Source: Struthio camelus
Taxonomy: Eukaryota; Chordata; Aves; Struthioniformes; Struthionidae
DNA length: 64,000 bases
Assembly: GCF_040807025.1 (NCBI RefSeq)
Contig: NC_090944.1
Location: 114,956,238-115,020,237, forward strand
Direction: 5' to 3'
Both the position numbers and the translations under genes were made by a program. Below the pieces are notes generated by a model. That model searched no databases, was not told where the DNA came from, and saw nothing but the letters and a program-made list of their open reading frames with translations. Below are positions 1 to 64,000 of the stretch, piece after piece; position 1 is the first letter of the stretch; each line of letters opens with the position of its first letter.

Positions 1-3000
1 TACATACTAATGAAGCTTTACCAGTGATGTTTGCTGAGGATAGTTTAAGTCTCATTTGCTTCTATATTAGGAATATCTTTCTGCTGCAGATTTACCTTTT
101 TGAAAAGCACAGATTCCCCACAGCTTTTTGTGTAGAAACTAAGTCTCAGCTTTTTTAGCATTATTCAGTAAGTAGCTGTGTGAATTTATGTATGTGCATA
201 CAGCTTTAATAGAGATGAAAAGGAGATAAACAGTAAACTATAATTTGAGATTAGTATATACTAGTTTATTATTAGGAGTCAACAATTTTATATGCAAAAC
301 TAATGAACGTCTATTGTAACAATTTATTTTCCTGTTGCTAGATTCACAGATTGTATTTTAATTGGTCGTTACTCAATTATCCCTTTTTGCACAAATCCAT
401 CTGGGAATATTCTTATATAGACTTTTCCTCTGCAATGCTTTGCTACCCCTTGACATTGGTATTTCAGAAATAAATGGTCGAGACAGAGTCGTTGTTTTTT
501 GGGTGTGGTTTTTTAACTTGAACCGTGGGAAATATCAAAGCTGAGATATATGAATCCATTTGCACTTGAGATGTGCTGGGATCCAAATCCCCACACTTAC
601 CAACTGACAGCAGGTATCTCAAGTTTGTCACTGCCTCACAAAAGCAATCAGCTAATTGCCTAATAAAAATTGAGATAGGGTATTTGCTGCTCGCATTTCT
701 TTTTCAGGTCACAGACTTTACAAAACTTATTTTTTACTTTTCTATCATGTCATTTTTGCACTTTATAGTACACTGCATAAAATAAGCTGAGATGCAAGCA
801 GCACCTTGCCTTGGTATAGCATCAAATATTGAAGTGTTAAAAGGAAAAAATCCTCTGTGTCTCTTACCAGCCAAGAAAAAAAGAGCTGAGGAAAAGTAAG
901 GGGAGATTTATGAAAGTTCACTATACATTTTGGTGAATGTGTGTGTAGGTAGTCTTGCACATATTTTGGAATATGTTGTGTGTTTCAGAGAAATTTGTGC
1001 ATCCCAGGATTGACTTGTAATGATCAGTGCCAGTGAACCGTAGAAACTGGACTGGGCACCCAGTAACATTAGCATACATCTGGAGCTGCTTCGCTCTCTT
1101 TCGTGGGGTTTTTCCAGATTGACACCATTTTAAATAATATCCCAGTGTAGCTATAGACAATGTGCATGATTTCAGAAAAAAAACGTAATAATAGCAAGCA
1201 GGGGAAATTTGTCATTTGGTATAATTTAATCCTTTTTTTTAATTCTAGAGTTATTTTAAATTATTGTTCTTTGTTTTGTAAAGACTATATTCTATTTTTT
1301 TTCAGGCCTAGCTTCCCAGACTATTTGTGAAATTTAATCTCAGCACTTGAATTTAGCTGATATATCTACCAACCACAGCATGAACAGTTTGTTATGTAAT
1401 GCGTGAATATGAGATGCATGCGTCTGTGAATAAAAAAAACAAGAGTTAATACTTTAGAGGGGAATATGAAGTACAGTGAGAAAAGCAAATATGCAATTTT
1501 TATCAGTCTCCTACTAATATTACTACTGTCGATCTAGACTATAAAGTCTTTGAGGATTAAATAAATGTGTCGGTTCATCTGAATGACTGAGTGAATAATG
1601 TATTAATGTGCATTTGATGTGCACATTTACAAATATGTATCTGCCAAGCCCCGTACAAAAATTTCTTCTACAGAGATTCTTCTTTTTTCAAGAATTATAC
1701 CTCTTTAGGCGTTAGAAACAAACCGGGCTTTTCCCTCAAGCTCTCCCTCCTCACCCTCCAAAGTAATCAGATAAACATTATTGACATGTCAGCAAATTCA
1801 TCATTAAACAATCTGTAACTCCTATCATTATAACAGCAAGGTGTTTCATGAAACTTAAATGAAAGCAGCCTGCAGGTTAAGGGCAAGACTTTGTTCAGTC
1901 ATGCAGGATATGTATATATCGTGGAGGAAAGCATTTGAAAAGACCCAGAGCCTCCCAAAAATTTGTAACTTCTGACTAACAGAAAATCAAGCCTATTTTG
2001 CATTTCATCTTGTTTCTCTGTCATGTCTCACTGCTCAGGGCTAGTATCTTGTAACTGTTTCTGCAGCAGGAGTCATGGCCAGTTCTACTACAAGTTCTCT
2101 GTCGCCCGTACACACTCAAATACTCACCAGCTGTTTTTTCTGAAAAGAAAAAAAAAGACAACCTGGTGTTGTTAGCAAATGCCAAGACCCTAGTTGAGAT
2201 GCAGACAATGTCTCCAGACTCCCATTATGTTGCTTCAGCCCTGAGCTCTGAAGAGTATCGATAAGGGGCACAAAATAAAACAGGGAAATCAAGAGACGCT
2301 GAGTAATAGACCTTTGAATCTTTGTTATTGTTAGATTTACAAATAACACAAACTGGTTTGGGTAGGGAAGGGAAATGAGTTTGCAATTCAGCATTGGCCT
2401 TGATACAATATCATTTCTCATATGTGGAAAAAAGCATATTTGAACACTGAGAGTCGTCCTAACACAATGAAAGTGAATAAATCATGGCTGCTGTATTAAA
2501 GGGGTCAGCCTCTCCATACCCACGTAAAAGGGCTAGCAGTGTTTGTGCTAAAGTAAAGCTCGTCCGCCTAAACCCATAGCACATTATATGCGCATTGAAA
2601 GAGAATAGTTTTGCGTTCTGAGTATTTTTCATTTTGCAAGCTCCTCTTTTCTAAGTATTAGGTTTTTCTCATCTGTTTTTATATTTTGCTTACAACTGGT
2701 AAAAACTTATGCTTTTAAACATAAGTGAAGATTTTCATAGAAATTTTGTGTTTTGAACAAAAAGAGATTCCAGAAGCTGGAGGCAGATTCTGTGTGGATG
2801 TCAGTTTGTGCATGTTTGCATGCAATTGTTCAGCTTTCTAGCAAGAATGTATGATTACTTGATCTTAAAAATGTCACCATACCCAAATATTTTTAGGAAA
2901 GCATGCTATGCTTTATTGAAACCAAAAAGATTTCACCCTACATGAAACCCTTTCCTGGAAAAGATGCCTGGCACTCATCCAGCCTCAAGGCTTGGCAGTC

Positions 3001-5437
3001 TTCATCTCCATCTACTGTCTGTCTCAGAGGGATGTCTGGGATTGCTGCCCCTTTTCCTAAGTCCTTGCAACATCACTGCCCCTTGCTCTTTCCAACAAAA
3101 CTATGATGGCATGGTACTCCGACCTCCCTGTCCCACTGGTGCTGACCTTTACTGTCCCCAGAGTGATAGGCTTCAAAATGCAAAATAACTGGAAAAATCA
3201 CGCTGTGGGTTAGGACAATTGTTTTAGGTGGTCAGTAGGCTCAGATGGACATCATTGCGTTGTTTTTAAGTTCACATCACATTTTCAGTGTTCCTTTACG
3301 GTAATGAAAGCTAAAAATAACATATTCAAGGAAAAGCTGCCATTTTGCCATTCTTGCATGACTCTGTAAATACAGGAGCTTATTGTGCCACTGCTGGACC
3401 TGGAACTTAGTCTTCCAAACACATCCTTGGCTTCAGGTAGGGTTTTTATCTGCCTGCTTTCCAATCAGACTGCCCAGTTTGGCCCACACATAGGCTGATC
3501 TGTGCCTGCACAGCAATCCTTTGTCTGAAGTGACTTGGGTTTTGTATTTCCAAGGTAGCAACCCTAGATGGAACAATAAATATTCTTTTCTGGCAGTGTT
3601 TTTCTTCTTAAGATGGCAGTTTGCATCGCATTATTTTTAAGGTAGTCCACTGAAGCAGGTTACCGCTTTGAAGTAAAGCCACAAGGAAGTTAGCTCTATA
3701 TGTGGTCCCTGAGCAAAATACACTACGGTTTCCCACCAGGATGATATTACAGTAGAGATTTAATCCTTTCCCAAAAGATCCATCTTTCTTGAGCCTCAGT
3801 TCCAACCAGCAAAGTAAAGGATGGGTCATCCAAAATTGAAAAAAGAGAATAGACATGGCTCTTCGCAGCTTGCAGTCCTGATATAACAGCCTCCCCAGCC
3901 TCTGGGGGATCAGGTAACAATGGGGTTTGATAATACTGTGGGAGTTTATTTGAGGGATGTTGACAAGCCTAATTGCTTGGCAGCTCAGAGCAGCTGTAGG
4001 GCCCCTGGCTGGTCTTGTTGGGGAGGGGGGAGTATTAACTCTTGGCTTGCCTGTGGGGTTCCTCAGCACAGCTGAAAGACTGCATGAAGCAGGGCTACTG
4101 TGGCACCAAGCTATGCGAAACACTCCTTGAAAGCAGTAGAGCCCAAATACAGGAAGTGACTCAGAAAAATACTGGGAGGATGTTACAGTACCAGAAGAAT
4201 GAATAATGGATTTTAAATGGATAGCAGCTCTAGAAGTGGCCTTTCTGCATGAGTGCTCTCCACATCTAAAGAAATGTGCAGCTATGTCAGTTCTTGCCAT
4301 AGAAGCTTTTTCCTGTGTTATCCAGATAGCTAGTTGCTTGAAAAGAAAGACCAACCAAGGCAAAAATGCCATTACGAATCATTTCTCTAACAGAGACAAT
4401 GAGTCAACTTCCCTCAGCAGTCTCTCTGCCGTCTATTTTTCTTTTTCTTTTTACTGAACTTTGATTTTTTAAAGCAAATGGGAAGAGTATATTTAATATT
4501 CTACTGAGAAATAGAAGTGAAAGGGAAAACATATCCTAACAACAGCATTGTTGATTGTGATACAAAACATTGCAGAGGTTAGAATCTGCATCATTTCCAC
4601 TCTGTGTGCTATTCTAGTCATTCTCTGTCCTGAGACCCTATCCTGGGTCATTTGCAAGTCTTAATAGCAGATACAGAGCTGTAACATGGCAGGATAAAGT
4701 TGCTGTAGGAGTTTCAACTGTATATTTCTGGGTTATTTTAGTGAAAGTGACGTGGTTTTCCAAACAATATAGTCATCTGGTATAGAAAATAGAACACACG
4801 GTCCTACTTTTGTTTTGGAACACAACAAAATCATTTTTCATTATGCAGTGACTGATTGATACAGAAATCCCTGAATTATGTCTTTAGGTTTTAGATTAGC
4901 ATATGGCATTTCACCATTTCATGGCTTGTGCTAGCAGAAGTCTAAACAGCCATAATGTTAGTGGAAACCAAGAAACCAGCAACTCCCCATCACTGCAAAA
5001 GGGACTGCATTGAGCTAGCCACAATATCTTGCTTTTCTCAGTTCTGTGTCAGTTAGGAAATAATCTTTTAAATTCAGCATGCAAGGGCAGCTCTAAGTCA
5101 GCCCACTATCTTTCAGAGAGGCCCCAGCTGCGGCATGCACTGTCATGACTTCTCCCTCCTCTCACAGCTTCTCTTCTGCTGTGTACATGCACTGTCCACT
5201 TTCCTACCTGGCCCAAAACTCCCAGTATGTGTCAAAAGGAAATATATTCCCTCCCTTAATATGAATTTATTCTTCTACTTGATTTTATCCTTATTCAACC
5301 CTTTAGGATAATATTTTGGACCCATTCCTCTAAACTTTCTTCATGAAAGGAAGAGTTTCAAATCTGTATCATCTGCATGTTCCATATATAAGAAGGATTT
5401 CATTTTGCTTTGTTTTCCTAATAATGGGCCTTCAGTG
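1..5437. other. intergenic AT-rich sequence
   Basis: No exon-like or conserved-protein signal on either strand. It holds one unusually long minus-strand frame (3608-4372, discussed in findings) with no recognisable family. By synteny this would be part of the PROX1-SMYD2 gene desert; that placement is inference. Confidence 0.7.
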
Positions 5438-5609
5438 CAGGGGTTTCCAATTTGTGAGCTGTAGACCCTAGGGAATCTGTGGGCTGCGTCTAAGGAATGC
5501 CTAAGAAAAGCAAGTCTGTGGCAAACAGTTACATGTTCTTTGCAAGTGTCTACACATCCACTGGAAAATTCTTCGGAGGCTGCAAGTCAGGAAAGGTTGA
5601 GAGTTACTG
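5438..5609. mobile_element. 172-bp non-autonomous hAT-like (Charlie-type) miniature element
   Basis: The left end caggggtttccaatttgtga and the complement of the right end, cagtaactctcaacctttcc, both read like hAT/Charlie terminal sequences (CAGNGGTTCTCAAACTTT type). The element is bounded by an imperfect 8-bp target duplication: cttcagtg at 5430-5437 and ccttagtg at 5610-5617, with 6 of 8 bases matching. Eight base pairs is the hallmark length for hAT insertion. There is no transposase frame, so it would have been moved in trans. Its divergence implies an old copy. Confidence 0.65.
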
Positions 5610-5617
5610 CCTTAGTG

Positions 5618-6754
5618 TACTCTTTCTGGGAATGCAATTCACACATGATTACTCAAAAGATGAGCTTCGAGAACACTGAAAGCTTCCTTTGCACAACTCG
5701 TGATTTCTTTGTGTTTGTCATTTGGCTTGCATCAGTGAATCCCACACAATGCATCATTTCTGATAGGAATGGCCAGAAGTGCTTATATATCAATCCACAC
5801 TGTCTGCTAGTCAGGGGATGTTTTGGCCACACCTCTCTTCCGTGCAGACCTTTGGATTTTTCCTTTTGTAATATGAAATGCTGACTTCTATTTTCTTGGC
5901 AATGGATAAACTCTGAATACGACAGAGCTATTTTTAGCCATCCACCAACATATTAAGAACAAAAAAATAATAATTTAGAATGCCTACATATAAGCTTATA
6001 CACAGCAGATAAAGTTTTAGATAACTAAGAAATTCAAATTGTTTTTACAGGCTCTCATGACTGGGAAGCTAACTGCTTGTTTTGCGCTGAGCAAAGTAAA
6101 AAATACCTTCCTATCTGTTTTAAATAGTCTCTCCTTTCATCACCTCTATCAGACAAAAAAACTTTGTCTTTGTTTACTAGGTGTCTTGTCCTCTTCAAGT
6201 GCTGAGAGGATTGATAAAAGCTAACCGGTTCCAGCATTTAAGATACAGTGCATGACACAATTACCATCTGTGTATTAATGTACTTCAAGGTGATTAATTT
6301 TATTTTCTTCCAGCTCAGTGAAAAAGAGCACAGTAAGGTAAAAGGGGCGTTTGATTCCCAATAAGTGTTTTCTCCTGCATCAATATTTTTCTTTGACCTT
6401 AAGACAGTTTCATTTTTGATTAATTTTCAGGTAAACATTTTGAGGCAGACCTAAATTGAAACACCAGAGATCTGCTCAAAATGACCTGTGTACCCGTGTA
6501 GAAACCCTGCCCTTTCTGCTTCTGTGGCTCAGAGTCAGTTATTTGCAGGTGTGTGTGCCAACAGACTCACCCAGAGGGCAGAGACAGTTATACCAAGGCC
6601 TGCGACAGCCAGGGGTGGCTCTAGCCTTCATTTGCTAATTCTTATGATGTACCTTAAAAGCACATGGCTGAAGAAGAACCGGAATTTTATTGACAGTTCT
6701 GTCGCTGACTGGCTCTTTTTTGCCTTGAGCATATTATTTCCTTTAGGCAGGGGG
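5618..6754. other. intergenic sequence between hAT relic and CpG island
   Basis: No gene or identifiable repeat. A CTCF-like core (cccagagggcag) occurs at about 6570-6581, unverified. Confidence 0.6.
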
Positions 6755-7700
6755 CCTCTGCGGGAAGTGCTGGCCGCGGTCACCCCGTGAGAGCACGGGC
6801 TCCTTCCGAAGCAAGCAGGTCCCTCTGCAAACATGGGGAAAAGGAGAGCCTGCGGGGACCCAGCTCGGTCAGATGGGCATGACAGTCTGCCGGGAATCCT
6901 CCCCTTTCCCTCCATAGCGACAGCAGTGCCACAACCCCTTCATTTTCGGGCCTGGCGTTCGGAGACGCCAAGCGCTCCTGCCCCTGCCGAATGAAGGCCT
7001 CCCTGAACCAGGCCCGGCTCCACGGCCCCGCTCGGAGGCCCACCAAAATAATTCGTGCCGTAGCCAGTAGATGTCAGCAAGTGATAACAAAACGCAGGCC
7101 GAGCCTGGCGGCAGGTGCTGGCCACAGATTTGGGGTGGCCTGCACCCGGCACGCACGGAGGCCGCGGCGCTGTGGGGGCGCGCTGGCCCTGCCTGCGCGG
7201 GGAGCGCGCTTCCCCGCGAAGCCCAGCCCGCACCAAAATACACCCGGAGAGAGGCGCCCCGAGGCCAGGCCGCCCCGAGCCGCCCTGGAGCGGAGCACCG
7301 AGCCACGAGTTGTCTGTTGCCAGCCCAAATCGCTAGCTCTCCCCCAAGACCTCCGCCGTGCCTTGACGTGGCGGCGGCTCCAGCGGAGGTGTCGCGCGGT
7401 GTTGACCTGACCGGGGAAAGGGGGAAGGGCTGCCCGGCAGGCAGATGGGCCAGGCCCGGTTCAGACAGCACGGCTCCATCTCCAGCAGTAAGCTACCCGG
7501 GCCCAGCACCGCTCCGCGGCGCGGGAGCCAACAGGCCTGGAGGAGCCGGTGTCCTCCGCACTAATAACCTCCTTGACTCTCCGAAACACCCAAGTGGCTG
7601 GCTGGGAACGGTCCTGGCCCCACTGCGTCTTGAGCGAGGGGCTGTTTGGAGGCGTACGAGCTGGCTCAGGGCAAGACTGCGTCAGGGGCAGCACTAATAA
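6755..7700. promoter_or_regulatory. orphan CpG island
   Basis: About 950 bases dense in CpG and G+C inside AT-rich surroundings, with the densest part at about 7140-7420. Long frames on both strands, including an ATG-started + frame 7071-7697 (208 codons), follow from the high GC, and none resembles a known protein. It lies 25-26 kb upstream of the SMYD2 promoter. It may be the promoter of a non-coding RNA, a distal alternative promoter, or an island-type enhancer; the sequence does not decide. Confidence 0.7.
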
Positions 7701-8461
7701 TGTCACAGAGTAGACAGTCGAGCTCCAGTGCTTGGGAGCATCCCAAGCCTGCAATGCAGAACATTTTGGGACATGGCAGTTATGCTGACTGAGGAGTCAG
7801 CACACCTCAAGTGGCAAAATAGCATCCCAGTGGGCTGGAGGCAGTAAGCCCAGTCTAAAGGTGCTTATATCAGTGTAGCCTATTTTCACATAGGTTTACA
7901 CTTTGATATAGCTACAGCCAGAAGCGGAAATGGAGATGTTTACTTCTGTATTTCATGCACTTTTGGACAAACAGCTCTTCCCCTTGTTGCGGAGACCAAA
8001 CCCATGTGAGCGTGGACAATTGCTGTACATTTGCTAGGGTTTTTGAAGGAAAGTCTCACAACTAAGCTTTGAATAACCTGTGTCTGCTCTGAGCTCTGTA
8101 GGCCTCTAAGGAAAGCAAAATCCAGTGGCCTGGAGCCTGCAGCTGAACTACCAAGTGAATCTCTCAGTGATGGCATCCTGGAGGCAGACAGGTCAGCATG
8201 CACTAAGAAACACTGGTGGGCTTAAGTCGTCTTTGTCACTCTTTGGAAAAATATCTACTATCACATACTGCCACACATAATGTTGTTACTAAGAATTATT
8301 TTATTTCCAGCCTTCAAAGAAGGATAGCATCTGATTAAAAAGCAATGAAGGAAACATTTTAAATAGAAATAAAATGCATTTAAGTGGCCAAAAATTATGA
8401 AAAAAAATCCAAGTAGCCTTCTCCTGTTGGGGGTAAGTGCTTCCTGCACTCTAGCAGAAAT

Positions 8462-8560
8462 GGCTTGATTCTTTTTGCACCAGTGTTGCTTGTTTAATTC
8501 CAGTAGGATTACACTGATGTAAAACTAGATGTGGGGATGGCAGATCAGGCTCGTAGGCAA
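8462..8560. repeat. amniote interspersed repeat relic
   Basis: Contains gattctttttgcaccagtgt, then ttccagtaggattacactga followed by tgtaaaac and ending near gatcaggctc. This phrase order (agcagaatc..., caatggagttacactgatgt..., agatcaggccc) is a recurrent repeat motif in sauropsid genomes as I recall it. The family name is not certain. Confidence 0.4.
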
Positions 8561-10419
8561 ATATAAAACTCTTAGAAAAGGTTTCAAGCCCAGTTTAAAG
8601 CACTTTTTGTTTTCTGCATGTCATTTCAAATGCAGTTTATGAAAAGGCAAGTAGGCTGGAGGAGTAACATGCTAGTTGAGTACATGGTTCAGGTCCTAGA
8701 TATGGGCTAGCTAAGAACTACAGAAAAATCTGACATTGCTATGCCTTCTAGCATTGTTGTTCTAGCTTAATTAATAGAGGAGATACTGGACATCTCAGGT
8801 ATATCTCTGGGAGAACTGGTAAGCGCGGTATATTACGCATACTGTATGTTGAAGCTGCAGAACAGACAAATATATGCTTTATATTCTGAAGTCCCATGAG
8901 ACTTTTTCCCCAGCCTTTCTAAAGAGACAGTACTCTGGAGTTAATAAGAGGAGAATTCAATAACCCTGATTACCAGGACTCTGACTCTTAAAAGGCCTGA
9001 AAGAACTATTTTTTCATCCATCCCTCTCTAATGACTGCACGTTCAGTGATCAAGCTTCATACCAGGGTCTGGCCTGACAACTTGAAAATTACCTAACTTG
9101 TTTTCTTCAAATTGGGCTTGCATTTCAAGTTTCAGCTATCCACAAAGAAGTCTTACTTACTTAGCTTATCCCTCTGATTTCACTGAGCCTGTGTGTATAA
9201 GCTGGATAGCTTATAGGTGTTGGCCCCAGTTTGAAACTTCTTGTTTTAGGTGGTTTGGAATTATCTGAGCCCGAAAATGTGGATTGGAACACATGCAGAA
9301 AAACAGTATTTTTCATATGAGTATGCCAAAGGCTTTGCCAGTTCCACCCCAGCTGTCCAAATTGACACCAAGCATAGAAAATATCAGCCCCAAAGGAATT
9401 GCTCTTTGACATTTATGGGCTGCTGACGTGAGGTAAGACCAAACCTTTCTGTCCTGATCCTCTCAGGGAGTTGTCAAGACACAGAGCACTTAATCTAGGC
9501 TTAAATTGATGAGAGAAGGTGGATGTGGATGAAAATAAGAATGTTAACATTTTCCAGTGTAAATTCCAGACAAGTTTGGGAAATTCTGGGAAATTCTCTA
9601 CTGTAAAACAATGTATGGGATGAATATGGGGAAAATGGGCAGTGTGGCTAAACGGGCTGGAGGTCATCTAGCAAGAAACTGTTGTGCTGGGATTTAAGTT
9701 CATTCAGATGGGCAAGTCCAAAGAACAGGCAAGGTTAACGAGATTCCAGAAAGTTCTATAATTTTGGAAATAAAGGACATTAAAAATTAGTGAACAAATT
9801 TATAAAACCAAAGTTGGAAATCAATAAGATAAATCTTAAAGACCAACTCCTGCTACTTTACATGCTATTATTAAGTGTGGCAGTTAATTTCTCAGATTCC
9901 CACATGTCCATGGTGCACGAATAAAAAGTAAATCAAAGTCAAATATTGCTAATATTTGCCTGAATAAAGCAAGGTAGAGCAATCTTCCACTGAAACTGTT
10001 ACATAACTCAGTATTTTCTTTTATGGTAAATTATTATTGTTACTGTAGCACCAAGAAAACATGAAACCAAGGATGTTTGCGCAGGTGCAAATGTGTTTGT
10101 TATTGTAAGGTCTCTCTTGAGTGCTGCAATGCTCAGGAGTGGATACAGGTGCACCAGGAATGGCAGGGCACTGCCACCACACAACAGCAATCTGCCTTTG
10201 ACAATGAGCATCCCTCAGCAGCACTGACCCACTCACCCTCTGTCCCTTGCTTCCTCTGTAAAGCTACCTGTATAACGTAGGCTTATTTATTACAAAGGTT
10301 AGTAGGGGGTCCACAATTTGAGAGGCTTGCTGATATCAGCGTGCATTTTTCCATAGACTTTCCATAGCTGTCGAATCTAGCTCTTAGATCCTTATTCAAC
10401 CATCCAACTTATTCACTGT

Positions 10420-10515
10420 AAATTTAAACAAGTCCTTACAAGATTAAAGCAGGTGTTTGAACTGCTTGGCTGAACAGAGAGGCACTTAACCATGTGCTTG
10501 AATGCTTGTGGGACT
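10420..10515. repeat. amniote interspersed repeat relic
   Basis: The stretch aggcacttaaccatgtgctt at 10480-10499, followed by gaatgcttgtggga, resembles the common sauropsid phrase built around cttaagcatgtgcttaagtg. Degraded, with no clear ends. Confidence 0.35.
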
Positions 10516-13500
10516 GACACCTGAAAAAAGTCCAATTTCTTCTCAGTTTAAAGGAAAGCAGAATCCACAAATGACACAAGAATTTAGTCAAGAGGTTGAA
10601 TTAAGTGAATTACTTTCCCTTTCTTGAAAGGAAATTCAGAAATGAGGAAAGTAAAGAAAAAAAAAAAGTTCCCCTCTAGCGCTTCAATTTACAGAAAACA
10701 TCCTCAGTTTCCAGAAGAGTTTAATGTCTTTTCCAGTATCCACCACAATAATAATCTCTCTCAAAACACCTGCACAGATGCAACATCAGATGCAAAGTTC
10801 TCACAAAGCAGGATATAACCTTTGCAATTCAGCAGGAAGAAGGTTAGATCATCTTACTCCTCCTTCTGCTTGGAAAACCCCACAGAGCTATAAGAAATCT
10901 GCTCAAATGTTAGAATATTCCGTGTTTCATGGCTTTTATTCTCTTAGTGCGTGGAGATAAACCTACCTCAGCCAGCAAAACTCTTGAGTCCAACAAGTGC
11001 CTTGCATCAGACTGCAGAATATCCAGTACAATCTTTCTATATATTTCATTCTTAGTAACTTCCCTTTCTTTTAGTTAAAATATCAGTCATGTTCTTCCTC
11101 CTTTAACTAAAGATATAACCCCAAACTATCAGTTATTTCTGTAGTCCTAAATGTATCAGATTTTCGTTTTTCTTATTAGTGAGATGCTTGACAGCATGAG
11201 GAAAAGCAGCACTGTTCTCCAAAGGCACCAAAAACTGTACATTTAACAGCTTTTTCTACTTTATTCCCTATTCATACAATTTAAGTCTTTCAAGGTTACT
11301 CTCTTTGTGTTGTCAGACTTCTTTTTTGATGACTGAATTAACACCAATGTAAGGTTCTTCCAGCTATTTTTGTTACTCTTGATCTCATTTTTTTCCAGAT
11401 AGACTGTTACAAAACAAGGGTGCATCTCAGCTGTTTTCACATGGTTCCCAGGAGCCCTTCATGTTTAGGAAAGCAGGCACTTTGGCAATGTCCCTTCACC
11501 TGGGGAAACAGTTACCTAAGGATTCCTTAAAATTCTTCCCAGTATTCCCAGAAGTTCTTTATCAATCATTTTCCATCCTTTTCACCTCCCCTTGTTCACA
11601 TCAGGGCCATCCCAAGTCCAAACCTCGGTTCAGGATGAGTGAGCACAGTTCCTTCAAGAAGGCGCTATTCAAGTGCTGATGGCAAATGACTCATCATGCC
11701 AAGAGACATGAAATATTTCATAACTGAAAGCAAACTTTAGTGTGACTCCTCCAGAAACATGAATGGCTACCTTGGATGCAGTCCTGTCTTCCATCATGCA
11801 GTAGACACTGCTGCATTGTTGTAAAGATCTTTTGCTTCACTGGATATATGCCTCACCTGAGTAGCCACTACCAAATGGATGGAAGTACTAGAGTCGCTAT
11901 TTAGGTCCTGTCATTATGCACTGCTCTTAGGTCTTGCTTGTGCTGAGCGACAATCTGAGTAGCTTTTTGGCTGTATTTTAGGAAGCAGTACAGGTACAAC
12001 ATATACTTCTGTGTGTAAAACAGTAATAAAAATGCTTCTTCAAGATACCTGGGGCCCCACTGCAAGGGAATACTTCAGGAATCATGATACTGAACAGGAT
12101 GATAAATGGTAAGCTTTCTAAAGAACTGGGAAAGTGGCAAGCCAAAAGCAGGATCGAAAGGGGAAAACATTGATGCAGTTCCCATACATGGAGGCCAAAG
12201 CCTGAGATGAACTGGAATTTAACTAAAGGTCTGAATAAAAAACAAATAACTCCTTAGAGCAAAGCTGTCCGTACTCTGTCTTTGCCCCTGTTCAGCCCAC
12301 TGAGGCTGTGATCTCAGAACTGCTGTTTTACCCGAATTTTTAAAAATTTCTTCTTTATAGTGTTTCCATAACAAGTTAACATTTTTCAGCTTTGAAGAAA
12401 AAACAATGTAATTGTCTTTTATAATTATGTTATTTGTAGAATCTTAGACAGCTTTAAAATTATCAAAGTTGGGTGAAATATAAGCAGCTACATTAGACCA
12501 TTATCATGCAGCTGTCTAAAGACTACAAATTAAGTAAAACATACCCATAAAAATAGAAAAATACTGATTATGGTCTCATTTTGTAAAGAACCCTCCCAGC
12601 TCCTACAGATTTCGTTAAGGACTAGATTGTGATATTCTTACCCATGCCAAGTGATATCTTAATACTTCATTCCAATGGGATAACTCAAAGAATAAGGTAC
12701 CATACTTGAAAAAGGTATTACAATCTAACCTTAAAAGTTGAGTGCTCTTAACGCCCAATAGCACCAGGTTCATTGTGGTGAAAATTAATGTTAGACTTTT
12801 GAGGTGCGTAATAGTCATTGTTTTCCATAAGTGATATTTTCTACCAAAAATCGTCCAAGAAATTGCTTAACTTACATGCTAAATTGTCTTGGGGGAGGGG
12901 AGAATAGCTCCAGTTTCACTGCCTAAGTGTCTGTTCCATTTAAAGGATATTAGCTAGCCAAATGAAAAATGCATGAATCAATCAGCAACAAGGACCTTGA
13001 TCTTAGAATGAGACAATGCTGAGCTTTGAGATTTATGGTCTTGCTTCCAGAATTCCATTATTTGGAGGAACAACAACAATAACAATGGGAGATGACATCA
13101 GAACAGCGAGTGTTCTTCTTTTCCTTTCTTTTCCTGTTGATCACAAGATGCTGATTTCTGTGTCATTCACCCCTGTCAAATGAGTTTATGTTCAGTGCTT
13201 TAGAACATTACCCCGTGCATGCTCAGTTCAAAATAAAATGAGAATGTCTTGAATTGAAGGGCATTATTGCCACTTGCATTTTGCTCTGCTAATTAGCTTT
13301 TACACAGAACAATTAACTACTGCTTATTTTTCTCGCATATTTGTTCTGCAGGCAGAACTCCTTTTGATTTTTATGCACAGAGAGTGTCTTTTGGGGAGTC
13401 ATATCACACCGACATAGAGCAGACAAGGAATTCCTTCTAACTGTTTGTGATTCTTGTTTTCCATTTCCCTGGACTACTGTTGAATATAAAAAGAGTTGCC

Positions 13501-16016
13501 AATTAAATTTATGATATCTACAGTGGGTGAAGTTCCTTCAAATGCTGTGTGACTGCCAAGACCAGCTTAACAAGTGTAATTCTTCTATCCTCGTGCTGAA
13601 AGGGAAAAAAGGCAACAAGGGACAGATTTACGGGAGGTAAAAGGGCCCCACATTAACACTGGCTGGACATGGACACACTCTCACTTTATGCGAGATGTCT
13701 ATGACCAAACAGCTGTGTGGTGTCCTTCCCTGTTCAGGTTGGGGCTGTGTATCTTACTAATGAGAAGTAAATCCTGTTTCAATCTGATTGCACAAAGTAT
13801 GTGGAGAATCAGCAAAGCTTAGACTGGCCCATTTTTGAAGTCCAGATCCAGACAGAGCTCTATATTTAAAAAATCCCAGAGCTCATATGTCACCTTGAAC
13901 ATCACCAGAACAGTCTGGTTACAAGCAGATAGACAAATGGGTAGAGATATCTATAGAGAGATTGGATAGAAATTTTAAGAGGACAACATGTTTAACATAT
14001 TGATAATTAGTAGCCATATATAGCAATACATCTGATGTGCCTTTTCGTATGCAGTATATGTATATTTCTGATAGGACAAATAGGTAAAAGGAGCTTATTG
14101 TGAAAACATGTGTACACTTGAAAATGGCAACAAAGATCAGATGCAAAGCCCAAAACTCTCTCCAGACTAGAGCATATTTGGATCTAGGCTTTGTTCAGTT
14201 CCTTCTCTTGCAAGAATGGCTCCTGTCTTGGCTTGTATTCCTGCCACAAATATCATAGCGCAGCTTGGACAGTGAGGCAGGAAGCCAAGGTAAAGGATGC
14301 ATCAGAGAAGGTGATATACTCTTTTATGTCCTCTGTCCCCTACTTCAGCAAGCACAGGTTATTCAAACCCTTGCTATAAGTTACAGAGGCTTCAAGAAAA
14401 CCAGCTAAACCCCTTTCCCTAGTGGCATGGTCCTAGTTTTGAATGGCAGTGAATTTAACACAGAGCAAGTTTAGGAGCTAGAGAAAGGATTCCATAGTCT
14501 GAAACCTCCCCACGTTTCAGGAGTGACTCAAAACTTGGTTACCTCCATTCAAAATGGCACACAGCATCCACAGTGAAGCCATATGTCTGTATCAGTGTGT
14601 ATACAGAGAAAACAAATTCATTTGAAATCACAGATGTTGCTTCAAGGAAAATTCTGAAAATATGACACATGAGAAACCATCTTGCTTGGAAAAATATTAG
14701 ATTTAATAATAAAAGATAGTAATAGGTTGTCCGTTTTGTGTCTTTTGCATAGATTATTATTATTTATTAGCATTACTGAGAATGCTTGCTTAACAAGAAG
14801 TTCTTATGTTTTCAGAGTTCACTTGCTCCTGCTGTTTAGAAGAGCAGTTTGCTGAGACCAGCAATCCTCCAGCTTTTCAGGTCATTTATTTCAGACAAAC
14901 CAACCTTCTCCCGTCTGGCTACCGCTGCTATCTTGAGTGATGTGGCCATACAGAAGGCACTTCAATGTAGGACATCATGGCATTGTTCGGTGGTGCTTAG
15001 TTGATGGCTCAATGCCATTTCTAGGAAAAGCAACTTTTGAACTTCCAGAACATTCAGAGTATCTCAGGATGACAAACAAACCCAACTGTGTATCTCGTAC
15101 ATGCACACGTAAATCTTTTTGGGGGAGATACTTATGGATAACTGAATGGACCGCACATGAACTCAGAGTGAATCTGTGACTTTAAACAAAAAGATATCCA
15201 TGTTTTTTGGCCTTGAAGAATAAGAAGGTTTATATAGATTCAGGAAGAAATTCACAATTCAGTGTGAGGGGAAACAGTAAAGGTGAGCAGGAACTAGGGT
15301 TTCCATTTTGTGCGAAATTCTGCTAGTTTGACTGTTTTTTTTCCTCCTCTGAAAAATAATTAATTTTCTTCCCAAGTTTTCTGTGAAAAGAAATGCTAAA
15401 AAAATAGTATTTAAGATTGACCAAGATGCTTTGCTCTGATTTTGAAAATTTTAAAATATCTGAATTAAAATACATTTTGAAATGAAAAGCAAAATGTAAC
15501 TCTTTAACTTCTTTCAGGTTGTTTTCACAGTTTTTTATAATCAGCTTTCAATGAGTTAAGTCTTTCCATATACAGTTTTGTTTTTATTTTAGAGAATTTC
15601 CAGACAGGGATAGAAAATAACTGCAAACAGTTACCACAGAGTCTTTAAAATATACTCCAGTGGAGCTGGTAGGTACACATACAATAAGCATTCACCAATG
15701 TCATTCTAACCTGGCCTCAACACACAGTTTCTTTATCTGCCTTCATTCCTCATGACATTCTTCCAGACAGGTAATCTGAAGGAAGGGTCCATCTGGCCGT
15801 GTTGATGATGCTCTTTTATTTATCAACAGACTCCTACTGCAGAGAAATGATAATATGACTTCAGTGGCCCCCTGCAGATGGAGAAATCTGGAGATCTGAA
15901 GTTAGATTTCCCAGTTTAGCAACATGTTGTACTAACTTATGATAGCTTTTCTTTTAGCTAAAACATCACCTAATTTCCAGCATGGTTACAGCTGCAGGAA
16001 ACAACTGGCAGCTAAC

Positions 16017-16058
16017 ATAGTAATGAGTCTGTATCTATTGAGATTCACTCATTACTAT
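16017..16058. repeat. 12-bp perfect inverted repeat (hairpin)
   Basis: ATAGTAATGAGT (16017-16028) and its exact complement ACTCATTACTAT (16047-16058) are separated by 18 bases. It is too short for a pre-miRNA. The TGAGT/ACTCA cores resemble AP-1 half sites. Confidence 0.7.
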
Positions 16059-16777
16059 TAATTTCCCCGCCGCTTCCAACTGATTTAGGAACTACTTATG
16101 GAAATTCTTCTTCTTCTGTCTTACTGGAATCCAGCACCGTTGGTGTCAAACCTGCCAACAGGCGCAGCAACGCTACTGTGATAAAATAAGTCCAATTCTA
16201 TCCCAATCTTGCTTTCCTGGGGAAGAACAGAACTCATTAAATAATTATCAACTGTGACAAGAAAGTAGCTGGCCAAACACTTGCTGCTAATCTAGGCATG
16301 ACAGCAGGACTATACCTTTCAAAGCAGTAATTAGCTAGATGAACAACAACATAAGTACCAGACAATGACATGGAAAGGACTGTCCCTAAAGGACAGATTC
16401 ATTATACATAGGGTTTAGTGTTTGTGTGACTTATGAACGTTATTTTGTATTATACAATTACACTTCTCTTTTGCTGCCTTTCTCTTTGTTTTCAGCACAG
16501 CGTATGGAAGGGGATAGAGAGAAAATATGGAGCTGAAGACAGGCATGAGCCACAAGAGAACAGGTGACAGAAGCTCTGAAAGACCTTCCTTATGTTCATG
16601 ACATATGGATGGCTGCTTAGATCACATGGTAGAGCAACACCATCAACCAGCATCCCAATCTTGTGGGAATAAGAAGTCCGTTATATGGACCGTGCCCTCA
16701 TTTTCTGCTTGAAGTAATATTCCACTGGTGTTTGTAGATCAGGTATATTAATCCTTATGAACTTCTCTTTATCAACA

Positions 16778-16830
16778 GCACAGATTCTCAGTTGATGTGA
16801 ATTGGTGTAATGCCTTTGAGGCCACTGGAA
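16778..16830. repeat. amniote interspersed repeat relic
   Basis: The segment cagattctcagttgatgtga at 16781-16800, then attggtgtaatgcctttgag, matches the form of the frequent sauropsid motif agatcctcagctggtgtaaa-ttggcgtagctcc-attg. Only one arm is preserved. Confidence 0.4.
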
Positions 16831-17004
16831 TAATGTGGACTTATCCATGACACACAATTACACTGAACCAGCAGTCAGCACCAATGGTAGAGCAGTTGTC
16901 CCAAAAGCTAAAAGAAATCACAAGCCAAAACTGTTTCAATTGAATGTAAAAGGGAGGACTAGATCCCGCCTAGAGTCGATCCTGGAACTACATGCAGCCA
17001 AACT

Positions 17005-17075
17005 TGCTTTCAGTTGGACTATTCATGTGCTTAAAGTTAAGCACACATCTAAAGTGTTTGCAGGATTAAAGCCTT
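17005..17075. repeat. amniote interspersed repeat relic with fold-back
   Basis: TGTGCTTAA (17026-17034) and TTAAGCACA (17037-17045) form a 9-bp palindrome around AG, preceded by ggactattca and followed by taaagtgtttgcaggat. This closely follows a common sauropsid repeat phrase (ggactactcatgtgcttaaa-gttaagcatgtgctt...). Confidence 0.5.
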
Positions 17076-17115
17076 AGCTGGAAATGACAGAACAAATCCA
17101 CATGGAGATGGATTA

Positions 17116-17130
17116 GCTGGCAGGGGGCAG
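17116..17130 (+). promoter_or_regulatory. CTCF-like motif core
   Basis: gctggcagggggcag carries the 11-base core of the CTCF consensus (SYAGRKGGCAG) without mismatch, though the preceding CCA is not kept. A motif match alone is weak evidence for binding. Confidence 0.25.
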
Positions 17131-17244
17131 GTGAGGTGGTCAAAGGCACATGCAGTTTATCTTATGGCTCTGTAATTTACTACATGATTATCACAACTAC
17201 ATATTTGGTATGGGGATATAGATATACATGCACACATGTATACA

Positions 17245-17330
17245 CAGAGCCAAACTTTTTTGGCACAGGGGCCACACAGCCATTTCAAACTGAGACTCTG
17301 GGCTGCACTTGTTCCAGGACTGCTTGTCTG
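17245..17330. mobile_element. possible hAT/Charlie fragment
   Basis: cagagccaaacttttttggc followed by acaggggccacacagc and then ctctgggctgcac resembles the first ~70 bases of Charlie-type hAT elements (caaactttttggc...gggccac...gggccgcac). The second terminus and the target duplication were not found. Confidence 0.35.
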
Positions 17331-20300
17331 TTGCCAACACACTGAAGCGCCTCAGGCTTCAGTCTGATTCTTTGTTTGCTTGCCCATTAAAGTTCTTATC
17401 CCACACTCCCTTTTGGCAGAAAATTTTGTTATTTCTGCGTTATGCTGGCCTAGGCCCTTCTCCTGCCTCTGTTCCTATTAACCTATAGCAGTGACAGCCA
17501 GCAGCAAACTGAAGCAGCTGGTTGGAGACACTGCTATCAGACTGTGAAACAGCTGTTGTGCAGAGGGGCCACCCTGAAAAACTTCTATTACAGCACTGCT
17601 GGGCTGTATTTTGGCCATTGCAGACAGGGAATTGGGGAAAGAGAGCACTTCCATTTGCAGATATTTAATTGCTGAAAAATGCAGGGGTGTGTGCAGCATC
17701 TTTATTGGATGTCACACAGAAGTGGTGCTTTCCAGGTATTTTTTTGGCACTTAGTGTCATTATCCTCTTACTGCCAGCATGCAGTGGCCCCATGTTGCAG
17801 CTCAGTGTGAAACTGATTTCCAATTTTTCTGTTTAAATTAATATTTACCAGTTGGTTATTTTTGGCAGACTTTTATTGATAGCATTGATTCAAAACAAAT
17901 AGCCAAATTTGGTTCTTGGTTACAACAGTATGACATCTGGAGTTAACACCACTCGTACCACTGTAACCAAGAGCAGATACGGTCCTTTGTCTCCGTTTTT
18001 ATAGTGTGACATTTGTTCTATCCTTATCTATAGGTAAGAGATGGGCTGCAACTGTAACTTTGGAAAAGTTAGGATACAGAATTGAGTATAGCTCTGAAAT
18101 TTATGGATTGGGCACTTCTCTAACATGCCTAATATTACCTGCATCTTAACCTTCAGCAAACTAGTCACTTCAGAATACCATTATGTAAGTGCAGAAATAG
18201 CACTTACAAAAGCCGCATAAATCAGACCTTCGCTATCAGCTAAAAAAATTTACTTGAGTACTTTTGTATCCATCATCAATCAGTTGGATTAATCACTTCA
18301 GAATTCTTTTAGCTTTTTCTAAACTGAAGATGTAACAAAGTCATTGACCAGGGCATAGGACCTACATTTTAATTTGACGAATTAATAGCAAGTGAGGTAC
18401 TCCAAGCAATGGCGCAGAATGTTCCATTTGCCCAGTTGTGCGGGTGCAGGCATATTAGCTCCACGTCTGTGTGAGCGTACGAGAGTCTATGTTGCTTAGA
18501 CTGAATCCGCTCCATTGAATATCAGCACAAATAAATAGTTCAGTTATGTCCGTAGAAGAGCTATACAGTTGCATAACGATGTCTATGTAATTGGCCTGGC
18601 AGCCTAAGCATTGTCGCATTCAGCTTATATTAAGAGCTATCTTTTGAACTACATTCCTGTTTGTCATCTTAAGGGTGGGAAATCACTAACAGAACAAAGT
18701 CAGCCACCAAGGCTGCCAAGCTAAGTTTGCTGTGACATTGATAAATATTCAAGACAATGTCTTTCAAATGTTATTGTGAATCACCTTTCCCTCCTTCCTT
18801 CCCCTGTTTCAGTCATCTTGCTGGCTCAGAATTTTCACCTTTGTCTCAGACCTCAGCTGCCTTCACTTTATTGCATATGATTGCTATTGTCTTTGTCTCT
18901 TTTATCCGCTTCGCTGTGTCTCATTTTCCTAAAGTACCTGGCACCCACTTTTCCATAACATTGTTCCTTTGTTTCAGGAAAACATAATTTCAGGAGGCAG
19001 CAGAAATACAGTTCCAAAGGCCACAAGGTGACATCCTCTCTCACCTGATCTTTATTCATATCGGGGTTTAATGGCATTTTTTTTTCCATTTCTCAAGCAC
19101 CCTGCAACTCCCTTCCTCCCTGACAGGAAGGCACATTTTATTTCTCATAAAAATACTTTCCTACTGATCTTCTGTTCTTCAGAAGTTTCAGAGGCCCTTC
19201 TGTTACATGTTGGTTTTCTCATGTGGATTGACCTGTTGACCTGGCTGGGGTTTATTACTGTTTTGACATTTTTCCTCCTTCCTAAGTTAGGAGGAACTTA
19301 CACCCTGTTGTCATTTCTAACCTCTGTTGTATTGTCTTCAGCAGCAATCTTCCCAAACTCTTTTTTTAATTGCATGGGTAGGAACAATTGATAAGCTTCA
19401 AAGTCTGAATTGCTTTGGCTTTCCAAAAGTAGTACTTTTACAGGTCGTGTTTGTGCTTCACACATACATATATAAGGCATGTACCTGCCTTATTTAAATA
19501 GATATCACTGACAAAAAAAAAATGAATCTTCTCTATTTCTACCAGGTCAGGAAAGGATGCTGTTACACAGTCCTTCGTGTGCATCTTCTTAGCTCCCTCA
19601 TGCACTTAAAAAAGGGCTCTCAGTCCATTGAAATAATACAAAATCTCAGTTGCTGATGGAAGTGGTATGTGATTTTCTGTGTACATTTTACACCAGAAGG
19701 TACAGTGCCTTTTGTACATCCCCGTTTAAAAATCAAACACAATGGCTCGTGCAGCTGGATGGTGACCTGCCAACAAGGCTTAAGACAGCATAGACTTCCA
19801 CATGAGTCTGCAGATTAATGAGACAGAAAACTATCTTCTTTTCTACCCACAAAAGGCTACTCACACATTCAGAATGTGCTGCGGTCTAACACCAAAGTTC
19901 AGCTCGCCACAGGAGTAAAGAAGAAACACACACACAATACACCTCATAAACCATCCAACCCTTATGGAAAAGTCCTACAGAATTCAATACAGAATGATAG
20001 GCTTTCTGTAGCCTTTTTGTACCATCCTATAGCACAGACACCTCTGCTATTAAATTCTACACAATGGCTCAGAAAAGTTAATACAAAAGATGTAATGCGC
20101 CATAGGTTTTAGAGTAATTTCTTCAGTGTCCTGTTAGATTTCTGTAGGCGAAAACTTCTTGTTTCTATCCCAATTATATTATCTGGAACTTTTCATAAAC
20201 GATGTATCTTCTAACATTTCTTTTCCCTCTCTCTCCATTCTCCTTTAAATATAACAAAATAGTGATATATATTACCATGTGCACTTCTTACCACTCCAGG

Positions 20301-23300
20301 ATTTTAGGTGTCCTACTGCATCTGGCAAAGATGTTATTCATCTTTTGGCTACTAAGCTAGGTAAACTAGTAGACAAACTATCAAAAAGAGATGATATAAG
20401 TAGCAGCTGTCTTCTCTTCTTGGCGTAGGTCAATGAAACAACACTAACATGAAAGAGGAGGAAAAATGAGCTTTTGATTTTGTTTATTATTATTTTGAAA
20501 TTAGGCCCAATTTATAAATGCTTGCAGAAAACAGTATTTGAATGTCATTTCAGGAAACTGTGTTGCAAGATGAAGTAAGCTATGCAAGAGACAACTTAGC
20601 TCCTCAGCTAAATCAAAAAATCTTCAGGAAGTGTTTGGCACATGATGCGTTCCTACAATTTAGATGTGATTCATACATCTGTCCTTTCAGAATACAGTGA
20701 AATTTATCTTAGGTAGTCAATCAAAGATTCAGTGAAAACTAATATTTGTGATGATGATAGACACACAGACAGTGGGCATTTCAAGGCTGACTAATCAGCT
20801 TTTTTGGTATTTTTGTTGTCTTTTCTTTTTTCCTCTCCCACCAGTTAAAATTTCCAGGATTTTCTTTGTCCATCTCTCACGGTGAGCTGGGTTTGTGTCA
20901 CTGCTTTTATGTTTTCAGCCCATTATCTCCTGAACAGAATCTGGGTCCACCTATGGAAGATCAGATTGTGATGGGAATTTGGGCAATGGAGAGACAAAAA
21001 AGCTACATATGCTCTGCTAAGACACAGTGGAAGTGCCAGTGGGATGCTATCAGGAAGGCAGCCCGAACAGCCTGATCATAAGCGACCCAAACTCAGTACA
21101 AGTTAAAAAAGAGCACCTAAGTTATCTCAACAGAGGCTCAAACAGCAGAACTCCTCACAACCCTGCATCTTCCTGTTCCTCGTACTAAGGATTGATGGGG
21201 AGATCTGAAACAGAAGATGAATATTATTTCCCCTATCAATGTAAAGTTATCCTATAGAAAGAGTGCTCTTCAGTAGCTATTTCCCACCCCATTGAATCCA
21301 CTTTGAACCACGTAATTTCAGATGGTTGTCTGGAGAATATGGCCTAAACTCAACTTTGAATTCCTAAATCAAATACCACTCTCATCATTTACAAGAGTAG
21401 CTGCTCTGTGAAGGCTGCTTAGTGGCTTGTGTGTAAGGAGGTGGTAAGTTTACCTGTGCCATAGTTTTACCAGCTCCTTCTGGAACCAGGTCAACATGAC
21501 ACAACTTTCCTGGCAAGAGCAACCCTGAATAGTCCATATATTTTCAACATGGTTCCTTTGGCTTATGCAGCCAAGTATACTGGTAGGAGCACATGCAGGC
21601 AGTTTATTTGGCTGATGCCTATGTTGCACCGTGTTATTTTCAGCAGAGAAAGAGACACATAGAGGATCCAAAGGTAAGGAGCAAGATAAGTATGTTCCTT
21701 CATAGGAGATATAGACCTGTGTAGTTCCTTGTCCATGTGATATTTTACCTCAGTTAGCTCACTGGATAATTTGCATAGAAGCTTTTCATATTATTCCAAT
21801 GGTGATTCTGTTTTTCATTGCCAGTGACCAGGTTCTAAACAGATATAGGTAAAATGGTCTAATGCCTTTATATTCAGCAGGTGATAAAACACCATGGAAA
21901 AATAGTTCAAACCATTGTCTTAGCTTAAAATGGGAGTCTAAATTCATTTAAAATGCAATAGAGGAAAGTCAGTAATTTAAATGGAACACTTCATTTTAAA
22001 GGTCATCAAATTAACTATGTTATAACGATATCAGGTTCACTAGTTCCCATTTGTCATGCTTAAGGTTTCAAACATGAAATTGTCTTCAAATACGTCTCTC
22101 AGAGGGAAAGGGACTGCAACAAATTCCATATGACCTTATGTAGGTAGAGCAATGTGGATTACAGTGACTAAACAACTGCATTGTAAGAAACAGCTTAAAA
22201 TGTTCCATCACTCAGTTTACTTCATTTACAGGGGTAGTAATTGAAATAAATAATTTGACTTCTATGGAGGCAAATGTTGGGTATGATGGGAAATATATAG
22301 AAGACTAGAAGTAAAATCATTGAACCAGTGAAGGTCATATGGTCTGTTTTTTTCCTCTTCTATGAACTTCATGGAGTAATCATTTTTTAATTTTAAAAAG
22401 AGGCAAGAGATGCAAGCATAAAGCAAAGTGTCAGGATTTAACTTAGCAGTTTCACACAACTGTTTTTAGTCACTGATTGTTGACACAAAGATTACACATC
22501 CCAGCTTTTGTGACTTAAAGAGAAGTGGCCCCAAAAATGTTTGTTGAAGACAAAATATCTTTAAAATGATTAACGGAAAAAAAAAAAAAGTGCAGCAATG
22601 CTTTCTAAGAGGGCCAACTTGATTTGTTAAGCAACAACTTTGTGTCAGCTTTGATTCATCAAGAGCTTATTTTGCTCATAAGAATACCTTTGATGGGGTA
22701 AAAAAAAGCACTGAATATATGAATCACAATTCCTAAGCAATAGCCTTCTCAGGAATTATTTCAATAGATGTCATATAAGGGAATAAGTTCAGAACCCACT
22801 TAATTTTATTATCAATTTTTTTTTTCATTCCTGAGACTACAATGGTATCTTACTTTTTTCATGACTGTTTCAAGTTACCTAATTTCTGCATATTTTTGAG
22901 TATTTACTTTTCATTTTTTATGTTACTCTCTTGAGAAGCAGCTTTGAATTGACTCATTCTGGTTCTTTCCTTTCTTTAAGAATGTTTTCTCTCTGTGGGT
23001 TTTCTCTGAGGATGTTTGGAATTGATGAGCTGTGATTTTGACACTGTTTCCTAGACTGTTTTCAGCAGTACACCCTCATTCACGTTACAAGTGTGATTGC
23101 TGAAGCTGGTACTGTGGGCTCAGTCGAACATAATTTTCAACTGTTAATAGTGTAAGCCTGATGCACCTTCTGCTCTCTGTCTTTCTTTCGACATTTGAAC
23201 ATTTGAAATATTTCTTGAAGTATAGACAGGCCTGTCTCTTTCTTCAGATACTTTGGGGTGCTAATTTCTACTTTTTGTCTTCTAGTGTTCAGAGACATCC

Positions 23301-25689
23301 AGAGTTTCTGTTAACATAGTTAACATTATTTTGAACAGAATTGATAGTTAATATATTTGTCCATGTGTTCCTACTTTTAATTTTATTGCTTTCATGAGAT
23401 AGATAAGGAGGGATTAAAGCAATACCTTTGTATTTTCAGTGCATGTTTGTACTAAATCTTTGTATGGATCTAAACCCAGCTATATTACCCAGATCCGCTG
23501 CTGAACAGTCTGATTTCCTCTGCTATCTATTGAAATTTTGTGAATTGTTGTCTTAAAGGATATTCACTTTTCCTTCTGACCAATCATACCTACCGAACTG
23601 CTTCCTTCTACACGCCTAGGCGCTACAGTCCATTAATTGTATGCAGTCCAGATGTGCCAACTGTGTATGTGTGGAGTCTGACAGCTCCCAGTCCCATGCA
23701 GACTTTCTTTCTCACTACTTTCATAAATTTATCAGTGACACAAACCAGAAGGGTTGTCAATACTTGAAGCTAAAAGTTCCTCTAAATTTATCACCATTAT
23801 TGTTATTATTGTCATTGCCATCCTCTAACTCTGAAAGATAATACCCACCGATAACAGGCAAGAAAGAATCAAGGACTTATCCAAATGTATTTGCTCTGAA
23901 TCTGAAATACATTCCCAATGTGTATGTCCATGGCAGTAAATAAAAGATATGCCTGAAGAGTTCACATTGATAGCTTATCCCCTGGCTCTCTCCTGGACTG
24001 CTCCAAATACACGCCCAAAACAAAGCCCTGACAGTTTGGGGAACAGTTTTGCCCACAGAGTATTCCTGAAAGCAGTATGGACAAGATTGCATCATATCAT
24101 CTCCCTCCTCTCCCTCACAGTGCCCAAGCATCCCTAATATTCTCTTGTGCCACGTACCGGGGCTTGAAACATTTTCTTCTATGAAGTAGCACTCTAGGGC
24201 ACTGCCCCATAGGTACCACATTATTTCATAGATGTTGAGCAAAACCTGTAAATTAAGAATTCCTTCCTCAGGCCAAAGGATCACCACCTGGGGCCCAAAG
24301 GTCAGCCGGAGCAAAGCGGTGCACAGTGGACGCAGCCAGCTAGCCTGCTGTAGACGTTAGATCACTTAGAGCAGTGTGGATGTGAGCAAGGCTGAGCCCC
24401 CCGGCCTGGAGGCCTGGGTTTGGTGCCAGGTCCTCTTCTAGCAGCAGCGTGGACATGGCCAGCAGCTGTCAGCAGGGGTCCTGAACACATTTGCAATGAT
24501 TTTAAAATTATGGTTGAGGTGTGGCTTCTTTCTAAATAACTGTTTCACCAAATGCATATGTAATGTAGTACCTGGCCTGATAGCTATCTTCCTGTTATCC
24601 TAAAATAGGCACAGGCCTACTTTAATTCAGAGTGAAACTCCCAGCCTTTGAATACATTTTTTTTTCTCCCCTGCTAAGCAAAAAGGATCCCAAACAACAA
24701 CAACCACCACCAAAAAAATTCTTACAAGCAGTGAGAATTTCCCAAGTTCTTGATTCTAATACAAATACTTGACATTTGGTTTCATTCCCAAATGCACTGC
24801 TTACCCATGGCTCTTGCTGGTAGCAAGCGCGAGGCTGGGAGGGCACTGCAATTCTGGATAAGCAGGTCTGGAGGGATTCTACCTGCTGCTGCTGTGATGC
24901 CCCCCAGGATGTCTTCACTTACAAATATTTGGTACTCAGCTGGACCTTTCTTCCAAGAAGATCTTTCATCTTCCAAGAAGTAAAAGTGCGTGTCACCTCA
25001 TGATGGATGGTAGCTATTCTCTCAATAAAAAATGTGTGTATTCTCAGTTTCCTTTCATATAGGAAAGTGGTCATAGAAGGAAAAGCAGGAGAGGTGGTTT
25101 ACAGAGAAACCACGAACCACACAGACATCTATTATCCTCTTAAAAGAGGGGTCCCGCGTCAGTAAGGGAGCATTTAAAAGGGGAATAACAGGAAGCTGAT
25201 ATCGCTTCTCCTCCTTCTACCTGGATTGAACTTCAAGAACATTCTGTGGCACCCAGAAACCATCCACTTGTGTTTTATAGCACTGGGTGTAGCCAAATCT
25301 TCAATGAAGTCAAACTGGGACAAGAAGGTAAGAACAATATTTATTTCAAGTAGAAAGACACCGAAAGATAGCAGAAAAAATAATTTTTTTCTTTCCTTTA
25401 TTTTCTCCTTCCAGCTATTACTTCACTTTGTGAGAAGCAGAAATTAGAAGTAATAGTAGCCTAGAGCAAAAGCAATAAAAAAGGGAAAGAAATCTCACTC
25501 GCTGTAATTTGGAAACTATGACACATAGAAAAGTGAAGCTTAAGACGTTATCATGTCTAGCACAGCAAAAAAGGACCCCCCTTCCCCCCCCCCCTAAAAA
25601 AGCACATTTGAAGAACATTATATACAGAAGAAATTCCAGCAACAGAATTAGCCAGTTAGGCTAGATGAAGGTAGTAATATCATTAATAA

Positions 25690-26735
25690 TGAAGAAGGCC
25701 ATATTCAATAAACATGCCTCTCCTCCATTTGGAAAAAGTAGGATGACAGCAGTTTCACATTGGGAAGCAGAAGCCTTTTCAGTCCATTAGTAACCAAAGA
25801 GGATGTTAAACATCTAGGCATGATAAAAAGCTGTAATTCATCAGGCCAAGATAACTTGTATGCAAGGAGTCTCAAACAGTTGGTGAAGGAGATGCTTGCC
25901 TCCACATATTAATTTTTAATGAATCTCGAAATAATATAGAAATTCCAGAAGCCTGGAAGAAGACTGATGTCTAGCTGGTTTTCAGCAAGGACAAACATGG
26001 TGACCTTGGTAAATATAAGCTAACCCGACATCAAACAGGGAGAGTGGGGAGTAGGGGGGCACAAAGTAATGGAATATGGGATTCAACTGATAAAGAATGA
26101 AAGGACAGGAAGTAATTAATGCCAGTCAGCACGGTTTTATGGAAAATAGGTCTTGTCAGACAAACCTGATTAGATTACAAATTTGGCTGAAAAAAGTAAC
26201 TGCTTCAGTGTAATACACTAAGACATTTATAAGGCATTTGATTTAATTTTGCAAGACTTTCTGATTAAAAAATAATACTGTGCACTCAGTAAAACATCCA
26301 CTAGCAGAACAGTGGGTTTATTAAGCAGCAGATCTCAAAAATGAGTTATCACTGGGAAGTCATCATTGAATGAAGATATTTTTAGCAAAGTGGCAGAGGG
26401 GTCAGTCTTAGGTTGCTGCTGAGGTAAATATAAATCACTGCTGATTGCACTGTTAATGCAATCTTTGCACATGTAAATGGAAAAGCAGCCAGTATGTATA
26501 CAGAAGTGGTTTTACATCCTTATACCACACTGGTGAGGTTACTGAAATGCCACACAGTTTCAGTGACTGTACGGTTTGATGAAGTTGAAAAAAAATCAGA
26601 GCTTTGGGAAATAACTACAAAAATTGTTTTTATAACCGGAGAAAATGTCTTACCATGAGGACCTCACAGAACATTGAGAGATTGCTTGATTATAGTGTGT
26701 AAATACCTTGATAAACACAAAAGCAGTTTATCTGC
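25690..26735 (+). mobile_element. decayed CR1/L3-type LINE copy (reverse transcriptase region)
   Basis: Broken reading frames keep reverse transcriptase landmarks in order: a PxAWKKTDV-like stretch near 25950, then QHGFMENRSCQTNLI (26127-26171), DIYKAFD (26222-26242, the catalytic-domain A block) and EGSVLG (26396-26413). The 3' part, with ggagaaaatgtcttaccatg (26638-26657) and gagagattgcttgattatag, follows CR1/L3 3'-end sequence. Stops and frameshifts throughout show it is long dead. The ends are approximate. Confidence 0.75.
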
Positions 26736-29700
26736 TCTCCTTTTCCAGCACCCCCAGTAAACTGTGGCAAAAGAGCTACACGGTCTCGCTTTGCCTTTGG
26801 GCCCAGGTCACCCTGAAAGGTTTCTGTTTCCACATCAGCAGCAGGGAAGGTTAAGCATGGGCCAGCAGCAATGGGGAGTCCCTCATGTCAGGGGGGATGC
26901 CTGACCTATGGCACACGGCAGCACTCATGTAGATCATCTTCACCTGTGAAGACTCCAAGACTTTTCTCTTGCCTGTAATCCCTCTCCAAGCAAAAGGGCA
27001 GATAAGATGACCCTGGATAACTCAGGTGATGTCCTGACCAATTATCTGAGGGGGAGAGGGAGCCTCAAGGAGTTATCAGAAGATCAAAGACCTTACTGTA
27101 GTCTTCCACACAGGAAAGTTGCAGCTAGATCGCAGAAGGAGAAACAGGGGAAGAATGTGACAACTTAATGAGGCTGTAGTAGCACTAGGTAAGATCCTCA
27201 GCTTGAGCAAGCAGGTGCACTTCCTTCAAAGTCGGCGGAGAAAGGCTGATTTACGCCAGTGGAGAATCTGACGTGCTATATTTTTTTATTTGCTTGAGTC
27301 CTGCCGTGGCTCCATAAGCAAAGGTTAATGCAGGTCTGCCAGGGGCAGGCTGGAGTTAACACAGAATGGCAGTTGTGAGGTTGCTGATTCTGATAAAAGC
27401 AAATTGTGAACTGCAAGCATCTGAGTGTTGAGTGTCACTTTCACACCTAGCAGCTGCCCTTGCCTGTTCCCCACAGTCATCCAGTTCTGTCATCACGATA
27501 TGTTCCTGAAACCACGTTTGTGCTGCTGTCACTTTTTGACTTTGGAAATTTGTGTACAGGCTTTTTCTAATGACATACTGAAAATGCTTGTAAACTTCAA
27601 ATCAGTGGATTAAACTATATTTAACCCAGGCAAATCGCTTCCATATATTAGGCAGAAACTTGAATCTTTATTCCTTTTAGGTTCTGACTCTCCCCTGTAA
27701 AGTTATGACTTTTAATAGGCATGTTCATGTTTATAAAGTTGTAGGAGGTCTCCCAAAGGGGAGTGCAGGGAAGAGTTTGTTCCCTTCATGAACAAGCTGA
27801 AGAACCGCTTTCTAGAGCTCTGGGTTTTTGACTCTCACGAAGGTCTCTGAGGAGAAGAGACACCTCTGTGGAGTTGCCGGGCTTCTCCATTTCCAGCAGC
27901 CCTCTTTGCCAGGGAATAGCCTGGCTCCCACCAGAGTCAGAGCATTTCTAGAGCCCTTTTGTCTGTGCGTTGATACTGGGCAATGGAAAGTACATGTCGA
28001 CAGTGTATGGCATAGATGTTGAAGACAGCACAAGGGCAGGTTTTGAACGTTAAGCCCAGGCCACTGCAAGGCTGGGAGCACACCAGCCAGAAAGACGCAC
28101 AGGTGACATGCCGTGCTCTCAGCTTCCACTGAATCCAGGACTAATTTTGATCTGTGAACTCCCACCTTGTAGGTAATTCCCTAAAAGTGATTAACTGCAC
28201 TTTTCTTCTTTGAAAGGCAGCATTTCCCAGCTCCTGCTGCGTTTTTACCTTCACAGTTAATCTCTGATTTGCAAAGAATAATAAAGACTTGCACCCCCCT
28301 GCTGCGAAAGTGCAATTCTCTGAGGTAAAGCAGACAAACCCAAACTACCTTACTCGTCGTGATATCAGGAGCAGCTGCCTAGCTGCAGCAGGGCAGAGTC
28401 CAGGGTAAGCTGCAAAATCTGCCCACAAAGTCTGTTGAAGGAGTTTATGCGTAGTTTCTTGTTACTTGGACCACAACATGAGACATACCTTCAGCTGCCC
28501 CAGCTATCGTCCTTTCAGTGCCTACATTAGGCAGTTTAAAGCACTTTGTGGCACCAATGGATTTTGAAAAAAAGACAAGGTTACTAAACCAGATCTCTCT
28601 GGAAATAATTGTATTAAATATAGAAGAGGTTATACACAGTTTATTTTGTCCTTTCTCTTCCCATAGGCTGATGGCCTATGATCATTTCTTGTACCTACCC
28701 TGTGGCTGATTTTATTGTTTATTCCTAGCTCACCCTTCAGTTTGCTCGGGGGTCTGTGACTTAGTGAGTGACTCCCCACTAATTCCAAGTTCAGACCTTT
28801 CTGGCTAGAGTCTGCTGGGACACATAACACAAAAAGACAGCTTTCAGTGTGCAGTGCTCAGAAGCTCCCGGAGAATGCAATCTGTGTTTTTAGCTGTACA
28901 ATTTCTGGAAGGTTAAGTAATTAAAGCTAGCTAAAATTGACTAACATAGATAGATCTTTTCCTATAAAATGCTCAGTTTTCCACAGAGCAGTTCCAAGGT
29001 TGTGAGTGAAGGAGAACAGCTCTGCTTCTGAAGACTCCATAATTTCAAGAAATTCAAAGAGCAGACACCACACTTTGTTCTTTGACTTTCTTAAACCTAT
29101 ACCCTGCTTCAGATCCTTTCATGAGCCATCCTCTTTCATATCTAAAACACACATAACGGAAGTTTAAAAAAAAAGACAGAAGGGATGAGAAGTATGAGTC
29201 TCTGCAGATGTGAGATATAATTTAGTAATTTATCACTTTGTCACTCAGTCCTGCTAGGTCCTCTGCACATCCTGCAGGGTACAGAATCCTCCACTTTTCC
29301 CATGAGCAATGGGAACTTAGAGCACTCCATTATTTTTCTGCTTGCTTAAAAGTTCCTGGTATTGGCTATTTATTCAGCAATTACATGCATATTTATAGGG
29401 GTAAAGCCTTGAGAATCTACATAAATTGATTAGCAAGTCTGTGTTTTTCAACAAACAATATTTTTTCAGGCATACTAACTGATTCACAAAAATCCATGTT
29501 CAGATTCTCTGATGAACATGGTATGAAAACACAGATAAAGTAGGTAGAGCCAAAAAAGTGTGGTTTATTTAAAGGCATTGTAGAAATATAGCAAAAGGGG
29601 GAAAGGATAAATATGCTAACAAAAGAGTTACAAAACTGTTTTCATTAATAACTTATCAAACCACTTTTATTTCTTGAAAACATCCAAAGTAAGTTAAAAG

Positions 29701-30171
29701 CTATGCAGGCAGCTGGCTGAATTTCTCCTTGAGGGTTTAAATGGGGCTGCAGGCTGCTGGTGGATTTCACTCTTGTGAATTAATTCATGCGTTATCTCTT
29801 GGAAAGCTAGGTTTTTCAGGGTGGAATAAAGCCTATTTAGTAAATTATTATTTTTGTTTTTAAAGCTAAATGACTGTTTATTAAAAAAGAGAGCTACTGA
29901 AATTCACATTTTTCCCCATTACCTGAGGCATAATCAAATTGTCAGCTGTTCAACAAGGGTGGTAATGTGGAACAGGAGTGTGATAACATTTTCCATCATC
30001 CCAGCTGGTGTCCCAAAAAAGAAAACTTCTCACAAGCTTCTAATTAGCGAACCTACATGATTTTAGAGAAGCCTATGACCTAGGAAAGGTATCATTTAGA
30101 AGCAGTCTGATGCTCCATAGGAGTTGTTAGACCTCTTTTATTTGGACACAACATTATTTGAAACAGAAATT
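26736..30171. other. gene-free intergenic stretch
   Basis: No exon, RNA gene or named repeat recognised. Open frames are short and scattered on both strands. Confidence 0.6.
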
Positions 30172-30240
30172 AAATCCTGACTTCACTCAAGGAGATAGGA
30201 ATTTGTCACTGACTTCAGTGTGACCAGGATTTCGCCACTG
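30172..30240. repeat. fold-back amniote repeat relic
   Basis: The left arm aaatcctgacttcactcaag and the right arm acttcagtgtgaccaggatt (with a following t) are imperfect inverted copies. They match the well-known sauropsid phrase aatcctggccccattgaagt-caatgg...gaccaggattt, a palindromic short repeat. Confidence 0.5.
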
Positions 30241-30503
30241 GAGCATATAATGTTATATTTTCACCATTTCATCTTACTAATGCCTACAAGTACTAATGTA
30301 GTGACAGAAAAATCTGAGAGCTTGTAAAAATAGTTTATAATGTTATAACAAGACGCAGCAGCTGAAAATGGGAGTGGGCATGTTCAGGGCAGAAATAAAG
30401 CATATGTTTTTAGTAGAGTAGACTGTAAAATCTGAATGTTTCCTGAAAACTTTGTTCTACTTCAGACAGCAATTAATTAAATAAATTCAATAGTTTTTTA
30501 GCA

Positions 30504-30558
30504 TAAGAAGTCAGAGTTTTATAATATATATAAGAAGTCAGAGGGTTTTATGATATAT
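30504..30558. repeat. local tandem duplication, about 28 bp x 2
   Basis: taagaagtcagagttttata with following atata is repeated immediately as taagaagtcagagggtttta with tgatatat. Two diverged copies. Confidence 0.7.
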
Positions 30559-30637
30559 GACTCTGTTTTGTCTGTCTATAAACTGGACTGAACATAAGGG
30601 CAGTTTCCCAGTTAATGCTACTTAATTTACAGAATGA

Positions 30638-30785
30638 CTATATTATTGATTATTATTTTTAAATGTATGTAGTTGTCAAAATGCCTACCATCATGAGTCC
30701 AGACCTTTGAGCTAAACAACCACGGCCCGCGCGGCACTGGGGCACAGAGAGTAAAAGGCAGTCCTCGCCTGCAAGATTCTGCCGT
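30638..30785. repeat. amniote interspersed repeat relic
   Basis: A TTATTATT-rich start followed about 90 bases later by ggcactggggcacagagagt and aaaaggcagtcctcgcctgc follows the layout of a frequent sauropsid repeat (tattattattt..., ctaggcactgtacaaacaca, aaaagacagtccctgcc). Highly diverged. Confidence 0.4.
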
Positions 30786-31136
30786 TGGTTAGTCAGTCAG
30801 ATATCGCTTTTATTATCCTAACTAGATACCATAATGCCATGCCTGATGTTCATAAATCTGCAGTGGGTCAGGATTAACATTTAGCTTCGTGGTAGAGAAT
30901 GATAGCGTATTTTCCAGTTATTGAACCTGTTTTCATTTTTCACGTTTTCCTTGTGAAAAGGTGATGTTTTAACTAATTCAGATAATGCTAGCCCAGAAAG
31001 ATACACTATTCTCACTGTGACTCTAATTGTTTCATCACAAGACGATGGACGAAAACTTCAAAGATGTAAAAGATATGCAGCTGGATACACAATAAGTCAG
31101 TTACTTGGAACAGTGTAATTTCAGGGCACTAATAAT

Positions 31137-31455
31137 TTCCCTGACCAGCCTCACCTGGCACTCCCACCCAACCCCTCTGCCCACAGCCCAGGTGCTGCAT
31201 TTAAGCTCAGGCTTGGGCTTCTAGTCCCTAGACTTATCTCCTGCTGCTCCTGCCTGGGTCCTGTGATGGTCCTGGGACCTGGTTCACCCCGGCTGTGCCT
31301 GGGACTCTTGAGGGACCTTGTTACCAGAAGCTGGCTCTGCTCCTCCGTCTGGGGCCTGTCAGTGCTGGAGTTGCCCTGCCCACAGGGCAGCCCTGCTCCT
31401 GGGTGCTTACACCACAGGGCTGGCCCGGCTTAGCAGGCTGGGTGCTAGTGCTAAG
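31137..31455. other. GC-rich, pyrimidine-biased tract of unknown nature
   Basis: About 320 bases, C/T-rich and rich in CTG/CCTG words, sharply bounded by AT-rich DNA and poor in CpG compared with the two islands. No long frame. It could be an insertion such as an old LTR or an untranslated repeat piece, but I cannot name it. Confidence 0.4.
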
Positions 31456-32659
31456 TGTCCGCATCTAGTTCGTGTGTGCAGATGAGCAAGATATTCAGTT
31501 GCTTCTGTTATCGGTGAGAATCTCAAGGAGCTAAGCCAAAGGAGTAAAGCTAACTAAGATCGCTCCTCTGTACGTGGGTGCTAACCAGCTGAGGCTAGGT
31601 TGACTAAAAGGCTGAAATCACAGCATCTAATGTTGGACTTCTGGTTATGAAGTGGTTGATGGCAGCCTCAGCTTGAGGTGTTCCTTCTGCCTTCTCTACC
31701 GGCTCTCGCTGCTGCATGGCGTGCTGCTGCCCCTGCTGTACCGGGGCCACTGCTTGTGGGGCTGTGCTGCGAACTGGCTTGGGGAAACTTCTTCGAAACC
31801 CTCCTTCAGAACGGGGTGAGGTTTCTTTGCGTGCCATTTCTCTTAAGAGTACTTCCAAAATCTGAGAGGTGGGGTTTTTTTCTTCTTCTTTTTTCTGCCT
31901 GTTCCTAGGAATAGCTGTGCTTACGCAGCTGGGGAAGTGTCTCACAGCAGAAGATGCAATATGGCTAGGGCAGAAGTGTATGCGCCTCCACTGCTGCTTA
32001 TGTGGTGTGCGGCGTTACCTTTAAACTGGCTAGTCTGGGTACTGACAGCAGAGGAGGAACAGCACCACTCAGCAAATGCCCAAGAAGCTCAGCAAACGCC
32101 CAAGAAGCTGAGTAAATTTCCTCTTTTGTGGAAATGTTGAGCCTCAGGTTTCAACCGGTGCATTTAGTCAAATGGCAGCTTGCCAATGATTTATTGTACA
32201 AATAAGTTAACAGAAAACTAACTATACAGATGCTTACAGCAGATATTATATTGTCTGGATGCTTACATCAGTCTACCCTGCTCATGAACTCCAAGTGGCA
32301 CCAAAAATATTTATGTCCATTTACATGCTTTACTCGTATTTTTGAAAGGAATATTCTCCCAGTGATATGTTAGGGTGTTGTACAACCAGTAATTATATGC
32401 AAAATACTTGAGCACAAAGCTGTAAAACTTCTATTAGTGAAGATAGCCTTATTGGTTTCTGTGGTGTTGTGCCTTACAATAAACTAACCTTCAGCAATAG
32501 ATTTAAGAATCCTAAAGTAGTAATTCTTACTTTGAATAAACTCAGTGTTTCCTAGCTCTTGGTGGCTTTGTCACACTTACGACACGGCTGTTTATTGTTA
32601 TAGCTGGACTTGTCACGGCTTGTTTCTTTTTTGATTTAATTTCCTCAGAATCAAGAGAA
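31456..32659. other. proximal upstream flank of SMYD2
   Basis: Mixed-composition sequence with a 20-bp unit repeated twice (agcaaatgcccaagaagctc at 32071-32090, then 32091-32110 with two changes). A minus-strand frame at 31604-31945 starts with GTG and resembles nothing known. No exon recognised. Confidence 0.6.
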
Positions 32660-32988
32660 GGCTTAACCCTTCGTGCTGGCTGGGTCCCCCCCAAGGTTGG
32701 GTAGGGGAGGAGGGGACCCCCTGACCTCCCGCCCCGGCTGCAACGGGCTCTGACACCAAGGCCTCGGCCACCCGAGCGGCGCAGCTCCGCCCGTCTTTCG
32801 GCAGGCGGCAGCGCAGCGGGTGGGCTGTGTGGTCGGTGGGGGAATGGCTGGAGGGGGGGGTCCGCTGCCTTTTTTGGGGTGACGCCAGCACGGGCTTCCC
32901 CCGCCCCCTCCGCGCTGGCGGCGCGGGGCCGCCGAACCGGTCGGCGCCGGCACCAGGCCGCTTTCCGCGGGGTCCCCTCGCCGCCGCC

Positions 32989-33050
32989 TCCTAGCGCCGC
33001 CAGGCGGCGCTTCCCCGGGCACGGCGGGGCGCGGCCAGGCGGCGCTAGGA
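32989..33050 (+). promoter_or_regulatory. GC-rich nested inverted repeats upstream of the SMYD2 start
   Basis: AGCGCCGCC (32993-33001) is followed after one base by its complement GGCGGCGCT (33003-33011). A 13-bp arm, tcctagcgccgcc (32989-33001), can instead pair with ggcggcgctagga (33038-33050). The 13-mer gccaggcggcgct occurs twice in direct orientation (32999-33011 and 33034-33046). Two mutually exclusive stems are thus possible 73-134 nt before the ATG. Whether this is in the mRNA depends on the start site. Confidence 0.6.
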
Positions 33051-33122
33051 CCCGGTGGGCGCCGGCGCGGCCTGCCGGCGTCGCGGCCCGGCGGGGAGGC
33101 CGGCGGAGGCCTGTGCGGCGGG

Positions 33123-33310
33123 ATGCGCTCGGAGGCGGCGGCGGCGCCGCAGCCCGGCGGCCTGGAGAGGTTCGCCAGCGCCGGCAAGGGCCGGGGGCTG
33201 CGGGCGCGGCGGCGCTACGCCCTGGGGGAGCTGCTCTTCAGCTGCCCGGCCTACGCGGCCGTGCTCACCGTCAGCGAGAGGGGCGGCCACTGCGACGGCT
33301 GCTTCGCCAG
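33123..33310 (+). CDS. SMYD2: SMYD2 exon 1 (coding part)
   Basis: Codes residues 1-62 and two bases of Arg63. It holds the N-terminal SET segment with GKGRG (21-25), the strand LLFSCPAYA, and the first MYND cysteine pair (57 and 60). The N-terminus is Ala/Pro-rich (residues 5-11) and is where the five extra residues relative to human lie. The donor is AG|gtaggg. The base at -3 of the ATG is G and the base at +4 is C, so the Kozak context is moderate. Confidence 0.96.
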
Positions 33311-36300
33311 GTAGGGCGGGCGGCGGCGCGGCCTCCCCCCTCCCCCCCCCGCGTAACGGCTACGGCGGTTTGCTGCGCTCGGCGGGATGCGGCGCATAAC
33401 GTGCGCCTTGCGCGGCTGCTCCCTGGGGGGAGAGGAGGGCGCCCGCTCGGACAGAGCCTGCGGCTCCCGCTGCCTTCGCTGTCTCCCGGAAGAGAGCGTG
33501 GTGGCGGGGTACCCGGCGGCTGTTCGCTTATCTTCATGCTGGTCCTTTTTGCGCCTCGCAACTGTGCGTGGCTTCTTTTGGTGTTTTGTTCTCTCTGTCG
33601 CTGTTCAGACCCTCTGCAGGAGGTAGACAGGGCTAGGGCAGCCGAGCCGAGGACCACCGGATGCCCCACACGTGTCTGCGCAGCCCCTGGAGCGCGGAGT
33701 TTCGCTCAGGTCACATGCAGGGGCAGCGCTAGCCACAGTAAGGGGAACACTTTGCTGGTTTCCACGGCAGGTTGATGCTGAACTTCGTATTTATCGACGC
33801 TCGTTTATATGCTACTCCCTGCCCTGTTAAATTCTAGATATTGCATTCTGTGAGTTGACTTGAGCAGGGTTTTGTGGAACAGCAGGACTAAGAAAGCTGC
33901 TGCTAGCTGTAAGTTCATAAATAAAACAGTTCAGAATCGGTTTTGGCAGTCTGCTTTTACTGCACCAAGATCAAAGGATCCCCTAGAAGTAGAGGGAGAG
34001 CTTCTGAAGGAGAAGTTAAGGTTAAAGTTGTTTTTTCAAAACTTATCTGCTAGTGCAAGTGCTCAGAGAAGCAGCTATTGGATTGCTATTTAGCATGTTG
34101 TAATTTAACTTAATGATGAAATATATTTACCACATAAAATAGGGACCAGTCTCAGGAAGATAAACTGAATGCACTTACCTGTTAACAGAAAGAGTATATG
34201 CTCTGTATGTGTTATACTCAAGTAACATAATGCTATTCTTCAGTCCAAATATTTTCACCTATTTCAAGTTCACTATTGATAAAGGAGTTCTTATTTTTCT
34301 TCATTAAGTGCTTGGCATGAAGCTTTCTTGTTTTATATTGCTCATTTATATTGTTTATTGCTCGCAGTTTTTAAGAAGTTTTTAAATTTTTAAGGAGTCA
34401 GTTTCTTAAGCTATCCCTACATCCAAAACTTTTCGCTCTGTAAAAGGACCAATTAATATCTTTCATGCTCCATTACTACGAAATAGTATTGTAGTGATAT
34501 AGCTAAGACTATTTAGTACTTGTGAAGCAGCTTCTGGGATCAGTTTCAGGAGCAGCCTGTTTAAATGCTCTTATTCTCCGTGCCAGCTTCTGCCATGGCT
34601 GAAGGACTACACTAATCAAGGGACATAAATCTGCTGAGTGCAGTACCCATAGTAGTTACAATGCGGTAGTGTGAAACCTATTCCTCATCAGAGCGATGAG
34701 GTTGCCCTACAAGGAAGGATGCGTCAGTGGTGTAACTTGATCTAACAGAGCTCAGAAGTGTTTCATATCTCTGTTCCCCATTGCACTAGCACTGAACTTC
34801 TGCATATTAGGAAGAAGGGCCTGACTCTGAAATGCATTCATCTGACTTGCAAATAGTGTTAGGAGGAAGGTTGTGGGTCAGTCCTAGTCTTGGAAAGCAG
34901 TTCTTTGCTGTGCCATTATAAAACTGTTGTAGTAAATGGACAGAATGAGACTAGAAAGGTATATTTGCAAGGTATATTTAAGTTATTTTAAATATACAGC
35001 TGTACTGGAGTTGCATATTGTCAGCAGGCAGAACCTTTATGTCAGCCTGACTCATCCATGTTTCACTTTCTGCTTTGCAAGAACAGTAAGAGGATGCTGA
35101 GACTTGCTAGGCTTTGTGGGCTCTGAATACTGACGACCTCTGTGAAATGCCGTATACTGTCATCTTGTATGGCAGATGCCTGCCCTTGTTTTAATCCAGT
35201 GAACATCTTATAAAACTTATCTCAGTTTAAGACTCTTTTTTGCAACTTATACTGGGAAGAGTCTATACGCGTTTTATAGTATTGTAAGACCACTGAGAAA
35301 TACCTGTGCTGACGCACCAAAATGTCATGTGTTATGTAACACGCTCTACCTTTTTGGTAGGATCTGCTGCCACGCCAGGCACCTTGAGGCAGAAAAGGAC
35401 CTTCCTTTTCGCAGTTCCCCATGTTGGGATTTATGCAAATATTAAAGAGAGAGTGCAAGCCTTAGGTGAGCTTAGAATACACTGATATCTGAGTGGATGT
35501 TATAGACAGCAGGACAGTAAGAGGCTGTGTGGTGACAGGATGTCAATCAGAGCATTTAAGAATGAAGCATCTTTTCTTGCTGTTGGGAGATGGTTACTCA
35601 CGAAACAGTGTTTGGGCACGCTTTCTGAGGGCAGACGGAGAAGCAGTGTAACTGAAAGAACGAGAGCAACAGGTTGCTGTTAGTGAGCAATGGAGAAGTT
35701 TTGAAAGCAAGGAAGATTAAGCTACTAACATGCAGCGTATAGTGGAAAAAATGATACTGTCTAGCAGCATAGAATAACATGTTTCCAAGCCCAGCAATTT
35801 GTCAGGACAGCAGAGTGCCCTTGCATTGTAACAGTTGCTAGGAAAAACTTACTTTTGAAGTTCTGAACAAATAAAAATAGCATCTGCTTTGGGAAACCGG
35901 GGCTCAAGCCGTAGTTACAATGTTCCGAAGAAAATGTAGTTTTATTATGAAGTGCAAAATACTGTGCAAAACTCTTCAGATGAGTATGTTAAACTAGCTG
36001 CCAGTAGGAGGTGTGTCTCTGTTGATGTGAAATGAGATAACGTTTGTGCTTCATTCTGCATTATAGAGTAGATATAACTTGTCTTTTCTTCTTAAGGAAA
36101 GAAGGATTGTCCAAGTGTGGAAGATGTAAACAAGCCTTTTACTGCAATGTGGAATGTCAGGTACGTGTGATACAATTTATGAGAAAGGGGGTTGGATTGC
36201 TAAACTCCATTTATTGCTGCTATGGCATTGATGGTCTCTAATCATTGCTGTGGTTAATAAGCCAGTCAGTTTCAGCATTCCACAGATGCTGACCATGGAG

Positions 36301-39300
36301 TTGTACATGGACAGTTACAGGATTTGGATATGGTCTGCATGAGTCTTTAAAGATCAGTAGCTCCAGGGCTTGGTACCACTGAGACTTTCATTAGAGCTGC
36401 CTGTCAGCCCACTAATTATGTCTATATTACTTCTTTCTAAAAGCACAACCCAGATAATTTAACATTACCTCACTAAACTGGTGTGAGAGTCTGTGTCTAA
36501 TGGAAAAATCAAATCACTAAATAGCTATTTTGGGGGTATGTTTGTTTCAGGTTCTTTGCAAATATTTTGGATGGCTGCAGCTGACAATAGTTGTAATCAT
36601 TTGAAAAGTACCATGCTTTCTCCCTAACTCACTCATTCTGGCCAGTCTTATTCTTTCCTATACTCGATTTTTTAAAAGCCCCAAAACAATAAATTATAAG
36701 TGTGCTCTAAAGTAGAGCAATATGAAGGCATCCAAAACACTTGCATGCAATTACCATGCCATTTTTATTTCATTGTTCTGAAAGATGCTATCCTGGTTTA
36801 ATTCTTGCCAGATCTAGTACCTAGCCTTTGTGTGTGGTCAAACCAATGCATAAGAATCATGCTGTTTACATGTGAAAAACTTGGCAGAATTGCTAATTAA
36901 ATAAGGAATTATGCAGTCAGTTATTCTGACTGTGTAAAATTGGTAGTGTTGTTGATGGAGTATGGAGCAGTACTGATGAAGGGCTTAAGTAACCAAAGGC
37001 TTGACATGCGACAGTGCACTAGCCATGAATAATCTAAACCTTCTCTTGCATGGTAGCAGGCTGTGCCTGTGTGGATTGGGTGCAAAATATTCCTCATTCT
37101 CGTTATCTTGTCTGAGATATTGCGGTTTGTGCTGTTCAGTTCCCAGATGCTTTGGAGATGGCCACTACTTCTATGTCAAGGATGTGTCTTATTCTTCCAT
37201 TGTTCTTCCAGCTACAACCAACCTGGCCTCCACTAGTTTTGGATCCTTCTTTTGCCTCCCCAGGTTCCAGCTTTTCCACAGTGTCTTGGTGAATGATGGA
37301 TGAATCAAATGGCCTTCTGGTTTTGAAAAACTAGTAGGATTCAAAATGCGAATAAATACATTTTTTATGAGATTTGTAATAGCTTATAGAATATTGAAAG
37401 ACTGACAGCACAGCAGTTGCATTGGGAAGAAAGTGAGTGTTTACTGTATGGGTGTCCTTAAAGCTCTTGAAAGCTGGAAGAGTTTTAAAGACGGCATAGC
37501 TAAAACCCATGATCCCTTCCTGAGAAACACTTATTTTATAAGAAGTGCTTCCATATGACGTTATTTTTAGTGAGCTCTTAACTATGTGAGAGAGGGGAAA
37601 TAACTGAGCAAAGAAATTTATTGGCTCTTCAGTGCTTTTCATCTGGGATTCTGAGTTTCTTCTCTTACAACTTAAAGTTCACAATGTTTTATGAAGCAGG
37701 TAACGGCCGTTGCCAGATTAACTGAAGCAAGAAAGTTGAGTGACTTGCACCAGGAAAAGCAGCAAGCAGATGTGGTGTTGAAAGCAGTAGAACTTACTTC
37801 TGCTGATCTACAATCCTTTGCTTTTGCCTCCGAGTCCCTCCTTTCCTACTCGGTGTCCTGACTTCTGTCCTGCAGACTTAACAAAGTTCACGCTATAAGA
37901 AAAATATTTTTTTCCCCCTCTCTTTCCCCTGGATAAAGTCTTGTCCATGTTTTGCTGCTTCTTTTTTTTTTCTTCCCCTTCTTCAGACAGAATACTCTTT
38001 CTTGTAGTGGAGCATCTTCCAAGAAGAAAGATTCTTAACTGTTCAAACTGAGTATTCTTAAAGCTGCAGGAGAGAACATTTAGCAGAAGTGATGACTCTC
38101 TAATAAGTTAATGAATTAAGATCTTTTCTACCTGTCGCTATATAGTACAATGTTTTAGATAAAAAGGCATTTGATGATGTTGCATTGTCTAGACAGTAGT
38201 ATGACAAGCTCGGGGACAAGCATTTGACTCCTAATGATTTGCATAGGCCTTTTGACTTTCTAGTTGATATAACACTGTCTTCCATGTTTGGGACCTTTCT
38301 GAGTCAGTCTGATGAAATTTATGAATGTTGCTGAGATCGAATTCTTTGACGTTCTGTCAAAGTTACCTTCAAGCATAATGTTCTCTAGAAACCAGTCTCT
38401 ACTGACTGTACGTGCTACACAGACAATTTGCACTGCATCTTCATCCTTGTCTTGTTCAAAGGCAATTTCCAGCAGTTCAGCAATTCTTTATCAAAGCCAA
38501 AAAGGACATTTGTGCCTTGATACTGAACTTGTAGCACTGAGATGTACAGTAAATGTCTTTCTTTTACCTCCATGGATGTGAGACTTCGTGCTCTGGTCTT
38601 GGTCATACCATGCTAATAAAAGTGCTGGGCTGTACTTAAAAGCTCTTATGGCACTATTAGTTTGATTTTTTTTTTTTTAAGTTAATTATCTTTGTTAATC
38701 TCTGTAAATCCATGTTTCCTTTGCTCAATTCAGCTAAAAATTACATGAATCCACCAGGAACATGGAATGAATTTAGTGTTGGCTAATACTGTGTTAGTCT
38801 GATAAAACTCGATATAGTTCAGTCTGACAGGCGTACATCACATTGAGTGTATTGCATCGGATGGCAAATCAGTTTCTTTTCAGCTTATTCCTTTCTTACT
38901 AAAAGACCTGCTATAACACAGCTGATTTGAAGGAATTCTCTTCAGTGGTGGGGAGAGACAGACCAGAAGAGAGAGACAAGAGAAAGGAGTGAAGGTGTGC
39001 AGCAGTAAATAAATGTTTTGAATTTTTTTTCAGAATTATGGATTTTATAACTGCACACATCTTCCTCTTGCTAGAGTACATTTCAGTTGAACGGGATTTT
39101 TTTTTTTCTTGAGGTCAGAAAAATGTGGTTATTGAGCTGTGTAATACCCTTCTTTGGGGGTTCTGAAAATACTTTCCAAACATTTAATGAATCAAACCTC
39201 ACAGCACTCTTTCGGGCATTTCTGTGTTTGCAAATGAGTGTAGATACGCAAAGATATATTGACTTGCTGGAGGCTGCACAAATGGGAAAGGAACGCAGCT

Positions 39301-42300
39301 TCTGTACGGCCAGGTCTTTGATGCGCAGACCAAGTCCCGTGTTGTAGTGTAATCTGTTTGCCCTGGTTACCAGGGACAGGTAGTGCTGTGTTGTCACACT
39401 TACTGGGGAGTTAACTCGACGGAAGACAAAGTCTTGCAGTCATTTAGTGACTAGTTTGTTTAAGGGTTGGTCTCTAGATATGCACACTAAGTCTCACCCT
39501 CCAGGCCTGGCTTAGTTCCATTAGTGCTCATTGGTATCCTGGTGCTGTTTTGATCAATTATTTTGCTTCTAGGATATATAACTTTTAAGTCTGTTCTGTA
39601 TTAAACTGGACAGTTGTGTAGACACAGAGTCGGTGTCGGAAATGGGCTATGTGAATGTGAACGTTGTCTTTACTTCTAGAAAAAGTTGCTGCCTTGGTGA
39701 TTTGTGGGTTGATTGGATACGACTGAGGATGTAGCCTTAGTCTGCTGTTACTTTCTTTTCGCAGCTCCTAATCCGCTTCTCCTTTCAAAAGGGTTTGTGG
39801 GCTGCAGCTGATTCATGCCATTCTGCTGTTCGCTGCTGGCTCCTTAAAGCACAGGCCTGTTATTACAGTAGTGGCTTTCAGACCCCATCTGCAGCTGTCC
39901 AGGTCTTGACTTCTTAAATTATAATAATTTTAGTCAAACAGCAGGAGACCTGTCCTGTTTTTTTTTTTTTTCTTCTCTCCTCAGAAATTAGCTGCTAAAC
40001 AGCTCTGAAGAGAATTGTTTTAAGAGGGTTACATGGTTACATGTGGAACTGGTAAACTTGAACCAGCTACTGGAGCACCTCTTTCTGTTATTACACATTA
40101 CTATTGTTTATCCTAGGCAGAGTGGAGATCAGCCAGCCAAAGTGCAGAGAGAAATGTTTTTGTACCCTCTTTCCTTGTTTGAAATACATTTTCAAACAAA
40201 ATATTTAGGGGTTATTCTTAATGTGTCATATTAAAGAATGTTGTAGTTAGTATTTCTGCAGTAAGGGAAATGTGGAGACTTACTAGCTGGTTAAAAATAC
40301 ATGTCACTGTAGACCTGGAATCAGCATCAAGCAGATGTGTTCTAAATGGGGCCTTGCAGAAATCAGTTCTTGTTCATTCCTCTTCAGTGATTGGTAGAGG
40401 AAATATTAAAACTTTTGCTGTAAGGGTTCTGCACAAGAGGGATCTGGAACACTGCAAGTCTCTGTTTGAGTCTGCCTTGGGGAAGGATCTATCCCCAAAC
40501 TCTTTTTCTGTGTATTTTTATTTGATAAATGACTTCTGTGAACTTTCTGAACGTTAACCCACAGAAGGCAGATATGCTGTCTAGTGCAGCGCTGTGTAAA
40601 TGGCGGCTGGAAAGGATGTGAAGACACTTGAAACTCTTCATTTCCCTGCCTGATGAAGGACTATATCAGAGTACTTTAGTGGATAATACCAGACATCAGA
40701 AGTAGCCTCACTGAAATACATTTGGGGAGTTAGATACAGTTTGAGCATAAGAGGCAGAATCAGGCCTCAAGCATTTGAAGAACTAGGCTAAATTAACCAC
40801 TACATTGGCTTGTCCAGCGCTTCTTTCTAGTGTTTGTGCATGTGTGTTGTCTTGATCAAGTGAAGCACAACAGTACTTTTACGTGACGCTGAAAAATTCC
40901 ATGTCCGAAAGGAGTTTTCAGGACGTTTGTTTGGCATGAAGTCTTACCGTCTGAGTATTATGATATTTTTTTGTTTTGTTTTTTAATACTGAACTGAATG
41001 TGAATGCTCTGGAAATTAATCCAGTAGTCCTGAATGATGAAATCATTTTGAAGAACTGCTGGAGAAGATTGTTTCCATGCTTTGATGTGAAAAGCATAAG
41101 CTTTAGAGAACTTCCGTTCCAAAAATGTTGTCACTCGATCTTAAATGAAGGGAAAAATACTGCGGATGTGATGAAAATAGGAAGAAAATATCATTAGTGT
41201 AGCATCAGGGATTCAGCTAGAACAACGCTACCTGTTATAATTCAAACTACTTGGAGAACACATGGAAAAGAATGCAAAATGCAGTCCTGCTGTGATAGCA
41301 GGGAAAGCTGCTGTCGCAGTGTTTCCACCCCAGGTATTACTCAGTCATCGCTACTCTCTATTCTTGTAGTGTTTCAGGCTTTTATCTCATTTGCACAATT
41401 CAGCCATATGTTGTCCCCTTAACCTCCCTACTAGTTCATATAACTCAGTATGGTTCTGCCTCAGGAAAGATTTTAATTAACGATGTTTAAAGAATAAAGG
41501 GAACAAAAGAATTTTTAAAACGCTGCTTTGAGACAGGCACGTGATTTTGTATCTTAGTTTTGTTTTATCAGGTAATCTCTCTTGCTTATTCAAGGAGCCT
41601 CCGTGTGAGTGTGAGTTGCATAAAACTTTAGGTTCTGTTCTCTTCTTGCGCACTGGGTGTTCGCGTGGAAGCTGGTGGGCGCTGTGGGTGTGCAGCGGGT
41701 GAGAGATGAGACCTTAGTCTGTATCGCTTAGTCTTTAGCTTCTGGATTCCTAACCAAAGGCTAATGGGAATTTTCCAACTAGAGGTCTCGGTGCATAGGA
41801 AATAGGGATCTCTAGGGACACATTTTGTAGTGTGGCAGCTGTAGGACAGTTGAGAGTGTTATTTCACATGACATGATTACTGTGTAATATACTATTTTAG
41901 TTCTCTCGGGCTGTATTGCTGTGTCCTCTTAGAACTTTAGCTTATTTCATACAGCCTGTACATAGGATTTTTTAGAAATAACATATTGAGATATTAAGGA
42001 CAAGGAATATGACCTTGTCAGGGCTGGAATGTCCTTGCAGTGTTGCACTCCCTCAAATTACATGTGAGGCTGGTGCAAGTTTTCAGGTTTATCTTCCTAA
42101 AAGGATAAACTCCTAGAACTGTCTATGTCTAGGACAATTAAAATGGCTGTTTGCAATGGAAGAATCTGTGGTGTATGAAGCCAGAGATTAGGGTTCTCAG
42201 CTTTTATTTTGTTCTGCAAAACCGTTAAATAAACAGGCTAGCTGAGCCAGGAGACACTGCGGTGGGGGCCCCATTCAGTTGGCTGCTTGAGGTGCCTTCG

Positions 42301-45300
42301 GTTGTCCTGCGTGGCCTCCAGCTACTGCTGAAGCAACAAATAGGTCTCCCAGAAGTCCTGTATCATATCTGCTGGTCCCACATAGATGCTTTAGATGGCC
42401 TAGGGTGTCTCAAATGGCACTAGATGTCTATGGTTAAGAAGCTGAGTGAAACCTTATGTTTCTTCTGCTCCTGTCACTCAGCCCCTCAGATGGGATATTG
42501 GGTTTTGGGTTTTTTTTTTTTTTCCTTTTTTTGTTTGGGGGTAGGGTGAGCACAGACAGGGTCTGCGATGCTGTGCGAGTCATAGCAAGGGGAATTAAGA
42601 GCTTTCTGGAGGCTGCGGAAGTTGCTTCAGGTTTCACTTCCAATCAGTTATAAATTTATGGGATTTGTTGTGATTTCTTTCCCCTGCTGCCATTTTCCAC
42701 CAGATTAAATCTGGTCTGAAAATACAACCTGATGTCCCTTTTACAGGAAGAAGAGCTATAGATTTGTTATAACACATTGCTTTATATGTATTTCTGGGTT
42801 GAGATACAGAAATAAAGAATTGTGCAGTGGTTCATTGCAGAAATAAGAATATTTCTATATTTGCATAAAGAAACAAAATGAAACCTGATGCAGTCTGGCA
42901 AAGGCCTGTGCCAGGCTCTGTGTGCCACCACGGAGTGTTATTCTGTGGTTCTGTGTTCATCTTTGAAAGTTTCTGTTGCTTTGGAGGGAGTCTGTAGAGT
43001 GCAAAAAATCAGTGACTTGTGCTATCGCTCCAAGTTTTGATATACACCGAGCTGGGAATATAATATGCCTTCTTAACTAAAATATGTTTGTTTTTATTTG
43101 TCATACAGTGTTTTTGTTGACTAGCGGTAATCTTGTTCTACAACATTTAAAGAAAAAAAAATCTGATAATTCTATTCAATAGGTCTGTTTCTGACCTTAC
43201 GTATACTGACTCTTGTCGTTATTGTGAATCCATTGGCTTCAGACGCGTTACTCCTGCTTACACCAGGGTCACATCATAACGAGGGACCAAGGTGTTAAAT
43301 GGAAATGAACCCAATAAAGCCATCAAGCTTAGACCTGTTCTGTCCTCACGTTTGATCTGAACAATAAGAACTGGTTATTTATAAATCATGTTGTCTGTTT
43401 GCTTCTTCACCATTTAATTCCTGTTTTCCGCTGAATAAATGAAGATGTTCTGACCTTAACTTGTCCCTCGTGAATTTGTTTGAAAACACAGCAGGATAGC
43501 TGTACCCCTTAAATGTGACTCAAGCTTTTGTTCAGATTTAGTGAGCGTCATCTTATTTTTTCAAAGGAAACACATTTCACTTGACCTCTAGGATCTGGCA
43601 GGACCTGCTGCATCCTCTTTTTCATCCCTTTATCTTCATGGCTTAATTTTTTAAAAACATTTTTCTCTGTTTTCAGAAGGAAGACTGGCCAATGCACAAG
43701 CTGGAGTGTTCCGCCATGTGCGCTTTTGGGCAGAACTGGAATCCCTCAGAGACCGTGAGGCTTACGGCAAGGATCCTTGCCAAACAGGTGAGCAGAAGAC
43801 TGGACTTGGGAGGTATGTTCCTGCTCTGGGTGCCAGGGAAGGCAGGAAAATGAGAACTGACCTACAGCAACAGTCCCTGCAAAGCATGCACATAGCAGCT
43901 TCCTGTGTACAGATGGGATTAGTATAGAGCATGGGCAGCTGAATGAACTGACAGTCCAACCACTGCAGCAGTGTTAGGGCTGTGATAGTCCAGCCGGAGA
44001 CTTTTGGGGGAAGACAGTATAGGGCTGGTGTGCTTTTAAGCTATGTATCTATCACCTGTGACCAAGGTACTGTTGAACAGAGTCCAGTAATGGAATAATT
44101 TTGCTGCTACTGTCACGATGTGCGTGTGGTTTCATCTTCTCTTCTGGCAGATTGCTGCCCTCTGTTATATATGTGGACTAACAGTAAGGCCAAGTCTGTA
44201 GAGGAGGAAGAAGAATTAGACTTGGTATAGATCGTTAAATTCTGAGGAATGCTCCTTGTGTTATCTGTCAGCAGGCACTGATATCTTTATGAAGCAGTTG
44301 CGCTGTTGTACTGTTTCTTTCATCTGTAGCTGCATAGCATTGTGTACTGTATAGTTCCCAATGCATATGTGAAACTGGAACACTTCTGAGGTATTTGGGC
44401 ATAAATGTTTATGATTATTGGTGTTACCTGGTGAAAAACAGAGCTTGAGAGAGAAATCTCAGATGATTGGTCTTAGGAAGAAGAGAACATTATGAAAAAA
44501 GAAATATTGCAGAGTCAGCCACTGTTTCAGTGTTTCTTACTGTATGGAAACAGGAGGACAATGGAAGTGCTTTCAGAGAGGGGCAGGATCCGTAAGTTTC
44601 AAGGTTATTACACTGTGTATCTTTGTAGAGCTCTAAATTCTCTCTGCGAAAACAAATCCTCTTTGAAGCGTATTTGTGTGATCGAGATCTGCTTACGTGA
44701 CAGGCACAGCCTGGATACTGTATGTAGTTAGGGTTTTGATGCCCTGCTGGGAAGGTGGCTGCATATTCCTTGTGTGTCTAGATGTGTGTGTGCATGCATG
44801 TATGCGTGCCCCAATTAAAGCAGGGTTTTAATAGTGATCCACAAACAAAATCGGGTGTTTAATGACAAAAAGTCATTGGAATAAATTTGTGCTTTTATCA
44901 CTTACAGGGAGGGGGGAGAACCCTACATGTCATATAAAAGCTAAATATGCAAACCCTAGTCCCTGAACCTCAGCTGCTGGGCCACCTGCAAAGCCATATT
45001 TAATGGCCAAGATTACAAAGAAGTGGCCTTAGGCCAACAATGGAGCATTGCTTTTGAACTCTGTCAACAGTCAGTTTATTCACTCTCCTCAAAGTGAAGC
45101 CTGTCTCCTGCCTGCTTGCTATTGTTAGCAGCTTTCTGGGTGTCTAGAACAAAGCAAATGACATATTTAAAATACTGTTCAGTTTATGTATACAAATTTG
45201 ATAGGAGTTAATCTCTGACTGCCTAATTTGGGGCAGAGAGAATATTTCTATGGCTTTAGAAAGGTTAGTCGATTTAACTCATTGCTATTCATTGACTTCC

Positions 45301-48300
45301 ATGCAGTGTGGATTTGGGTTTGTTTGTTTTACAGGTAAGCAGTAGCCAAAACTGCCTACTTAAAAATATTTAAACACTTTCTTGTTGTTGCTTCTTTTTC
45401 CCCTTATTGCTAGAAAGCTTATCCTGAAAGGACAGAATCAGAGAAGTTGCTTGCTGTAGAAGAATTTGAATCACGTAAGTAAAAAAGGCTTGCAGGTGAA
45501 CACAGGCAGTTTTCTGTATTCAGGATTTGCTTTACCCCTTAGCCCCTCTCCAACAAAACTTTTCTGAGTATCCCACTCCTGTTGGAGGAAGGGGGTGTAA
45601 ACAAAGAGAATTGTGGTTCCTAGTTTTTTTGAAAGTGCAGTGCTTTTTGTGTTTGTTTTGCTCTGTTTTTTTTTTTTTTTTGCTTGGTAGCTTGTTGGGG
45701 TTGTGAAACAAGGGTGAAAACCTAGGCAGAATTACTTAAGCCGCATACATCCATCTCATGGCTTTTCTGGTACTCTAGTGTCTTTTGAGAACTGTAATGC
45801 TGTAAAATTAAAATAGCTGGTATTTGTTACCAGGTGGCATAAAATCAGAGACAAGACAGTTGCTTGATGGTAACAGTGACTAAGGGGCTAATTGCAGAAC
45901 CCTCTGGACTGTGCTTCAGTATCTGTCACTGCCAGTCAAATCTGACATGTTATATGTGATTGTGTTGAAATTCCACGTCCTAAATGCTCCAAAATAGTCC
46001 CAAGGAAAGAGATGAGGCAATGGCTTGCTTTTAACTGGAAGGCTACTCTTTACATCCAGTGAGGCAGAGTTAGAGATTGAGAAACTAGGGGACTAGTAAC
46101 TATCCTGGCATAGTTCTCGCTGATCTTTCATTTCTCTTTCTTGGTTCTGGAGGTAATATTAAGGAAACAATAGGTTTGTATGTTCATGTTTCTTGCTTTG
46201 ATGGCTTCCAAAAACCTTCATAAAATGCTGAGTGAATACAGTCATTTATGGAATTTGAGGTAGCAGAGCAACAAAACACAGCATGATTTCATAGTCTTAC
46301 TTGCTTCCTGGACAAAAGCTTCTATCACAGCTGTTGAGACTACAGGGAAGTAAGGGGCAAAGTGAAACATTGGCCTTTTCCCCAAGATAAGTGTAATTTC
46401 TATAAGTAGGTTAGTAGGTGTGAGCTTGAGGAAGAAATGTAGGTACTGAAGTAATTTCTACATATTGTGCATTGCAGCTTATCTTCAGTGTAAAAAATTT
46501 ATAAATTTGGGAGCTAAAAGGCTGAAATGTTTTTCTGTTATGGCCGCCTTGTTCCCTAGGAACCCATCTTTTGTGTGTGATTTTATTAGTAAGAACCCTG
46601 CATTCTTTCTGCCTTGTTGACTCTCCTCATCTTTTACCACACCTTTGGCATGTTCAGAAGTTGCCTCATTCTTTGCAACTTCTTGGGAGGGTGGGTTCGT
46701 GAGGAAAAGACACCTGGCTATCATTTGGAAGCTCAAAACTTCTTATTTTTGGCTTGCCCTAATTCTCATCAAATTGTCCCACTTTAATTCACCCGGTATT
46801 CTGGGATTCTCCCCTCATTCATGTCTGCTCTTATAAATCCTTTCCCCCCTCTTCTGCTGTTGTGCAGCCTTTTCTCTTACTGCCTGTTTTTCTTTCCACT
46901 GTTATATTGAGTTGGGCAAGAGAAAATGATGAGTTGCTGGCTCTTTTAGACCACCAGAGCACTGGTGAGGCTGCTGCTGTGCAAAAGAGGATTAGGAAAA
47001 ACTTTCAACACTGCTTCTGAGGCAAAAAAAGGCCGAAGATAGAGAAAGGGCCAGGAGTACATAGTCCATCTTCTAGTTCTCTCTGCGTGGCCCAGGCATC
47101 TGAACGTTCTGTGGGTTCTGCATGGCTTTGGCTAGAGCTTGTCATGGGCCAGAGCAGGGTAACATTTTTGTGTCCTGAAGCAGGTGCCTGCAGTAGGTCA
47201 TGTGGATTGCACTCCCAGTCACCCTCATATTGTCCTCCTACTGTCAAGGAAAACTCTGGTGACTAGCCCTAGTGTTAATCTCAATCTTTTTTAGGTCCCC
47301 GTCATGGATGGCCACAACTAGTTAAGGCTGCTACTGTTAGGAAGCACCGTGTGTTGTAAAAACAGGGATAAGCTGGCCTCCTTAAAAGGAGTCTGGGCTG
47401 GTTTGCACTGATGAGGAGTGGGTCCCTATGAGGAAGTTTCGCTATGTAAAGTGTGTTTCAAGAACTGTGATATTGAATGTGACCCCATACCACAATAGGT
47501 GGGACCAGGTAGCTCGTAAGATCGTGTTGGACAGCTGAGGATAGCTACCTGCAGTTGATATGGTGCTAGAGGTAGCCAGGGCTAGTTGGTCAGTTTTTTA
47601 GGGGTAAACAAATGCATTTTAAACTCTGTAGCCCTTCTGCCATGAGAGGAAAATTTATGTCCAATTTTCTGTTAATGTAAAGAGGTTAGAAAAGGCTTTT
47701 TTAATCCTGCATGTTCTTGTAGTGCATGTGTGGCCTTGGCAGAAGAAGCATTGCTTTGAGTGAAGAACAGAGACTTCTTGCAGCACTTCCAAGTAGCTGT
47801 TCCTTGAGGGGTTTCTGCTTAAGTACTGGCCTGTTCTAACCTAGATTTAGCCGCGGTTCATGGGGGAGTATTCCTGTTATTGAAATGGAATGTCTTCTTT
47901 GTCCACAGACCTTGACAAACTAGACAATGAAAAGAGAGAACTGATTCAGAACGACATTGCTGCTCTTCATCACTTTTATTCAAAGCACATGGAGTTCCCT
48001 GACAATGCTGCCCTTGTAGTTCTCTTTGCACAAGTAAGTTGGCTAGCACACAGTCTGCTTAGGTGGAGGGTGCTGTAGGAGTTTAGCCTTTGTGAAAGGA
48101 GCAAAATATTAACAGGAGTGGAAACGGTAGCTCTTTGCTTATTGTAGGGAGTGCTGAGTGTACTTGATGTAGAGGATGTGCTTCCTTGGCCAGAAGCGGC
48201 TGAGCATGCTCTGTGTCAGTAATGAGGGGAGATACTTGTCTGCAGACTTTTTATGAGATACTTCTCAGACACTGAAGAAGAGGAAACAGCCCTGTCAAAG

Positions 48301-51300
48301 TTAGGCTTCTTGTGGGCCAAGCATAGTGCAGTGGTTGTGGGACTGGCTTCATACACAAAAGGCTGCTGGTATGAGACCCTATGAAAGCAGAACTCCTTGT
48401 TCAGACTTTAAGCTTATGGAAATCCTTGATGGTCAGATGGTAATTGTGTTCAACCTTCCTTACAAAGAGAAAACTTCAGAGAATTGGGAAGAGCAGTCTG
48501 AATCTTTATCTAATCTGTGACTTTTGAATGCAATCAGGTAGTCTAGAGAGGTGAAAGAAAGGCAGGATTTCTTGTTAGATAGCTTCTGAAATTTGTCACC
48601 TCTTTCTCTCACCTGATTTTCATACACATCTAAATTGAGTATATTGTAATGGATGGAATGCTAAAAGTGATGTTTCCTTCTTTTTCTCCTTTATTCCAAA
48701 ATAAGTTCATTTTAAACTTGTGCTTCTGAATAAAAAGTTAAATTGATTTTTCTTTTTCTTTTTTTTTTGAGAAGTGGATAAATGCTAACTGCAGTGACAT
48801 AAGCTGAAATGGCACCACCTTTTTCGTAATAGCCTGTCATCTACCAATAAGAAGGCATAGTCACTGTTAGCTTAATACAGATGTAAACTGTTATTCTGTA
48901 AGTGAATGATTCTTTCGCATGTTCCATTGCCCATCATCCATTCAGTTGTTCATAATTATACCTTTTCCTTCAATAAAAAGTTCTTGTTTTGAAGACTTTA
49001 TAATTTATATTTGTCAAAGAGATACTTTAAAGAAGTCAGGGTGTGCAGGTTCCTGTGGTGTTTCTGAATATTTTTCTGAATATTTTTCTGAATATTTTTC
49101 TGAATATTTTTCTGAATATTTTTCTGAATATTTTTCTGAATATTTTTCTGAATATTTTTCTGAATATTTTTCTGAATATTTTTCTGAATATTTTTCTGAA
49201 TATTTTTCTGAATATTTTTCTGAATATTTTTCTGAATATTTTTCTGAATATTTTTCTGAATATTTTTCTGAATATTTTTGTTAGAATGTAGCCAGAATTC
49301 CCAAAGATTAAGTTGTCTTGTCTAAAATGACTTTCCCTTTATGTCCTGTCCTGGAGCGGTTCCACCAGATCACAATACTTTTACTGCCTTCTGTGAGCTG
49401 CTGACTCCCAGATCTGATATTCTATTCAGTTTTTTCTCTGGGTTTCTAATGTCGCTTTTAGACCTCAGCTTAAAGTCGTCATGACCGTAAGGGAGCTATT
49501 TACTACTGTGGGCATTGCAGTTGTTTGACCTAAAATCTTGAAAGGTCATCTGGATGATCCTCAAAAGTTTTTTTTACAGGACACAACCTTTTGAAGTTTC
49601 GACTCCAGCATGAAGCCTTTCTGGAAGAAAGGAAGACGTATCTATACATGATTTATACAAACACGTTCCCTAATAATTAACTAACTTGAGCAAAAAACGA
49701 TAGTGTGGATACGCTGTTGTTGTTCTGTTTTGCTCGAACGCTTACTCTGACCTCCTGGTGCCTGCTTTGCTTCTTCATTTGGCGTTCTTTCTCCTGGTGG
49801 CTCAGGGAAATGGTTTGGGACTTGAGCATCTCTGATTCCTTGCTTACTGCTCTGTAAGGTCTGGGTGTGGTGTTGCATCCTACTCAACATAGCTAAGATA
49901 TAACTGGTCCCTTTGAATGGATCAAAGATTTTTGTCCAAACCATCCTTGTCTTTCTCTGCTCTCTTGCCTGGCTGTTTGCATCCTTATGCTCTCTTTTGT
50001 CTCTATGGAACATACCTCTTCAGACAGGCACTCTTCCACCTCCGTCTCACCTTGTCATACTGTTCAAACAGTTTGTCTTGTCTGAGGAACCAGAGTCTCA
50101 TCCCTTCCTTGAAGAGCTTATATAATTTTGTGCTTCCCTCTGCACCTTTGCTCTGTTCCACCATTGAAAACAACCTTAAGCTCTAGTTCTCTCTTATGTC
50201 TCTCTACTTCTTCCATGCTGCCTTTGTTAGTCATGCATTCCTCTGGTGAAACCGGAGGTGTCTCATCCCTTCTAATTCTTCCTCGTGTCGTTTCTGGTAT
50301 GATGCATTCAAGAAGTGGGTTGTCTCTGACTTGGCAGAGGGGAGTTGATGATAACTCGCTACATATTTTTAAATATTTTCCTGTGATTCAGAAGCATCAA
50401 GCTGTTCTCCGTGTCTCAGCCTTTGTAGCCTTATGTTCTTACTTGCTTTTGATGTAATCATTCCCTTCTATTGTTTTTGTGTTCAGCAATTACATTTTGG
50501 TTTTGGTTCAGGTGTGCTAGTGCAGTAGCATGTTCATCTGGAGAGTCAAGGAGCCTTTGGATGCTATCTTGCTTAAAATAGCAAAATAAAGATCAAGTAA
50601 TGATATTGAAGTTGCTGGTGAGTGAGTCGCAGAAACAGGACACTTTTCATAACTATGAACTCATCCTGAACAGTTCACATGAGAGGGGTGGGTTTGGGCA
50701 GTATCTAGGCATTTCAGAACTGCATTCCAGCTTGTGGGGCATAAAATTGTTCGTAGTGTTTGTCATCAACTCTTACCCTTCCAGAACAAGTACTTGCACT
50801 GTATTTTATTGACCGTCCTGTGTTCATTATAGCTTCAACTTGCTCGTGTGACAGTAGATGCTTTAATGCTTTCTGGTACTTTTGTGACTATTCTGATGAT
50901 TGTAGGGAGATGTTGGTGAAGATGGAGAGAGTCGTCTTTGTGTTGGCATGAATGTGAGTTGCAGTAGAAGTGGAATAAGGAATGGAATAAAGTATTGAGG
51001 TGCATTTTGGTCACTACAGATCAAACCAAATGAAAAAAGGCTGAAACTCATGTAAGATTCCTTTGGGTTTAGTTGAAGATAAAACAGGAAAAGATTTTAA
51101 AACCTGCTTGACTCTGTTCTTTAACAGAGTGTATAAACAAGTTCTTTTTATCCTGAACTAGTGTTTAAATTAGGATTGCACTTTCTCACACACTGTCCTT
51201 TTTCTTTTGATATCTTTTATTCTATGTCGATGTGAGGTTCAAGTCTTTCTCGCTCCCAGTGTTGTTCTTGCATGTGCTGTGGTTGTAGTTGATATGTGCA

Positions 51301-54300
51301 GTTCTTGACCAGGTGACAGCTTCCTTGTGCTTGCTCTCCATAACGTAAACTCTGCACTGCCCTAGCCTGACTGAGTTTGCTGTTCATCCCTGCGTTGTTC
51401 CTTGCACATGTAATTCTGTTTAGGTCCTTTACTCATCCTGGCCTCTTTGGCCTCTTGAGTATCAGGCCTTATTTCATGTTTGCGGTGGTCTCGCTTGTCT
51501 GACACGCTTTCTAGCACTCTTTTCAAGCCCTATTTCTCTTGACTGGCCCTCCAAGGAATGCTCTCGTAGTTGCTGTGTCCTGAGCAAGTGCATATATTGA
51601 ACTGTCAGTCCATTACAGTCCTGCATGTTTCTTTGGTTAGGGACTTTGTCCTCCCTTCTCTTTCTGAGATGTCATGTAATTCTGTACTGGTGAGGTATTA
51701 ACATAACTATAAGCAAATTACCGCAGTTGACTTTGAAGTGTGAGAATGTGACACGTGAGTGTGGAGTAGAAGGCTGACCAGAAGCTGAGCTGGTGTCTCT
51801 CCCCTTTTCCCTAGGTTAATTGTAATGGCTTCACAATTGAAGATGAAGAACTCTCTCATTTGGGATCAGCCATATTTCCTGAGTAGGCTGAGTACCGTAA
51901 CTTAAAAAATAACTTATTTATAAGCAAATAAAAACTATGCATGTATGGATGTAGATCTATATTGAAAGAAATTAGACAAATTAATATTAAATGTTTCATT
52001 AAGTGTTAATTATCTGTCTGTATTGTCCCCTAATAAAATTCTCCAGAATACATCTCATGATTTGCACCAGCTTTGCTGAAAAATCCAGTGATTTTGGTAG
52101 AATTGCACTTGGAATTTGCTTTGAAGTCCTAAAGCTTAGATTATAAACTATATGCAGGTTGGTAGGAAACAATGACCTACTCTGCCGGCAGGTTCTGGGC
52201 AGGGACATCGTGTAATGATCAAAGCAAAACGAAAGGGTTTGCAGGTGATCTCGTCTATTCCTAACTTTCTGTTTTGGTTGGGTATAATCTTTCACCTGGT
52301 GTTCTCCGAACAACATCCCTTCTACCTTTGTTCCTTTGCAAACGGTAAATCCCTTTCATAAATTCTTTCAGCCTCCTCAGATGTTTTTAAAACTGTGATG
52401 TTTTATGTTGCTATGACAGTCAAAAAAATATGTCCAAATGCCTCAGCTTTAAAAATAAACTGCAGATGTTAAGTGTTAACTGCAGTTTGTGGACTGGGGA
52501 GCACAGCTCTCTCTAAGGCTGAGGATGAGGAAGGTTTCTTCCAGTTAATTCTGTCCTTCCTATTTTAACATTGTAGCAAAGGAGGATAGTTTCTACCCCT
52601 ATTCTTTAAAAGCCCCATATTGAAAGCAATATCACTCTCTGCTTAAATTGACTTCCTTAGGATGCATGGATTGCTAGTAGGTTATCCTTGTTGCAGTAAT
52701 CTGAAACTTAAAGTAGGGTCTGATTTTTTTTTTTTTTTTTTTTTTTGATAAGTGCTGCCTATAGACCATAGTAGCTAGTCCTGGCTTCAAAGACTCTCCT
52801 CCTTTAGGCAGGTCTATGTTTCTTATCCCTCACCTACAGATTGGAAATGAAGGCCTTGAAATGCCCGGGATCAGAGATGCGGATCCTATTAAGCCAGGAT
52901 CTCCTGGAATCATGTCCAGCACCTTCCTTTGTAAATGCTCAGCATCTGAGAGCCAGGTCTTTCCTACTTAACAGCAGGAAAGCTCACACGCTTGTGAACT
53001 AGGACGACTGAAGAAGCAATTATTATTTTGGTAGATTGGAGGAAAAAGAATGAAAATTATACATTGTATTTAAAGTAATCTGCAAATTGCATTTTCTTTG
53101 AGCTTGGTAGCAGGGGAGACTACTTTTCTCTAGCAGGCAAGGTTTTTGCATAATTCCTGTGCTTATATAACAAATGGACAGAAATATCCTCCCTCCTGCT
53201 TTAAACTTGGAGGCTGTTTTTTTTTTTTTTCCATACAGAAGCTGGCTAAAATTTTAACATTCATACTGTAAGAATGGGAAAATAATAACTTGCCTAGACT
53301 TTTAACAATACAATATTAAATTTATAATGGTTCATTAGCACAGCCATAAGTTAGAATAAGTAACCGTACAACCGATTTTCCCAAGGTTACTTTCATGTTA
53401 AGCCTCAGAATAAAACAGCTTGTAGAGAGAGAAACTGACTCAATTTTTAGACTTGTTTGTTTTGTGAAGTGGTGCTTAACTTTTTGTCTATTGGTTTTGA
53501 TGACAGGGAGAAAAAAGGTTTACTTTTCTGCTTTTACAGTGTTGCACTGATGAACCATAGCTGTTGCCCAAATGTGATTGTAACTTACAAAGGGACCTTG
53601 GCTGAAGTCAGAGCTATTAAAGAGATTGAGCCTGGAGAAGAGGTAAATGCATTGTGTTTGAATGCAAAACTGTATACACTCACATCCTGGAAGTGGGATC
53701 CATCCTGCTTTTCAGGCTTCATTCCAAGGAGATGACAATTTAATGATGGAGGGGAAGGATCTCTTGTTTCTCAGTGAAGCCTAAGATCTTGCTTTGGGAA
53801 AAGCTGGGTTGATTCTGGGGAATGAAGTGATTCTAGGAGGCGGTCCCCTATGGTGTGTTAAAACAAGAGAAGGGCAGCAGTCACTGTGTCTCAGTTTACC
53901 CATCTGTAAAATGAGGCTTGGTTTACTGATGTTTGGCTGGTGCTTGGAAATTCCAAGATCAAAGGAAATTATTACTGCTATAATAATTCCCACTATAATA
54001 GTAGGGTAATGAAATTGGAGCCAGAATAAACAAGGTAAATGGGTGCAGATAAATCCTCTAACTTTTGTTTGGACAGAACATCCACAAAACATGAAGCTCA
54101 GTCATATCACCTCAGCAGAGTTTGACTGTGAAGTGACAGAAGAACAAGAGTGTGTATTTAGGTGGAACAAAACTGAACAGTGATGGATAAAATTCAGTGA
54201 AATAGAATAAGGCTCTGGTGTTAGCCTGAACCTTTCTCAATCATGTGGTGAATTTGGCAAGGAGTTTTGAGCAACAGGGAGCTGCTTTTTTTTCTTTAAA

Positions 54301-57300
54301 AGGCAGAGTTAGGCAGAGTTGGGGAGGATGTTCATCTGTCTGGATCTGCATGCGTCTGTCTAGAATCTGCATTCTCTTTGGGGATGCAGTTTGCATAGAA
54401 TTTCATTGTTGTTCATTTATTAATGCTGATTTAATGGGCAAGGTTAACGCTGATAAAATACATTCACAGTTAATTTTGATAATTCCTACTGATTTCTGAA
54501 GTATATGATACCAGTTCTGGAGAAGGGGAAAGGAGTTGTTTTCCTGGGAGTGCAGTTGCTCACCATTGTGAATAAAGATGGTTTACTTGCTGGAGCAAAG
54601 GGTGAATGCCTTGGGTGAGCAACTTCTCTTTATCCCGTTTACTAAGTATTATCTGATTCTGACAATGGCAGTCACTGCAAATATGTTGTGGTAATGAACA
54701 AGGACTTAATCTCAGTTTCAGAATTTTACTGTGGAATCCTGCAGATACTTCCAGCATTTTGGGGGGCGCTTACTGTGAGAGGTGGAAATGAGGACTGTTC
54801 TGCCTTGCTTGGAATCTTTTTTTGATTGATTTGTGGTTTAGAAGCTGCATTAGTTTTACAAGACCTTATTGTTTTTGTGCAGCAATATTTAAGAATCGTA
54901 CGAATGTCGATTAGTGATTTTGCCCAGGCTCTATACAGTCTTGTGGCCTCTGTCTCCCTCTTCAGGTTCAGTGTAGCCATTGCACCAGGAAAGATTTAAA
55001 GTGTCTTGCTGTAAATGCAGTTTCTGCATTTTGCATACTTCGAAAATAGGGAAGGGAGGAGAGGAGTGTGGGGTAAAGTATGAGGCCTCACAGAGGAGAA
55101 ATATGAACATCTGTTGCATGAAATTACATATACTTTATTTTAAAAGAAAATTAAAAAAGAAAGTGTAAAGACTTAGCAAAACATTTCAGATGACTACAAA
55201 CGAGGAAATGCAACTAAACTTGGGTTTTTTCTGGCCTGCAAAATGGCCAACTGTGCTTTGTGTATGGCACGTTTCTTCAGGGAGATGTCATTTTAAAAAC
55301 GCACCATTAAAATTAATTGCAGGTGTTCTTTTTTGAAAACTATTGAAGTAGAGGAAAACTTAAAAATAGTGTATGTGAAGGACCTTTGGGATGATCAAAA
55401 GCAGGTTTTTTTTTTTTGCTTAAAAATATTGTCACTGAAGTAAATCTATATTCGTTCTCCTAGAATTGGAGCACTGGACCTCTCTTCTTTTCAGAGATCT
55501 AAAGCTCTTGTCTTAAAGTTTCTAAAGCTACTAGTGACTGCTGTTGCTCTAGTTTCTGTAGGCTTTCAGAAAGAAAAACTTAAGATTCCAGCTTCTGAAA
55601 AACCAGGCCACTGTAATCTATCCTAGGCTGGATATCTGAAATCATTATCTTCTGAAAAGATAGGCACCTCTTTATAGTCTGACAGGAGCCTGAGATTTAT
55701 GCTGTGATGTTTCCTTATCTACACCTGAATCTTGCTGTCCTGGGTTTAAGCCAGGGTGATATTAGAGGGAAACTGCATAATTAATAGAAAAAGAGGTGCT
55801 GCTTTGTCGGATTGCCTTCACAAACGGCACCTCCTGGTGCTGCTGAGAGGTTTGGAATGTGAGGGAACAGGCAGGGGCTGTGGCTGTAGGGATTCACAGG
55901 TTGTATGAAGCACATGAGACGACCAGATTATACTAAAGATGAATTTGCATAACTTGTTGTGATAGATGTGTATATTTACACTGCTTTTCATTGACTACTG
56001 TATTTTCCTCCTCTAGATTTTTACCAGCTATATTGACCTGTTGTATCCCACAGAAGATAGAAATGACCGGTTAAGAGACTCTTATTTCTTTAATTGTGAT
56101 TGCAAGGAGTGCATTACAAAAGAAAAGGTAATAAAAATGGTGTGAAATGTTTTTTTCTAGTTATCAAGGTACTTACCTAGGTCCTTAGATACAGCATTCT
56201 GTCTGACTTAACTAATTTTCGGAAAGCGAAATAATAGGGTTTTGTTTTTGTTTTTTTATCTAGAAGACTTTCCGTTACACATTCTTTCCACTGTAATCAC
56301 GACACATTAGGAAATTTCCTGGTAGACGCTTATTTGAAGTTGAACTACAAAGGGCAGATGAAGACTTTGTTAAAAACTAGATAATTATACTGTGTATCTG
56401 CATTACTTGGCCAAAAAAATTTAGTTCAGAACTCACTATTTGTAACTGCATGTTTTCTTCCTCCTCCTAGCTAGTTAATCTTGCTTGGGCATTTTTTGTG
56501 TCCTGGTCTGGGATAAAGTCCTGCTGCAGTCACTGGCTGGGGCGTCTCAGTCAGTCCTAAGTGATGTTGTATGATATTGCTGGATGATTCAGAAAGCCAA
56601 CAGGATCTGTGAAACAGGATTTCCCGTGATTAAAAAAAGCGTATTCCTTCATCATGTCATACTTACTCACGGAACAGTCCTGGGTGACAGCTGCTTGTGA
56701 TCAGCAGGCCAGACTTGCTTTCATTAAGCACCCAAACCCAGCAGATACTGAAACAGCTGTGCCTGTCCTACCGGTTGTTTAGTTATCCTCTGCTGGAGAT
56801 CCTAGTAGAACTGAGCTTCGTGTGGCTCTTCTGCCGTTCCGGTCAAGATGGGTCTGACTGGCATAATCCTGATCCTGAAGCTGCAGGTCACTTATTCCCT
56901 CATTTTCACAGAGGGTCTCTTTTTAAAAGCTGCTTCCCAAACTGGCCAGACAGACTCTCCTTCCTCTAAATGGGTGTCATCTTTTGTAATTTTTTTTCAG
57001 CTAGTACCCAGTATTCTTGTTTGGAGCCATTCCATTGATCTTCTAGTTGTGTTTTTTCCCACAGTTCCCTTGATAATTTTGCCACTAAGTTTAATGAAGC
57101 AAGGATTTCATTCGTGATTACTAACAACATGCTACTCATGGAATCACCCGTCACTCAGCCTCCTTCAGTTCTGAACAAGTATCCCTCTAAGCCCTCTCAG
57201 CTGACAGGATGAAAGAAATCTATCAGCAAATTGAGGCTTAAACAGCGAAAGATTGTTTCCAGATTGCAGCCAACTCTTCGTGAAGTAGTAAGTTAGACGG

Positions 57301-60300
57301 AAATATAAGAGTAAATGGAGCTGTCCAGCAGAAAGTCAGTGTATAATAAAGAAATGTGTGGAAATGGTCTTTTTTGTTTAGATATGGAGGATACCATTCT
57401 GTCTTTAATATCTTCCCATTTTCCATTGAGGTATCATTTGTTGGTAGGCCTAAAGTATCTTAAAATTAAATTTATTTTAATCCCTGATCTCCTGGAAGCA
57501 ATGAAACTTCCTGTGTAAAACTGCTTTCATCACAAAATTGGAAAGCTCTTGGACCTTCCATGAGAGAGAGGGACTTCATGAAACTGGAGAACGGCAAGTG
57601 AACTGGAAGGCAGAGGATTTTAGGATTTCCAGCCAAGGCTTTAGAGAAAAATTGCAAGGGCACATTCTACCTTTGTTCTTATAGTCTTTGAAGAGTTGAG
57701 GTTCCCATCTATGTCTTTTTATTAGAGTAATTTTGTGTAGCAGGTGCATCGTTATTTGTTGGACCTGGAACCTGCATTTATAACTTCATAACATTTTAGC
57801 GTTGTGTTTCCCTTAGGATAAAGAGAAACTGGAAATCCGCAAGCTGAATGATCCTCCATCAGCAGAGGCGGTATGGGACATGATCAAATATGCCAGGAAT
57901 GTGATTGAGGAATTCAGGAGAGCAAAACACTACAAATATATCCTTTGTCTCACGCTGACTCCAGTGGCTTGCTGTGTGACCTAAAAATCTTATCTGGTGA
58001 CTTGTGTCAAAAGTACCTGGGGGGGAAAAATGTTATGGCCATTAGAATTTGGAATGTGCCTCTGTCCCTTTTGTGTCCAAACTCTGAAGAGTTTTCCCTG
58101 AGAACAAATGGCAGTTTACCACTGCTAGTGTTGTGGGATTGGAAGACCCTAGGTTTGTTCCTTCCTCTTCGGTTTTAAATTTTTATCAGTAAGGCCTAAT
58201 ACTGTCTTCACAGGACAAGCCAGAGACAAGTATAAGTGTGAATGTGTGTGTATGTGGTTAGCGTGCGGTAGTATTGCCTGTTTTTGAGAGACTGCATGCT
58301 AGGCTGTGGCAGCAGCTGATGGTCACAGCCCTACCTGTTGTAACAGTGGTGCAGTGCAGGAAAAAAAAAGCAAGGTTCACTGGGCCAGAATTAGACCAGG
58401 CTATCTCATGCCTAATTCTGTACCCACTGCACACAGAGTTTCACTCCCCCTTCTTCTGACATCTCTGGACCAGCAGCAATTCATAATTTTTTTAATTTTT
58501 TATTTTTGAAATCCCAAAGCTAGGTTTGTAGAACAGAATGCCTTAGCTCTGGAGTTGTAGCATAGAAGTACTGATGCCATTTGAGAGGGGAGGACTTTTC
58601 AAGACCATTCTGAACAAGTGTAAGGCAAATCTTCTTTGGCAGTACCACATAGCTGTTTAATCGAAGACCATCTGTTTATTGCATTCCTTGACTTCTTCAT
58701 ACCTCCTACTGAATTGTTGGAGATTTGTGAGCTTAGTCTGGACAAGATGGGTGCAGTATTTGAAGATAGTAATGTTTATATGTTACACATGATGTATCAG
58801 GCCATGGGTGTCTGTCTTTACATGCAGGACTGGGAAGGTGCACTTCGTTACGGGCAAAAAATTATCAGACCATACAGGTAAATGTAAGACTTTTTACTGC
58901 TGTAGTTCAGTAATCTGAATAACTAAAACATGTTTGGGCAGAGATCACTTCTCTGGGTACATATTATATAAGCTTGCTGTCTATGACATCAGTACTCAGA
59001 AGGGAACGTTTAAGTCTTGGGACAGATTTTGTTAACATCACAACGTAGCCTGCAATGTGTAGCAAAAGGTGACTGTCTGAAATTCCTGCCTTGATCTCTC
59101 AAAATAAGTTTTACCATCTTGGTGGGTGCTGTGACAGTTCTGCTTAGCTAGGTAAATACTTTTTTTTTTTTTTAAATATCCTGCTAATAGTTTTCCAAAA
59201 CAGGGCTTTGAAGTGCATCTGCAGTCAGTATTTTGTTCAAGGTAAGTGAGGCAAAGCCCAGGTTGTTACTGTCGACCCCCCAGCCGGTCCTGTCTCTGCA
59301 GTAGCACAGCAGTCACGATTGCAGGGAAGCAGAGCCGTGTCCCAGGGCTGGGGCTGAGCAGCAGAGGGAGCTGGAGCTAAGCGCAGCTCCTGCCTTGGAG
59401 GCTAAGTCTGTTGGTGCCCTGACGTCCTTGATCTCCACCACCCTCGAGCTCGTGGTGTGGGGGTGAGCGCAGGCTGAAGCCCTCACTCGGGGCAAGGCAG
59501 CACACAGCCGCAGGAAAAATTAGTATTCTTTGTTGGTTTTTTTCGGGGGAGAGGGGGAGGAGTGCCTTTAAAGCAGTGACCTTGTTCATTACAGCCAGCC
59601 AGTTACTCACTGAATCCAATCCTGCTGTGAGTCTTCCAAGCAAACTCTCTTCTTGAGACGTGGCTTTCTTTCCAGACGGGCTGGGGGGAAGCACAAGCGA
59701 AGCTCTCCCTTCAGAGCGGATGCCAACGTCAAGTCACAGATCGCTTGGCAGAGAGCAGTGATACAGAGAACGTGCCAACACGCTCCCCCTGGGAGCTCAG
59801 TACTATTTATCATCCCTGGGCCTTGCCCAGCTCCTCTGGCTCCGAGCCTGGCATTCCAGGTCAGCTCTGCTGAACCAGGCTCTGTTAGTTCAGCGTGCTG
59901 CAAGTACAGAATAGCATGTGCGCTATGCATGCCGCCAAGAGCCCTTTGCTTTCCATTAAAGGCTGACTGTTGTGGAAGCAGCAAAGTTACTTTTGTGGGT
60001 GTAGAGTGGCTCAGAAAACTAGTAACAATGCAATCTCTTTCTTTAGTTGGCTGGATTAAAACTAGTGACAGAAAGTCATTGCCATCTGACAGCTGTTCAG
60101 AGGCATATGGTAGTTTCGGTTCAATTCCCAGTTGACAGGCATCCCCATCACAGAAACAATTGGCGCTGGCTTTTGGCAGGCAGAGCAGAGGGGACGAGCG
60201 CTGAATGGGCAGGGGCAGCAAGAGCCAACCTCATGCCCCTCAAGAGGGGACAGGGCTGGGAAAATGCTATGAAACTGCAGGGTTTGATAAAGCTGCATTT

Positions 60301-62566
60301 CTTTCTCTCTTGCAGTAAGCATTACCCCTCCTACTCGCTGAATGTTGCATCCATGTGGCTGAAATTAGGGAGGCTGTATATGGCGCTGGAGAACAGAACG
60401 GCTGGAGTTAAAGCCCTAAAGAGGGTATTTCCTGGTTTCTTCATTTGTACTAGTTTCACTTTAGGCATGGAATCATTGAAACACTAAGTGCTTCTCTGTC
60501 AGTAAACCTAGCTTGGTAGATAGTGCAACATGTGTTAATATATTTGGTTACTGGAGTTATGTCTCAGTTTTGATTTATTCCAAAGATGTGGTATAGGATT
60601 GTTCTCTCACACAAAGGGTCTTAGCTTTCTGCAATGAACTTCTACTGTAGCATTTGGAATGAGTATTATGGTTACATCACTTCTGTCATATATTCTTCAC
60701 TGAGTTAGAGCTGTACTAGCGTAAATGAAGCAGAACTCTTCTCTCCTTTGCTAGATAAGGACAGAAAAAATGTCTGGCCCTTAAAAAAGGGACACAGTGT
60801 TTCATTGGTGTCTATGATTTCCATATCCAAGTTAAACTAGGCATGCTTTTGGTGGTTATTTGTTCTGGAACCAATTGATTTTTAAATAGCTGAAGGGAAT
60901 TCAATGCATATGGTAATGCTGAAATTGGCAAATACAGCATTTGGGTTTACATTTTTCTTCACCCCTCTTTATTAGTCTGTTCTTTATTCTTTAGGTCTTT
61001 ATTCTTTTTTTATTAGGCTGTACCATGTTTCATGCCTTTCTTCCCCTATTGTTGTTGGACAAAAGTTTATTTTAGTTTCTTAAATGTCACTGACTACTGT
61101 AGTGTATAATGACTTGGTCTGGAATGTCGTGATATTTTTCCTTTTCTGATGCTGGCAAGTTTTTAGCCAGCAATAACAGACCCATCCAGTCATCATGAAA
61201 GATACCACAAAAATATACACTCTAAAATGTAACCAATACCTTGTTTAAAATTAGCATAGATTTTTCCCTTCTCTTTAGTGTTAAAGCTTTGACTAAAACT
61301 GGGATTTGTGCCAGTGGGTTTGTGGAATGGGGAGGTGGAGGGGAACTGTAGGTAGATTTGTTGGCATAGTTAGCTTCTGAACACAAACATTTTCTAATGA
61401 CTCATTTTCAAAAGCTGCCTACAGGAACTGCCCAAAGTTATCCCAGTCCTTAACGTTTGGGATTTAGTAGAAAAACAAAGCCATTGCTCTCTGTCAGTTT
61501 GCAAGCAGCTCAGGCAGAAGGCTGTCATGTTTTGTTTTGGGCAAGAGGGGAAACGGAGTCATTGCCCACTGCTGCTCAGGTAGAAGCAAGCTAAGGCTCA
61601 TGCTGTACTTACTAACAAACACAGAGGGTAAATCTGCCAACGCTTCCTGAGAAGAGAGTAACTAAATGCTCTGACTGTGAGGTTGCTGCCGTTCCTCACT
61701 TTATTTTAGCGCTTTGGTCCTTAAATGTTCTCAGACATATTCCTAATTTACTTCTTTCAGTTCTATCTATGCTGTCTTTTCTTCCATCTGTTTGGGGCCA
61801 CTGCTATCTCTTTCTCAAGTGGAAAGCTTGCCTGTAAAACCCACTCTTTAATGCGTTTGTGGATATTTGCAGGAAACTGCAGTAACGTAGGTGTGACTAT
61901 CTGAAACATTCACTCCTAGGACCAGAGCTGTCTCTAGGTAACACAGCAGGGAGTCCTGCACCGCAGAGATTCAGAAATCTGACAAGATCTCACTTCAGTT
62001 GTTACACAAGCAGTCACTTCCTCCTTAAAGCATTGGTAGCTCCTGGAAGAGGTGAAGGGTTTACAGAATGAAGTCTGAAACCCCTTAAAGTAACTTTTGC
62101 AATAGCCCTGCTCATCAATCTGATAGCTGAAAGATAAATTGGTAGGAACAGAGCTGTATCTGATACTGGTTAAGTCCTCTGCTAGAATATTCCCTACCCC
62201 ACTTGCAGTTTTCTCTCCTAGAGCTGGTTGCATTCAAAGTAGTTTTGTAAGGAATGTCATTTTGAAAGGTGCTTTAGGATCCTTTAAGATGAAAGATGTA
62301 TTCTATGAATGTAAAAACCTTTATTACTTAGTTTTGAATTTCATTTTTATTTCCTACTGGCTTTATGACTACAAGGGGACAAAAAGTAGCTAGAGGTGTC
62401 AGACTGCTTCAAACCTCTGAAGAGAGTATTTATAGCCTGGTGTTATATATGAATCAATTGTGTGAATATTTTTTTCTTTTCATAGGCAATTGCTATCATG
62501 GAAGTAGCACACGGGAAAGATCATCCATACATTTCAGAGATCAAAAAGGAATTAGAGGACCACTGA
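33123..62566 (+). CDS. SMYD2: SMYD2, SET and MYND domain lysine methyltransferase (12 coding exons)
   Basis: The CDS joins 33123-33310, 36097-36160, 43677-43787, 45414-45474, 47909-48033, 51815-51882, 53540-53642, 56017-56127, 57817-57937, 58703-58877, 60316-60424 and 62486-62566. That is 1317 nt, or 438 residues plus TGA. Known family role: a cytosolic and nuclear SAM-dependent monomethyltransferase acting on p53, RB1, HSP90 and histone H3. Visible in the translation: the SAM-loop GKGRG at residues 21-25; MYND zinc ligands Cys57, 60, 70, 73, 79, 83, His91 and Cys95; NHSCC at 211-215; GEEIFTSY ending at Tyr245; post-SET Cys267, 269 and 272; then a C-terminal helical TPR-like domain to residue 438. 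All spacings match human SMYD2 (recalled) with a constant +5 offset. The start at 33123 is the only ATG after an in-frame TGA at 32880. Eleven introns are split by GT-AG sites except intron 9, which is AT-AC. Confidence 0.97.
33311..36096 (+). other. SMYD2 intron 1
   Basis: 2.8-kb GT-AG intron. The first 450 bases stay GC-rich and include a C-run at about 33334-33351, which would be G-rich on the - strand. The rest is AT-rich, and I recognise nothing coding in it. Confidence 0.9.
36097..36160 (+). CDS. SMYD2: SMYD2 exon 2
   Basis: Follows acceptor ttcttaag and completes Arg63. It codes KEGLSKCGRCKQAFYCNVECQ (21 residues, written here as KEGLSKCGRC + KQAFYCNVECQ), carrying MYND Cys70, 73, 79 and 83. 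The donor is CAG|gtacgt and the exon ends in phase 0. Confidence 0.97.
36161..43676 (+). other. SMYD2 intron 2 (longest)
   Basis: 7.5-kb GT-AG intron. Contains homopolymer T runs (for example 39958-39971) but no frame or repeat I can name. Confidence 0.9.
43677..43787 (+). CDS. SMYD2: SMYD2 exon 3
   Basis: Begins after tttcag with KEDWPMHKLEC, which supplies the last MYND ligands His91 and Cys95. It continues into the SET-I helical region through NWNPSETVRLTARILAKQ. It is 37 codons in phase 0 at both ends. The donor is CAG|gtgagc. Confidence 0.97.
43788..45413 (+). other. SMYD2 intron 3
   Basis: 1.6-kb GT-AG intron. It includes a short alternating TG/CA-type stretch near 44780-44810. Nothing else recognised. 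Confidence 0.88.
45414..45474 (+). CDS. SMYD2: SMYD2 exon 4
   Basis: Short exon after ttgctag, coding residues 122-141 (KAYPERTESEKLLAVEEFES) plus the first base of His142. It lies in the SET-I insert. The donor is C|gtaagt, a strong consensus. Confidence 0.96.
45475..47908 (+). other. SMYD2 intron 4
   Basis: 2.4-kb GT-AG intron with a T16 run at 45666-45681. No gene or identifiable repeat seen. Confidence 0.88.
47909..48033 (+). CDS. SMYD2: SMYD2 exon 5
   Basis: Follows tccacag and completes His142. It codes LDKLDNEKRELIQNDIAALH and onward to LVVLFAQ (residues 142-183), the helical SET-I insert leading into the core SET fold. The donor is CAA|gtaagt. Confidence 0.97.
48316..48420 (+). repeat. 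possible tRNA-derived SINE relic
   Basis: An A-box-like stretch tagtgcagtggt near 48325 is followed about 45 bases later by ggtatgagacc (48369-48379), which resembles the RNA polymerase III B box GGTTCGANNCC. The spacing and the intervening caaaaggctgctgg phrase fit old tRNA-derived SINEs. Divergence is high and no flanking duplication is evident. Confidence 0.35.
49061..49279 (+). repeat. 12-bp minisatellite, 18 copies, in SMYD2 intron 5
   Basis: The unit TTTTTCTGAATA recurs in exact register; ctgaata is found every 12 bases from 49064 to 49268, giving 18 copies with no mismatch that I see. Because 12 is a multiple of three, two forward frames stay open through the array (repeating SEYF and LNIF); these are artefacts of the repeat, not genes. 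Perfect identity suggests recent expansion or copy-number polymorphism. Confidence 0.97.
51815..51882 (+). CDS. SMYD2: SMYD2 exon 6
   Basis: Follows ttccctag and codes VNCNGFTIEDEELSHLGSAI then FP (184-205) plus two bases of Asp206. IEDEE is a conserved acidic stretch of the family near the substrate side. The donor is GA|gtaggc. Reading straight through would hit a stop at once, and joining to exon 7 restores the family sequence. Confidence 0.95.
51883..53539 (+). other. SMYD2 intron 6
   Basis: 1.7-kb GT-AG intron with a T23 homopolymer at 52724-52746. Nothing else recognised. Confidence 0.88.
53540..53642 (+). CDS. SMYD2: SMYD2 exon 7
   Basis: After cttttacag it completes Asp206 and codes VALMNHSCCPNVIVTYKGTL and on to EIEPGEE (207-240). 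It holds the core SET motif NHSCxPN: Asn211 and His212 lie in the SAM pocket, and Cys214 is a post-SET zinc ligand. The donor is GAG|gtaaat. Confidence 0.97.
53643..56016 (+). other. SMYD2 intron 7
   Basis: 2.4-kb GT-AG intron. Apart from a weak MIR-like fragment near 53870-53935, I see no named element. Confidence 0.88.
53870..53935 (+). repeat. possible MIR/CORE-SINE fragment
   Basis: The phrase ctcagtttacccatctgtaa at 53890-53909, followed by aatgagg, closely resembles the most conserved part of MIR-type SINEs (ctcagtttcctcatctgtaaaatgggg). The flanks have diverged beyond recognition. Confidence 0.4.
56017..56127 (+). CDS. SMYD2: SMYD2 exon 8
   Basis: After cctctag it codes IFTSYIDLLYPTEDRNDRLR and then DSYFFNCDCKEC (241-277). 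It contains the active-site tyrosines of the family (Tyr245, Tyr263) and the post-SET Cys-x-Cys-x2-Cys (267, 269, 272). The donor is AAG|gtaata. Confidence 0.97.
56128..57816 (+). other. SMYD2 intron 8
   Basis: 1.7-kb GT-AG intron. No repeat or open frame worth naming was seen. Confidence 0.88.
57817..57937 (+). CDS. SMYD2: SMYD2 exon 9 (ends at a U12-type AT donor)
   Basis: After cccttag it codes residues 278-317, starting DKEKLEIRKLNDPP and ending FRRAKHYK, plus the first base of Ser318. It is followed directly by atatccttt rather than GT. This is the start of the C-terminal helical domain. Confidence 0.95.
57938..58702 (+). other. SMYD2: U12-type AT-AC intron (SMYD2 intron 9)
   Basis: The 765-nt intron starts atatccttt (57938-57946), a perfect match to the U12 AT-AC donor consensus. 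It ends ttcatac (AC at 58701-58702). A branch-site match ttccttgac lies at 58684-58692, and the branch A at 58691 is 11 nt from the 3' end, inside the short range typical of U12 introns. No long pyrimidine tract precedes the acceptor. Only this AT-AC joining gives the family's uninterrupted HYKSPTELLE sequence. The intron is phase 1 and splits Ser318. The minor spliceosome (U11/U12, U4atac/U6atac) is therefore expected to remove it. Confidence 0.93.
58703..58877 (+). CDS. SMYD2: SMYD2 exon 10 (begins at a U12-type AC acceptor)
   Basis: Begins right after ttcttcatac. CT completes Ser318, followed by PTELLEICELS through SNVYMLHMMYQAMGVCLYMQ to IRPY (319-375) and two bases of Ser376. It codes the TPR-like helices of the C-terminal domain. 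The donor is AG|gtaaat. Confidence 0.96.
58878..60315 (+). other. SMYD2 intron 10
   Basis: 1.4-kb GT-AG intron. From about 59260 to 60260 it is more GC-rich than the other introns and carries overlapping open frames on both strands, the longest on the - strand (59607-60221), which begins at TTG rather than ATG. No family is recognisable in any of them, so I treat them as chance frames. Confidence 0.85.
60316..60424 (+). CDS. SMYD2: SMYD2 exon 11
   Basis: After ctcttgcag it completes Ser376 and codes KHYPSYSLNVASMWLKLGRL and on to GVKALKR (377-412), a TPR-like helix pair. The donor is AGG|gtattt, a weaker +4 to +6 match than the other U2 donors of the gene. Confidence 0.95.
60425..62485 (+). 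other. SMYD2 intron 11
   Basis: 2.1-kb GT-AG intron, AT-rich. Nothing recognisable inside. Confidence 0.88.
62486..62566 (+). CDS. SMYD2: SMYD2 exon 12 (last coding exon)
   Basis: After ttttcatag it codes AIAIMEVAHGKDHPYISEIK then KELEDH and TGA (413-438). The end corresponds to the human C-terminus IESH (recalled). Confidence 0.96.
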   Translation, partial: AIAIMEVAHGKDHPYISEIKKELEDH

Positions 62567-62870
62567 GCCTTTGAATCTATGCAATCCTTCAAACCTTTAT
62601 TTAAAAAGCCTTGTTATGGAAGCCTTCAGGAGTGCTTTGAAAATTGGTAGCGTATGAACACATTTCTGTTCTGTAATTGGAATGACAAACACACTTAGGC
62701 CTTGGAAAATGTTTCTAGCTTCCACAAATCTGATTGCCTTTTTTAACGGAAACATCATGATTTCATAGAGGGTATGCGTTTTGACAGATCAGGTGCAAAG
62801 AGGACTACTTTTTCTTTATGGATTTTAATGTTTCCTGTGTAAAGTAAATAAAGTGGTCTGACCCTTCTTG
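62567..62870 (+). other. SMYD2: SMYD2 3' UTR
   Basis: AT-rich sequence following the TGA, with no open frame. It runs to just past the first canonical polyadenylation hexamer at 62847. The cleavage point is estimated. Confidence 0.7.
62847..62852 (+). terminator. polyadenylation signal AATAAA for SMYD2
   Basis: Canonical AATAAA 280 nt after the stop codon, followed by a T-rich stretch suited to the downstream element. It is the first canonical hexamer after the stop. Confidence 0.75.
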
Positions 62871-62889
62871 ACTTTATTTATATATTTAC

Positions 62890-64000
62890 ATGAATGCAGA
62901 AGTTTTTTGCCCTCTACTTTCTCCCAAGATGTTTGTTTTATTTATACAGGCTAATTATTAGGCTGTAGGCTTTTTTTTTTTTTTTAAAGTATCAGGTGTC
63001 CATTTTTGTTTGCAATGGCTTAGCTCAGAGAAGGAGGATGTGCGGATGATGAATTCTGTGCCCTGTGCAAGAAAGCCATCATCTTTCTCTAAAACAGTTA
63101 ATCTGCAGGCCCATCACTGCTTCTACCAGGTGGGAATTCATCTCTAAGGCCTTAGAGCTCAGTATGCATTGAACAGAGAATGCCAGCACCTAGCTCAGAA
63201 GGACAGCATAAGGCTTGAACTGTATAACATCTGCCTTTTTAATCCCTTTTACAAGTTACACTGAATTTATTACAGAGGAGAGCCCATATTTCCTTACAGC
63301 GGTAGATTAAAGCTATTCTATTAGTTTGTTAGCAATTACTGTTAGTTGAGGAGCAAGAACATATTGTAGGGGAAAAATCTGAAGGGACTTGGTTTTCTCT
63401 GCACATACCTAAGTAAGACACTAGGTTTTTTTTTCAATTTAGATCAGTGACAGGCAATTGCTTTTTAAGGCTGAGGAGGAAAAGGAGGGAGAGAGTGGCC
63501 TTATACAGCTGAAGCATGTTGCAGAGTAAAGCTGTATGCCCATTCCTTACTTCTGTCAAGCTTATAAAGTTGGATGAGGGAGACGGCACATGACTGTTGT
63601 TCACGAACTTCATCCTGTGTTCATTCTTGTAAGTAAGTAGTGCTTTGAAAATAAATTTGCTCTAGAAAGAGGGTTTGTTAGATTGTTTTCCTGAAAGCTT
63701 TTACTGCTCTAGCAAGCAATTGTTGGTGGAGTAAATAAAGCTTACAAGTCCAGAGAGCCAAGGCCCCTTGCCACAGCCCCAAGCCTTAGGAAGTATGTAC
63801 CACAGTTGACTATTTTTGGCCTAACTTCATCTTGTCAAACAGCCTATTTTTTCCAAGAGAATACCACCTCTATTTTAGAAAAGGGAAAGCTGGGCTCTGG
63901 ACATGGCCCCAGCTGTATTCCAACTTTCAAAAATCAGATTAACCCTGTGTGGGCACCAGTATGCGTCTTGCCCCTATAAAACTGGATTACTGTTTGCAGA
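62890..64000. other. downstream flank of SMYD2
   Basis: No open frame or exon recognised on either strand. In mammals the next gene is PTPN14 in convergent orientation, and none of its coding sequence is visible here. A reverse-strand AATAAA (TTTATT at 62873-62878) could belong to a convergent transcript but may be chance. Confidence 0.6.
63650..63739 (+). terminator. candidate distal polyadenylation signals
   Basis: AATAAA at 63650-63655 and again at 63734-63739, about 800-890 nt past the proximal signal. They could serve a longer SMYD2 3' UTR. AT-rich sequence yields such hexamers by chance. Confidence 0.3.

Follow-up and report, generated by a model that had tools for sequence, protein, structure and literature searches.

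A U12-type AT-AC Intron in the Ostrich SMYD2 Gene and Its Counterpart at the Homologous Position of SMYD3

RESULTS

The SMYD2 Gene of the Ostrich Window

The window, by which is meant the whole stretch of 64,000 nucleotides of ostrich (Struthio camelus) DNA that was analyzed, contains on its forward strand the complete coding region of SMYD2 (33123–62566), which is divided by 11 introns into 12 exons and encodes 438 amino acids. A 40-residue stretch encoded by exon 9 matched 13 solved sequences, 12 of which are named SMYD2 or SET and MYND domain-containing protein 2. In the gene model, this exon (57817–57937, forward strand) ends in CACTACAAAT and matches residues 273–312 of the solved SMYD2 chains, and exon 10 (58703–58877, same strand) starts with CTCCTACTGAATTG. 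Splice sites were assigned by scoring donor/acceptor pairs near each exon edge (up to 90 nt from the anchors and no more than 6 residues off the expected length) against the SMYD2 protein, with GT-AG, GC-AG, and AT-AC as the types compared. GT-AG was the best of these three types in 10 of the 11 introns, as had been stated in a preliminary description of the sequence; in introns 7 and 11, a pair of no known splice type outscored GT-AG by 1 and 3 points, respectively. Intron 5 holds a perfect 12-base tandem repeat, TTTCTGAATATT, in 18.2 copies (49061–49279). About 25 kb upstream of SMYD2, long open frames overlap on both strands at 6485–7697, a stretch that is possibly a G+C-rich promoter region.

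Ends and Splice Signals of Intron 9

Introns of the U12 type have the donor consensus RTATCCTTT and the branch site consensus TTCCTTRAY near the 3′ end. The ninth of the 11 SMYD2 introns (57938–58702, forward strand, 765 nt, phase 1), which is the only one in the gene not modeled as GT-AG, carries both: the donor ATATCCTTT (57938–57946) and the branch site TTCCTTGAC (58684–58692) each agree with the consensus at nine of nine positions, the branch A (58691) precedes the final base of the intron (58702) by 11 nt, and the 3′ splice site is AC (58701–58702). Rereading of the sequence bore out the preliminary description in these respects, namely the coordinates, the perfect U12 donor, the distance of the branch A from the end, and the terminal AC. 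The intron splits the codon for Ser318 of the 438-residue window protein, and the preceding lysine corresponds to residue 312 in the solved SMYD2 chains. In the protein-fit scoring, the AT-AC pair was the highest among all dinucleotide pairs, and the GT-AG and GC-AG pairs that deviated by no more than 6 residues from the length expected all fell short of it by 18 points or more. The donors of the other ten introns agree with the U12 consensus at only 3–5 of the 9 positions and their best branch-like sites at 4–8, the highest value being that of intron 7, where a site with 8 of 9 matches lies 22 nt from the end but the donor is an ordinary one (3 of 9). Donors resembling RTATCCTTT also occur in rows of Table 1 of the IAOD paper (PMC7367187).

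AT-AC ends are also found in a rare class of introns that is spliced by the major (U2) spliceosome and has been described in sodium channel genes (PMC2831892), and such splicing was considered as an alternative for intron 9. However, the sodium channel examples carry G at position +5 (PMC2831892), the feature by which U2-type AT-AC introns are recognized, whereas intron 9 has C at this position, a donor that is U12-like in all nine bases, and a 9/9 U12 branch site whose A is 11 nt from the end, which makes removal by the major spliceosome extremely improbable.

It should be recognized that in a sequence of 64 kb the motifs by themselves are too common to prove an intron. Perfect matches to RTATCCTTT occur three times in the whole window (1.22 expected), a number reached in 11 of 100 shuffles, and perfect matches to TTCCTTRAY also three times (4.23 expected); this corresponds to 3 of the 15,620 AT or GT sites on both strands and 3 of 127,982 positions, respectively. 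The combination of a perfect AT donor, a perfect branch site, and AC appeared in 20 of 400 windows of 64 kb simulated with a first-order Markov model. A loose pattern applied to the whole genome gave no signal (52 forward and 37 reverse matches; reversed control, 65 and 75). The assignment of intron 9 therefore stands on the exact coincidence of the perfect motifs with a junction that is fixed independently by the protein.

GT-AG Alternatives and Public Record P0086

Over a range wider than that used for scoring, 77 in-frame, stop-free pairs (32 GT-AG and 45 GC-AG) are available near junction 9. None of them preserves the SMYD2 protein, and a GT-AG or GC-AG intron at this junction was rejected on that ground. 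One of them, an intron from 57947 to 58666 on the forward strand, nevertheless deserves consideration, since it is in frame, has no stops, adds 15 residues, and is the only one of the 77 whose translation is contained in a public ostrich record, P0086; this connection is through the translation and not through the exon coordinates of the record. P0086 thus implies splicing by the major spliceosome from a donor after 57946 to an acceptor at 58666, with 16 residues in place of Ser318. Such an intron is very improbable. Its donor, GTCTCACG, is poor, and P0086 is a partial sequence, without the first 83 residues; 354 of its 355 aligned residues are identical to those of the window protein, and the single mismatch, apart from the 15-residue insert, is Ser318 itself. 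Furthermore, in the comparison of public proteins described below, no uniform insert is seen at this junction: the 23 insertion rows gain anywhere from 1 to 26 residues, of differing sequence, whereas in 90 of the best 120 representatives Lys-Ser/Thr-Pro is joined cleanly.

Public SMYD2 Proteins at Junction 9

A search with the window SMYD2 found 487 proteins, and the best 120 representatives of 90% clusters were aligned. At junction 9, 90 of these 120 show no disturbance, whereas 23 carry insertions and 7 have deletions or missing residues, giving 30 disturbed in all; at the other ten junctions of the same 120 sequences, the numbers are 0–4 insertions, 1–20 deletions or missing residues, and 5–21 disturbed records for each junction. 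Because each record stands for a 90% cluster, and erroneous models may cluster separately, the 30 of 120 should not be read as a proportion of species. Deletions or missing residues are most frequent at junctions 5 and 7 (20 of the best 120 in each case), and several of the SMYD2 isoforms among the listed matches have 379 or 399 amino acids; the losses at these two junctions are perhaps exon-skipping isoforms.

In 24 of the 120 sequences, all within the disturbed 30, the lysine that ends exon 9 is followed by YIL (14 records), NIL (9 records), or YNL (1 record, from mouse), which are the translations of T|ATATCCTT, A|ATATCCTT, and T|ATAACCTT, respectively, that is, of an AT donor that was left unspliced. 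A stretch of the form LD..PP, such as would arise if the branch site and the AC end were translated, is present in 4 of the 120, and three of these four belong to the 24. The remaining six disturbed records, which lack read-through residues, could represent isoforms or incomplete models. Judged by their names, the 24 records with read-through belong to 13 birds, seven ray-finned fishes (three sturgeons, three fishes of the bonytongue group, and an eel), and one each of lizard, mouse, frog, and lungfish. This distribution in protein models suggests that the AT donor has been in place since before the divergence of these lineages. The YNL of the mouse record is consistent with the mouse donor listed in PMC7367187, ATAACCTTT.

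The Homologous Position in SMYD3 and SMYD1

The preliminary description had proposed SMYD1 and SMYD3 for comparison, and in the ostrich the two genes differ at the position concerned. The region of SMYD3 that extends from the donor of the exon 9 equivalent to the acceptor of the exon 10 equivalent is on the contig of the window (C3:99683000–99692900, reverse strand). The best joining pair is GT-AG, with a donor, GTATCCTTT, that agrees with the U12 consensus at all nine positions and a branch-like site, TTCTTTAAC, with 8 of 9 matches, 16 nt from the end. By protein score alone, the runner-up, an AT-AG pair whose donor has only 2 of 9 matches, is just 2 points lower (277 versus 279), so that the choice of the exact SMYD3 model depends on the splice signals and on agreement with the public SMYD3 protein of the ostrich (P0184), which contains the 70 joined residues of the model exactly. 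In an ungapped alignment of the ostrich proteins, the split codon is located eight residues before a conserved cysteine, in phase 1, in both SMYD2 and SMYD3. The SMYD3 intron thus shares position, phase, and a perfect U12 donor with SMYD2 intron 9 but differs in its GT-AG ends and in its branch-like site, which is imperfect and more distant from the 3′ end. SMYD1, by contrast, has a U2-like intron with a GTGAGT donor and an AG end, in phase 0, 11 nt further downstream; in view of this offset and the different phase, a U12-to-U2 conversion in SMYD1 is not claimed.

Of the best 120 of 464 proteins found with SMYD3, 116 are clean at the corresponding junction, 2 have deletions, 1 has an insertion, and 1 is without the region, in a list that is richer in mammals than that for SMYD2. 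As far as the ostrich SMYD3 intron can stand for this type of junction, the result fits the view that it would be the AT-AC ends, and not the minor class as such, that mislead gene models.

Minor-spliceosome Components in the Ostrich Genome

The ostrich genome has one match each above the Rfam cut-off for U12, U6atac, U11, and U4atac and three matches for the CCDC84/CENATAC family, the latter inside 3 kb of a single contig. In the intron 9 branch site, all bases except the bulged A are able to pair with GUAAGGAA of the U12 snRNA of this genome, one of these eight pairs being G-U. Calculated duplex energies failed to set intron 9 apart from the ordinary introns and were dropped as evidence of intron class; they are used just to show that pairing is possible: the U6atac donor duplex of intron 9 (−6.5) is equaled by that of intron 11, its U11 donor duplex (−5.3) is surpassed by those of introns 1 and 3 and of the SMYD1 donor, and its U12 branch (tail) duplex (−8.9) ranks first among the 11, closely followed by that of intron 10 (−8.3).

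DISCUSSION

Intron 9 of ostrich SMYD2 is, with a probability that we estimate at about 0.97 from sequence comparison, the ostrich copy of a U12-type intron of the AT-AC subtype that is conserved in vertebrate SMYD2. The preliminary description had assigned the intron to the minor spliceosome, and this is upheld by the splice signals, by the genome matches to the four minor snRNAs, and by a publication on five mammals. The latter also settles the question raised there of whether the intron had been catalogued: Table 1 of PMC7367187 lists an SMYD2 intron as U12-type AT-AC, phase 1, in human, chimpanzee, dog, mouse, and rat, so that the human intron, with which a comparison had been suggested, is likewise of this type. 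The SMYD2 minor intron is therefore already known and the ostrich intron is an orthologous instance, as indicated by the same gene, the same phase, and the exon end ACAAAT, taken together with the matches to solved SMYD2 chains. Among the papers listed, which in the broadest comparison were 30 of 336, the other literature matches for SMYD2 with U12 terms were PMC5877747, a paper on FUS, and PMC4826394, a cancer paper on SMYD2 in which “U12” occurs once in the matching text. SMYD2 was absent from the 20 papers listed of 313 in a second broad set, and SMYD1 and SMYD3 were absent from the 15 listed of 257 in a third.

According to the same table, the ostrich and the five mammals also agree in the branch site TTCCTTGAC and in the terminal AC. 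The donor ATATCCTTT is common to ostrich, human, chimpanzee, and dog, whereas mouse and rat have ATAACCTTT; the exon ends in ACAAAT in ostrich, dog, mouse, and rat but in ATAAAT in human and chimpanzee; the last five intron bases are CATAC in ostrich versus AGCAC in the five mammals; and intron base +10 is G in ostrich versus A in human (PMC7367187). The class-conversion table of that paper has a macaque row in which the SMYD2 intron is given as U2-type with GC-AG ends, with a perfect U12 branch site still listed. This row may represent an annotation error of a kind similar to those in the protein records rather than a conversion of class.

The unusual ends of the intron seem to have misled many public gene models, including one for the ostrich. 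The preliminary description had predicted that gene finders restricted to GT-AG would lose Ser318 or add residues at this junction, and the disturbance of 30 of the best 120 clusters (of 487 proteins), 24 of them by read-through of the AT donor, together with the ostrich record P0086, bears out that prediction. In practical terms, the cost of this conserved minor intron is a disturbed sequence at junction 9 in a quarter of the listed clusters, and the errors by themselves indicate its presence across a range that extends from birds and mouse to ray-finned fishes.

SMYD2 and SMYD3 probably inherited one ancestral U12-type intron, whose position and phase have been kept while the ends came to differ, AT-AC in one and GT-AG in the other, with the SMYD1 gene having a U2-like intron 11 nt away. 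Switching between U12 subtypes is a known phenomenon (PMC2831892). If this is correct, two lysine methyltransferases would both depend on the minor spliceosome but would be unlike in their dependence on CENATAC, and the SMYD2 and SMYD3 introns would constitute a matched pair, at one homologous position, for what AT-AC ends do. No paper naming SMYD3 as a U12-type or minor-intron gene was found among the article texts, and the sole co-mention with “minor intron” was unrelated; SMYD3 may well be listed in IAOD, MIDB, U12DB, or supplements. Smyd3 is among the transcripts that are lowered by FUS depletion in section 12 of PMC6277851, a paper whose reference list includes a title on the regulation of minor introns by FUS; the effect on Smyd3 could be linked to its minor intron.

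From established minor-spliceosome biology, it would be expected that the intron 9 donor ATATCCTTT is recognized by U11 and later by U6atac, that U12 pairs with TTCCTTGAC leaving the branch A bulged, and that cleavage at AC would join ...AAAT to CTCCT..., restoring Ser318. Retention of the intron would introduce an in-frame TAA (57982–57984, forward strand) after 15 codons of intron sequence, and since two introns are located downstream of this stop, loss of the mRNA by nonsense-mediated decay would be likely.

This early stop raises the question of whether intron 9, U12-type in any case, also acts as a regulatory switch in which slow removal sets the level of SMYD2 protein according to minor-spliceosome capacity. 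As a class, A-type minor introns show reduced splicing efficiency, and depletion of CENATAC led to increased retention or to the use of alternative major splice sites in 92% of them (PMC8280824), which would be in line with such a role. However, minor introns can be spliced efficiently relative to their major neighbors (PMC6717393), and SMYD is absent from the main texts of the CENATAC paper (PMC8280824), the pan-eukaryotic survey, and the MIDB paper. A switch of this kind is accordingly regarded as possible but doubtful. With respect to its splicing factors, intron 9 is comparable with the A-type (AT-AN) introns that depend on CENATAC (PMC8280824): it has AT-AC ends and U12 signals in common with them, matches to the CCDC84/CENATAC family are present in the ostrich genome, and, being AT-AC, it should be CENATAC-dependent like other A-type minor introns.
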